Positions 1 through 64,000 of a stretch of 64,000 bases of DNA are shown here, piece by piece. Origin of the DNA: Theocolax elegans. Its lineage: Eukaryota > Arthropoda > Insecta > Hymenoptera > Cerocephalidae. The translations under genes and the position numbers were made by a program. Under the pieces are notes generated by a model that ran no database searches, was not told the origin of the DNA, and saw only the letters and a program-made list of their open reading frames with translations. The number at the start of each line of letters is the position of its first letter. The first letter of the stretch is position 1. The stretch spans positions 42,550,307 through 42,614,306 of the forward strand of contig CM047426.1 in the NCBI GenBank assembly GCA_026168455.1, in the 5' to 3' direction.

Positions 1-712
1 TCGCCATCATGATTTATTTAAACTTATTATATATTAGATGAATAATTAAAAAAAAATAAACTTATTATTAATTGTTATGTATTGACTGAATATTGGCTGA
101 GAAATCGCCAACATAATTTATTCAAACTTATTATATATTAGATGAATAATTAAAAAAAAATAAACTTATTATTAATTGTTATGTATTGACTGAATATTGG
201 CTGAGAAATCGCCAACATAATTTATTCAAACTTATTTTTTGAAATAAATAATTCAAAAATAAACTTATTATTAATTGTTCTAAATTGACTAAATATTGGC
301 TAAGTAATCGCCATCATAATGAAATAATAAACTTATGATTTATTGTTATGAATTGACTAATTATGAGTTGTTACGAAATGATTAATATTGGCTAAGAAAT
401 CGCCAACATAATTAAATAATTACAAAATAAACTTATTATTAATTGTTATAAATTGACTAATTATGAGTTGTTACGAATTGATTAAATATTGGCTGAGAAA
501 TCGCCATCATAATTAAATAATTAAAAAATAAACTTATTATTAATTGTTATAAATTGACTGAATATGAGTTGTTACGAAATGATTAAATATTGGGCTGCGA
601 AATCGCCATCATAATTAAATAGTTAAAAAATAAACTTATTATTAATTTTCATGAATTGACTGAATATTGGCTGAGAAATCCCCAACATGTTTATTCAAAC
701 TTATTATTAGAT
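1..712. repeat. AT-rich satellite, about 100-bp unit (block 1)
   Basis: Head-to-tail copies of a unit of about 100-110 bp, recognisable by the phrase GGCTGAGAAATCGCC followed by AT-rich spacer and often GAGTTGTTACGAAATGATT. Copies differ by substitutions and by presence or absence of the GAGTTGTTACG segment, giving at least two subtypes. The window opens inside the array, so the true left edge is unseen. No coding potential. Confidence 0.9.
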
Positions 713-1557
713 TGTAAAGGTAAGCTACATACTCTTATGCGTATGAAGCTATACATTATAACGAGCGCGAGTGACGATCGGAAAAGCTCGTAGGCGATCG
801 GGAAAGCCCGCGCGTAAGGACTAATAATGGTCCGACGCGCAAGCTGACTAAGGAGAGTATAGAGAGTTTATGCGAGTCATCGTAGATAGACACGTCGCCG
901 GTAACGCCTTCCTTGATATTTCGCGGCAAGAGAACAAGAATCGTTATCGCGGATTCTTGCTCGGGTTCCGGGTTTCGTGCCGTGAAGAGTGAGTGACTCG
1001 GTGGAGTGAGCGTGCTGGTGTTAATTGCACAGCTCCAGAGACTCCCAGGAACCTGCGGAGACGGCGAAGTTGCCGCGCGCGAGAGCCCGACGGAGAGTAG
1101 GGAAACAGGCGAAGCCAAGCACATCGACGGGGAGATAAGGTACGTGGTGCACCACTCGCGAGCCGCCGAAGCCGTAAAGACTCTCTCTCTTTACGGCTAT
1201 AACTTTAAGTTAGGGATCGACGGATCTCGCCCGCGCGCGACGGCGAGGAAGCTAACGGGCGACCGCGTACGCGTGCTAGAAAGAGAGAAAGCACGAGTAA
1301 CCCCGGTGGTTACACCTCGTCGCGAGACCTCACGCGGCCTAGATACGGCTTTTGTTAAATCCTTATTCTTTGTTAGACTGTATTATATTTCTTTAACTTG
1401 AATAAAATTCATATGTAATCAATATCCGAGTACGAGTTTGATTATTGATTACCGGCGTATGTTATTCCCGTTATCCCGAATACCGCCCTCTCCGTTTCAG
1501 GAGCGGCCGAGGTAAACTTACCGCGAATTTATCCCTTTTATTCGCGGCCCTTTTCAG
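713..1557 (+). mobile_element. Truncated LTR-like sequence, duplicated copy
   Basis: CpG-rich sequence starting TGTAAAGGTAAGC, nearly identical to 2552-3396. It lacks the 3' about 210 bp, including the terminal CCCCGTTACA and primer-binding site, because the duplication junction cuts it. Open frames here (such as 1006-1401) show no protein signature and are treated as non-coding LTR sequence. A hairpin, AGCTACATAC against GTATGAAGCT with one mismatch, lies close to its start. Confidence 0.7.
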
Positions 1558-2551
1558 CTGAGAAATCGCCAACATAATTAAATAATTACAAAATAAACTT
1601 ATTATTAATTGTTATAAATTGACTAAATATTGGCTGAGAAATCCCCAACATGTTTATTCAAACTTATTATATATTAGATGAATAATTAAAAAAAAATAAA
1701 CTTATTAATTGTTATGTATTGACTGAATATTGGCTGAGAAATCGCCATCTTGATTTATTCAAACTTATTTTTGAAATAAATAATTCAAAAATAAACTTAT
1801 TATTAATTGTTATAAATTGACTGAATATTGGCTGAGAAATCGCCATCATGATTTATTTAAACTTATTATATATTAGATGAATAATTAAAAAAAAATAAAC
1901 TTATTATTAATTGTTATGTATTGACTGAATATTGGCTGAGAAATCGCCAACATAATTTATTCAAACTTATTATATATTAGATGAATAATTAAAAAAAAAT
2001 AAACTTATTATTAATTGTTATGTATTGACTGAATATTGGCTGAGAAATCGCCAACATAATTTATTCAAACTTATTTTTTGAAATAAATAATTCAAAAATA
2101 AACTTATTATTAATTGTTCTAAATTGACTAAATATTGGCTAAGTAATCGCCATCATAATGAAATAATAAACTTATGATTTATTGTTATGAATTGACTAAT
2201 TATGAGTTGTTACGAAATGATTAAATATTGGCTAAGAAATCGCCAACATAATTAAATAATTACAAAATAAACTTATTATTAATTGTTATAAATTGACTAA
2301 TTATGAGTTGTTACGAATTGATTAAATATTGGCTGAGAAATCGCCATCATAATTAAATAATTAAAAAATAAACTTATTATTAATTGTTATAAATTGACTG
2401 AATATGAGTTGTTACGAAATGATTAAATATTGGCTGCGAAATCGCCATCATAATTAAATAGTTAAAAAATAAACTTATTATTAATTTTCATGAATTGACT
2501 GAATATTGGCTGAGAAATCCCCAACATGTTTATTCAAACTTATTATTAGAT
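1558..2551. repeat. Satellite array, block 2
   Basis: The same about 100-bp satellite as at the window start, between the truncated LTR copy and the full chimeric element. The last unit ends TTATTATTAGAT, which supplies the AGAT target duplication of the downstream element. Confidence 0.88.
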
Positions 2552-3605
2552 TGTAAAGGTAAGCTACATACTCTTATGCGTATGAAGCTATACATTATAA
2601 CGAGCGCGAGTGACGATCGGAAAAGCTCGTAGGCGATCGGGAAAGCCCGCGCGTAAGGACTAATAATGGTCCGACGCGCAAGCTGACTAAGGAGAGTATA
2701 GAGAGTTTATGCGAGTCATCGTAGATAGACACGTCGCCGGTAACGCCTTCCTTGATATTTCGCGGCAAGAGAACAAGAATCGTTATCGCGGATTCTTGCT
2801 CGGGTTCCGGGTTTCGTGCCGTGAAGAGTGAGTGACTCGGTGGAGTGAGCGTGCTGGTGTTAATTGCACAGCTCCAGAGACTCCCAGGAACCTGCGGAGA
2901 CGGCGAAGTTGCCGCGCGCGAGAGCCCGACGGAGAGTAGGGAAACAGGCGAAGCCAAGCACATCGACGGGGAGATAAGGTACGTGGTGCACCACTCGCGA
3001 GCCGCCGAAGCCGTAAAGACTCTCTCTCTTTACGGCTATAACTTTAAGTTAGGGATCGACGGATCTCGCCCGCGCGCGACGGCGAGGAAGCTAACGGGCG
3101 ACCGCGTACGCGTGCTAGAAAGAGAGAAAGCACGAGTAACCCCGGTGGTTACACCTCGTCGCGAGACCTCACGCGGCCTAGATACGGCTTTTGTTAAATC
3201 CTTATTCTTTGTTAGACTGTATTTATATTTCTTTAACTTGAATAAAATTCATATGTAATCAATATCCGAGTACGAGTTTGATTATTGATTACCGGCGTAT
3301 GTTATTCCCGTTATCCCGAATACCGCCCTCTCCGTTTCAGGAGCGGCCGAGGTAAACTTACCGCGAATTTATCCCTTTTATTCGCGGCCCTTTTCAGCTC
3401 ACAACGTTTTAGCTGTACAAAGACGCGAGATCGGCAAGTGATCTCGCGGTTGCTAACGGACATCGCAAGGGTAGGTCGTGCGCGGGGTTCACTGATTTGA
3501 ATCCGCCGCGCACTCTCGGAGCACCGCCTAGGGAGTATAACTAGGCAGTGCCGTAGCAACCGATCCCTTTACCCCTACCGACGCGAAAAATTGTACCCCG
3601 TTACA
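2552..3605 (+). mobile_element. LTR-like block, 1,054 bp
   Basis: Bounded by TGTAAAGG and GTACCCCGTTACA, the TG...CA ends expected of an LTR. It is immediately followed by ACTGGCGCCCAACGTGGGGC, a primer-binding-site-like sequence. CpG-rich against the AT-rich surroundings. No intact partner LTR of this length lies in the window, so it is either a 5' LTR whose partner was lost or part of a rearranged element. Confidence 0.6.
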
Positions 3606-3631
3606 ACTGGCGCCCAACGTGGGGCGCCATT
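3606..3631. promoter_or_regulatory. Primer-binding-site-like palindrome
   Basis: TGGCGCCCAACGTGGGGCGCCA reads as a PBS in both directions: arms TGGCGCCC and GGGGCGCCA around AACGT. The flanking bases continue the symmetry, with GTACCCCGTTACA on the left and TGTAACGGGGTAC on the right, so two LTR ends and their PBSs meet head to head. Confidence 0.6.
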
Positions 3632-3843
3632 TGTAACGGGGTACGGATTGAATATAAGGAATAAAAAAATCATCGAAGGTATCGGAGCGCGAACCCACGA
3701 TCCTGGGAGCGCGAGGCAGAAGCCTCACCACTGCGCTACCATTCGCAATTATCCCGGCTAGTCGACTTGGTCCTATCGACGAACGTCGCCGATAATTCAG
3801 GGACCTAACCTGCGCCGACACTCGAAAATCCGTACCCGTTACA
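3632..3843 (-). mobile_element. TRIM-like short LTR, copy 1
   Basis: A 212-bp unit with terminal inverted repeats TGTAACGGGGTACGGAT and ATCCGTACCCGTTACA. It carries a tRNA-like A box (3728-3738) and B box (3684-3696) on the minus strand, with a T-run terminator (3663-3669). It is followed by AATGGCGCCCAACTC, another PBS-like sequence. Nearly identical, inverted, to 4126-4335. TRIM-like LTRs with Pol III boxes have been reported in ants (from memory). Confidence 0.6.
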
Positions 3844-4125
3844 AATGGCGCCCAACTCAAAAACCCACTTGCCAGAAGAGACGAAGTAGTTTATCTTCGC
3901 CTGGCTCATCTTGGACCGAAGTCAGTCACAAACTCCCATCCCCACCACCACAGTCCCGGTGGATTTCCCCGCGAGAACGTCAAAAAGTGCGGAGGTACGA
4001 CTGTAGGAGTAAAATGGTCTTGTTGACACCGGTCGAGCAGGGACAACCTTCGCCTCTCTAGCCCAGGTGATCGAAGTGATCAAACGGCTCCCCGAGGGCG
4101 TAGGTCGCGTTTGGGTGGGGGATAT
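3844..4125. other. Internal segment between inverted short LTRs
   Basis: About 280 bp of moderately GC-rich sequence with no frame or motif that I recognise. It starts with the PBS-like AATGGCGCCCAACTC and ends in GTTTGGGTGGGGGAT, which could act as a polypurine tract. Its size fits the internal region of a TRIM. Confidence 0.4.
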
Positions 4126-4335
4126 AACGGGTACGGATTTTCGAGTGTCGGCGCAGGTTAGGTCCCTGAATTATCGGCGACGTTCGTCGATAGGACCAAG
4201 TCGACTAGCCGGGATAATTGCGAATGGTAGCGCAGTGGTGAGGCTTCTGCCTCGCGCTCCCGGGATCGTGGGTTCGCGCCCCGATACCTTCGATGATTTT
4301 TTTATTCCTTATATTCAATCCGTACCCCGTTACAA
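4126..4335 (+). mobile_element. TRIM-like short LTR, copy 2 (inverted)
   Basis: Inverted copy of 3632-3843, ending CCGTACCCCGTTACA directly against the AGAT target duplication. It differs by a handful of bases. Its left terminus is damaged (TATAACGGG instead of TGTAACGGG), which suggests that this end was not a functional LTR terminus at the last transposition. Confidence 0.6.
4226..4303 (+). promoter_or_regulatory. Internal Pol III promoter (tRNA-like) with terminator
   Basis: A box TAGCGCAGTGG at 4228-4238 and B box GGTTCGCGCCC at 4271-4281 are about 33 nt apart, as in tRNA genes. A run of seven T at about 4296-4302 supplies a Pol III terminator 15 nt beyond the B box. No good anticodon stem is visible, so this is a tRNA-derived promoter rather than a tRNA gene. 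The same arrangement is present in reverse at 3663-3740. Confidence 0.6.
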
Positions 4336-5588
4336 GATATATAAATAATTAATAAATAAACTTTTTATTAATTGTTCTAAATTGACTGAATATTGGCTAA
4401 GTAATCGCCATCATAATGAAATAATAAACTTATGATTTATTGTTATGAATTGACTAATTATGAGTTGTTACGAAATGATTAAATATTGGCTAAGAAATCG
4501 CCAACATAATTAAATAATTAAAAAATAAACTTATTATTAATTGTTATAAATTGACTAATTATGAGTTGTTACGAATTGATTAAATATTGGCTGAGAAATC
4601 GCCATCATAATTAAATAATTAAAAAATAAACTTATTATTAATTGTTATAAATTGACTGAATATGAGTTGTTACGAAATGATTAAATATTGGCTGCGAAAT
4701 CGCCATCATAATTAAATAGTTAAAAAATAAACTTATTATTAATTTTCATGAATTGACTGAATATTGGCTGAGAAATCCCCAACATGTTTATTCAAACTTA
4801 TTATTAGATATAAATAATTAATAAATAAACTTTTTATTAATTGTTCTAAATTGACTGAATATTGGCTAAGTAATCGCCATCATAATGAAATAATAAACTT
4901 ATGATTTATTGTTATGAATTGATTGTTTATAAATTTACTAATTATGAGTTGTTACGAATTGATTAAATATTGGCTGAGAAATCGCCATCATAATTAAATA
5001 ATTAAAAATAAACTTATTATTAATTGTTATAAATTGACTGAATATGAGTTGTTACGAAATGATTAAATATTGGCTGCGAAATCGCCATCATAATTAATAG
5101 TTAAAAAATAAACTTATTATTAATTTTCATGAATTGACTGAATATTGGCTGAGAAATCCCCAACATGTTTATTCAAACTTATTATTAGATATATAAATAA
5201 TTAATAAATAAACTTTTTATTAATTGTTCTAAATTGACTGAATATTGGCTAAGTAATCGCCATCATAATGAAATAATAAACTTATGATTTATTGTTATGA
5301 ATTGACTAATTATGAGTTGTTACGAAATGATTAAATATTGGCTAAGAAATCGCCATCATAATTAAATAATTAAAAAATAAACTTATTATTAATTGTTATA
5401 AATTGATTGAATATGAGTTGTTACGAAATGATTAAATATTGGCTGCGAAATCGCCATCATAATTAAATAATTAAAAAATAAACTTATTATTAATTGTTAT
5501 AAATTGACTGAATATGAGTTGTTTCGAAATGATTAAATATTGGCTGAGAAATCGCCATCATGATTTATTTAAACTTATTATATATTAG
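4336..5588. repeat. Satellite array, block 3
   Basis: The same satellite, here in a higher-order pattern: a segment starting ATATAAATAATTAATAAA recurs near 4336, 4807 and 5191. It ends in TTATTATATATTAG (5575-5588), the left target duplication of the Penelope-like element. Confidence 0.88.
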
Positions 5589-5655
5589 TAGGAATTTGTC
5601 GATCTGACGGAGGCGAAGGAAAAGAAAAAAAACACAAAAAGTTTTTCTTCCAAGA

Positions 5656-5690
5656 GACGTTTCGTTGGCTTGGTCTGCCAACCTCTTCAG
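5656..5690 (-). ncRNA. Possible hammerhead ribozyme core remnant of the Penelope element
   Basis: On the minus strand CTGAAGA is followed by a hairpin GTTGGC/GCCAAC and then GAAAC, the order of a hammerhead core and stem II. Penelope-like elements are known to carry hammerhead motifs. I could not pair a convincing stem I or stem III with a cleavage triplet, and stem II needs one bulged G. A fragment or a degenerate copy is the best reading. Confidence 0.35.
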
Positions 5691-5897
5691 GCTATTTTTT
5701 ATTGATAACACACAAATAACAAATTAACAGAACGCACAAACAATATTGAAAAACTTAGATATAAAAAAATACCTTTTTTATAATCGGATAACCGATTCGT
5801 CAAGCGGTTAGATAAACAGTCAACATAAGCAAAACTCGGTGTATTTATATATATATCGCTAAAGGTAGTGTAACGTAAACATTGTACAACTGTCAAA

Positions 5898-8027
5898 TCA
5901 GGCATTTAATTTTCTGAGAACTGGGAAATAAGAGCTATTTAAAAATCTAATATCGTCTTTCTTATTAATATTATTAACATCAAGTTTAATGTGTAACATT
6001 TCCGAAATAAGACGCTTTTTATAATTGATCTCCCTATCGACAATTTTTACACCATCCCAATCAAATTCATGTTTATTTAAAAACATATGTTGATTAATAA
6101 CTGAATCAGTATTGTTATTCTTTTTGTGTTCATTAATCCTCGTTTTTAGTAAACGTTTAGTTTCACCAACGTAAGATGCAGGACAGTCTTTACAATTTAA
6201 TTTATAAACAACATTCATCTGTTCAAACTTTTTTGTACCATCTTTACCCAGTTTAATAATAGAATTCAAACTTTTTTGAACTAATGGTAGAGTTTGAATA
6301 TTAACAGACCTTAATATGCGAGATAATTTATCAAAATTCTGAGAAAAAGGTAATGGTAAATAGGCAAGACGTTTAATTCTGGAAGTAGATTGAATATTTT
6401 TTTTTAATTTTAACTTATTTAGACGGAAGTGAATATTTTGTTTAATAAATTTGATATTGTAGTCATTGTCGATAAGTAGATTTTTTACAATATTTAAATT
6501 AGTTGTATGATATCGTACATCTGATAATAAAAAAGCTCTGTCTACTAAATTATAAATAACATTCTTTTTTTGTTGAGTTGGATGATTTGAAAAATAATTA
6601 ATCAATCGACCAGAAGCTATGGGTTTTTGGTACCAATTTGTTATAATACGATCATTTTCTCTAATTAAGGTAATGTCAAAAAAATTGATTTTTTGGTTTA
6701 TTTCTAATTATGAAGTAAATTGTAAATTTTTATTATATGAATTAAAAATATTTATAACTAAATTTACATGTTCTTTCTTAACACACAAGATAGTATCATC
6801 AACGTATCTAAAATAAAAAAGTGGTTTACAATTATGTTCGTTCAATAATTTATTTAAGCAATCATTTTCCAAATCATCCATTACAATATCAGCAAATAAC
6901 GGAGAAATCGGAGAACCCATGGGAGTACCATGAATTTGTTGATAATAGATATTGTTAAAAACAAAATATGTATTATTGTAAAGAAATTTCGTACATACTA
7001 AGATCTCATTGAACGGAATGCGACATTTATTATTAATAGAAGAAAAACGTCTTTCTAGACTATCTAATACTAAATTGCAAGGGATGTTAGTAAAAAGTGA
7101 AACAACATCCAATGAAAGTAAAACATGATCATTGTCTAAAATAACATCCTTTAATTTTTCTTTCAACTGAAAACTATTGTTAATGTGAGATTTCGGTAAT
7201 TTAATAGCTGTTTTTAATTCATTGTAAATTATTTTAGCAAGAAAATGTGTAGGGCTATTAACTAAAGAAATGATAGGTCTTAACGGGTTATCAATCTTAT
7301 GGATTTTTGGTAAACCATAACCTTTCGCTAAACAAGTATTAGAACAAGTGAGTGCATTAGTGTGAAATTTGTGTTGTAAAAATTCATGATTATTTAAATG
7401 TTTCAAAATTTTAGAAGTAGAAGATTGTAAGTTTTTTAATGGATTCTTAGAAATACACCTATAGACAGTATTATCCGAAAAAATGTTAGTCATTTTTGTA
7501 ACATAATCGGATTTGTACATACAAACTGTTTTGTTACCTTTATCCGAAGTAGTAAAAAATATGTTTGGATTGTTATTTAAAAAAATTTTTGTAGAATTAA
7601 TTTTATTGATAAGTACTTTTTCTTTACTATCTAAATGAGTTTTTGTTTTTATGGTTAAATTGATGTTATTTATCACTTGTTCTCTAATATTTGAACTAAC
7701 AACTTTACTGATATCTAAAGTTTGCAAACAATTTTCCGTGCTTTTAATGATATCAATAACTATTGGATTCGATAAATTCGATTTAAGACTAAAATTCGGA
7801 CCAAGAGTAACAATGTCTTTAACTTCATTAGGAATATCTATTTTTGTTAAATTTATTAACCAGCTGTTATTATCTGACTTAGTCACCATTGTATTTAATG
7901 ATTTAATTTTTAAATCCTTTAAGTGTTCAAATTTTTTCAGTAATAGAGCATCGTGTTTACTTCGTAACTTAAAATATTTCTGAGTAGTCATGTCAAAGAA
8001 AACTTTAAATACATCTTTATCTGTCAC
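5898..8027 (-). pseudogene. Penelope-like RT plus GIY-YIG endonuclease, one nonsense codon
   Basis: A single reading frame of 710 codons is interrupted by one TAA at 6708-6710. The upstream part has RT motifs: GLPKIHK, the SLDVVSLFTNIP motif A, GTPMGSPISPLFADI motif B, and RYVDDT motif C near 6790-6810. The downstream part has a GIY-YIG-type module (VVYKLN ... SYVGETKR ... KTRINEH, about 6120-6215) with the CxxC pair (NCKDC) typical of Penelope endonucleases. Product: nicks target DNA and reverse-transcribes the element. The first codon here is GTG and the frame runs on upstream to the truncation, so this start is arbitrary. Apart from the stop the sequence looks little decayed. Confidence 0.88.
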
Positions 8028-8079
8028 ACAATCATAAATTTTTTGTTTAAGATTATTAAGGGATTTCTGAATAAAATTA

Positions 8080-8942
8080 TTATTATATATTAGATGAATA
8101 ATTAAAAAAAAATAAAATTATTATTAATTGTTATGTATTGACTGAATAATGGCTGAGAAATCGCCAACATAATTTATTCAAACTTATTTTTTGAAATAAA
8201 TAATTCAAAAATAAACTTATTATTAATTGTTCTAAATTGACTAAATATTGGCTAAGTAATCGCCATCATAATGAAATAATAAACTTATGATTTATTGTTA
8301 TGAATTGACTAATTATGAGTTGTTACGAAATGATTAAATATTGGCTAAGAAATCGCCAACATAATTAAATAATTAAAAAATAAACTTATTATTAATTGTT
8401 ATAAATTGACTGAATATGAGTTGTTTCGAAATGATTAAATATTGGCTGAGAAATCGCCATCATGATTTATTTAAACTTATTATATATTAGATGAATAATT
8501 AAAAAAAAATAAACTTATTATTAATTGTTATGTATTGACTGAATATTGGCTGAGAAATCGCCAACATAATTTATTCAAACTTATTTTTAGATATAAATAA
8601 TTCAAAAATAAACTTATTATTAATTGTTCTAAATTGACTAAATATTGGCTAAGTAATCGCCATCATAATGAAATAATAAACTTATGATTTATTGTTATGA
8701 ATTGACGAATTATGAGTTGTTACGAAATGATTAAATATTGGCTAAGAAATCGCCAACATAATTAAATAATTAAAAAATAAACTTATTATTAATTGTTATA
8801 AATTGACTAATTATGAGTTGTTACGAAATGATTAAATATCGGCTGAGAAATCGCCATCATAATTAAATAATTAAAAAATGAACTTATTATTAATTAGTTT
8901 ATTATTAATTAGAGACATAACAATATTGTATATTATATATAT
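8080..8942. repeat. Satellite array, block 4
   Basis: Satellite units continue from the right target duplication of the Penelope-like element to the left edge of the Gypsy insertion. The last about 60 bp (TATTGTATATTATATATAT) are diverged. The final ATAT (8939-8942) is the Gypsy target duplication. Confidence 0.85.
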
Positions 8943-9738
8943 TGTAACGGTTTTGCTATTTTTAAATATAAATACAAAAAGATAATAACAATTAACTACC
9001 GTTAAAATAATAGTCTCTATGCGATCGGCCGCTCAGTAATAATACAAAACCAAACGTATATGCGGAGGCGGCGGTAATCTTTATTTAGCGAAACGCGAGA
9101 AAAAGAGGGTAAACAATTAAATAAACAACAATGCAGTATTTAATTAATAACAGAAATAAATGTATTCGGGAAAAACAATAATACAGGCGCGTCGCAGCGC
9201 GCGAAACGCAGGTCAGTATACACGCGAGATAAATAAAGAGAGAAAGAGAGAGAGAGAGACTACAAGACTGGCACTTACAGTGCTTGAGACGCGATCGATG
9301 GTCAAACAACCAGGTGAAGTCTGCGTAGTCGCTACTCTTTAGCTTCCTGGGCTGCGTCGTCGCCAAACAAACTATTGCAAATTCACTGGATCACCAGCAC
9401 AGCACCAGGATCACAAGCACAGGGCGATCAAAATATGGAGAAAACAAATCGCAAGGTTTCTCACGTCAGTGGCAATTAATCACACGGTTGACTTTTAATC
9501 TCTCGGCGGTTGAGATTAGTCGCTCCACGTTTGAGTTTAATCTAAGTGCTCTCGCACTTACGAACCGAAAACTCTCTCTCTCTTTCCCTACTTTTACCTT
9601 TACGAAGGTCCGCGAAAATCGCCGAAAATCGTCGAACGTCGACCTGTAACATCTGTAAATATTAATACACAGGCTAGACAGAGAGAGAGAATGTAACGAG
9701 CAATGTAATATAATCAAATATTACATTGATTCGTTACA
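8943..9738 (-). mobile_element. 3' LTR of young Gypsy element
   Basis: The ends are TGTAACG and CGTTACA in inverted orientation. It is followed on its inner side by a polypurine tract. The first 47 bp of the LTR (9692-9738) form a near-perfect palindrome. Open frames inside it (9085-9366 and others) recur in the other LTR and are not protein-like. Confidence 0.93.
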
Positions 9739-9750
9739 CTCCCCCCTTCC
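9739..9750 (-). promoter_or_regulatory. Polypurine tract
   Basis: On the minus strand GGAAGGGGGGAG abuts the LTR start TGTAACG, as required for plus-strand DNA priming in LTR retrotransposons. Confidence 0.85.
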
Positions 9751-10028
9751 AGACGCTGGGTAGCCGAAGACGTACCAGCTCTGCATTTCTACTCTCTCTC
9801 TAGGCCAGAAGACAAAATGAAAATGGTAATTAACATAAATAATATTTATAAATAAATAAAATAAATTTATTTGTAAGCAAAACATCAGACAAAAGAAAAT
9901 GGTAAGCAGGCCAACATATAAAAGATTTCTCTCTTTATTATAACAACAATTAAGAGCGATACGCCTTACGAAGATTACAAAATCGGAGAAAAGGTACGCG
10001 TAGATACATCAATCGCTCAAAGGAACAT
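9751..10028 (-). other. Non-coding 3' region of young Gypsy element
   Basis: About 280 bp between the integrase stop and the polypurine tract, AT-rich in the middle. There is no env-like frame, so this is not an env-bearing errantivirus in its present form. Confidence 0.6.
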
Positions 10029-10740
10029 TTACAGTTTCTGCGACCGAGTGCGCTGTTCGATCGTTTCCACCGGGGATACGGGCTTGTTCTTTGCTCCCTT
10101 CGGTCTTCCGCGCCTAATTTCCGTCGTCGGAGGATTCGCGTATACAACAGTATTCGCGTTTAATCGCTCGTTAGAAGGGGCACGATCTACCGCAGTCATA
10201 CGATTAACAATTACCCGAGTTTTGCGCGGCCTACCTCGCTTACGCTGTGCGTTCGCGCTCACAGGATCATTATCGTTGGACTCGTCGCTAGCTCTTCGCT
10301 CTGCGTTTAATCCCTCGCTGTCCCTCGTCGCATCCTCTCGATTTAATCTACTCTCCACAGATACGTCCGTTTGGTCTTCGTAGAATGGCTTAATATCACT
10401 GATGTGGCATTTACCTGCTTCTTTTCCATCATTGTCGATGAGCTCTACCACGTTTGAGCCGAGTAACGCCGAAACAATAAAAGGTCCGATGTACTTCGGA
10501 GCTAGCTTAGCAGCTATGCCTTGGGCAGCGGACGAAAGTATACGATTCCGCTTAGAAACTTTTTGTCCCACGGCAAATTGTACATCGCGGCGTTTTGAAT
10601 TATAATATTCGGCCTGACGGGCTTGTGCGCATGTCGCTCGTTCAGCAGCTTGAGCTTGCAGCTCTGGCAACGTTTGCATACGCTGTTGCCAATTTTGAAC
10701 AGCTGCTGCGGCTTTGCTATCAGCGACAGCTTGATCTTCC
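10029..10740 (-). pseudogene. pol: Integrase C-terminal remnant (pol)
   Basis: The frame encodes the tail of a Gypsy integrase: LAPKYIGPFIVSALLGSNVVEL followed by a CHISDIKPFYE segment matches the C-terminal SH3-like DNA-binding region. A low-complexity basic tail with RKRGRPRK and RRGRPKGAKNK AT-hook-like stretches follows. No HHCC zinc finger or DDE core remains upstream; sequence passes directly into the start of RT at about 10740. The AT-hook-like tail could favour AT-rich targets, consistent with the TSD ATAT, but that is inference. Confidence 0.8.
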
Positions 10741-11527
10741 GAGAGACTAGATAATAGCGCTGCATGATGGGACGCGAACCGCCCACATCAATTTCATGCT
10801 CAGCTAAGTTAGTACAACCTAGCTTTGCATTCGGAGCAGTCAAACGCTTTTCCAACAACTCATTGAGTTGTTTGCGTTGCGCTTCGTCAATATCTGCTAA
10901 GACAACGGCAGCTAGTGAGCAGGCCTCACCAATGCCGATAGCCGATACTTCAAGCTGAATTGCGTCAGCCACGTTTTCAATCAGCAACTGATTTTCACGC
11001 GGCAACAAAACAGCGTTAAACGCACGAATAAAATCGGCACCGAGTATAGAATCGGCGTCGAGATCGCTCATTACTAAAACATCTAAGTAATGGCGTTCAT
11101 TCGCTAAATCAAACGGCAGCTCTAAACGTCCAAGTATTGGAGCGCGTTGGCCGTTAGCGAGTCGTGCACCTGGTCCAATGTAAGGAGTTAACGGTTTTCC
11201 TATGGCTGATGCTATTTGCAAGCCTAAGGAATTAATAACCGTGCGAGCCGCCCCTGAATCGTACAAAGCGCGTACGCGGAATCCACCAATTCCAATCTGC
11301 AGCCACCAGCGAGTAAACTGCGGAGTTTCCTCCTCCACTGGCGTTTCAGCGCGGGAATCGCAAACACCTTTTTCCGCTGATTGTCTGTCCACTCCGACAG
11401 GCAAAAGCGAGGGCACTTTTTCCGTTTGCGCAGGTACTGATTGTGACTTATCACCATCAGAGGTCTCACTAATAATTGGGGCGATAGGGACCTTATCTAT
11501 TCGCCCCTTTTCTCGTTTCCCGAGCAC
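10741..11527 (-). pseudogene. pol: Protease and RT N-terminus, truncated by deletion (pol)
   Basis: The retroviral-type aspartic protease is recognisable by ALYDSGAART and the flap-side SILGADFI. It is followed by the RT entry segment (HEIDVGGSRPI, near 10780). Homology stops after that at the deletion junction near 10740, where the frame also shifts. The frame overlaps the end of gag by 31 nt in the -1 phase, so it is expressed by frameshifting rather than from its own start. Confidence 0.85.
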
Positions 11528-13686
11528 TCAGGACAATCCGTCTTGATATACCCGGGCCAACCGCAGCGATAGCAGTACACACGCTCTTTGGGACCTGCTT
11601 TCTTATCGCGGTTGCGACTACGCGCGGATTTTCCATTAGTAATGGATGATTTATTTTGACCATCATCCTTCCTCTCGGTACTAGTCACGCCAGATGGCTT
11701 ATCAGAAACATTCTTTGCTCCTTTCGGCGCACCTGGTTTACTAAAATTACGCGCGGTTTGACCTTTCTTATTGGCGGAATTCGCAAACGAATTCGCATAT
11801 TTGCTAAATCTTTCATCTAGCATCTTCTCTAAGAGTTTGGCCAAATTTTCCATTGTCGGTTCTGCGATACTCGCTACTTTTACCGTAGCATCATCGCTAG
11901 CAGCTTTTCCGCCCTTCTTACCTCTGGCATCTGGCTGCTTATAAGCCACAGAAGGCAGAACGCTCTTTTCTGGCGGCGGAGGCGCGGGAAAATTCCGCTC
12001 TTCCTCGATAAGCTCTTCCGCCTGACGAGCTAGCTGCACAAGCCTATCGACGCTTGTGACTTTTTCTTTCGGAACTAACTTCCGAACAGACGGCAACATG
12101 TTAGCATACAACATGTCTAGCTGAAACTGCGTACTTGGAGGCGCATTCATTCTGCTAAATATAGTTAGCAGACAGAATATGTAATCACGAGCAGGTTCTT
12201 CTCTACCCTGCTTGCGTGCTTGCGCTTCCGCCATTAAGCGCTGCTGAAAGTTCTGTTCGACGCCATAACATCGTCGAGCAGCATTGCAAAAATCAGCCCA
12301 AGTATTCCAATCTTTCCGCGATTGGCGATACCAATGTAGCGCTACGCCAGTTAACAACTCCGAGAAAGCATTCAGTAAATCCGCGTCGGAAATATGCGCT
12401 AACTTGCGACATTCTTCTACGCGCTGAATAAATTCCTCGATGCTTTCGCGTTTTTCGCCGGAAAACTTAATATTCCACTGGCGAACTGTGCGACCTACGT
12501 CATGTGACTGTATAGGCGCTCTAGTCGACATATTCGACAAGATTTGCGTAAGTTGATCGCTTGTAACTACAGGCACATTTTCCCCCCTTCCAGACTCTTG
12601 CCAATCCGCAGGAGCTGGCAGAGACGAGAAATTTGACGTAGGAGTCGGAAAATTTAACGCGTTTGCGTTTAAACGCGATCCAAGCGACTTTTCCGTTTGC
12701 GTGTGTAATACCGCTTGAGGTGCTTCAGGATGCTTATTCGTTTCAAAATAATTTAAATTAAAAGTATCTTGAAAATTAACACTTTTGCGATTTTTCCGCT
12801 GCTTTTCCGCCGCAATTGACGTTTGCGTCGGAAGCTGCGTACTCGTCGCAAAATCCGCTAATTGCTGCCTTAGATAATTCAACTCCTTCTCTTGTTGAAA
12901 GGCAAGCGATTGCGTTCTACTCAACTCCAGGGCTAAACCCCTTGGAGCGTTGTAGACTACGCCATTAGCTAATGCACATAAAACGATATCATTATCTATT
13001 TTATTATTTTCTTTTGAAGAAAATACCGTTTTTGGTATCGCACCTCTTGATTGTAAATGCGTACTCGCTGCTTGCGTCGTCGAGTACGTAGTTGTAGTAG
13101 CGGTCGTTATCATCGCGGTCGAAATGGTAGGAATTGGCCTTACCGGTATGGTTGTGTTAAGCGTTTTTATCGAAGTCAATTCAAAATTTGATTTACAATT
13201 ATTTTCGGCGGTGTTTTCCGCCGCGTTTTCCGCAAGGTTCCCCGCGATATTTCCCGCGTTAACCTCGCTATGCTGCGATTCCGCATCGGAATCGGCAAGT
13301 TGATCGTCATTTGACTTCGAGCTATTGGCAAGCGGAGAGAATCCGCTCTCATCCGCTCGATTGAGATTTTCAAATTGTCTGTGCGCAATCTGTACTTGCG
13401 CTTCTTCGCTAAATTTCGCATGTTTCAAAATGGTGCAGAGTCTTTGTTCACGACGAGTCCGCGAAACTAAATCATCGTCACTAGTTGACTGGACGAAATC
13501 CGCGGCTGTATAATCGCCGCGTAAACGCCTATATAACCTGTCTACACGTACAAAGGGCGTACCGTCGCGCGTCAATTCTAGCTGATCAAGTACAGAATCG
13601 AATTGATCGCTTGTTAGATTCAAAATCCATCCTTGGATCTCAACTCCGTACGTTTGATCGAAATCACACTCGTTCATACACGCCAT
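11497..13686 (-). CDS. gag: Gypsy Gag polyprotein, intact frame
   Basis: A 729-aa frame beginning MACMNECDFDQ. The N-terminal half is low in similarity and rich in Asn, Ala, Thr and Ser. A retrotransposon capsid domain lies around residues 400-560 (about 12,000-12,490), with IKFSGEKRESIEEFI, LTGVALHWYRQSRKDW and FQQRLMAEAQARKQG. A basic, Lys/Ser-rich linker follows, then a single zinc knuckle near the C-terminus: CYRCGWPGYIKTDC. The third ligand is Tyr instead of the usual His. The frame ends at a TAG just downstream of a slippery heptamer. Gag would assemble the intracellular particle that packages element RNA. Confidence 0.9.
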   Translation of the reverse strand: MACMNECDFDQTYGVEIQGWILNLTSDQFDSVLDQLELTRDGTPFVRVDRLYRRLRGDYTAADFVQSTSDDDLVSRTRREQRLCTILKHAKFSEEAQVQIAHRQFENLNRADESGFSPLANSSKSNDDQLADSDAESQHSEVNAGNIAGNLAENAAENTAENNCKSNFELTSIKTLNTTIPVRPIPTISTAMITTATTTTYSTTQAASTHLQSRGAIPKTVFSSKENNKIDNDIVLCALANGVVYNAPRGLALELSRTQSLAFQQEKELNYLRQQLADFATSTQLPTQTSIAAEKQRKNRKSVNFQDTFNLNYFETNKHPEAPQAVLHTQTEKSLGSRLNANALNFPTPTSNFSSLPAPADWQESGRGENVPVVTSDQLTQILSNMSTRAPIQSHDVGRTVRQWNIKFSGEKRESIEEFIQRVEECRKLAHISDADLLNAFSELLTGVALHWYRQSRKDWNTWADFCNAARRCYGVEQNFQQRLMAEAQARKQGREEPARDYIFCLLTIFSRMNAPPSTQFQLDMLYANMLPSVRKLVPKEKVTSVDRLVQLARQAEELIEEERNFPAPPPPEKSVLPSVAYKQPDARGKKGGKAASDDATVKVASIAEPTMENLAKLLEKMLDERFSKYANSFANSANKKGQTARNFSKPGAPKGAKNVSDKPSGVTSTERKDDGQNKSSITNGKSARSRNRDKKAGPKERVYCYRCGWPGYIKTDCPECSGNEKRGE
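11515..11521 (-). promoter_or_regulatory. -1 ribosomal frameshift slippery site GGGAAAC
   Basis: The minus strand reads TC G GGA AAC in the gag frame, a canonical X XXY YYZ heptamer. It lies inside the 31-nt gag/pol overlap, 15 nt before the gag stop, and the pol frame is offset by exactly -1. This is the expected gag-pol expression device. Confidence 0.75.
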
Positions 13687-14653
13687 TTTGAATTATAGAA
13701 ATTAAATAAAATTTAAATTTTAGGCCTTATTGGCAAAATAAATTCTCACAATTAAAAAAATTTATTAAACAAATTACAAAATAATTGCGAATCGCTATTA
13801 AATTATGCGCAAATTCGCTTAACCAAATTAAATTTAATAACATCAACTAATTTGCAAAAAATACAAAATATTATAAATCTGCAACTTGTTAAAATAAATT
13901 TTCCAATTGTTTACAAAAAATAGAATAAAATTGAATTAACAAATATAATATTCAAAGTTTAAAAGAATTTAAAGACAAATTGTTTAAAGATAATAATTAT
14001 TTAAAAAAAACAAAATTTTAAATTGCGAAGAAACGCTATTAAATCATTTTAATAATTTATAATAACAACAAAAAAAAATTAAATTGAATTCAAATTTAAA
14101 AAAATAAATTAATTTACTTTATTTGCGCACACGCTTACATACACCTACATACATGTACCGCGATACGCTACAATACTTATATTTACCGCGTAAATCACAC
14201 ACACACTTACACGCACGCACGCGAAATAGACTAACTCAACCTAAATTGCGATTATACAGTTTACGACAAATTATTAAAAAAAACAATAATTTTATTTCCC
14301 GCGGTGTCGCTAATAATTATTTAAATAAACAATTAAATAATAAAAGAAGCACGAAATAATTAATTAATTCGCGATACGCTAAAATTAAACGAAAAGAAAA
14401 TTCGATTTAAGATTCAAATAATATAAGATACGAAAAAATATTTTCGAAAAGGATAGTTACACATTTCGAATATTATTTGAAGCGTAAACACCGCGAATCA
14501 CCGCGAAACGTAAACAATGCGCTCGCTCGCTCTCGAAATGCTCGAAATAAGATCTCTTAATTTAACACGCCTATTGACTGAATTAAAACTTTTAAATATT
14601 AGAAATTAAATTTTGAGACTATTAATTGTCAATCATATGCGTATCGCTAATTA
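13687..14653 (-). other. 5' leader of young Gypsy element
   Basis: About 970 bp of AT-rich, frame-poor sequence between the primer-binding site and the gag start codon. It should contain packaging and translation signals, but no specific structure is obvious to me. Confidence 0.7.
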
Positions 14654-14672
14654 CCATGCACGTTGGGCGCCA
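14654..14672 (-). promoter_or_regulatory. Primer-binding site
   Basis: On the minus strand TGGCGCCCAACGTGCATGG follows the LTR end (CGTTACA) with no spacer, beginning with the TGG that pairs with a tRNA CCA end. It shares TGGCGCCCAACGTG with the PBS at 3608, so the two families probably use the same primer tRNA. Confidence 0.8.
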
Positions 14673-15472
14673 TGTAACGGTTTTGCTATTTTTTTAAATA
14701 TAAATACAAAAAGATAATAACAATTAACTACCGTTAAAATAATAGTCTCTATGCGATCGGCCGCTCAGTAATAATACAAAACCAAACGTATATGCGGAGG
14801 CGGCGGTAATCTTTATTTAGCGAAACGCGAGAAAAAGAGGGTAAACAATTAAATAAACAACAATGCAGTATTTAATTAATAACAGAAATAAATGTATTCG
14901 GGAAAAACAATAATACAGGCGCGTCGCAGCGCGCGAAACGCAGGTCAGTATACACGCGAGATAAATAAAGAGAGAAAGAGAGAGAGAGAGACTACAAGAC
15001 TGGCACTTACAGTGCTTGAGACGCGATCGATGGTCAAACAACCAGGTGAAGTCTGCGTAGTCGCTACTCTTTAGCTTCCTGGGCTGCGTCGTCGCCAAAC
15101 AAACTATTGCAAATTCACTGGATCACCAGCACAGCACCAGGATCACAAGCACAGGGCGATCAAAATATGGAGAAAACAAATCGCAAGGTTTCTCACGTCA
15201 GTGGCAATTAATCACACGGTTGACTTTGAATCTCTCGGCGGTTGAGATTAGTCGCTCCACGTTTGAGTTTAATCTAAGTGCTCTCGCACTTACGAACCGA
15301 AAACTCTCTCTCTCTTTCCCTACTTTTACCTTTACGAAGGTCCGCGAAAATCGCCGAAAATCGTCGAACGTCGACCTGTAACATCTGTAAATATTAATAC
15401 ACAGGCTAGACAGAGAGAGAGAGAATGTAACGAGCAATGTAATATAATCAAATATTACATTGATTCGTTACA
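14673..15472 (-). mobile_element. 5' LTR of young Gypsy element
   Basis: 800 bp, matching 8943-9738 except for two extra T in a T-run, one substitution near 15229 and one extra GA unit. It begins (minus strand) with the same 47-bp palindrome at 15426-15472. Confidence 0.93.
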
Positions 15473-15650
15473 ATATGAATTAACTAAATGTGACTAAAAA
15501 TCGTCATAATATTTTATTCAAACTTATTATTAGATTTAAATAATTAAAAAATATAATTATAAACTTATTATAGGAATTATTATGAATTGACTAAATATAA
15601 TTGTTACGTAATGATTAAATATTGGCTGAGAAATCGCCATCTTATTTTGT
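15473..15650. repeat. Diverged satellite edge
   Basis: Two degenerate satellite units with TATTGGCTGAGAAATCGCCATC near 15640. This is the right margin of the satellite array, into which the Gypsy element inserted. Confidence 0.7.
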
Positions 15651-16125
15651 ACAACCATTTGTAATGTGAGTGTTATTATTGATAATTTTATTCTGAATAA
15701 TAACAACAATCTCAACTCTGTAAAACACAGAGGGCAAATGGATTACACATGAAATTCTCTCCTTCATCCACTACCTCTTCCTCTTGTGAATAATAATTAT
15801 CATTATCGTTATGAATAATAACATAATAATTAAAATAATAATAATTATAATTATCATTATCATTATTATGAATAATCCGAGGATTTTGAAGAGTCCCGCA
15901 CATCGGCAATAATTTGATTTCTCTCCCTCTTAAAAAAAAAAAAAATCATTATGATTATTATTATCATTATCATTATCATTATAATTATCTTTATAATTAT
16001 CATTAAGTTTATCATTATGATTATCATTATCATTATCATTATTAATAATAATAATAATTATTATAATAATAATTATTATTATAATAATGATTATTATTAT
16101 TATTAATATCATAATCATAATCCCC
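15651..16125. repeat. Imperfect ATT/ATC microsatellite
   Basis: Long runs of ATTATC, TTATCATTATC and ATAATA triplet-like repeats. Frames across it encode Asn/Asp/Ile runs and are not genes. Confidence 0.85.
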
Positions 16126-16221
16126 TCTCTCCCTCCCACTATCTCCCTCTCTCTGGCACGTAACAAAGCACACATGCGCTTAATACGTATCGTCTGACGG
16201 GGAGGGGGCGCGAAGCAGCCG

Positions 16222-16301
16222 GGCATATATAAACTCCGCGCGCACTCACGAGATCCAGTGTGTTCTGCACACTGACGAGTACCATGACTTATCAGTCATG
16301 G
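16222..16301 (+). promoter_or_regulatory. TATA/initiator-like block followed by two hairpins
   Basis: A TATA box TATATAAA (16226-16233) lies 31 bp upstream of CCAGTGT, close to the arthropod initiator TCAGT. Two perfect hairpins follow: CAGTGTG/CACACTG (16256-16274) and CCATGAC/GTCATGG (16282-16301), before a CT microsatellite. There is no coding frame downstream. It could be a short Pol II transcript start or a chance match. Confidence 0.35.
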
Positions 16302-16340
<39 letters not shown>

Positions 16341-16453
16341 CGTTCTCTCTCTCGCTCTCTCGTTCTCTCTCTCTCTCTCGTTCGCTCTTTCGCTCTTTCG
16401 CTCTCTCGCTCTCCCGCTCTCGGACGGACGGACGGACGGACGGACGGACGGAC
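16302..16453. repeat. (CT)n/(CTCG)n and (GGAC)n microsatellites
   Basis: CT-rich repeat to about 16420, then eight GGAC-like tetramers to 16453. The Ser/Leu and Arg/Glu frames across it are artefacts of the repeat. Confidence 0.9.
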
Positions 16454-19400
16454 AGAAACAAAATTTTAATATAATAATAGATTTTTTAAAATATATATTT
16501 TAAATCAAGAAGCAAATAAATTGCATTTTACGTACATAATTAAGTAGTAAAACTAATACTCAATTAATATCTCGACAAAATATTTTTCTATAATTTGCCG
16601 TTCATGCTTATAAAAACACTGTTGTAAGATACATCTTGCTATTTTATCTTGCGAATAGGTACTTTACTTTATAGTTAAATATTTATTTCGAAACAAGAAT
16701 AATTAATTACATATATATCAAATGATGAAATTAATGAAAAATTGTTAATGTAATAAAATCAGTTTCTACCTGGGAAATTTTATTTCAATCATGTTTTAAT
16801 ACATTTTTTAAGATGTGTACTGTTAAACGGCAAATAAAATACATGTTAAATGTAAAAAATTTTAATTTTTAGGTTTCTTTACCTTTCCCGTACTGTTATA
16901 TTTGTTTTAGCTTAAAATTTTAATTTTATCGATTTTTTATTTAATTGACTATGTATAATAAAGCAAAATTTTCCGCTTATTTTCACCTATACAAAAGAAA
17001 TTCTCAATTTCAAATTTTATGTATTTGAAAATTTGTTATTGTACCGCAAGTAAAAGGGAAAAATGAGAATTTTTTCTAAGTTATATTATGTATTTAAAAA
17101 TTATTAATTATTATGTTATTTAAAAATAATAAAAAAGAGAGAAGTTTTAGTTTTATTAGCTTTGCACATCAACAATATAAATTAAAAAATAAATACGTAG
17201 GGTAGTTATCTAATTGTATTAAAACAGAAATACTTCTCGATTCCATTTTTATTTCAGTGCTGCAATAAATTTTTACGAAATTTTATATAAATGTTAAAAC
17301 CTATATAAATATTTTTTAAAATATAAATTTATTATATAGTAAAATCGTAGCAAAAACTGTTTATAAGAACATTCTATCTACTTAGTTAATAGTAGAGTAC
17401 TATTCTAAAAGTGCTATTGAAAAGCACACTCATGCTTGTGAATTTTCACATCTTCTCGGAAGGTGTTTTCATTTCAATACTTTTTATTGCAGAAACTGAA
17501 CGATAAAAATTTATTATACAGATTTTGTAATATAAAATACTAAGAAAAAAGGATTAGTAGAATAATGCATAAATACTATCAAAATATAATATTAAAAATT
17601 TTTTCAACTTATAATTTTTTTTAAAAATTGTCAATTTTTGTAATAATTAAAACAAAGAAAGATAACTGAACATACTTTAAGCCAGAATGTAAACAAATTT
17701 ATTTTTTAGAAAAAATCATTTTAGAAATGTTACTTTTAAAGACAAGATTAAAAAAATCCCTGAATTTTCTGAGGAAATCTAAATAATTTGTATCCTTTTT
17801 GCTTCCCATTGCTGCAGCTTCTATATTGACATCTATCATACGGCTTATTATTTTTCATTTATAATTTCAGCAACTGTAACAAATTAAAATAAAAAGCACA
17901 GAATAAGAAACAAAGTTACGAGAACAGTTACATGCAGTAATAAATAAATTTGAAGGTTAATAAAAGAATTTACTTAAATTAAATATAAACGAATCCCTTC
18001 AAATTTTTAAAATTTAAATAACAATAGAAATATACTCCCCAGTTTAAAAATGTATAATCTAATATCTTAGAGGTCCTTCAGCAAGAGTAATATTCACTTA
18101 AACTGTCAATATAACGTAATAAAACAATCACTAATTTGCTCGCGGGTGACGAACCGCGATATAAACAAGTGGACCGTTAAACAAAACAAATCGATTTTTC
18201 TTGGCGCGTAATGAATCATAGTTTAAAAATTAAAATGTTCATATACGTCGTATCATAAATAGATATACTCAAAAAAAATTATTAATATCAAAAAAATATT
18301 TCTTTCCAAAGTGTTTCTAAAATAAATAATTTAAATTATATAAATATTTATTATAATTTATTATAATATTTATTTATTTTAAATTATTTATTTTATAAGT
18401 ACTTTTGAAAGATATAATTTGTTGATATTGCTTTTCTTTCAATTTACTTTTCTTTGAAGCAACCATATGTTTAGGAAAAAGATATTTTTATTTAAACATA
18501 TGATTAGTTCAACATTAGATTACTTCATTAGTAAACAAAATTTAAAAAAAACTAGCTTAAATCCTCACTCGCTCACGCTTGCTCGCTGAAAAATCATTAT
18601 ATAATAGATAATATTAAATTATAAACTAAAAAATATTTTATTATTTAACTACATTCAATTATTATTTATTAAATTGTACCCATAAAGATTTATTATCATG
18701 TGTATAATAATTAAAGAACTTAATATTATTATACGATGAATTAAAATGATAATATTAAAAAAATAGAAATTATCTATAAAAATAATTATTTTTGTATGAA
18801 ATAGAGTTTAATTATTATTGCAATAGCACTTTTCGTAAAGGAATTATTATTAATTTTTTTATTGTCATGTGATATGTATACATCCTTTGCAAATAATTGT
18901 TTTATTTATTTAGCAGTACTTATTAATTTGTGTGTTATTGGTAATTTGGTAATAGCACTTTTTATACACTGAGAAAAATATTGTAATAAATATTAAAATA
19001 ATCTATATTAAAAATTACTATATTGTATAGGAAAAGTGTGACATCTCAGCGATATAATCATTTTTGCTATGTTATATAGTAAAATTTAGATATAATATCT
19101 TTTAATATCCAATATCGTAATTTTTGATATTCAATATAGTAATTTTTATTATATAAGTCAGCAAATTTTATTATTCAATCTGGTATTTTTTAAATGCGAA
19201 TTTAAGGAAGTAAAAATGAATTATATTTTGTTTTTAATTAATTCGAAATAGAATGTATATATTGGGGGAATTCCTTTTGTCAATTAAGTACTACAGAAAC
19301 ATTTAATATTTGGAGATTTAATTATATACTATTCTTACGCAGTTGATCGCAATTTTTATTCACTCGCATATATTTATTCATTACACTTATTAGTCACAAA

Positions 19401-19835
19401 CTTAAATATTATTTCAATCGCTATCATTGCAATACGCTAAACGGAAGATACATTTTCGCATAAAAACTAAATATCTTGTTGTTTCTTATATACTATTTGA
19501 CACATTTTTGAGCATTTGCGAGAAGAACTGGAAAAATAGAAAATTTTATACACGCCACCTATTGGACGAATGGAGTAATTAGAATAGCCTTAAATTAAAA
19601 AGTCGTCTCAAAACAATTGAATACTGAAAAGGAAATGAACGTATACGCGTATATAAAATATTTCTACAATACTTATTATACAAATTTTAATATATGTAGT
19701 ATATACATTTCACTATATATGATGTAAGAACTTTTGTTATTTTGATATTAAAATTTGCTATTTACGTAAGATTGATTATAACATTACATATAAAATATTG
19801 TAAAACTTTATTTTATAAATTTTAATATAATGTGG
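16454..19835. other. AT-rich DNA, no gene seen
   Basis: About 3.4 kb of strongly AT-rich sequence with no long frame, no recognised protein, no RNA gene and no obvious long repeat. It may be decayed transposon or intergenic sequence. Confidence 0.6.
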
Positions 19836-20570
19836 ATGGATGTGGATGGATGTGGATGTGGATAATATCATTTAATATCTACTAAATGAACTGAATTTTC
19901 CTGAATATCTGAGAATTGATCTACTACATACATCCTACATTCTAGTAATGTTGTTAAAATCTCATAGTTTATTAACAAAATTATCATAAATTTATAATAA
20001 TTACTATATATCTTGGAAGGACCATTACAAAATTTAAAAAAATAATTTCTATCTGGAGATGATTTCCAGGTCCCTAATGTTACCTCCAGGTCATCGGGGC
20101 AACATTTACTGAAAGGCATATTACGAAATCAAAAAAAAAAATTTCCTTCCAGTAGAAGATGTCTAGGTCCCTACTGTTACCTCCAGGTCAACGGGGCATT
20201 ATTTACTAGCAGGCATATTACGAAATCTAAGAAAATTGTTCTACCTGTAGAAGATGTCCAGGTCGGTAATGTTACCTCCAGGTCATTGGGGCAATATCCA
20301 CTGAAAGACGTATTACGAAATCAAAAAATATTTTCTTTCTGTAGAAGATGTCCAGGTCCCTACTGTTACCTCCAGGTCGACGGGGCATTATCTACTGGCA
20401 GGCATATTACGAAATCAAAAAAAAAAATTTTTCTTCCTGTAGAAGATGTCTAGGTCGGTAATGTTACCTCCAGGTCATCAGGGCAATATCTACTGATAGA
20501 CCTATTACGAAATAAAAAATAAAAATTTTCTTCCTGTAGATTATGTCCAGTCCTTAATGTTACCTTCAGT
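19836..20570. repeat. About 95-bp minisatellite with alternating subtypes
   Basis: After a short GATGTGGATG repeat there are six units containing GTTACCTCCAGGTC, GGGGCA, TATTACGAAAT and TGTAGAAGATGTC. Units 2 and 4 share CCCTACTG and ACGGGGCATTA; units 3 and 5 share GGTAATG and GGGGCAATATC. This gives a dimeric higher-order repeat of about 190 bp. No coding potential. Confidence 0.85.
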
Positions 20571-21467
20571 TATAACTGTTCGCGATAAACAAATAAATAA
20601 TCGTTTTAAATAATCGAGGTCAAACCATTTAAAAAAGTAATGAAATACCTATAAAAAAGTTAAACACTATTTCTAATTAATCCGTGTGGTTCCGCGATCA
20701 CTTTCTTAAAAAAAAATTCATTTTTTCGAAAATCCAAGAGAGATATAAGAAGAGTTAAAAAATAAAAAGTCTGCCTGTACGGACGTATGGACGTCCGGAC
20801 GTACGCTCTGAATTAAACTTTAAAACCATTAAAAAATTAATTAAATACCTATAAACAAGTCAAACACTATGTCTCATTATTCCTTTGGGTGCCGCGATCA
20901 TATTGAATTAAAAAAAAATTAATTTTCACAAACTATTTAAAAAAATATAACATAATTTATACTTAAATCGTCATTTTGACAGTATAAAATTTTAATATAA
21001 TGTGGAGGATGTGGACTACAATGATTTTTTTTTAGTGTAAGAAGCATGGGTGTAAATTGCATAAAATAATATTAGACAATAATAAGTTTATTCGCACAGG
21101 CAATATAAAAATATATATATATATATATATATATAGATATATATATATATATATATATATTATAACGGTAAACGAGTTACCAATCAGGTAAGCAACACGA
21201 AAGAGGATATACAGCGCGGCGCGCGCAAGAACGCGTGAGAACTGTGCGCGCCCAGCTGACAGAAGGAGTTCGCGCGCGCGCACGGTAACAGCAACGTGTG
21301 GGTGACCGGTGTTCACTTTTTAGGTGGGAAAAAAGTGTTTCAGGACTGGTACGTTTTGTGTGTGGGTGTGAGGACTTTTCCCCACCAATCTCCACGTCGG
21401 CGTGCGGAGCTGCACGTCTCACAGGGAGTGAAAAAAAGAAGCAAGGAGTATATATATATATATATAT
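20571..21467. repeat. Direct repeats and TA microsatellites, no gene
   Basis: A segment of about 90 bp at 20622 (AAATACCTATAAAAAAGT ... GTTCCGCGATCA) recurs diverged at 20820. ATTTTAATATAATGTGGA at 20986 repeats the sequence at 19821, bracketing the minisatellite. TA runs are at about 21105-21160 and 21449-21467. The GC-rich 21170-21440 segment is unassigned. Confidence 0.55.
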
Positions 21468-22469
21468 TGTGACGTGGTATTCGTGAACCCGGTATAATAA
21501 ATTATTTTTAATAATTAAAATTAACCGTTGAGCCGCGTTGCCCAATACCGCGCACACAATTATTTATTTTGTTATCGCGAACTGCGGGCTGTCGCCAGGA
21601 ACACGATTTCGCTGGGACGGTCGGTGTGGAGGATTCGGGCAATCCTCCTTGCCTCGACACGATTACTTTAAATTAATAGGATGTCGGCGGGAACGGGGAG
21701 AACAATAAATACACACTAGATTAAAATAAAAATAAAACAGACATTTATTTTAATTACTTTAACATTTGGCCATCCAGGCCTCGTGCCGCGACAATAGTTA
21801 CTTCGCGCGGGCTGAAGTCCCGGGAAACCTGCCGGATCGAGATCCTCGCCTGCGACAGGTTTCACACCCGGGAACCGCTGTTCAAGTACCGGTGTACTCA
21901 AGCACACTCCCGATGTACACACACTAAAGGAGGGGGAGGGTCACAAAAGTAGTAAACCACTTACCGGTGACGATCCTCGGCGACTGGTCGACCTCCTTGA
22001 CAAGGGGACGACCGGTGGTTTAGGTGGTGAAGGCGGCCCTTGTCGCGGCGAGTGAGTCGCGCACAAACTATACGGATACGCGTGTAAGTCCACCGGGGTC
22101 TCCGCACCTAGCCCTGCTCCGGAACAACCGTTCACAGAGCTTAATGCAGGAGGGGGGTGGGGCGCACTCTCGGCACTCACGAGTAGCACGCGATCACGGT
22201 CAAAACAATAATCCGTCTTGATCGACGGATTATTACACACTGATTAGGCAATCGCCTAATCTCTCGAAAAAGGGACTAGAGTGGGGAAACACACACACTC
22301 TTTCGCGCTCCCATCCCTACGTATAGTCACGCGCGTAATTGTACACTCGTAGAAAAATAAACAAGTGTCGTCGGTTGGCCTTGACATACGAAAGGCTCCG
22401 ACGACTTACAATTCGCGAATTTAAATACTCTATTCGTCGTGAATAGATTGTGTGACGATTTCCGTCACA
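21468..22469 (-). mobile_element. 3' LTR of degenerate Gypsy element
   Basis: 1,002 bp with ends TGTGACG and CGTCACA. On the minus strand it opens with the hairpin TGTGACGGAAATCGTCACA (22451-22469), which duplicates the terminal motif in inverted form. CpG-rich relative to its surroundings. Confidence 0.8.
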
Positions 22470-22480
22470 AAGCCCCCCCT
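22470..22480 (-). promoter_or_regulatory. Polypurine tract
   Basis: The minus strand reads TCTAGGGGGGGCTT directly before the LTR start TGTGACG. Confidence 0.75.
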
Positions 22481-22689
22481 AGACTCCACTTCCCTCGGGA
22501 AGGCCGAGTCGAAAGAAAGGCACAATCTATCCACGACTGCGCGCTGTACGCTTCTCTTCTTATCTTCAATTGGTGGCTGCTTCAATGATTCTTCGTGCTT
22601 CGTATGATATTGACGTGGCATACAGTCACCAAGCCCAGCCTTCGCTGACTGTTCTCACGTACGCCGATACGTTTTCCCTACCGCTTTAC

Positions 22690-22846
22690 ATGGCAACCCG
22701 AGGTGGTACATATATCTCCACAACGGATATGTGTACCTCGGTCCGTTTCTGACCAGACTCTTCTAGTCTCAGAGTTACTGGATATAGTACTTTTTTAACT
22801 TCAAAGGATCTGTCATACTTTGGTGCCAGTTTAACGGACATGCCTT
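22690..22846 (-). pseudogene. pol: Integrase C-terminal fragment
   Basis: The reading frame carries VKLAPKYDRSFEVKKVL and VTLRLEESGQKRTEVH, the C-terminal SH3-like region of a Gypsy integrase. It is separated from the zinc-finger part by a deletion that removed the DDE core, and a stop codon lies just upstream. Confidence 0.75.
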
Positions 22847-22900
22847 ACGCATCTTAGGAAAGTATACGGCCAATTTAAATCATAAGCCTTGAGGACCTGC

Positions 22901-25077
22901 TTAAGACATCTTATAGTTCTGACATATCAGACACCGTAAGACAAATTGGTGGGTATCGTGGTAGATACCTGGCCAATAGTAATCTCTTGCAACGCGTTCG
23001 TAAGTTTTTTCAATTCCGATGTGACCTATAGCTGGGTGAAAATGAGAATCTACTAGAACTCGTTTCCTCTGCTCTAAGAGTAGCACAAGACGCCAGCCTT
23101 CCTCTCGTTCTGATACAGAGTCTAGGACCTTACCGCTTGTAAAACGATATAGAATATCACCCTCAATTTTCCACTCCGGAAATCTTCGAGGGCATGAGCG
23201 TACATCGTTTAATCTAACAATATACCATGGGTCTGTAATTACTTCGAACGAGGCAATCTCTTCTTCGTCGGGGTCTGGGTTGACGGCACGAGAAAGCGCG
23301 TCCGGGACATAGTGCAAGGCTCCTTTCTTATGCACTATTTCAAAGTCCCATTGCTGCATTTCAAGTATCCATCGTGCCAACCTACCCGACGGCTCCTTGA
23401 GATTTTTGTTCTTAATAGCCCATATGAGAGCCAAGCATTCTTTTTCCGTTGTCATGTAATTACGTTCAGCGCGATTTACTAACCGGCTGACGTAGACAAT
23501 CGGATGCTCGAAACCCTCGTCGTCCAGTTGCGTCAACACCGCACCTATTGCTAAGTCACTAGCGTCACTTTGGACGGTAAATGGCTTAGAAAAATCTGGA
23601 CAGGCTAATTCAGGCGCTTCAGCTAACGCAGCTCTAAGCTGACGAAACGCCTCCTCCTGCTCCTCGCCCCAATCCCAAGTCTGGTCTTTAAGCAGCAATT
23701 TGGTAAGGGGAGCTTTAATGTCAGCTTCTCGATTAATGAATCGAGAATACGAGCCTACCATCCCGAGGAAGTATCTCAGCTGTTTGACATTACGAGGGGT
23801 AGGGTAGTTAAGGACTGCAGCGACTCGTTCCTCGTCAGGCCTCAAGCCATCCGCGTCCAATTTGTACCCAAGGAACGTTACGCTGGAACAACAAAACTCA
23901 CACTTTTCTCGATTCACTTCAAGTCCAGCGTCATTCAACGTTCTTAGTACGTATTCGAGCCATTTTAGATGGTCCTCAAAAGTTTCGGTAATGACGATCA
24001 AGTCGTCTAGATAACCAAACACATGAGGTTCCACCTTAGGTCCGAAAATTGCATCTATAAGCCGTGCAAAGGTCATAGAAGCATTCATGAGGCCAAAGGG
24101 CATTCTCGTAAACTGCCACAATCCCGACCCTGGTACAGCAAATGCAGTATAATGCCGGCTCGCCTCGGTCATTAAAATTTGGAAGTACACTTTCTTAAGA
24201 TCGATTTTTGATATGTACCTTGCATTATGCAGCTTATCCAATATGGTATCCATATTAGTAATTGGATAAGAATCACGTTTTGTGACTGCATTAAGGTCTC
24301 GAAAATCGATACAGAAGCGATAACTTCCTTCGTCCTTGCGGACGATGACCGGAGCAGCTGACCAATCACTCGCACTCGGTTCAATAATGCCCTTGTCAAA
24401 CATCTTTTTGACCTCACTCTGAGCAAATTCGAGGACCTTGGGAGACATACGTCTTGGCTTATGACGAACCGGTCTTGCACCAGGTTCAACCTCTATGTGG
24501 TGCTCCGTTAACGTCATAAAGCCGTGGACGTCTCCCGAGGGCAAGAGTAGGCTTTCAACTAACTCTTTGACTTGTTTCCGCTGATCGTCCTGTATCTCAA
24601 TTATACCAGCTCTTTCAGCGGAAATCCTCAAATTAATGTCATGAGTTGTATCTCTGACGAAGTGTCTCCAATCACTCTCGCCAATACGCCAGATAGCTTC
24701 GCCTAATTTGACTTCCATATTCCAATGATGTAGAAAATCCATACCTAGAATGATGGAATGCTCAATATTCTCTACAATACTCAGTTGGATATTGCCATCA
24801 AGGCCTTCTACACAGAATAGAATGTCAATTAGGCCAAGAACTTTAAGTGCTGGTCCAGCCACACCTTTCACGATAACCTTGACAGGTCTCCATTTAAACT
24901 TGTACTGTTCGACAACATCTGATCGTACAAGACAGACCATGGCGCCAGGATCGAAAAGTGCTTTAAAGTCTTTCCACTGAGTCGTACCAAAAAGAATAGC
25001 CGGTTATCCGATTGGATTCCAGCAATTATCTGATCGGATTGACTATCGTCGTTAGGGCTCGATGCTGTGTGCGTCAT
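22901..25077 (-). pseudogene. pol: Pol: protease, RT, RNase H, integrase zinc finger
   Basis: A 679-codon open stretch (22901-24940) includes the protease flap IILGMDF, RT with EGSYRFCIDFRDLN, FGLMNASMTFARL and FGYLDDLIVI (about 24010), RNase H with QSDASDLAIGAVLTQ and TTEKECLALIWAIK, and the integrase HHCC finger ending LRCLICQ. The protease active site reads DPGA instead of DSGA or DTGA. A one-base shift near 24,962 separates it from its N-terminal part (24,963-25,077). About 20 residues are missing from RNase H near 23,405. The stop at 22,901 follows the zinc finger, where a deletion removed the integrase core. Confidence 0.88.
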
Positions 25078-27451
25078 TTTAGACGTACTTGGTACGGCAT
25101 CTGCACCCCCTGAACTGTACTTCTCGGTAACGAGTTTGTACGGTTCATGTTATGCACACCATCGACAACTACCTTTCCACCAAGGGCTCGTTGTTGAGGA
25201 CAATTTCCTTCTCCACCAAGGGCTTCTTGTCCTCTTTACTAGGTGTGTCACAACGGGGTGACGATGAGCAACAACCAAGATCGTTCACTCCGATGGTGCT
25301 AAGCGGCTGAGATAACGATCTCTTTACGCCTTCTTCACCAATTATATCTCTGCTACCAGAGTATATTTGCCTTTGGAGTTCCTTAGCCCAATATTTAGCC
25401 TCACGCTTTTGTTGGTCTAATAAGGTTCCTTGTTCTGTTTTACCTTGCAAAGCTCAGGTGGAATTGACAGGTTGTGTTCTAAGAACTTTTCCATCTGTCG
25501 AATCCCCAGAACGTTTACGATCCTTACACTCAAACTTACTTTCAACACCAACTTCGGTCTGAGAGGGAATTTGATCTCCGTTAAGGACTTTAGTGAAATC
25601 AGCAAATGATTTGCTAGACTTCTTAAAGAGTTGAGAGGGTTCTCCAACCTTAAACTCTTGCCCTTGCAAACCATGCGGTTTACTTACTGCAGTGCAGGGC
25701 GCCCGGAGCAGCGCGGGTGCCCTGCGTTCAGGTTTCCCACGTTTTGCAGGGACCTGACGAAGTTAGGACATGTTTGGAGTGTAACGCCACTAGGTCCACA
25801 CAGGTGGCACTCCTTTGCTACCAATTCGGTAGAGCACTGCTCAGCAGAGTGCCCAATGTTTCCTCATCGGTAGCATGTTCGGCTCGGGCAATCCGACGAC
25901 CTATGACCGACTTTTTGGCATGTGAAACACACGCCGACAAAGTTGGTGCTCAGGTTCGTTGCATTTACTGCCGTCGCCTGTGGTTGCACATACCTCACCA
26001 GATTTTGTGCCATTTGTGGGACAAAAACGTTTTGCTGGGGCAGTTGAGAATTCGTCAAAGCACGCTTTCTCTTTTGCCCGAGTTCTGTTTTTGTTGCCCA
26101 GGTGACTGTTGAGAAACCGGCATGTACGATACGGATTTCGAATTGAGGGCACTCACTTCATTATTCGACATACCTTATCGTTTCTGAAAACTATTAGCGA
26201 CGTTGTAAGTACCGTACACAGCGGCTGCTTCGTATTCGCTCGAAGAAGAGTTTGGCGAGTTTTTCGCACTTTTCTTGCTCTTCTTCTTATTAGTTTTCTT
26301 CGACGACTGTTTATCCGAATGAGAAGACTCACCCTTACTTATTTCGGTAACAATCGCCACTTTACCCAAAACTCGTGCTCCACCACTCTGTTTCGGAAAA
26401 GCTTCTGGTACGAGCTTCTCGCGCTTAACGTTGGAACTGGACAATTTCGTGTCCCATGTTAAATGCTGCTCGTACTCTTTACCGTAGCTTGTCAAACCAG
26501 AGAAATTCCTGATTTGTCGTACTGATATTTACCTACGGTAATCTGGCCTCATCTGCGAGTAGGCCATCTTCACTTGTTGTTCTAATGAGGGATGGCATTT
26601 AAACTTATTTACGATCGCTCTGAAACAATTCAAGAGCGTCGTAGCCTTTTCTCCCTCATTTTGTGTTCTTGATCGAAGTTCCATGAGTAAATCTTCGTCA
26701 TTTATGACATGTTCCAGATACGCAGCTCTCGTGCGCACCCTGTCCGATCGTGCGTTCGGTTATCGTCTTCACGATACCTTGGCCTGGCCTCGTAGGACTC
26801 TCTTTCCCTACGGTCATCTCTATTATCCGTTCGGGAACTCCTACGCCTGCTGGTAGAAGGATTCCTACTCTCTTGTCGGCCTTCAGCCGCCCTACGAGAA
26901 TCGGATCTCCTACGAGCAGGTTCGCGATCAGACTGATACCCATCGGACGAATCCGTCTGAGTACTCTGATCGCAAGTGGCCACCACACGTTTCTCTCGAG
27001 GCATTTCTCTACGTCTGTCCGACCTCTCTCTGTGACCTTGCTCCGGAATTTCCGGCTGTGCTCGGTCGTCGAGTTTACGGTTGACTGACGTTTATGAGTA
27101 CGTCTCTCCGTACAGCTTTCACGACGTTCATCGTTGCTTGAGGCTCTACTCACAGAACGATGGTGTCGTGAGTTTCTGTTTTGAGTCGTGTACTCACGCC
27201 TCTCTCTTCTATCTTGTCCCTCACAAGTCTTAGAAGAGGTCTCACGACGTCTCTATTCAAACCTCGGTTTTTCGTAAGATTGAACACTGACGTCTTTAGG
27301 AAGGTTATATCCATTCCTATCATCAACAAATTGACGTTCGGTTGTATTAGCCTTGGGTTACCTGTTGTCGTATTGTCTAGATGTGTATCCTCGTGACGTA
27401 CGACGGTCGCTTTCCGTCTGCGAACCCAAGTCAAAATGTTGTGTTGGCACT
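25078..27451 (-). pseudogene. gag: Gag C-terminal remnants in several frames
   Basis: Fragments in all three minus frames include a clear zinc knuckle CFTCQKVGHRSSDC near 25,900 and a second Cys-rich segment near 25,800. Lys/Ser-rich and Arg-rich stretches (26,175-26,495 and 26,698-27,153) precede them. Multiple frameshifts and stops show that gag is not expressible. Plus-strand frames in this interval are shadows. Confidence 0.7.
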
Positions 27452-28234
27452 TTACTCTCTCTTGTGCCAAGATGTCCGCTGTTTCTTTGTTTCAAAACCT
27501 CCGAGTTTAGCGGCCGTCACGGTCTTAACCGTCGACGTAGTGGTTGTGCATGAGGTTGCAGCCACCGAAACAGGAACATATGGGAAAGCAGTCGTGGTCG
27601 TGATTGCTGCCAGTACCTCACCAAACCGTTTAGGTATAGCGCCTGTTGATACCAACCTCGGGCTTTGTGCAGTACTCATTGGCGAGTTTCTAGACTGACC
27701 ACTTGGTGACAGAGCTCCATCTTCTTCAGGAATGGGTGCTCTGTCACTAGCAACCCTTTCGCGATCCGACATTTCGGACTCGCAAGAAACTTCCGTTCCT
27801 GATGGGACCACACTCCCTTTCCTGGAACGAGGTTTCCTAATTTCCCATAGTTCCTGACATACTAGAGGTTTATGTGCACGCTCTGCCCTTACATTCTCAT
27901 CGTATTCAGGGAACCATGGTATTTCCAGATTAATCTTTACACATCTTAACCGGTGACGCAAAAGGCGTTCGCGGCACTCCGCCTCTTCGTCATTTGCGTT
28001 TAAACTTAAATGCTCCAATTGGGCATACACTGCCTCAATCGGAAGCTTCTTCGTTTCCCGACGAATATCCCTAGCTATGCGTGATTCACGCATAATCTGG
28101 GCCATTCGGGCTTCATAGCTTCTGGCCATAATTTTTTTGAACAGCAGCAGCCGACGTGTTACGTCGGGAGAAGTACTCTCAACCGGGATTTCAGATGAAA
28201 TCCCTAGTGTTTCAAATACTTCGGAAGTATCCAA
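27452..28234 (-). pseudogene. gag: Gag N-terminus, open for 260 codons
   Basis: Begins MDTSEVFETLGISSE with an amphipathic, charged N-terminal half (RDIRRETKKLPIEAVYAQLE), then a Ser/Pro-rich linker. The position just downstream of the long leader and upstream of knuckle-bearing fragments identifies it as the gag start. The frame ends at a frameshift. I do not recognise the family beyond Gypsy-like. Confidence 0.6.
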
Positions 28235-29400
28235 TTTTCAATTGGAAATTATTTTATTGGACTCACCGCAATAAAATAATTATTACTCCCAACGAGTAAA
28301 AAAAAATTTCGTGTCGGCTTAATTACAATAAATTGTAAAAAATGCACCGACTAGTGTACCAACAAAATTAATTCACTCAATCAAAATCCAAAAGATTTTC
28401 TTTAAAAGAAATTTATTTCGTCCTTAGAAAGACAAAATAATAAAATTTTGTTAGTTAAAATTGTGGCAAATCACACACTTAACACTTGTACCAAATTAAA
28501 ATTAATTATTTAACTTGCTCACAAGTCTAAATAATTAATGTTTATAATAGTGTCTTGTGACTCACACACACCAAGACTCTATACAATTGCTTCTGCAAGC
28601 AAAAATAATTATTAACAAAAAAAATCCCCAAATTATTTCAATATCGTCGGTAATTTACCATTAATGGTAAATTTAACGATTTCCCAAAATATCTCTCTCG
28701 CCAGTTATAATCCAAAAGATTCCTCACTGGCGAAACAAAATTATTCTGTTATGGAAATTGAAATAATTAAAGTTTCAATCTATTAATAATTACAGAAACA
28801 GCAAATTAAAAAGGAAGAAAAGAAAAGAAAAAAAAATTAATTTATTTATCTCGCCAACGAGCCTAAATAATTAATTTTAAAATAAATATAAAAATAAATA
28901 CAGTGTCTTGTGATTCACACACACCAAGACACTATTTATTATTTTGCTTTTCCAAGCCCAAAACAAAAAAAAATTTTCCTTTATAATTTACACTACACTA
29001 CAAACACAAATTTAATTAAATTATTTCAACAGTAGGGGTATTTACGAAATGTTGTAAATCCCGTATGGTTTGCAACAAAATAATTATTTCACAAATTGTC
29101 GTCCCAAACGGCAATTTTTCAGCGAAATATATTTGTTTTACCCTAACAAGGACTAAATAAATAATTTATGTTGCTACCAAGTTGAAATAATTTATATTTC
29201 CTTTTTTTAAATAAATTGAACGAAAAGGAAATGAAAATTTAATTATTTAACTTGCTAACAAGTCTAAACAATTAAATTTGTACACCGAATTATTTTACTC
29301 AAACACACCAAAAAAAAAATTATAACCAATTATTTAACTAACAAACAAGTCTAAATAATATAAAAATTGCCCATTAAACTTCAGCAATTTTGTGCACCGA
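28235..29400 (-). other. Leader of degenerate Gypsy element with internal repeats
   Basis: AT-rich and non-coding. A motif AATTATTTAACTTGCTAACA/AGTCTAAATAATTAA recurs about four times (near 28,505, 28,840, 29,240 and 29,325), and TGTCTTGTGATTCACACACA occurs near 28,550 and 28,903. No primer-binding site is visible at the right end. Confidence 0.5.
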
Positions 29401-29671
29401 TGGTTGAACGCAACTTCATATATTGTCGCGTTTTATGTCTGAAAAAAAATCGTAAACTTTTAGAATGACACATTTTTTGCTATTTTTTTTTGCAAAAAAA
29501 CGGCCATATTTTTTTTTAAAGGCAAAATTTTTCAATTTTAACCACGGATTCGGATTCTGCAGACAAAAATACATAAGAAATCATGTACGAGACCCATTTA
29601 TGACTCGATTACATGCATGAAATTTCGCATCGAAATCATGATGTAAAATTGACAGTTTTGGTCGTTAATGG
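29401..29671. other. AT-rich stretch, nothing recognised
   Basis: About 270 bp with T-runs. It may contain the outer left part of the neighbouring foldback element or the lost end of the Gypsy element. Confidence 0.4.
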
Positions 29672-30414
29672 GTTAATGTATGGAATCAGTAAAATACTAC
29701 TTGAATAAAGTGCAGCTCATTTTTAGACCTGAATTTAAATTAGTACCAGAGCTGTAGCCAATCAAAACATTGAATTTTTTGAAAAAACAATGCCTTTTTG
29801 GTCATTTTTATCACTTAATAACTCAAATTTAACATTTTTTTTCTTATATACATTAAATTTGAAAAAGTTTATAAATTTCAAGAAGAAATGCCTTTGTTTG
29901 AATGCAAGTATTGTTTTTTTCATAAAATGCATTCGCTCTCTTTTTTTAAGAAATTTGCCCAAAAATACCATACCTTTGTCTGGAATGCTCTGCCGAACTC
30001 AAACATTGCATCATTTTGAAGGTATTAATCATCGATGAATTAAATTTTTGGATGGATAAAATATTTTTGATCGTATAACCCTTTTTTTACTATAAAGGTT
30101 TTTATCAATTATAACTATATTCAATGTTTTAAACTAATATAAATTAAATATTTGAACAGATTCTTCTTGAAATTTATAAACTTTATCAAATTTAATGTAT
30201 ATAAGAAAAAATTGTTAGATTTTGAGTTATTAAGTGATAAAAATGGCCAAAAAGTCATTTTTTTCAAAAAATTTGATTTTATGATTGGCTGCAGCTCTGG
30301 TCCTAATTGAAATTCAGGTCTAAAAATTTAGCTATACTCTATTCAAGTAGTTTTTTACTGAGTCCATACATTAAAACAATATTTATTTTTTAACTGGATC
30401 ACTTCACATAGAAT

Positions 30415-30420
<6 letters not shown>
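29672..30420. mobile_element. Foldback element, family 2
   Basis: An inverted repeat with arms of about 215 bp (29672-29888 against 30165-30374) around a loop of about 275 bp. The right end extends to GGATCACTTCACATAGAAT, the outer terminus seen in the half copy at 48711. It abuts a TA microsatellite. Non-coding; frames in the arms mirror each other. Confidence 0.75.
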
Positions 30421-30447
<27 letters not shown>

Positions 30448-30448
<1 letters not shown>

Positions 30449-31393
30449 CTATTTCACGTCAAGTGGTACGATGAAAATTTTAAATCGCTCCATAATTTGA
30501 AAATAGGCTGGAAATATCTTCCAGAAGATAGAAAAAAAATTTTAGGTGTTAAAAATAATTTGCCTGAGAGTTATTCCACCATAAAAAATGGAAAATTTTC
30601 AATTTTTTAGTAAAATTTCTATTTTTAAAGCCATTTATCTCAAAATCTATTGATTTTTTTGAGAAAACATTACAAACAACTTTAGTTCAAAATAATCTTT
30701 AGAACTTATCTACCTGGCTTACAATTCTTAATTTTAAAATCTCAAAGAGATAGAACGCCCGGAAATATTGAATATCAAAATAAGGCGACCACGCCACAAT
30801 CGATTTTGATCTAACACCGCTCAAAAGATCACATTTTTCGAGAGCTTTCGAATGGCTTAAGTTAGATTATTGGCCAAGATCGCTAGTGTAAGTTATGCCT
30901 CATAAACCTCATAAAATCACAAATTTTCATGTATTTTAGGGCATAACTTACAATAGCGGTTTTGGCCAATAATCTAACCCAAGCCGTTCGAAAGCTCTCG
31001 AAAAATGTGATCTTTTGAGCGGTGTTAGATCAAAATCGATTGTGGCGTGGTCGCCTTTTTTCGATATTCAATATTTTCGGGCGTTCTACCTCTTCGAGAA
31101 TTTAAAATTAAGAATTGTAACCCAGGTAGATAAGTTCTAAAGATTATTTTAAACAAAAGTTGTTTGTAATGTTTATTCAAAAAAATCAATAGATTTTGAG
31201 ATAAATGGCTTTAAAAATAGAAATTTTCCTAAAAAATTGAAAAATTTCCATTTTTTGTGGTGGAATATCTCTCAGGCAAATTATTTTTAACACCTAAAAT
31301 TTTTTTACTATCTTCTGGAAGATATTTCCAGCCTATTTTCAAATTTTGGAGCCATTTAAAATTTTCATCGTACCACTTGACGTGAAATAGCCC
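30448..31393. mobile_element. Foldback element, family 1, complete copy
   Basis: A 946-bp near-perfect palindrome with termini GGCTATTTCACGTCAAGTGG and its reverse complement. The arms are about 450 bp with a centre of about 40 bp near 30,920. Flanked on both sides by (TA)n, so the target duplication cannot be read. No transposase. Partial copies occur at 42461, 44024 and 47663. Confidence 0.88.
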
Positions 31394-31424
<31 letters not shown>

Positions 31425-31430
31425 AACAAT

Positions 31431-32448
31431 ATTTAATTGTTCATCATTAACTTATTAAATACTAATTAAAGCACATCAACTAACTTAATTGAAACTAAAT
31501 CTCATGAGGAGGTTGAGAATAGGAATTATCTGGCTTTCCGTAACGAATATAATACACTCGAATTTATTTATACTAAATTAATAAAAATTTATTATTTGCT
31601 AATTGTTTAAGCAATTAATTAATTTTAATTAATAATAAACAAAACACTGACGGAAGATCACAAACTAATAAATTAACTGAAGTGGAAATATATTTCAAGG
31701 CGACGTTCAATTAAATTAAGAGAACACGTGGTGCATGTTGACTCGTGAAACAATTAAATGGCGTCAGTTTAGCTCTCGCGCACTAACTAGGTACAGCGTC
31801 AAGCAACACCGTTACGCCAATATTAAACAAAGAATCCTCTCACGCCCCTGATAGCACTGCCTTTCGGCGTGCGTGATCAGGGCAATGTAGGAGATTTTAT
31901 TATTTAAAAATAAAAAAATTAAATAAATATTAGAATAGATCGAATACGTTTACCGGGATTTCACCATGATCGACTGCTTCTTCATACTATTAACCAAGAA
32001 TCTACTGTACTTATTGATCGAGAAACCGGATGATGCAAGGACGAGATCGCGGGATCTCGCTAGTTTTATTCCTGCACCGACGCTTTCCCCACTCACGATC
32101 CCTCGATGGATGAAAATCGTTGATTGGATCTTCTCGACATGCGCCGAAAAATCACGACGTCCCAACTACATGTCAGCGCACGCGAAAATTAAAAACATGT
32201 ATTAGGTGAATGCAAGTGTTCATTGCAAACACCTTCTAATACTCAACACGTAACCTCCACCTCCGTGGTTTCGATAAGCACAAGAATATCCCCTACACTC
32301 GTACTTTCTACTCGTGGAGGTACATATTACATTCCAAGTGCAGCATGGGCTGCAAGGCTGCCCATAGTTCGCATGCGTGAAATGTTCGATCATGTCACTA
32401 TCCGCCGATATCTCCAATCTTCAAACAAATGCGCGAAAATACGAATCC
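31431..32448. other. LTR-like CpG-richer block, unassigned
   Basis: Starts TGTAACAATATTTAATTG after (TA)n, in the style of the LTRs elsewhere in the window. It contains GTGGAGGTACATATTACATT resembling a segment inside the degenerate Gypsy element near 22,695. No matching terminus or second copy is found. Could be a partial LTR. Confidence 0.3.
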
Positions 32449-32606
32449 TTAACCTTTAGACTGCCGGCATTTTTGCCTTATAAATTGATATTTTTGATGT
32501 GCAAAATTTATACATAAAAACACCTCATATCTCTAGAGTAGTTGTCAAGGTCACAGGTGGCTCATATATGAGTCAGTCCGGCTGGCAACGGTCGGGTGAA
32601 TGTTAA
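32449..32606. mobile_element. Candidate piggyBac-like MITE, TTAA flanks
   Basis: 158 bp between two TTAA sites. The left end reads CCTTTAGACTGCCGGC after TTAA, close to the CCCTTT... start of piggyBac-like ends. The right end reads GCCGG(C)TGGCAACGG before TTAA and is only loosely inverted to the left. Confidence 0.35.
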
Positions 32607-34502
32607 AAATTAAAAAAATTTTTAAATTACTATATATTTATTTTTAACAGAATTTTCTTGATATTACAATGTAATAAGACCCCAAAAATACTCCTTTAGT
32701 TATCAATAAAACCGCAACCCAACTACCCCTAGCGAGGGGGTGAAAATTTCGAAAATTCATTAGTAGGCTGGTTTGGATTTTTTCTACGATGTTTTCTCGT
32801 AAACATACTGTAACATGTGTAAAGCATACCCTGAAGTTTGTCCCAACCTATGGAGGTGCCAAAACTACCCCTAACGAGGGGGTGATTTTTTTAGCGAACG
32901 TTCTCGAAGACTGTAATATTCGACAAATTTGTGTACAATGGGTAAGAAATGTGAGGCGAGCCTCACTAGCCCACATACAAATACATATTATCAGGGGGAG
33001 AGATTGTCAGAGCGGGGCACACCTAAAACAAAAACATATATATTAGTAATCAAGAAACAAAAACTTATGAATATAAATTAATATAATAAAAAGAAATGAA
33101 TAAAAAAGAATGAATATATGTATAATGTTATTAACTGGATACGTATTGGAATCCTGGGGTCCAATAGTGGTCCAGAGATGACTACTCGTACCCTGGAGGA
33201 CTCCTTAGGTAGCCTTCGCTGGTGATCCTGAGGGTTCACTAGAGTATATGGATGGTTCCTGGGCCTCCTGTAAATAAAATAATCATAAGTAAAATAATAC
33301 AAAAGAATGTAGGATAGGTTAGGATAAATATAATAGATATATGGGATATAAGGAAATATTTGTTTTGTATGGGAAGTTTGAGGTTAGGAATAAGTAAACA
33401 TTGGTTTAAGAATATAGGCCCGAGCCATTCTCGTCACTGACGTTCACCGAAGGATAGGATAGAAAATAATTATGTTTTTTTATATCTATGATGAGGAAAA
33501 TGTAAGGAAAGGAAGGAGATGGAGAGAAATGGAAGGCAACACAAGAAACGATACCACCTACCGTACAAGCGAAGTCTACCTGTGTCCATCGATGCCGTCT
33601 GCACCTGTCCTCGTCCACGGGAGCTAACGTTGCGGTGATCCTGCCCAGGTACGGAGTTCCCCCGGCGAAGAGATTGACCCCGTTGAACACCGACGAAACT
33701 CACGATGTAGAAAATTGCATACGGGTATTCGCGCACGTAGACAAACAACATGTCTATATCTCTCGTCGAGCGTGAGAGTGGGGGAAGCCTTCTCGCTCTC
33801 GCGCAACTGCTCGACGCAAGATGGTGGTGCGCCGCGGGGGAACGGAGGAACGAGCGGGAACGATCCAGATAGACTCCCCGCGTGTAAGAGAGAGAAAGAA
33901 GATATACTGATGCATTGGGGGAGGTGGAGAATTCGCCCGCTGCGGATCAGTTTCGCAAGAGTTGTACCGCCACTAGGAGGGAGGTTAAAGAAGAGAGGAA
34001 TAGGTGGCGTTACAGTAGTGGCAGGAAATTCAAATAGGATGAACGGAGAACGGGATTGGAGGAGAACGACGGCAAAGAAGGATATGAGTAGCGCCGTGTT
34101 ACGGAAAATTGGAAAAGGATATCGAAGGAGAAGAACGACGAGGCACTCCCCGTCGATACCTGTAAGGAGACGCATCGAGATAATATAGAGAATAAAATAG
34201 TCGAATAACGAGTCAAGGAAATAAGAGAGGATATAATTAATTGAAGAGAAAGATAAGAGATAGAGTAGATATCCAGGAAGGATTGAGATATTGAGAGAAA
34301 AATTTGTGATTGCGGAGACGAGAGATCAAGAGCGGAATCACTGAGGATAAAATCTAGGAAAACAGCGGTGAGTGGTCTGCACGTGGCCATTTTTTTTATA
34401 CTTTATAATTTTCGTTTCGGAGTGAATCGGGTTCCTCACCGCGGTAGTTAATAATTTTTCGGGATGTTCACAACCTTTTTTTTTATTGGATTAAATCCAG
34501 AT
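32607..34502. other. Unassigned region, no supported gene
   Basis: Includes two copies of a phrase ACTACCCCTA(G/A)CGAGGGGGTGA (near 32,722 and 32,864). A GC-richer segment at 33,140-33,280 has splice-like signals on the minus strand (an acceptor before 33,268 and a donor near 33,190). A purine-rich stretch runs from 33,750 to 34,380. Overlapping frames exist on both strands but none shows a protein family. It could be exons of a decayed gene or retroelement sequence; I cannot decide. Confidence 0.4.
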
Positions 34503-34668
34503 TAATATATATCTCTCTATAATATATAAATATGTCGCCGCCGCCGCCGCCTCCGCCGTGTCTAAGAATTCAGAATTCAACATATATATATATATGTTTT
34601 ATATATATATATGTCATATATATGTTATATATATATATGTCATGTATATGATATATATATATATAAGT
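34503..34668 (-). repeat. (CCG)n-(TA)n cassette, copy 1
   Basis: Order: ATATATCTCTCTATAATATA, (CCG)n, GTGTCTAAGAATTCAGAATT, long (TA)n. The same order occurs inverted at 45585-45790 and 45770-45930, with different CGG repeat numbers. Confidence 0.85.
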
Positions 34669-34718
34669 GTGTGTGTGCATGTGTGTGTGTGTGTATGTGT
34701 GTGTGTTTGTGCGTGTGC

Positions 34719-34720
<2 letters not shown>
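34669..34720. repeat. (GT)n tract flanking the LINE 3' end
   Basis: Imperfect GT repeat directly before the T-run that is the LINE poly(A) tail on the opposite strand. A longer (GT)n tract resumes beyond the LINE 5' end. Confidence 0.9.
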
Positions 34721-34772
<52 letters not shown>

Positions 34773-34893
34773 CCGAAGAGGTGGAGAAATGCTTAATGCA
34801 GCATGACTGGAGCCATGCATAATTTTCTCACCTTTATTCCCCCGCGGAAACCGCCGCAAGGCATTACTTCGCGGGGGGAGGCAACGGGCTAGG
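34773..34893 (-). other. LINE 3' UTR
   Basis: About 120 bp between the ORF2 stop and the poly(A) tail, with GC-rich segments around 34,850. Short for the clade but contiguous with the tail. Confidence 0.7.
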
Positions 34894-37800
34894 TTAGCCC
34901 ACTAATGTTGCTATCGCAACTCCTGTCTCCTCTTCTCTTCTGATGAGACCCAGCCTGTCCACTACGGACGTACAGAGGGTCACTACCGCGTTCCATACCT
35001 CCTGGGAGTCAAGCAGGCACGCCCCGATGCCCTCAGGGGTGAGGGGACCGCTCCAAGTGACTTGAAACTGGTCCCGTTCCTCCCTGAAACGAGGACACCA
35101 TAAGAGGACGTGTTCCACGTCTTCGTCCACCCCTGGACAAGCCGGGCACTCTGCGCTGCCGTAGACCCCTATACGAAATAGGTAGCTACGGAAGCATCCG
35201 TGCCCGGCCAGCACCTGCGTAAGCTGGAAACTGACGAAGCCGTGTTTCCTGCTCGCCCACTCCTGGATCCGCGGGATTATGCGGTAGGTCCAGCGGCCGT
35301 CCCTGGCTGAGTCCCATCTCCGCTGCCACTCCTCTACGGTCCGCAATGACCATCGGTTATGGCAGCGATTCTCTTCTACGCGTCGCCCACCCTCACGGTG
35401 TCTTTCAGCTCTCTCGGCTGCCAGGAGGTCGAAGGGGGCGGTCCCCGCGATCACCGAGAGCGCAATGTCAGATACGGTTCGGTACGCCCGGGCCACCCTT
35501 AGCGCAGCTATCCTGCAGGCTCTCTGACACGGAGCACCAAAGCTCTTGTGCCTGTTCAGGGCATCAGCCCAGATAGGAGCTCCGTATAAAATTACGGAGC
35601 TCACCACCGAGGCAAGGAGAGACCTTCGCGGTTGCTGGGGTCCCCCGATGTTGGGCATGATGCCCGCCAGCGCACGGGCCACCCTTGCCGCCTTTGAGCC
35701 CGCGTTCGCGAGATGGTGTTTGAACGACAGCCGCGCGTCTAGTGTGACCCCTAAATACTTCAAGGTTTTCACCGACCGTATCCGTTCTTTACCTACCGTG
35801 AAGGTGGCGGTCCTCTCCTTTTTTGTGCGAGAGATGAGCACCGCCTCCGTTTTTTCCCTCGCCAGACTAAGTCCGTGGTCTCTCAACCAAGTGGCGACCA
35901 CTTCTATAGAGACGTCTCCGAGATATTCGATCTCTTCGACACTCTTTGCGACCACCACTAGCGCCACGTCGTCCGCGAAAGCCACCATCGAGACACCCTC
36001 CGGAAGTTGCTGCCTAAGCAGGCCGTCATAGACAACGTTCCAGAGTAGGGGCCCAATGACCGAACCCTGCGGCACGCCTCCCGTGATGTTGTGGGAGTGC
36101 ACACCGTCGTCGGTGTCGTAGAGCAGAGTACGGTCCGTCAGGTAACTCGAGGTGACCTCCCTGAGATAGAGTGGCACTTGGAGGTGCTGCAGGGACAGCA
36201 TGATGTCGTCCCATCTGGCCGAGTTGAAGGCATTCCGGATGTCCAAGGTGATGATGGCACACATCCGCCTTGCACTCCGACCAGCATTGATGGCGTTTGT
36301 GGCTATGCCAACAACTCCGCCTACAGCATCCATGGTCGATCGACCCTTTCGGAAGCCGAACTGGTTGTCGGAGAGGTCTCCGGCCCGACCGATGGCCTCT
36401 GCAAGCCTGGCGCAGATCACCCGCTCCAGGAGCTTCCCAACTATATCCAGTAGACAGAGCGGGCGGTAAGATGATGGCTCCTCCGGGGGTTTGTTTCCCT
36501 TTGGTAGGAGTACCAGCCTCTGCGTCTTCCACTGGGCCGGGAAGCAACCTTCTCTTAGGCATGCGTTGAATGCGTCCAGGAACAAGCCCGGAGCACTCAT
36601 CGCCACTGTCTTGACGGCCAGGCCAGGTATTCCGTCAGGCCCTGGAGCTTTACGTACGGAAATACCCTTAGCGGCCATCCTCAGTTCGGCTTCACTAATG
36701 TCTGGCGACTCGGCTGCACCAATGGTGGCCATCAGGCCCGTCTCTACTGCCCTTTTCCGATGTTCTGGAAACAGGTGGCGGACGACTCCGTCCAGAAAAA
36801 CTGGGTCGGTGGGTGCAACTGCTCCCCCGGGGTTGATCTTATTCATAACCGTTTTATACGGTCTGCCCCAGGGGTCGTGGTCCACCTCCTCACAGAGCTC
36901 CCGCCAACACCTTCTCTTGGCAGTCTTGATGGCCACCTTGAGATCCCTCCGCTTTTGTTCGTATTCTGCGGAACGATCTTGGAACCGCGGTGTTCCCCTC
37001 GCTCTTTGGTGCAGCCTTCTGGCACGCAGGCACTCACGTCTCTTTTCTGCGATGTCCTCACTCCACCAGATTATCGGTGGGCGGCCGCGAGGGTTAAACT
37101 TCACGGCCATAGAGGCATCGCAAGCCGCTGTTAGGGCATTCGTGAGGCCTCGTGCTTTTTCTTCGGCGGTTCCCTCCACTTTTTCCCCCTCAAGGGAGCA
37201 GAGGAACGTCTCACGATCAAACGTGGCTGGTGCCCATCTCTCTCTTGCTCCTCTTCCTGCTCTCTTTGTCCTCCCGCTGGTCAGCTGGAGCTGGTACACG
37301 AGTGCTTGGTGGTCACTACCCGTGTAGCGATCGCTAACTTTCCAGACGAGTCCCCCTCCCCCCATCAATCTTGGATCGACGAAGGTGAGGTCGACTATGG
37401 ACGACTTGCCGGCTTTGGTGAAAGTCGGGGTTGTCCCTGTGTTAGCGATCTCCAGCCCCAGTAGAGCGAACGCCTCGAGAAGTGCGCGACCACGCGCGTT
37501 GGTCTTGGCGCTGCCCCAGTCCGTCGCCCAAGCATTAAAGTCCCCACCGATTGCGACCGGTAGCCGTGAGGACCGAGCACTGGTGACGACTGCATCCAGA
37601 GATCTCGCAAAGTCCTCGGTGGAATCGCTGGGCGGGAAGTAGCAGCTGTACATGCGTACCCCCGCCACCTCCACCCAGGTGAAGCTGGGAAGGGGGGCGA
37701 CCATCTTTCTGGAGATGTGTATATTTCCACATACCCAGATGGCCGCCTTGCCCGTGGCATCCCTTACCCAGTTCGACTTCTCGAGATCCCGGAACTCCTC

Positions 37801-37902
37801 GCTGATGATCGCTACGTCCGCTCTCTCCTCTCTGACCAGCTAGGACAGCAGGTCCTGGGCCACAGCGCAGTGGTTGAGGTTTATTTGGAGCACCTTAATC
37901 AT
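34894..37902 (-). pseudogene. LINE ORF2: endonuclease, reverse transcriptase, C-terminal zinc motif
   Basis: The reading frame starts at the ATG at 37900-37902 ([12 protein letters not shown], the usual R1-type endonuclease start) and runs 1,002 codons, broken by one TAG at 37840-37842. Past the stop it is open for 936 codons from an internal Met at 37704. APE endonuclease: AIGGDFNAW (about 37,540) and GSDHQALVY. RT: DIRNAFNSARW (motif A), GVPQGSVIGPLLWNVVYDG (B) and AFADDVALVV (C, about 35,970). C-terminus: CPACPGVDEDVEHVLLWCP, the CCHC motif typical of R1 and Jockey ORF2. The product makes a target nick and primes reverse transcription there. Plus-strand frames across it are shadows. Confidence 0.9.
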
Positions 37903-39382
37903 TTTTGATGTGTGCTCCTTCCTCATGCGAGGTCTTGGCTTTGGCCTCGCAGTCCACTGCTTTGTGGCCCTCTTGGCCGCACCGATAGCATTGCGCTGAC
38001 CGGTCGACTGCGCTCTTGCACTCCCTCGCGATGTGTCCCGATTCGTGGCATCGGTAGCAGCGCGAGGATACCTCTCGCAGTCGAACTCTGCAATTGACCC
38101 ATCCGATCCGGAGCTTCCCGTCTTGCAGCAGTTTTTTGGCTGCTACTGCCGGAAGCTGGATGGTCGCAGCTAGGGTGCCACTGTAGGATCCCCTGGTTTT
38201 AATATTATCCGAGGATACCACATTTGGCCCGATCTTTGCCGCAATCGCTGCGGCCACCTCCGTTGTTGTCGTGGACTCGTCCATGTCCCTGATGGTGATG
38301 GACACTTTGTGAGTCAGCAGCTGGACCTCTGCTGACCCACTCAGTGTGAACGAGACCACTGTCCTCAGCTCCGCCGTTTCCGTTCCGGGTCGCCCCAGTT
38401 CGAGGAGGAGCTCTCCAGCCCTGGTGCGCCTGATACGCGTGACCCGTTCTCCTAGTGCCTTTAGCTCCGGTGCAGCCTTGACCTTCCGGAGAATGTCAGC
38501 GTAGGAAGAGCCCCCGCTAGGTGCCTTGATCTTGATGACATCTGGGCGTGGGGGTCTTACTCCGGCCTTAGGCTCTGCCGTGCCTTTGGCCGGTTTGCTG
38601 GCACGTTTCTGCTGCTCACGCTGCTTCGGCTGGCTGTTCTTCATCTTCTTCTTCTTCTTGCCCTTCTTCACTACTGTGACCCAGTCAGGGACTTTTGACT
38701 GGTTCCCACTCGTCTTAGGAACGGATGGCGAAGCATCTGCTGGCCCATTTTTGTTATTGGGCTGCTTCGACCCCTTCTTCCTTTTCTCCGGGGGTTGCTG
38801 AGGTGGTGAGGGCTTTTCCCTTTCCACCGGCCTCTTTTGACGCTCTTCAGCGCGGAAGATGGGCGACGTTTGGCACGTTCCATCCCTACGCGCATCTACC
38901 ATTTTAATTTTCGGCGCTGTCGAACACACAGCACTGTTCACCCGCGCGTATTCATTGAGAGCTCTGCTGGTTGCTCTCGCCATACTCTTTAGCTCTTTGT
39001 GGATGTTGTTCTTATTAAGAACAAACTCCACCAGGGTATCTACCTTCTCACGCAGACGGAGAAAAGCTCTGTCAGCGTCACTCGACATCCCAGTCGAGGG
39101 CAGGTCACACGTAGCATTAGATGCTACAGAGGCCGAGTGACCAACCTCCGCAGCATTTACCATTTTGACGGTGTGAGTTTGGTCCCCCCCAAAATCCTTG
39201 GGACCAGCACTGACCACCGGGGCTTTCACCCGATCGGAATCAGTGGCGGGATTTGACAGGATTGCCATGCCCGCTTGGGGTAGTGTTGTTTTCAGCTCAC
39301 TATCCATACTTGGTTTTATTTCGGGGTGCCTTCCCCTATCTGGTTTTGGTTCGCCCCGAATATTTGATTTTTTCGGTACCAT
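37895..39382 (-). CDS. LINE ORF1, Gag-like RNA-binding protein
   Basis: 495 aa, intact. It has a charged N-terminus, a short helical segment ([18 protein letters not shown]), a long Lys-rich central region ([20 protein letters not shown]), and a conserved domain preceding two zinc knuckles: [14 protein letters not shown] and [14 protein letters not shown] (about 37,940-38,060). This is the standard ORF1 layout of R1-clade LINEs, binding the element RNA. Its stop codon overlaps the ORF2 start in ATGATTAA, pointing to termination-reinitiation. Confidence 0.9.
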
Positions 39383-39464
39383 CCATATCTGGAAAGCATT
39401 CCCCTATCCACCACCTGGGGAGGCGCCACGATGCGGGACCAGCAAACCCGGCACGGGTGTGCGT
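39383..39464 (-). other. LINE 5' UTR
   Basis: About 80 bp between the (GT)n tract and the ORF1 start. The boundary with the microsatellite (near GGGTGTGCGTGTGC) cannot be fixed to the base. Confidence 0.55.
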
Positions 39465-39468
39465 GTGC

Positions 39469-39543
<75 letters not shown>

Positions 39544-39568
39544 TGTGTGCGCGCGCGTGTGTGTGAGT

Positions 39569-39615
<47 letters not shown>

Positions 39616-39642
39616 TGTGTGTGTGTGAGTGTGTGTGTGTGA
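39465..39642. repeat. (GT)n tract flanking the LINE 5' end
   Basis: About 178 bp of GT repeat with GTGAGT and GCGC variants. The Val/Cys and His/Thr frames across it on both strands are not genes. Confidence 0.95.
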
Positions 39643-42320
39643 ACATACACTTTTCCAAATATCCATATGTGATATATACAATGGGTTAAAAATTAAATAC
39701 ATTAATTGTTGCATTTTTAAGATAATTCTATTATAAATAGTAATGGAAAAAGAAAATTCAAAATTTAACAGTTACAAAATTAATACAAAAATTTATTTAT
39801 TTAAGAAGAAAGTTTTATTACTCTTAAAGTACAAAATATTAATGACATAGAACTTTTAGCGATGATCCTTCGTCATTGAATAAATTTATTTTAGGAGGTA
39901 AAGTTTTATTTAGATCCGCTTAAAATACTCCAAAATTTTAATAAGTTTTTACTAAATACTACAATTAAGTACATGCACTTTACTATTTTTGGTAAGTTAA
40001 TTTTTTATTAACATTTATAATTATTAAAATAAAATTTAAGCTTTATAAGAATTCATATAGTTTAAAATTTACAGTCAATAACATTTAATATGTTTCTATT
40101 ATTTTTATTATTTTTATTCTGATTTCATTACACTAAAGTTTGGTAAAAACTTTTATTTATAAATTATAATCGTATTAAAAAAAAAATTAAATTTTTGGTA
40201 TAAAACCAAAACATTATAGCAATACCTCCAAGGTGTTGTGTGAAACTGTTTAATTTTTTAGGCGATATAAATAGTTTGCCGCCGTTCGGTATAAGATTTC
40301 AGGGTTCTAATATATGCCGCTGTGTATAAAAATTTTTCACACCCCTTATATGGGCATACATATATATATGTATATATATATATGATTCCAGAGTCCATAG
40401 TACATACATAGATACATATATATATATATATACTAGGGGGGCTTCGCCCCCCTGCGCGCTTCGCGCGCCAACCCCCTATTTTTAATTTCGAAAAAGGTTT
40501 TTCGTAATTAATTTATTTAAAATAATGTTTTAAATTGTATTATTTTTTCACTATCATGGACACCTTAAAAATTAAACAGATTCACACAACACCTTGGAGG
40601 TATTGCTATAGTTATTATAATTTATAAATAAAAGTTTACCAAAATTTAGTACAATGAAATCAGAATAAAAATAATAAAAAAAATAGAGACATATTAAATG
40701 TTAACTGTAAATTTTAAACTATATGAATTCTCATAAAGCTTACATTTATATTTTAATAATTATAAATGTTAATGAAAAATTAACTTACCAAAAATAGTAA
40801 AGTACATATACTTACTAAATTGTAGTATTTTAGTTAACAACTTATTAAAATTTTGGATTATTTTAAACGGTTATAAATAAAACTTCAACTCCTAAAATTA
40901 ATTTATTTAATGACGAACGATCATCGCCAAAAGTTCTATGTCATTAATATTTTGTACTTTTAGAGTAATAAAACTTTCTTCTTAATTAAATTAATTTTTG
41001 TATTAGTTTTAAAGAATTATTTATAAAATTTTAGCGCTATATAAATAAAAACCTGTTTCTTCCATTTCTCCCGTGATTCGTAATTTGCACCCTCTTTCAA
41101 AATTTGCGTTTTAATCCATAATTATATCCAATTTATTTTTACTATGCAGAGCCCAAATATTTATTTTGATTATTATAAACAAATTCATTTCTTAAATATC
41201 CTTCTGTTTCTAATAAATACATACTTGTTTATTAAAATATTGTGTTATATAATATAAATTATCTACACACTATATATCCATACAATTTTGAAATATTAAT
41301 TTAAAAATATTTAAATTAAATGCTCCTAAATTAATAGTTTTCGAAAAACTTTTGAAATGTAATTCGTATTTTATATTGCCACTGTTAAAATTTGAATTTT
41401 CTTTTGCCATTACTATTTATAATAGAATTATCTTAAAAACGCAATAATTAATGTATTCAATTTTTAATTTATTTTATATTTCACATATAGATATTTGGAA
41501 AAGTGTATTTTAAACGGTTATAAATAAAACTTCAACTCCTAAAATTAATTTATTTAATGACGAACGATCATCGCCAAAAGTTCTATGTCATTAATATTTT
41601 GTACTTTTAGAGTAATAAAACTTTCTTCTTAATTAAATTAATTTTTGTATTAGTTTTAAAGAATTATTTATAAAATTTTAGCGCTATATAAATAAAAACC
41701 TGTTTCTTCCATTTCTCCCGTGATTCGTAATTTGCACCCTCTTTCAAAATTTGCGTTTTAATCCATAATTATATCCAATTTATTTTTACTATGCAGAGCC
41801 CAAATATTTATTTTGATTATTATAAACAAATTCATTTCTTAAATATCCTTCTGTTTCTAATAAATACATACTTGTTTATTTAAAATATTGTGTTATATAA
41901 ATATAAATTATCTACACACTTATATATCCATACAATTTTGAAATATTAATTTAAAAATATTTAAATTAAATGCTCCTAAATTAATAGTTTTCGAAAAACT
42001 TTTGAAATGTAATTCGTATTTTATATTGCCACTGTTAAAATTTGAATTTTCTTTTGCCATTACTATTTATAATAGAATTATCTTAAAAACGCAATAATTA
42101 ATGTATTCAATTTTTAATTTATTTTATATTTCACATATAGATATTTGGAAAAGTGTATGTTATACTGTGTAATATTTATTTCATCTTCAAATAATTTTGC
42201 ATCTGTATTTAAATCATTACATTGAATTTTAGATCCGTTATTATTATTGAGTATATGTTTAAAAATTTTATGAGTTTTATCAAGAATGAGTAAACAAATA
42301 CACATTCTTTCATGTTATGT
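39643..42320. mobile_element. Large foldback element, family 4, with internal duplication
   Basis: The left arm 39643-40260 is inverted relative to 40560-41500 (for example ACACTTTTCCAAATATC against GATATTTGGAAAAGTGT). About 645 bp of the right arm (from 40861) is repeated directly from 41506. The centre contains two GC-rich hairpins near 40,434-40,480. No transposase frame. Further copies: 43000-43880, 44563-45440 and inverted 46686-47640. Confidence 0.75.
40434..40482. other. Double TTCG-loop hairpin
   Basis: GGGGGGCTTCGCCCCCC is followed by GCGCGCTTCGCGCGC, two perfect stems with TTCG loops in otherwise AT-rich DNA. Read on the minus strand, the stem GGGGGGCGAAGCCCCCC ends directly in TAGTA, giving CTAGT at the junction. 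That is reminiscent of a Helitron 3' end, though Helitrons normally have a spacer of about 10 nt. Confidence 0.5.
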
Positions 42321-42460
42321 TCACAACTTTTTTTTTGCGCACGGAAAAAATACATATATTATGTATTCTTGAAAAAACAATTTTAAAATATATATATTAT
42401 ATAAATATTCCGCCGCACGCACACACACCCACATACATACATACATATATATACACATAT
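42321..42460. repeat. AT and CA microsatellite spacer
   Basis: Short AT and CACACA runs between the family 4 copy and the next family 1 half copy. The same family 4 to CA-repeat to family 1 order occurs at 43,880-44,023. Confidence 0.6.
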
Positions 42461-45400
42461 ATGGGCTATTTCACGTCAAGTGGTACGATGAAAATTTTAA
42501 ATCACTCCAAAATTTGAGAACAGGCTGGAAACATCTTCCAGAACATACAAAAAAAATTTAAGTGTTAAAAATAATTTGCTTAAGAGTTATTCGACCATGA
42601 AAAGTGGATATTTTTCAATTTTTTAGAAAAATTTCTATTTTTAAAGCCATTTATCTCAAAATCTGTTGATTTTTTTGAAAAAAACATAACAAACAACTTT
42701 TGTTTAAATTAATCTTTAGAACTTATCTACCCTGGTTACATATCTTACTTTTAAAATCTCGAAGAGATAGAATACCCGGACATATTGAATATCAAAAAAA
42801 AGGCTACCACACCATAATCGATTTTAATCTAACACCTCTCAAAAGTTCACATTTTTCGCGAGCTTTCGAATGGCTTGGGTTAGCTTATTCTTGGCTTATT
42901 ATTGGACAAGACCGCTGTTGTAAGTTATGCCTCATAAACCTCATAAAATCACTAATTTTCACGTATTTTAGGACATAACTTACACAAAAGGTGTATATAT
43001 ATAATTGTAGTATTTAGTAAAAACCTATTAAAATTTTATATTATTTTAAACAGCTCTAAATAGAACTTTACCACCTAAAATTAATTTAAGTCATCGCCAA
43101 GAGTTCTATATGTCATTAATATTTTGTACTTTTAGAGTAATCAAACTTTCTTCTTAATTAAATTAATTTTTGTATTAGTTTTAAAGAATTATTTATAACA
43201 TTTTAGCGGTATATAAATAAAAACCTGTTTCTTCCATTTCTCCCGTAATTCGTAATTTGCACCCTCTTTCAAAATTTGCGTTTTAATCCATAATTATATC
43301 CAATTTATTTTTCCCTTTAGTTACAGAGCCCATATATTTATTTTAATTATTATAAACAAAGGCATTCCTTAAATAACCTTTTGTTTCTAATAAATACATA
43401 CTTGTTTATTTAAAATATTGTGTTATATAAATATAAATTATCTACACACTTATATATCCATACAATTTTTAAATTTTGATTTGAATAATATTTAAATTAA
43501 ATACTACTAAAATAATAATTTTCGAAAAACTTTTGAAATGTAATTCGTATTTTATATTGCCACTGTTAAAATTTGAATTTTCTTTTGCCATTACTGTTTA
43601 TAATAGAATTATCTTAAAAACGCAATAATTAATGTATTCAATTTTTAATTTATTGTATATTTCACATATAGATATTTGGAAAAGTTTATGTTATACTTGA
43701 TTAATATTTATTTTATCTTTGAAAAATTGTGCATATTTTTAAAAACATTACATTAAATTTTAGGTCCGTTTTTATTTTATGAGTTTTATCAGGAATAAGT
43801 AAACTAATACACATTCTTTCAAGTTATATTCACAACTTCTTTTTGCGCACGGAAAAAATACATATATTATCTATTCTTGAAAAAACAAATAACACGTACA
43901 CACACACGCACACACACACACACACACACTCACACACACACTCACACACGCACGCACGCACGCACGCACATACACGCCGCACGCACACACACCACATACT
44001 ACATACATATATATACACATATATGGGCTATTTCACGTCAAGTGGTACGATGAAAATTTTAAATCACTCCAAAATTTGAGAACAGGCTGGAAACATCTTC
44101 CAGAACATACAAAAAAATTTAAGTGTTAAAAATAATTTGCTTAAGAGTTATTCGACCATGAAAAGTGGATATTTTTCAATTTTTTAGAAAAATTTCTATT
44201 TTTAAAGCCATTTATCTCAAAATCTGTTGATTTTTTTGAAAAAAACATAACAAACAACTTTTGTTTAAATTAATCTTTAGAACTTATCTACCCTGGTTAC
44301 ATATCTTACTTTTAAAATCTCGAAGAGATAGAATACCCGGACATATTGAATATCAAAAAAAGGCTACCACACCATAATCGATTTTAATCTAACACCTCTC
44401 AAAAGTTCACATTTTTCGCGAGCTTTCGAATGGCTTGGGTTAGCTTATTCTTGGCTTATTATTGGACAAGACCGCTGTTGTAAGTTATGCCTCATAAACC
44501 TCATAAAATCACTAATTTTCACGTATTTTAGGACATAACTTACACAAAAGGTGTATATATATAATTGTAGTATTTAGTAAAAACCTATTAAAATTTTATA
44601 TTATTTTAAACAGCTCTAAATAGAACTTTACCACCTAAAATTAATTTAAGTCATCGCCAAGAGTTCTATATGTCATTAATATTTTGTACTTTTAGAGTAA
44701 TCAAACTTTCTTCTTAATTAAATTAATTTTTGTATTAGTTTTAAAGAATTATTTATAACATTTTAGCGGTATATAAATAAAAACCTGTTTCTTCCATTTC
44801 TCCCGTAATTCGTAATTTGCACCCTCTTTCAAAATTTGCGTTTTAATCCATAATTATATCCAATTTATTTTTCCCTTTAGTTACAGAGCCCATATATTTA
44901 TTTTAATTATTATAAACAAAGGCATTCCTTAAATAACCTTTTGTTTCTAATAAATACATACTTGTTTATTTAAAATATTGTGTTATATAAATATAAATTA
45001 TCTACACACTTATATATCCATACAATTTTTAAATTTTGATTTGAATAATATTTAAATTAAATACTACTAAAATAATAATTTTCGAAAAACTTTTGAAATG
45101 TAATTCGTATTTTATATTGCCACTGTTAAAATTTGAATTTTCTTTTGCCATTACTGTTTATAATAGAATTATCTTAAAAACGCAATAATTAATGTATTCA
45201 ATTTTTAATTTATTGTATATTTCACATATAGATATTTGGAAAAGTTTATGTTATACTTGATTAATATTTATTTTATCTTTGAAAAATTGTGCATATTTTT
45301 AAAAACATTACATTAAATTTTAGGTCCGTTTTTATTTTATGAGTTTTATCAGGAATAAGTAAACTAATACACATTCTTTCAAGTTATATTCACAACTTCT

Positions 45401-45530
45401 TTTTGCGCACGGAAAAAATACATATATTATCTATTCTTGAAAAAACAAATAACACGTACACACACACGCACACACACACACACACACACTCACACACACA
45501 CTCACACACGCACGCACGCACGCACGCACA
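42461..45530. repeat. Tandem duplication, about 1,562-bp unit
   Basis: Each unit is a family 1 half copy (42461-43000 and 44024-44562), a family 4 arm (to 43880 and 45440) and a (CA)n tract. The two units are almost identical, with small indels only (for example one extra A near 42,555 and one near 42,790). The duplication is recent, or it is an assembly artefact. Confidence 0.85.
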
Positions 45531-45584
45531 TACACACACGCACGCACGCACGCACGCACGCACGCTCGCGCATACACACACACT
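45441..45584. repeat. (AC)n tract, candidate unfilled LINE target
   Basis: AC/GCAC repeat between a family 4 arm and the (TA)n of a CGG cassette. It is the inverted counterpart of the two (GT)n flanks of the LINE at 34669-34720 and 39465-39642, without the LINE. Confidence 0.75.
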
Positions 45585-45694
45585 TATATATATGACATAT
45601 ATATATGACATATATATATAACATATATATATAACATATATATGACATATATATATAAAACATATATATATATGTTGAATTCTGAATTCTTAGA

Positions 45695-45753
<59 letters not shown>

Positions 45754-45862
45754 AATATTTATATATTATAGAGAGATATATATATATAACATATATATAT
45801 AACATATATATGACATATATATATAAAACATATATATATATGTTGAATTCTGAATTCTTAGA

Positions 45863-45897
<35 letters not shown>

Positions 45898-45930
45898 AAT
45901 ATTTATATATTATAGAGAGATATATATATG
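45585..45930 (+). repeat. (TA)n-(CGG)n cassettes, copies 2 and 3
   Basis: Two successive cassettes: (TA)n, GTTGAATTCTGAATTC, TTAGACA, (CGG)n (45697-45752, then 45865-45896), GAAATATTTATATATTATAG, AGAGATATATA. The polyalanine frames here reflect the triplet repeat, not a protein. Confidence 0.88.
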
Positions 45931-46650
45931 GGGTATTCCACGTGAAGTGGTCCGATCAAAATTTTAAAATGAATAAAATTTTGGGTACACATTCCAAATG
46001 TTTTTCAGAATAAAGAAAAAAATTTTTAGGTACTGGAATCTTATTTTGGTTATTCTAACCTCAAAAAGTGGATTTTTCCAAGTTTTTTTCAATACCAGCT
46101 GGGTTTACCAATATTTAACTCAAAATCTATCAATTTTTACTATAGAACATTATATGTAACATTCGTTGCTAATTGTGTCTGGAATTTATTCTTCTGGGTT
46201 AGAATTTATAATTTCAAAGTGAATGTTATATAAACTACATGTCAATATTCAACTTGAAAAAAGTGCAAGGCCGCCACAATTGTTTTTTTTATACAAAAAT
46301 CTAAAAGAAAGCTTGGAGCAACACCTTTCAAATAGTCTGTAGCATTTTTATGGCCTTCAGTTCTGTAAAAAGTTATGATAATTTAAAAAACACGAAATTT
46401 TTTTTAAAATTTAAATGGGAATTATCATGTCGTTTTTTGTGAATTTTTTTTCTTTCTTTAAATTATAATAACTTTTTACAGAACTGAAGGCCATAAAAAT
46501 GCTACAGACTATTTGAAAGGTATTGCTCCAAGCTTTCTTTCAAACTTTTGGATAAAAAATCAATTGTAGCGCACTTACACTTTTTTTAAGTTGAATATTG
46601 GCATGTATTTTATATAACATTTACATTGAAATTAGAAATTCTAATCCAGA
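45931..46650. mobile_element. Foldback element, family 3, right end truncated
   Basis: The terminus GGGTATTCCACGTGAAGTGG resembles family 1 and family 2 ends. Arms of about 330 bp meet near 46,420 (TTCAGTTCTGTAAAAAGTTAT against its complement). The right arm stops at a (GT)n tract at 46651, so its outer end is missing. Non-coding. Confidence 0.78.
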
Positions 46651-46692
46651 AGTGTGTGTGTGTGTGTGTGTGTATGTGTGTGCGTGTGTGTG
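46651..46692. repeat. (GT)n microsatellite
   Basis: Interrupts the family 3 right arm and leads into an inverted family 4 arm, the same (GT)n to family 4 junction as at 39642. Confidence 0.85.
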
Positions 46693-47640
46693 TGTACGTG
46701 TTACTTGTTTTTTCAAGAATAATATATGTATTTTTTCCGTGCGCAAAAAAAAGTTGTGAATATAACTTGAAAGAATGTGTATTAGTTTACTTATTCCTGA
46801 TAAAACTCATAAAATAAAAACGGACCTAAAATTTAATGTAATGTTTTTAAAAATATGCACAATTTTTCGAAGATACAATAAATATTAATCAAGTATAACA
46901 TACACTTTTCCAAATATCTATATGTGAAATATACAATAAATTAAAAATTAAATACATTAATTATTGCATTTTTAAGATAATTCTATTATAAACAGTAATG
47001 GCAAAAGAAAATTCACATTTTAACAGTGGCAATATAAAATACGAATTACATTTCAAAAGTTTTTCGAAAATTATTATTTTAGTAGTATTTAATTTAAATA
47101 TTATTCAAATCAAAATTTAAAAATTGTATGGATATATAAGTAAGTAGATTACGTATATTTATATAAAACAATATTTTAAATAAACAAGTATGTATTTATT
47201 AGAAACAAAAGGTTATTTAAGGTATGCCTTTGTTTATAATAATTAAAATAAATATATGGGCTCTGTAACTAAAGGGAAAAATAAATTGGATATAATTATG
47301 GATTAAAACGCAATATTTGAAAGAGGGTGCAAATTACGAATTACGGGAGAAATGGAAGAAACAGGTTTTTATTTATATACCGCTAAAATGTTATAAATAA
47401 TTCTTTAAAACTAATACAAAAATTAATTTAATTAAGAAGAAACTTTTATTACTCTAAAAGTACAAAATATTAATGACATATAGGACTCTTGGCGATGACT
47501 TAAATAAATTAATTTTAGGAGGTAAAGTTCTATTTAGATCCGTTTAAAGTAATCTAAAATTTTAATAGGTTTTTACTAAATACTATAATTAAGTATATGC
47601 ACTTTACTATATTTGGTAAGTTAATTGTTCATTACCAGAT
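46693..47640. mobile_element. Family 4 foldback arm, inverted copy
   Basis: Inverted and diverged copy of 43000-43880, from TTTTTTCAAGAATAATATAT and GTGCGCAAAAAAAAGTTG to the end near AATTAAGTATATGCACTTTA. No frame. Confidence 0.75.
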
Positions 47641-47662
47641 ATATATATATATTATATATATT

Positions 47663-48699
47663 ACACCTTTGGTGTAAGTTATGTCCTAAAATACGTGAAA
47701 ATTAGTGATTTTATGAGGTTTATGAGGCATAACTTACAACAGCGGTCTTAGCCAATAAGCTAACCCAAGCCATTCGAAAGCTTGCGAACAATGTGAACTT
47801 TCGAGAGGTGTTCGATTAAAATCGATTATGGTGTGGTAGCCTTTTTTTGATATTCAATATGTCCGGGTGTTCTATCTCTTCGAGATTTCAAAATTAAGAA
47901 ATGTAACCAGGGTAGATAAGTTCTAAAGATTAATTTAAGGGGATGTCGGAGCTATAGCCTCCATCAAAAGCCGCTCGATCTCGCGGCTTCGAATGGCGCT
48001 GTAGTCAGGTGTCGATTTCTACGATAAACGTACTTAAAACATAAATTATAAATTTTACAGCTACATAGAGCTGTTGAAAGATACTTTCCCCCCTAGCTAT
48101 GACTAAACTTAAGGTAATTATAATATTACTCTTGGCAGCAAATGTTTATTTTTTTTAAAAAATGTGAAATACGTCTCATATTCAATGAATCTATATCTGC
48201 CGTAATGCTACACGCAACGTATTTCACATTTTTTTAAAAAAATAAACATTTGCTGCCAAGAGTAATATTATAATTACTTTAAGTTTAGTCATAGCTAGGG
48301 GGGAAAGTATCTTTCAACAGCTCTATGTAGCTGTAAAATTTATAATTTATGTTTTAAGTACGTTTATCGTAGAAATCGACACCTGACTACAGCGCCATTC
48401 GAAGCCGCGAGATTGAGCGGCTTTTGATGGAGGCTACGGGTCCGACATCCCCTTAAACAAAAGTTGTTTGTAATATTTTTTCAAAAAAATCAACATATTT
48501 TGAGATAAATGGCTTTAAAAATAGAAGTATTTCTAAAAAATTGAAAAATTTCCACTTTTCATGGTCGAATAACTTAAGCAAATTATTTTTAACACTTAAA
48601 TTTTTTTTGTATGTTCTGGAAGATGTTTCCAGCCTGTTCTCAAATTTTGGAGTGATTTAAAATTTTCATCCTACCACTTGACGTGAAATAGCCCATATT
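47663..48699. mobile_element. Family 1 foldback half copy, inverted, with nested MITE
   Basis: Corresponds to one arm and the centre of the 30448-31393 element, ending CCACTTGACGTGAAATAGCC. It is split at 47938/48453 by the TTAA-flanked palindrome. Removing that insertion restores the arm seen at 44,260. Confidence 0.8.
47939..48452. mobile_element. Palindromic MITE with TTAA target duplication
   Basis: 514 bp, termini GGGGATGTCGGA and TCCGACATCCCC, near-perfect arms of about 230 bp around a centre at about 48,195. It is flanked by TTAA at 47935-47938 and 48453-48456; the uninterrupted site exists in paralogous copies. A TTAA duplication suggests piggyBac- or Kolobok-type mobilisation; GGGG ends favour the latter. 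Confidence 0.8.
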
Positions 48700-48710
48700 T
48701 ATGTATATGG

Positions 48711-48886
48711 GAGATTCCATGTGAAGTGATCCAGTTAAAAAATAGAATTTTGTTTTAATGTATGAAATCAGTAAAAAACTACTTGAATAGAGTGTAGCTA
48801 AATTTTTAGACCTAAATTTCAATTAGTACCAGAGCAGTAACCAATCAAAAAATCGAATTTTTTGAAAAAAATGACTTTTTGGCCAT
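48711..48886. mobile_element. Family 2 foldback half copy
   Basis: Starts GGAGATTCCATGTGAAGTGA and follows the right arm of 29672-30420 in reverse to TGACTTTTTGGCCAT. One arm only. Confidence 0.7.
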
Positions 48887-49152
48887 GTGATGTGACAACG
48901 TTGTGGCGACGTTATTTTAGCAACATTCCAACGTTATGAAAGTTGCCACGTGGGAAATGTTCGATGCTCTTCAACGTTACTTAGACGTTGTTTCAACGTT
49001 GTTTTCCACCCATCGCGGCAATTTACAAAATATTAGCGGTAATTTCCCACGTTACAGCAACGTTTCTCCAACATTGCCGCAACTTTCATTACATCTTTGG
49101 AATGTTGCGAAATTAATGTTGGCACAACGTTTCCGCAACGTTGAATGCTGTT
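48887..49152. repeat. CAACGTT-saturated block
   Basis: The palindromic motif AACGTT or CAACG occurs about a dozen times in 265 bp at irregular spacing. The frame 48936-49154 is a by-product of the repeats. Confidence 0.6.
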
Positions 49153-50708
49153 AGGAATAGCCGAAGGATATAACTCGAAAATAATTGGAGGTAAACAGTC
49201 AAACCGAAATTTAACTTAAATATTTCACATTGATCTACAAAAACAATTGTTCGTTTGAATATCGGTTTGACTGTTACCTATATTTTTGTTTCCAGTGCAA
49301 CTAAATAGTTAGTTAAATATTCAGTTAAAAATATAGCTAATAATAACCAAATTATATAATTAAAAATTTACTTAATAATAGTTACATTTTCAATTAAATA
49401 TTTAATTAACTGAATTTTCAACTGCATTTTTGTTTTAAGGGCAACAAAACATTTACTTAAATATTCAGTTAAAAATATAGCTAATAATAATCAAATTTTA
49501 AATTGAATATTATTCTGAAAAATTTGAATCCTTGTAATTGAAAATTTAACTGATAATAGCTACCTTTTTAACTAAATTTTTAAGTAAATTTTTTAGTTAA
49601 ATTTTCACTTATTTTTTTCGACCGGGTATTAACTAACCAATAACAATCAAGATCTTCTATGACGAATGTTAATTGCGAATATCACATATATTCATCTTTG
49701 TCGCTCATTCACGGATTAGCGACAGAAACAGAGCAATATCATTTCCCCCAGGTGATAATTCCCCTAAACCTGGGTTATATTCCTGGAGAGGTCGCAGATA
49801 CAACAATGTATGTATACTTGGGAAGCGTCGTCTCCCAATGCGCGCCCGTGCATCGCAGCCGACAACGTAGCCGACATCGTCTTCGCGACTACACGTGTAG
49901 TCTGGCTCGCAAAAGCCTCCGGCATACCGATACCGGTGAGGCCTAATAACGCGAATTAAATGAACGTGTGCGCGAGTGTTGTGCTTTCTTTCTTTTCTTT
50001 ATTTATTAATCGACATGTAATGTCACAATATACATATACACACATTGAAATATTGGTAGATTTAAAAAAATAGCATATTTTTTAAGCTAATTTCGCTTAT
50101 ATTAATTATTCTTATATTTCTTCAATTAATCCTTAACTATTTTTATTACTCTAAGTAAACCTTGATTGAATGAGTATTAATAAAGATTGAATGTGATTAT
50201 TACCGTAAATTACTATAATGCGAACTAAGTATAAGTATATTAATAAATATGTTAAAGTCCAACCGATTGAAATGTTATATTTTAAAAGAAGTACAGAAAT
50301 AATTTCATAGTCGTATACCATTTTCGACTAATTAGGTGAGGGTATAATATATTAAAGAGATATCTCAGGCGAGTAATATTCCGAAATAAATATAATAAAT
50401 AGCAATTTTAAATATTTTAGAATTAAAATATTACCTTTTACAACGCATTTATGGAAGCTTACGGACATTTAAATTGGTCGATTTATAATAATTATTGTTT
50501 TCTCTAGCTGCAAATAAAAAAAGAATCAATTAGAATCCTACAATTAATTAGTAGGTTTTTATGAATTAAAAAAATATAAAAGTACGTTAAACACACTCAC
50601 CGAAATAATATTTATTTTTTAAACACTCTCTCTCTCTAATTCCGATAATTAGCAAATGTTGATTCAACATGAAATTTTACCACATATCATGGCGATGCTA
50701 AATGCAAT
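49153..50708. other. AT-rich region, no supported gene
   Basis: Contains an inverted pair ACAGTCAAACCGAAAT/ATCGGTTTGACTGT (49195-49273) and repeated AGTTAAATAT motifs to about 49,610. A GC-richer segment at 49,650-49,950 has frames resembling no family I know. The rest is plain AT-rich DNA. Confidence 0.45.
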
Positions 50709-50711
50709 ATG

Positions 50712-50748
<37 letters not shown>
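50709..50748. repeat. (CT)n(AT)n microsatellite
   Basis: CT then AT repeat immediately before a TGTGACATGAG terminus, the same (TA)n context in which other LTR ends in this window occur. Confidence 0.9.
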
Positions 50749-50750
<2 letters not shown>

Positions 50751-50789
50751 TGTGACATGAGACTTTTAAGTGCTGAATAAAAAATGAAG

Positions 50790-50864
50790 CGGGCGTCGGG
50801 TCTTGAACCCGAGCCCCTTCGGATCCGAAGGCGTTCACGCTAACCACTGCGCTACGCGCGCACT
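50790..50864 (-). tRNA. tRNA-Arg(UCG)-like sequence, probably a SINE/TRIM promoter
   Basis: The minus strand has an A box TAGCGCAGTGG (50844-50854), a B box GGTTCAAGACC (50799-50809), acceptor strands GCGCGCG/CGCCCGC pairing with one mismatch, and the anticodon loop CTTCGGA as in tRNA-Arg with anticodon TCG. The 5' anticodon-stem strand is mutated and does not pair, so a functional tRNA is unlikely. It lies about 40 bp inside a TGTGACATGAG terminus with AATAAAAAA between, the layout of the short LTR at 3632. Confidence 0.5.
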
Positions 50865-50935
50865 GGTCGTAGCGCCTGCTTATTGCTCTTAAAGAATTAT
50901 GATACTAATCTGAAGGATTACTATAAATATATTAA

Positions 50936-51990
50936 CATTAGCAGATACGCATCTAAAATCAAATAACCGGGGAAAGAGAGATTTAATATTCCAAACTCCA
51001 ATCTAGCAGACAGGCAGCTAAAACCAAATAACCCGGGATAGAGAGATTAATTTATACGCAAGCCAGTCTAGCAGGGACGCAGCTAAAACCAAATAACCCT
51101 GAAAGAGAGATTTAATATTTTAAAAGCAAATCTAGCAGATAGGCAGCTAAAACCAAATAACCCGGGAAAGAGAGCTTACGTTTTCTAAAAGCCAATTTAG
51201 CAGACAGGCAGGTAAAACCAAATAACCCCGGAAGAGAGATTTAATATTCAGAACTCCAATCTAGCAGACAGGCAGCTAAAACCAAATAAACCGGGAAAGA
51301 GAGATTAAATTTTCTGAATATCAAGAGAGATTAAATTTTCTGAATGTCAATCAGGCAGACAGGCAGCTTAAACCAAATAAACCGGGAAAGAGAGATTTAA
51401 TATTCCAAATTCAATTCCAGAAGACAGGCACCTAAAGCCAAATAACCCGGGAAAGAGAAATTAAATTATCTGGTAACCAATCTAGCAGGCAGGCAGCTAA
51501 AATCAAATAACCCGGGAAAGAGAGATTAAATTTTCTGAATATCAATCTGGCAGACAGGCAGGTAAAACCAAATAACCCGGCCAAGAAAGATTTTATTTTG
51601 ATAATCTATCCTAGCAGACAGGAAACCTGCCACACGAACATATTGCGGGAATGAGAGTTTTTATTAATATAATTGAATCTAGCAGGGAGACAAATCAAAT
51701 TAAGAGGGAGTTTTTATTTTTAGATTCTAATCTAGCAGAAAAGCAGTTCTACCCAATTCCGGGTTATAAAAGAGTGTTTGTATTATTATAATCTTTTCTA
51801 GTATGGAGATAGGCAGTCCAAACCAAAAGAACCTGCGAATGAAAGATATTATTTTTATATCTATTCTAGCATGAAAGCAGCGAAACCCTAAAAACCCTGA
51901 TAAGAGTATTTTTATTTTTAGATTCTAAACTAGCAGTAAGGCAGCCAAACCAAACTTACCCGAAAAAGAGTATTTTTATTTTTAATTTGT
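50936..51990. repeat. About 65-bp minisatellite
   Basis: About 16 units built on TCTAGCAGACAGGCAGCTAA, AACCAAATAACCCGGGAAAG and AGAGATT plus a variable AT segment. Units become more diverged to the right. An inverted, diverged pair of units reappears at 63,163-63,330. Confidence 0.9.
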
Positions 51991-52080
51991 TATATTTGGA
52001 TATTTAAATTATTCTCGATTATGTGATTATCAAATTATATCCAGTTAATTTTTTTCAAAACTTTGCTCTGATACTACTGA

Positions 52081-52579
52081 CAAAGAGAGGACCAGAACTG
52101 CGGGAACCGGATCTGTTCCAAACTCTAGAATACGATTTCTACTATAAAAACCAGAAGAAAGCCTCAGTTAGAGATCCCAATGCCCTTTTTTAAGATAGAT
52201 ATAAGTAAACAACGAAAAATCTCGCCGAAAAACCCTTGACTTTAGACGCTTTTAACTCGGAAATAAATAGATATATGCTCCCAAATAGAAATCCAGAAGA
52301 AAACTGATATCGGGTAGATTGGATATAAATGCAAGAAGCTAAAATATCGTGATTTAGACAAAAGTTATGAAAGAAATAAGAATTAATCGATATTTTGATA
52401 AATATTTTGAATTAAAAAATGTATTCATTTTTAGGCTTAGCTTTTTCGTTGTTTTCTTATACCTGTAGTAAAAAAGGTCTTTGGAATCTATGACTCTGGC
52501 TTTCTTCATATTTTTTAGTATCAATCATATCTTTGAGTTTGGTAAAGATCCGTTTCCTGCAGGTCTGGTCCTCTCCTTG
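52081..52579. mobile_element. MITE A, 3-bp TSD (TGA)
   Basis: 499 bp with inverted ends CAAAGAGAGGACCAG and CTGGTCCTCTCCTTG, imperfect arms of about 130 bp, flanked by TGA (52078-52080 and 52580-52582). The ends match MITE B at 60247-60915. A 3-bp duplication fits PIF/Harbinger- or CACTA-type mobilisation. Confidence 0.75.
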
Positions 52580-52582
52580 TGA

Positions 52583-53820
52583 CTCAAAACAAAGGAACTC
52601 GTTGTTACTCGCGCTCACTTATTTATGCACACTTTTAAGACGTAGTTAACATACCTTTCGTTCATTGACACTCTTTAACTGCTATGAAGTAACTTTTTTA
52701 TTCTTTGCATACGTAACACATTGAGAATATAAAAAATTTTTTTCTGAAAAATAAGAAATATTTTTTGCAAAGAATTATGCATCTGAAATTTTAACATTAA
52801 AAGAATACATTTAAAAAAATCGTAAGTACTTTTAAAATATTTTTAAGAAAGATTCAAAAAAGGTAGGAGAGAAACATTTGTAAGATATTTTATTTTCAGT
52901 TATTAGTGAAAAAGGAATTTTAGTGAACAAAATTTTAATTCGAGAATCATATATTTCTTATACTGGACATATGTTTTAGTTTGCTTAATGTATTGCATGT
53001 ATGTTTGAAAACAAAAAACATTCTGTAGTAATTTTATAATGCATATGTATTTTTTATCACATGCGTCAAATGTATATATTTACAAGTCTTGTCAACATAT
53101 TATGCCTTAATATTCGCTACAATCGGTTTTACTATCATCATTTTGATTTACTTGCACATGAACTGTAGTTTCTTGGTCTTCAAGATTTACTCTGTAATAA
53201 AGCACTTAATTAATGAGCTATTTAAGAACTTTATTTAATTTCTAATGTGCAAATGTTCAGTACAGTATGCTGTTACAGTTTTTTATATTATTTTTCACCC
53301 TAACCATCTGTAAATTCAACTTTACACCGTAGACTTACTTTCTTCTTTTAACACTTATTTTAGCCTTTTCCTAAAAATACTAAATTACACTTATCATATT
53401 CAATTAAATATAGTAAAAAATCTTTGAATATTAAAAAAATTTGGAAATTTATAAATTAATTGTTTTCGAATAAATTGGCTTTTTCAAAGTGATTTGAGTG
53501 AAAAATTTTATATGCACTTTGAGAGTAAAAGGCAATTATTCTCTTGGATGAACTTTTATCCTGGGAATTAATGCCTATTTTACTCCCTTAGTGCATAAAT
53601 AACTATTCTCACAATTTTAAAGCATTATCGTCTATTTATCTTCTTTTAATCTAAAAAGTTGTAATAATAAATTAATTTTTACTGAAAACGAAAATATTTA
53701 TGTTTGTAAGTAGAATTTACCAAACTCAATAGAATTTTATAATAAATAGAATGCAACTACCTTATAATGAAATAAGATTAACGATACTCAAGAAAATGAT
53801 ACAAATTAATAGATGAGTCT
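52583..53820. other. AT-rich DNA, no gene seen
   Basis: About 1.2 kb without long frames or recognised repeats. Confidence 0.6.
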
Positions 53821-54786
53821 TGCGACGAGACGTCGTTGCAATGAAATAAATAATACTTACTGTATTACATTATTTCGTATGTATGTAGAATATTGTATCT
53901 TAAAATCTTGAACGTTGTTATTGTTTCGTGCGTTGCCTCTTCAAGGCCACGAAATACGCGTGTTTATGTCGACGACCGAGGATGTGTGCGAGCATCCGTA
54001 TATACAATTGTTATTGTGTGTGTGTGTTAGGTACTTTTCGGGAATACGACAATTCCCGAAAAGCTCAGTACGCTGCCGTTTAGTTTCGCGCGCCACGGGA
54101 AGTACCGGACCGTACGCGAGTGCTCGTGAGTTCGTGTAAGTGCAGTGCGAAGGACCATCTACCTCGGGTTGAGTATTCCCCGAGGTAGGCGAATCGCCGC
54201 GGCATCAGGCCGCACCTGCAAACTACCGTCGAGGACGACGGGAAACCGGACCGACTCCACCGGCCAGCAGACGTCAGGGCGCCGACGCACACCAGGGCCT
54301 ATGGACAACCCAGCCCGGTAAGTACCCGACATTGGTCGGTATACATTAGCGTGTGTTGAGTGTGTGTGCACGTATGTTTGTTCGGTAGCACACCGGTGCT
54401 ACCGAAACCGATTGGGTATTGCGCGGGGCGAGCACGGGGGCAGCCCCTGCTTGCCGCGTATATACCACGCGACCGGGAGAACGCCCCGTTATACATTGTC
54501 GGGTACCTCCGTGAAGCCTTCATAAATAAATATTGTTCATTTGTTTTTATATAACGGTCGCGTTATTATTAATTATAAATTAACCCGCAATAATCATTGT
54601 TCCGATTCCCGATTTTCCCGCCACGTGTGTCGGTACGTAGGAGATCGTCCTATCTCCGCTACCGTGTCCCGACGGGTTAACTCATTAACCCACGGCGACG
54701 ACAAAGACGCGTTCTTCGGGGCCGTCGTCCCTGTATAAATTAATAAATAACTTGTAACTGGTATTAGGACGAAATACCACGTTACA
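53821..54786. mobile_element. Candidate solo LTR, TSD GTCT
   Basis: CpG-rich 966-bp block starting TGCGACG and ending CGTTACA, with GTCT directly before (53817-53820) and after (54787-54790). The right end forms a hairpin TGTAAC-TGGTATT/AATACCA-C-GTTACA (54753-54786), like the U3 hairpins of the other LTRs. ATAAATAAA near 54,522 could be a poly(A) signal. There is a splice-donor-like CCCGGTAAGT near 54,315. A host promoter and first exon is an alternative reading. Confidence 0.5.
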
Positions 54787-54834
54787 GTCTGAAGTTAATA
54801 TCATTGGTAAGCGTATAGAACTTTTGTCGTTTAA

Positions 54835-57110
54835 ACATCCCAAAATAATGTTCAAGCAAGTAACTTACACTTCATCAATGAATTTCAACATTTGCGAGGT
54901 TATCTTATTTTTATTTACTTTGCACAAGCGGTCTTCAATTTTTACTAGTGATATTTTTGGATCGCTCATGCATACTGCTCGCTTGAATACGTCAAATAGG
55001 GAATACTTCCTACTATTTTGCCTAACGTGTATCATCATATTCCTTCTATAATATTTATGGGATGATTCAAGTGCATCTTCTGCATAGTAGGCAATCGGTA
55101 AGGGAAAGTTACTTGATATCTCACAACCATGCTGAAGGAATTAATGCATTGTTGGATTCATGCGCGCCCAAGGATATAATTCATAATGCATGGCATACGT
55201 CTTCCAACAAAGTTCTTCGGTTTCGCGCAATTTTAATTTTCTTTTGCATTTAAATAATTGAAGCAATAGAGTTATGTTCGATACGAATTTTTCACTTAAT
55301 CCTAAACCCATAGCAAATTTCTCCGGACTGCGAAAACATTTTCGTGCTAAATTTCCGGTATTCGTGGTCCCATGGTCTTGTAAAACTTGATCCACTCTTA
55401 CACCAAAAGCATTAAAATTTTTTTTTGCTGAAGTAATTTTTGTTTATTAAATTTTTCTAAGAATATTATAGCAGTTTTCCAAATGTAATTTAGCATTATC
55501 TCTGATAATTATGATTCAATGTGGTTGTACTTTGATAATTGTTAGAAAAGCTATTTTAAGAAAAATAGTTAAATTAAATATTTTTAAAAACGTGCATTAA
55601 AATAAATTCTAGTTACTTCTTATGTGCTAAGGACAATAATTATAGAGATTAATCTGAAATGAAAATAAAATTACCTTTTCGTGACTAAATAACTCCCACT
55701 CCTTAATCGTTAATTTATAGCTTAAATGAAGAAGCTGTTCAAAACTTTTTATCTCAACATTCAATAACCCTAATCCAAACTGTAAAGTTTATTCTACAGG
55801 AGTAAAGGGATCTCACAAATTAAACATGTGAGTTGTTTTTAAGCAGATAGGACATCTTGAAGTTGCTCTATTCCCAGTGATTATATTGACACATTTTCCG
55901 TCAAACATAGTTCTAGAAACTTTAAAATTTACAGTAACTATTTTGCCGTTTGACATGAAAAATGAGTGTGGTACTAGCAAATTTATTTCTTCAGATAATC
56001 GTTTAAATTCTCTCATAACTGTTTCCTTATTTTCCTTCTCTAAGGCAATTCGCAACAGTCGGCAGAACCGAACACTTTGCGGCGTTGGATTTATCCAGCT
56101 ACATTCTTCGGATGGACTTAACTCACGATTATAGTAATGTTATCATTATTTTATTGTAGTAAAATTACTACTTTATTACTACATTATTAGTTTTTCAACA
56201 TTCATCTTTAAATCTTAATGTTAAACACGTAAAAAATAAAATAAACATAGTTTACAGAATAAGAATTGTAATTTAGATATATATATTAATTGATTTTAAT
56301 CAGAATGTAATGCATTAATTATGTACATTGGCTAGTTAACAAGATTTCCATACTTTTAAGTACTGTCTCCTAATTATGATTAGTTGTATAGTAATTACAT
56401 AATTAGTGAGTTCATTTGCAGCATAGGTTAATCAACTAAAAATAGGTTTTAAAATCAATACATGTAGTTTGATTCGACACGTAACAATTTAAAAAATGTT
56501 ATATCCATCTAGTTGATTTTAATTAAGATTTGCAGACATTAGATTATAATTAAGTTTTCAAAAACCAAACAATTAAGGTTCATAAAAGTACAGAATTGTT
56601 GCTAAAAGCAAAGTGGTTTCAGAGGGCAGTAATTGAAATCATTCTCCTAGTTAAAAATAAGAGTCAATGAAATTATTTCAAATTTTGTTATCTTACACGC
56701 AATATTTATTGCTCTATAATTAAGTCAAATTAATGCAAGATTAGGCATTTTAATTAAATTAGCAGTTTACAGTAAATGTATGATAAATGTTCTTCAACAT
56801 TAATCTTACCTTAACTTAATTAGTAAAATACTCGTTACAATCAAAAATTGCTGTGCATCAAAATTATCATTTTCCGGGCTTTCACATTTTTGATCAGAAT
56901 TTGTATGCCTGGATGAGCTGTCGAAGCCTGAAGTATTGTATAAATCAGTATTGTTTAAAATGTCTTCACTCCAATCAAGTGTGACAGCCTCACACAACCT
57001 CTCTACCGTTTTATTCAACATATTTTGAAGCGTAACTTTAACCTCTACTTCTGTTGCAAACACATTTGATGGAATGCACTTTCCCACCTCACATCTGGTT
57101 GGTAAAACAA
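54835..57110 (-). pseudogene. RAG1/Transib-like transposase relic with introns
   Basis: Minus-strand fragments follow the order of a RAG1-core-like transposase. 57,090-56,811 has VTLQNMLNKTVERL and GFDSSSRH. 56,130-55,676 has WINPTPQSVRFCR, KVSRTMFDGKCVNI and CPIC, then FEQLLHLSYKLTIKEW. 55,427-54,835 has HGTTNTGNLARK, ELYPWARMNPTMHK and AEDALESSHKYYRR. A donor GTAAT (55,674) and an acceptor TTACTTCAG (55,428) bound a 247-bp intron; a donor AGGTAAGA near 56,809 suggests another. Stops at 55,813-55,815 and 55,789-55,791 are in frame. The AED segment aligns with the catalytic Glu region of RAG1 from memory. Non-functional DDE transposase or a decayed domesticated gene. Confidence 0.6.
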
Positions 57111-57390
57111 ATTATTTTTTAGGTTTAAAAATATTATAAAAAATGAAATAAAAGTGGTGTTTTATACTCCAATAACCCAAACAAACTGCATCCCAGAAAA
57201 CTAAATGTAAAATAGCTTTGAGAACAAATATCTCGAAATCTCGTTAGACTACCAGATTTCAAGCAACAAAAGAATTCATTTAAACAATAAATTAGAAAAT
57301 TATTTGTTATAAATCCAGGTGACAAACGCATCCACCTTTATGGATACTATTTAAATCGATTAAAAGATATATACAATATGTATCTGTCAT

Positions 57391-57459
57391 TTGTATCTAG
57401 AGACGAGATGCCTGGACTCTACTGATGAGCCCACCAGGCATACTCAGGGCGAAATACAA
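57391..57459 (+). ncRNA. Hammerhead ribozyme, open stem III (type III), kissing loops
   Basis: All core positions are present: CTGATGA (57422-57428) and GAA (57451-57453). Stem III, 6 bp: 57391-57396 with 57454-57459 (TTGTAT/ATACAA). The cleavage triplet is AUC, with the cut after C57397. Stem I, 5 bp: 57398-57402 with 57417-57421 (TAGAG/CTCTA). Stem II, 4 bp: 57429-57432 with 57447-57450 (GCCC/GGGC). Loop I contains ATGCCTGG (57408-57415), exactly complementary to CCAGGCAT in loop II (57434-57441); a further GAG/CTC pair extends it across one bulged A. Expected activity is self-cleavage of a plus-strand transcript. It lies between the transposase relic and the large palindrome; which element carries it is unknown. 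Confidence 0.88.
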
Positions 57460-58060
57460 TTTTTTTTCCGTCTTATTAACTTTTAATTAATTTTATACTA
57501 CAATCAATTAAATTTTATATTTTTGTTGACCTAGCTTGTCTTAGTCTTTTTCTAACACTCATCCTGTGAGGTTTTTAAAGTGGCTGGTATTAATACAGTC
57601 CGCCTTACTTGAGTTGTGAGGAATATTTCTTTGGCTTGTAAAGATCAATAAATTCATTTCCCGCGTAAAAAAATTTAAGCTTATATGAAGTTTGTATAAA
57701 CTTTACGTTTGTCTAAACTTAATATGACGTTGGCTAGCAGGACTGAGCCGAACTTGGTAAATATTGATTACACATTTGTAGAAAGTTTATATCAACATAA
57801 AATAATGTCCTGGGTAAGTTTAAAAATAGTTTTTTTGATCGTACAACATTTGAATTAATAAAAAAATTAAAAAAAATAAATTCTGGACCCAAGATTCGAA
57901 CCTATAATTAAAGTTTATATGAACTTTATATAAACTTTAGATTTGGCTAAACTTGATATGGGGTTGGCCAACGAGACTGAGCCGAATTGGTGTAACTCAC
58001 TGTTCAAGTGTGGCGAAAGTGTATCAAAAGTTCATCAGAATTTGATATAAAGTTTTTTTA

Positions 58061-58693
58061 AAACGCCGTGCGCGAAGATCGATTTTGCAAGCATCTATAG
58101 CGTGTGCGAAGAGCCCAATATACACACTGTACTGTAGCGGGTGCGAAGAACGTTACAGAATGTGCGAAGAACGTAGCGTGTACAAAAAATTCCAAAGTGT
58201 TTTGGTGGTTTTCGTAGAATTCGCTTGTATATTCATGCTGTATCGATAGACCCGCCCCTCAAACCAATCAACTGTTATGCAACTAATTCTCCCTCCCACT
58301 TATATCTTTTTTGTATTTTCCGCGCTGATAGGAAAGCATACTGTCGTTGTGTACATAAAAATTGAAGACACAGTTTCTTGTTAACATTACATAATAACGT
58401 GCTATTTATATGGATACCGATACTGACTCAGATATATCTGATTATGGATTAAAATTATTAAAATTAAAATTATGAAAATTAATTAATTAATTAAAATTAT
58501 TTGGTTCTGCGTTTATATTTATTTTTCTACTTAATCGACCTTCGCGACATTTGTTTTAAAAAATAGTATATGCAACACGTGTGCGAAAGTGATCTCGTAC
58601 TTGCGTGAATTTGACGCCCTCGCTACGCTCGGGTGTCAAATTCCCACGCGTGCGAGAATCACGTTCTTCGCACACTAGTTGCATAATGTACTA
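58061..58693. mobile_element. Insertion in left palindrome arm, TTA flanks
   Basis: 633 bp absent from the other arm, flanked by TTA (58058-58060 and 58694-58696). GTGCGCGAAGATCG near the left end resembles the complement of CGTTCTTCGCACAC near the right end. Includes a short frame beginning MDTDTDSDISDYG at 58,411, too short to call. GTGCGAAGAACG recurs several times. Confidence 0.6.
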
Positions 58694-59847
58694 TTATATG
58701 GTTTTGTTACAATTACTGACAAATAAAATAAAGTTTATACTAAGTTTAGCCGAACTCAATATCAACGTGATATCAAGTTCAATTATATAAAGTAATATAA
58801 TGTTGATATCAACATACCCAAAGAAAAATTTCAAAAATCTTCTTTAACTGACATCATTAAGTATACATCGGTTAGAAAAATGGATATTTGAGATGTAACC
58901 AAAAAATTCGAACCTGCCACTGAAAAGTGTTGTCCATTTCGTTAGTCTTGAAGACATAACCTGAAAGAAGAAAATTAAAAAAACCACAAAGTATCTATGT
59001 TTACATATTAGAATATTAATTAAAACATAATTAAGAACGTAAAATTTTCAATTTAAATAGAAAAAACTTATCTGATGCGGCGGTCCAAAATGAATCTTCG
59101 TGTGTCGTATTTTCTATCCTGACATCGTTGTCCGGATTACGCCTTAATATGTACATCGATCGCGCAACAATGCTCTGTCAACTCGTTTACACACTAAACG
59201 ACGACTCACGGTTATTACAATTACACAAACAATACAATTTATCAATCGTTCAGATTCGCAAAATATAACCTGGTCCGCTAATCCTTTTCATGCTGCTCTC
59301 GCGAGTGAACTGACGCTAGGGTTAGTTGCCAAAACAACATTGTTTTGTTTTTTTTTCATCCGCTAATTTATCGATATCTAACCGATTCGTCAGTACCGTT
59401 GCGAATGCGGCGCGAGAAGGACCAGCAGATCAGGTTATTTTTTCATATCTGACAGTTTAATAACTGCAGTTGTAATAATCGTGAGTCGCCGTTTAGTATG
59501 TAAACGAGTTGACAGAGCATCGTTGCCCGATCGGTGTACATATTAAGGCGTAATCTGGACAACGATGTCAGAATAGAAAATACGACACACGAAGATTCAT
59601 TTTGGACCGCTGCATCAAATAAGTTTTTTCTATTTAAATTGAAAATTTTACGTTCTTAATTATGTTTTAATTAATATTCTAATATGTAAACATAGATACT
59701 TTGTGGTTTTTTTAATTTTCTTCTTTCAGGTTATGTCTTCAAGACTAACGAAATGGACAACACTTTTCAGTGGCAGGTTCGAATTTTTTGGTTACATCTC
59801 AAATATCCATTTTTCTAACCGATGTATACTTAATGATGTCAGTTAAT

Positions 59848-60143
59848 AGTAGTTTTCGTGCCATGGCCGTAAAGTAGAACTTTTTCAGCCGAGTGTGGAA
59901 AGTAACGTCCAAGGACCTGCGAAGCAGGTCCGAGGATCGCTACTTTACATGCGAGGCTGAAAAAGTTTACGGCCGAGGCGCGAACATTACTTTTCGAGAG
60001 AGTATCCGTAAAGTTCTTAGCAATTTCAATACAATATTTTTTTTGTACACGTGTCCGTAAAGACTGTACACGTGTTCGTAAAGTCGCACTTTACGTCCGC
60101 AAAACAGTACGTAAAGTCGTACTTTACGGATACTCTATCGAAA
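59848..60143. mobile_element. Insertion in right palindrome arm, CGTAAAGT-rich
   Basis: About 296 bp without counterpart in the left arm. CCGTAAAGT and its complement ACTTTACGG recur at least eight times, with one tight hairpin CGTAAAGTCGTACTTTACGG near 60,110. The frame at 60051 is a by-product. Confidence 0.55.
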
Positions 60144-60246
60144 AGAAGATTTTTTAAATTTTTCTTTGGGTATGTTGATATCAACATTATATTACTTTAT
60201 ATACTTGAACTTGATATCACGTTGATATTGAGTTCGGCTAAACTTA

Positions 60247-60915
60247 CAAGGAGAGTATCCTAGGTCCGGATCACGGATCTTGTCCTAACTCTAGGATAAG
60301 TTTTGTTATATAAAAATATGAAGAAAGCCAGAGTTATAGACCCTAACGCTCGATATTACGGAAGTTATACACTGTTAATGCTATTTTAAAAAAAAAAAGA
60401 ACCTTTACTTCAAATGCTTATAACTTTTAAACAATAAACTATCAGCCCTCAAATATAAATTCATTTAAAAGCTGAGATAAAATAGATACAGTTTAAAAAA
60501 AAAATAAGCTCAAATCCGTTGCAATGGAGCAAAGTTATAGCAGAAATAAAAATTTGTAGAAATTTTGACGAAAATTAAGCACTGTGATTTGTTAAGCTAA
60601 ATTTCTACAAATTTTTATTTCTGCTATAACTTTGCTCCATTGCAACGGATTTGAGCTTTTTTTTTTTTAAACTGTATCTATTTTATTTCAGCTTTTAAAT
60701 GAATTTATATTTGAGGGTTGATAGTTTATTGTTTAAAAGATATAAGCATTTGAAGTAAAGGTTCTTTTTTTTTTAAAATAGCATTAACAGTGTATAACTT
60801 CCGTAATATCGAGCGATAGGGTCTATAACTCTGGCTTTCTTCATATTTTTATATAACAAAACTTATCCTAGAGTTAGGACAAGATCCGTGATCCAGACCT
60901 GGGATACTCTCCTTG
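60247..60915. mobile_element. MITE B, long palindrome, 3-bp TSD (TTA)
   Basis: 669 bp, ends CAAGGAGAGTATCC and GGATACTCTCCTTG, arms of about 325 bp that are nearly perfect, centre near 60,580. Flanked by TTA (60244-60246 and 60916-60918). The unoccupied site is preserved in the opposite arm near 58,740, which confirms the boundaries. Same family as MITE A. Confidence 0.88.
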
Positions 60916-61361
60916 TTAGTATAAACTTTATTTTATTTGTCAGTAATTGTAACAAAACCATATAAAAACTTTATATCAAATTCTGATGAACTTTTGATAC
61001 ACTTTCGCCAAACTTGAACAGTCTGTTACACAAATTCGGCTCAGTCTCGTGGGCCAACCCCATATCAAGTTTAGCCAAACCTAAAGTTTATATAAAGTTC
61101 ATATAAACTTTAATTATAGGTTCAAATCTTGGGTCCAGAATTTATTTTTTTTAATTGTTTTATTAATTCAAATTTTGTACGATCAAAAAAACTATTTTTA
61201 AACGTACCCAGGACATTATGTTATGTTGATATAAAATTTCTACAATTGTGTAATCAATATTTACCAAGTTCGGCTCAGTCCTGCTAGCCAACGTCATATG
61301 AAGTTTAGACAAACGTAAAGTTTATACAAACTTCATATAAGCTTAAATTTTTTTACGCGGG

Positions 61362-61879
61362 TTATCATATAACTTATAGTGTAAGAAAACAAGAAATTCA
61401 CGAATTTTTCTAATAGTTGGAAAATTCAAATTTTAAAATTACAAAGATTATTTTCTATGTATCTTTATATTATTCTAGTAGTTTAAATATATATTGTGTG
61501 TGTATGTAAATTTAAAAAAAAATGAAAAGTAATCCAGAGAAGTGCAATCAATTTAATAATTGTATACTTTTAGTAATTTATTATTTTTACCGGACTGATG
61601 GTCTACGATTTGAATACGTTTTCTTCCTCCGTTACAACTGTTCCGCTTTAGCGACCTCGTTTAGCGTTTTCACATTTCTTTTTTATTTTTGTTTTACTCA
61701 TCTATAATTAAGGGACAATATGTATTTAAAATTCTAAATTACAAATTAAGAAATTAACGTGTTAAAGGAACCAAACTGAGTTATCTTAAGGCTACATATA
61801 ACAACTTTAATTTGAAAAATATGTTTAAATTTTGATGAGATTTAAAATTTTTTGTTAATTTATAGGCTTTTAGTAACCC
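61362..61879. other. AT-rich DNA, no gene seen
   Basis: No frame of note and no repeat recognised. Confidence 0.5.
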
Positions 61880-62390
61880 TACTTTTAAACAGTTATGTAC
61901 AGTTTACAACAATTTTTAAGTGTGAAAATTGGAATGTGTATTACAATTGTACACAATTATGAACATTTATTAACAATTTTACACATTTATATACAATGAG
62001 ATACTGTTATTGATGCATTAAAAATGTGGTGAATAAATAAACAATAATTTATATTAATAGTTTATATTACAAGTGAATTTTCAGAATTGTTAAGAATTGT
62101 ATGTTACTGAGCATAAAGAGCACAATCTTTTACAACTACTGCTTTTTGCTATGCATAGAAACTCTACATTTATCTGAGCTACTAAAAATGTGATAAATTG
62201 GATGCAACTGTATATAATTATTCATAATTGTATATAATTGTGCATATTAGTAGACATAGCTTTTACTGACTGTGTATATAACTATAATTATTCACATTCC
62301 AGATTTCACAAAAAACACAATTATAAACAATCATACACAGTTGGAAACTGTTATGCATAATTGTGTACAAATTCGATTTCCACAATACTT
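61880..62390. repeat. ACAATTATA-type motif block
   Basis: Degenerate ACAATT(G/A)TA and its complement recur many times (for example TACACAATTATGAACA and TGTATATAATTGTGCATA). Same style as the CAACGTT block but with a different motif. Confidence 0.5.
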
Positions 62391-63162
62391 TCATTTAAAA
62401 TTACTTTATGCTCATAATTAAAAAAAAACTATTTGAGAGTTAGTCAAAAATTCTTTTATTTTTTCTGAGTTATAGGAATTACTAAAAAATCATAATTACA
62501 TAATTTGACAATGAACTACAAAATTTAACCTACTATTTAATGTTATTTTTAATAAGAACATTTACCTTATTGCGAGTTTCACTTTTGAAAAGCTGTCTTT
62601 TAAGCTATTAAATATTTTTGAAATTACAGTACGCAGAAAGGATAGAGAACACAAGCAAAATATGTCACTTGAATGTTTATAAACGCATAACTATACATTA
62701 CCTTACGGTAAACTTCCAAGAAAACAATACAAATTTCGTACAATTATATGCAATATACTGAACTTAGTTTAATGTCCGCAATTGATATACTAGTATTAAA
62801 ATGGAATTAAGAATATTAATATTTCCAGGTACCTAAATTATTGTTAGTAAATGTTTAGTTAAATATTAAAAATTTGCTACCTATATTTTTTTCGTGGAGT
62901 AATTAAAGTTCACTGTACTGCAAGTGTATAAAAAATAGTCAAAAATTAATCATAATAGCAAAATAATAGGAAACCAATAACCAAGCACTCATGTTAGAAA
63001 ATTTAGTATTTGTTGATAAACTAAGCAAATTATAGTGAAAATAATTGAAACTATTAAAGTCTATTTGAATCTATATAAAAGTGATTAAAATTTTATAACT
63101 TATATTTTACAATTTATGAATATAGAAATAAAATCATTCTTTAAAATAAAACATTTCTTTTA
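62391..63162. other. AT-rich DNA, no gene seen
   Basis: Nothing recognised. Confidence 0.5.
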
Positions 63163-63330
63163 TAATACTGTTTTGGGTAGAGCTGCCTTTCTGCTAGATT
63201 TAATATCTAAAGATACAACCTCGCTCTTTCTTGAGTTATTTAGGTTTGGCTGGCGGCTAGAGTAGATTGTCAAAATAAAAACTCTCTTTCCCGGGCTAGA
63301 TGATGGACACAAAATCTTTCTTGATATAGA
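63163..63330. repeat. Inverted diverged copy of the 65-bp minisatellite
   Basis: Read on the minus strand, CTAGCCCGGGAAAGAGAG, CTAGCCGCCAGCCAAAC and CTAGCAGAAAGGCAGCTCT match units of 50,936-51,990, notably the right-hand variants near 51,600-51,760. Confidence 0.75.
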
Positions 63331-63379
63331 AAGAATTTATCGGGTTTTGCCAACCAATATGCTTTCTTAAAGCAGACCT

Positions 63380-64000
63380 TTCCCACATAACACAAAACGT
63401 TTTTAAAAAATGTTTTTCAGAAATGTTTTCATAAACCTGTTATAAACATTATATTAATATTAAAAAAACTTCCTAGAAACGATTAACAAATATATATTTC
63501 GTAACCTCTTAAAAACATCCTAATAATATTATAAAAAATGTGAATTAATCTGATCATTTAATCTTTTTCAAAAGATTTAAAGAACATTTTAAAAATATTT
63601 AAAAAAATATTCTCAATAACCTTCTAAGTGTGAAAAATTAAAAGTTTTGATAAATGTTTTTAAGATGGTAACATTTCTTTTACATGAAGTCAGAAGATTT
63701 TTAGAAGGATTTAAAAATGTTCCTGAAATAAATTGTTCCAAAAGTTAAATAAATTTTTATGCAAATGTTTATCCAAAAATTTTTGAAAGGTCATATTAAT
63801 GCTTCTCTGCAGAATTATTTCAGACCAAAAACAATTATCAAAAATATGAATATAACATATTAAAAACATTTGCAGGAACATTTGCATAAATGATCTATAA
63901 ACGTTTCCAATAAATTATGTACAAAACGATTATGAGATGTTTTTAAGATGTTTTTGTAGAACTTAAAAATGGAGAAAAATAACTCTAGGTAAAAAGTTTT
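63380..64000. repeat. ATGTTTTTAAAA-type motif block
   Basis: Repeated AAATGTTTTC, ATGTTTTTAAGATG and AACATTT motifs in both orientations up to the window edge. Non-coding. Confidence 0.5.

Follow-up and report, generated by a model that had tools for sequence, protein, structure and literature searches.

A complete type III hammerhead motif was found by direct reading of the sequence on the plus strand at 57391-57459. Positions are those of the window, that is, of the whole 64,000-nucleotide stretch of DNA that was analysed. Stem III is open, and stems I and II are closed by loops of 14 nt each, which is the topology of type III. The parts of the motif are given below, with the RNA form after the slash.

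57391-57459, plus strand: type III hammerhead ribozyme, entire motif (sequence reading; RF00008 match)
57391-57396, plus strand: 5' strand of stem III, TTGTAT/UUGUAU, with U16.1 at 57396; pairs with 57454-57459
57397, plus strand: C17, with the cleavage site 57397/57398 predicted from the hammerhead rule NUH^ (AUC)
57398-57402, plus strand: 5' strand of stem I, TAGAG/UAGAG; pairs with 57417-57421
57403-57416, plus strand: loop I, 14 nt, ACGAGATGCCTGGA, with the octamer AUGCCUGG at 57408-57415 (sequence reading)
57417-57421, plus strand: 3' strand of stem I, CTCTA/CUCUA; pairs with 57398-57402
57422-57428, plus strand: catalytic core CTGATGA/CUGAUGA, C3 to A9 (sequence reading)
57429-57432, plus strand: 5' strand of stem II, GCCC; pairs with 57447-57450
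57433-57446, plus strand: loop II, 14 nt, ACCAGGCATACTCA, with the octamer CCAGGCAU at 57434-57441 (sequence reading)
57447-57450, plus strand: 3' strand of stem II, GGGC; pairs with 57429-57432
57451-57454, plus strand: core G12, A13 and A14 (57451-57453) and A15.1 (57454) (sequence reading)
57454-57459, plus strand: 3' strand of stem III, ATACAA/AUACAA; pairs with 57391-57396

The sequence-only reading had claimed a full core and three helices free of mismatches, with exact complements in loops I and II. Both claims are borne out. Every position of the core CUGANGA...GAA, of the N-U-H site and of the A15.1-U16.1 pair is present, and the stems I, II and III of five, four and six pairs are Watson-Crick throughout (15/15). 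The octamers AUGCCUGG of loop I (57408-57415) and CCAGGCAU of loop II (57434-57441) are exactly complementary over eight consecutive pairs, where at least four Watson-Crick pairs between loops I and II are taken to mark a pseudoknotted type III hammerhead. The proposed extension of the octamers by GAG (57405-57407) and CTC (CUC, 57443-57445) is also present, but it requires that one A of loop II be bulged, and it fits a rival nested hairpin better. The loop I octamer ATGCCTGG has one further plus-strand occurrence in the window, at 56905-56912, within TTTGTATGCCTGGATGAG. Further letters of the latter match the hammerhead in identical order, probably by chance.

The comparison with the Rfam hammerhead models, which had been proposed as a check, gave a divided answer. 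RF00008 matches 57391-57459 with 34.5 bits (E-value 9.7e-6 for 501 nt and 0.0012 for the whole 64-kb window). It is the sole hammerhead, and the sole ribozyme of any kind, among the 22 Rfam matches in the 64 kb, in a permissive search that covered 4,227 families up to E 5 and kept the best match per clan. However, the score is below the curated gathering score of 48.5 bits, and the scan of the window at gathering thresholds reports a tRNA and no hammerhead. This counts against a genuine hammerhead and in favour of a chance resemblance, and a score below threshold is one part of the refuting outcome that the sequence-only reading had named. The shortfall is probably caused by the two 14-nt loops, which are longer than typical, and the gathering score is a listing cut-off rather than a structural defining feature. 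What is directly observed is the sequence, its potential to pair and the model match.

The explanation we favour, with moderate confidence, is a genuine type III hammerhead that folds through a pseudoknot and apparently stands alone in a part of a hymenopteran genome, probably of a chalcidoid wasp, that is rich in transposons. We infer its folding order, activity and origin as follows. Firstly, stem I would fold before the rest. Secondly, loop I would pair with CCAGGCAU (57434-57441), yielding an 8-bp H-type pseudoknot. Finally, stems II and III would close and complete the hammerhead. The loop-loop helix would keep stems I and II side by side, replacing the usual non-Watson-Crick contact, and a plus-strand transcript is predicted to cut itself after C57397. 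The source would be a mobile or circular-RNA element, of which the copy now stands alone. In geometric terms this order seems feasible: the linkers of the H-type pseudoknot formed by stem I and the 8-bp helix would be 5, 1 and 12 nt long, and stem II could then close via the 12-nt linker.

However, the minimum-energy nested fold is the octamer hairpin and not the hammerhead, which is a point against this explanation. The hairpin consists of the two octamers together with GAG/CUC (11 bp with a bulge) and has -21.8 kcal/mol, whereas the nested hammerhead fold alone has -9.6 kcal/mol and the 8-bp octamer duplex -12.8 kcal/mol. By these figures the hammerhead with the octamer helix would be close in energy to the hairpin, and the pseudoknot penalty could tip the balance either way; models that leave out pseudoknots are unable to rank these folds. 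Folding of 57385-57465 gives a z-score of -2.22, and six of 200 shuffled sequences fold equally well.

The same energies underlie a possible, though rather unlikely, alternative, in which the hammerhead is real and the octamers serve mainly as an attenuator: the nested hairpin would form during transcription, most of the RNA would stay uncut, and cleavage would need refolding. A precedent is the satellite RNA of barley/cereal yellow dwarf virus RPV, whose hammerhead is attenuated by alternative loop pairing. Indeed, the hairpin is both the minimum-energy fold and the fold predicted for successive partial transcripts, where it forms after loop II has been made and before closure of stem II (-18.8 kcal/mol at 56 nt). 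Moreover, an 11-bp duplex within the hammerhead would leave linkers of 1-2 nt for a full turn, and thus GAG/CUC should pair only in the hairpin. The pseudoknotted hammerheads of termite and toad deltavirus-like RNAs, as described in PMC7936874, self-cleave in vitro to only 50-60%. On the other hand, the H-type pseudoknot of stem I and the octamer helix is sound in itself and can coexist with the hammerhead, and the ranking by pseudoknot-free models does not apply to it. As the octamers pair in both folds, they are common to one active and one inactive fold. We would expect cleavage of the motif to be real yet incomplete.

A chance origin is improbable for the stems and the loop match taken jointly, but not for the bare core. 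The bare core pattern alone is not special: the window has six matches where 3.3 are expected, and six or more are seen in 14 of 100 shuffles. A first-order Markov sequence of 400 Mb was simulated with the window as its model; one strand of it, containing 48,160 cores, has nine type III-like sites, with core, cleavage site and stems of at least 4/4/4 bp, G-U pairs allowed. One of these nine has stems I, II and III of at least 5, 4 and 6 bp, and the longest loop-loop complement among them is six. A smaller simulation of 6.4 Mb contained no such sites. When the loops are permuted, at least eight consecutive pairs arise in 38 of 100,000 trials. The real window has octamer complementarity at equal spacing at 434 of 63,956 positions, so real DNA is more palindromic than the loop permutation suggests. 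Stems and loop match together would be expected about 0.0006-0.01 times per genome of an assumed 300 Mb, an estimate derived from one simulated site. These figures are strong but not overwhelming evidence for one site chosen in advance. The simulation, the sequence and the Rfam E-value all support the claim of a type III hammerhead with complementary loops.

The same counts bear on the possibility that the motif is a chance look-alike, produced by a small palindrome in AT-rich, repeat-rich DNA and having no catalytic history. About 1.5 equally long-stemmed sites are predicted on both strands of an assumed 300-Mb genome (from the one site in 400 Mb), octamer complements so spaced are no rarity in the window, the bare core is at chance level, and the motif is a single copy within the window. 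The frequent octamer complements and the single copy also count against the explanation we favour. However, the core is right at every position, all stem pairs are Watson-Crick, and the joint expectation given above is low. Thus we consider a look-alike improbable.

BLAST of 56500-58500, a scan for the motif that required a perfect 4-bp stem II, and the Rfam search up to E 5 all failed to show a second copy or tandem partner of the hammerhead in the 64-kb window. A looser pattern scan alone gave a second hammerhead-like core on the minus strand at 5660-5690, CTGAAGAG-GTTGGC-AGACCAA-GCCAAC-GAAA, in which stem II has one extra G. It resembles minimal, dimer-acting hammerhead forms. Rfam lists no hammerhead at this site up to E 10. 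The site lies about 210 bp past the 3' end of the ORF of a Penelope-like element (5898-8027, minus strand), which contains reverse transcriptase (PF00078) and GIY-YIG (PF01541) ORFs and is preceded by AT-rich sequence that by eye appears repeated (approximately 8100-8900). Penelope-like elements are described as carriers of hammerheads (PMC11167929).

The window as a whole is insect-like DNA with several retroelements. Among the best 120 matches of each protein, the best named relatives of a LINE reverse transcriptase are from Trichogramma, Anopheles and Neodiprion, and those of a Gypsy-type polyprotein are mostly from Trichogramma, followed by Copidosoma and ants, with bugs and beetles lower; the identity of the named matches is roughly 40-60% in both cases. 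From these relatives the host is probably a chalcidoid wasp. A tRNA-like match at 50788-50861 on the minus strand (RF00005, 35.2 bits, above the gathering score), where ARAGORN finds no tRNA, is possibly a tRNA pseudogene or a tRNA-derived SINE.

Several candidate carriers were considered. The next ORF upstream of the hammerhead, 56806-57087, is on the opposite strand about 300 bp away. Beyond it, two colinear transposase pieces on the minus strand, 56055-55813 (E 0.0056) and 55395-55141 (E 1.7e-8), match PDB 6pqn, presumably the Transib transposase of Helicoverpa zea. These pieces and the non-coding stretches between them (55141-56055) may be what is left of an element, or else a derived gene with introns. 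As a carrier these Transib-like pieces are doubtful; the hammerhead is located past their 5' side and is encoded by the opposite strand. On the other side, the stretch 57660-58060 recurs inverted at 60961-61361 with a 96% match, and the intervening sequence contains self-inverse stretches at 58835-59856 and 60239-60923. Given its 400-bp terminal inverted repeats (96%), this element of about 3.7 kb (57660-61361) looks like a foldback element. It was rejected as the carrier, since the hammerhead lies some 200 bp outside it. The 14-nt repeats at 57160 and 57491, which differ by one mismatch, were rejected as a target-site duplication, since exact flank repeats of 9-14 nt occur at 52 of 60 random positions. 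A Pol III unit comprising the hammerhead and the T-run from 57460 was also discarded, as no A and B boxes are seen by eye. Finally, the flanking region does not qualify as a highly structured viroid-like RNA, with a z-score of only -2.28 for 57100-57700 (20 shuffles).

That the motif is a piece of an endogenised viroid-like or deltavirus-like circular RNA, as raised for termite and fly hammerheads, is highly improbable: although the published termite genomic copies also stand alone in large contigs, no related sequence being recognised within 2 kb (PMC7936874), none of the four ORFs of at least 80 aa in 50-64 kb looks like a delta antigen by eye, Pfam on three of these four gave nothing above the cut-off, the structure of 57100-57700 is moderate only, and the helix proportions, with a 5-bp stem I ending in a terminal loop and a 4-bp stem II, are unlike those of the deltavirus-like hammerheads.

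Base-paired loops are already known in the hammerhead class. A pseudoknot between stems I and II is predicted in about 40% of hammerhead representatives, all three types included (Perreault 2011, PMC3088659). Among the examples described there, the 6-bp pseudoknot of a type II metagenomic hammerhead was tested by mutation and compensation, and that of the human C10 hammerhead has 5 bp. In these hammerheads, as predicted for the motif at 57391-57459, a base-paired contact of the stem I and stem II sides stabilises the active fold. However, the contacts of the examples considered here are of 4-6 bp, mostly in types I and II, whereas in our motif the contact would be of 8 bp and the type is III.

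According to the summary in PMC7761336, type I motifs occur chiefly in metazoans, and type III motifs chiefly in plants and in circular RNAs infecting plants. Type III hammerheads with loop pseudoknots are described in termite and toad deltavirus-like RNAs, in termite genomes, and in flies, among them Drosophila pseudoobscura (de la Pena 2021, PMC7936874). The genomic insect cases named there are from Drosophila pseudoobscura, Rhagoletis, Musca, Hermetia, Coptotermes and Cryptotermes. They share with our motif the type III topology, the 5-bp first segment of stem I, the Watson-Crick pairing of loops I and II, and the occurrence as isolated insect copies. The termite and toad agents have a long stem I, whose internal loop GCCR pairs with YGGC of loop II above a 6-bp stem II. 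Compared by description, our motif differs in having terminal 14-nt loops that share 8 nt, a 5-bp stem I, a 4-bp stem II and an apparently hymenopteran host; neither the internal GCCR nor the YGGC arrangement is present. The stem II of 4 bp is that of usual type III hammerheads, and the stem I of 5 bp corresponds to the first stem of the insect pseudoknot motifs as given in the same paper. That survey used a descriptor for longer helices, to which our motif would not conform, and found none in hymenopterans.

Plant retrozyme and satellite-RNA type III hammerheads, the typical members of RF00008, are alike in core, 4-bp stem II and open stem III. Unlike our motif, they are described (PMC7936874) as having a 6-bp stem I with a loop of 6-8 nt, a 4-nt loop II and non-Watson-Crick contacts. 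An infectious plant satellite is also cited in that paper, and compared here by its description, among the type III motifs with stable pseudoknots of loops 1 and 2. In the crystal structure 8YDC, as presented in PMC11300833, a pseudoknot of 6 bp, four of them standard, replaces helix II, whereas our motif retains helix II and would have the octamer helix besides. The pDo500 satellite hammerhead of Dolichopoda cave crickets likewise resides in insect nuclear DNA; however, it is a 49-nt motif in tandem satellite repeats of about 500 bp, and no loop-loop base pairing is mentioned in the description in PMC2837043.

The rarity of long loop pairing was also assessed in a sample, rather than a census, of 326 distinct viral and prokaryotic loci from three pattern scans (at least 120, at least 120 and at least 119 stretches). 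The sites were selected by the stem II pattern, and the counts refer to uninterrupted stems only, motifs with interrupted stems being uncounted. None of the 49 type III sites in the 326 loci listed has more than three consecutive loop-loop pairs. When stem III was allowed to be as short as 3 bp, the longest loop complement in the first 120 loci was four. Thus an 8-pair loop match is atypical for this sample, which is a point against the explanation we favour. An exact 25-mer from the motif has no matches in viral contigs.

The sequence-only reading had called a long Watson-Crick loop contact unusual. As a general statement this has to be corrected in view of the predicted pseudoknots, the insect type III cases and the crystal structure of a pseudoknotted hammerhead (PMC3088659, PMC7936874, PMC11300833). 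What stands is the length of 8 bp, against the 4-6 bp described in these sources, and the pairing of terminal loops. The motif is a new example of a known arrangement, extreme in these two respects among those described, and its distinctive features are the 8-bp length, the terminal-loop pairing on short stems and the host, probably a chalcidoid wasp. No hymenopteran type III hammerhead of this form is reported in the searched literature, which covered few subscription papers. One could think of a hymenopteran subtype, in which short stems are clamped by an 8-bp kissing helix of the terminal loops, possibly acting as an on/off switch with the non-cleaving hairpin, but we suggest this only tentatively.

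If the motif is active, it would extend the type III pseudoknot hammerheads to hymenopterans. It would also be a compact case in which one 8-nt complementarity leads either to an active pseudoknot or to an inactive hairpin, a role that could be tested by swaps of the octamers. Finally, it bears on the source of the isolated insect hammerheads, which may be relics of retroelements or of circular-RNA agents.
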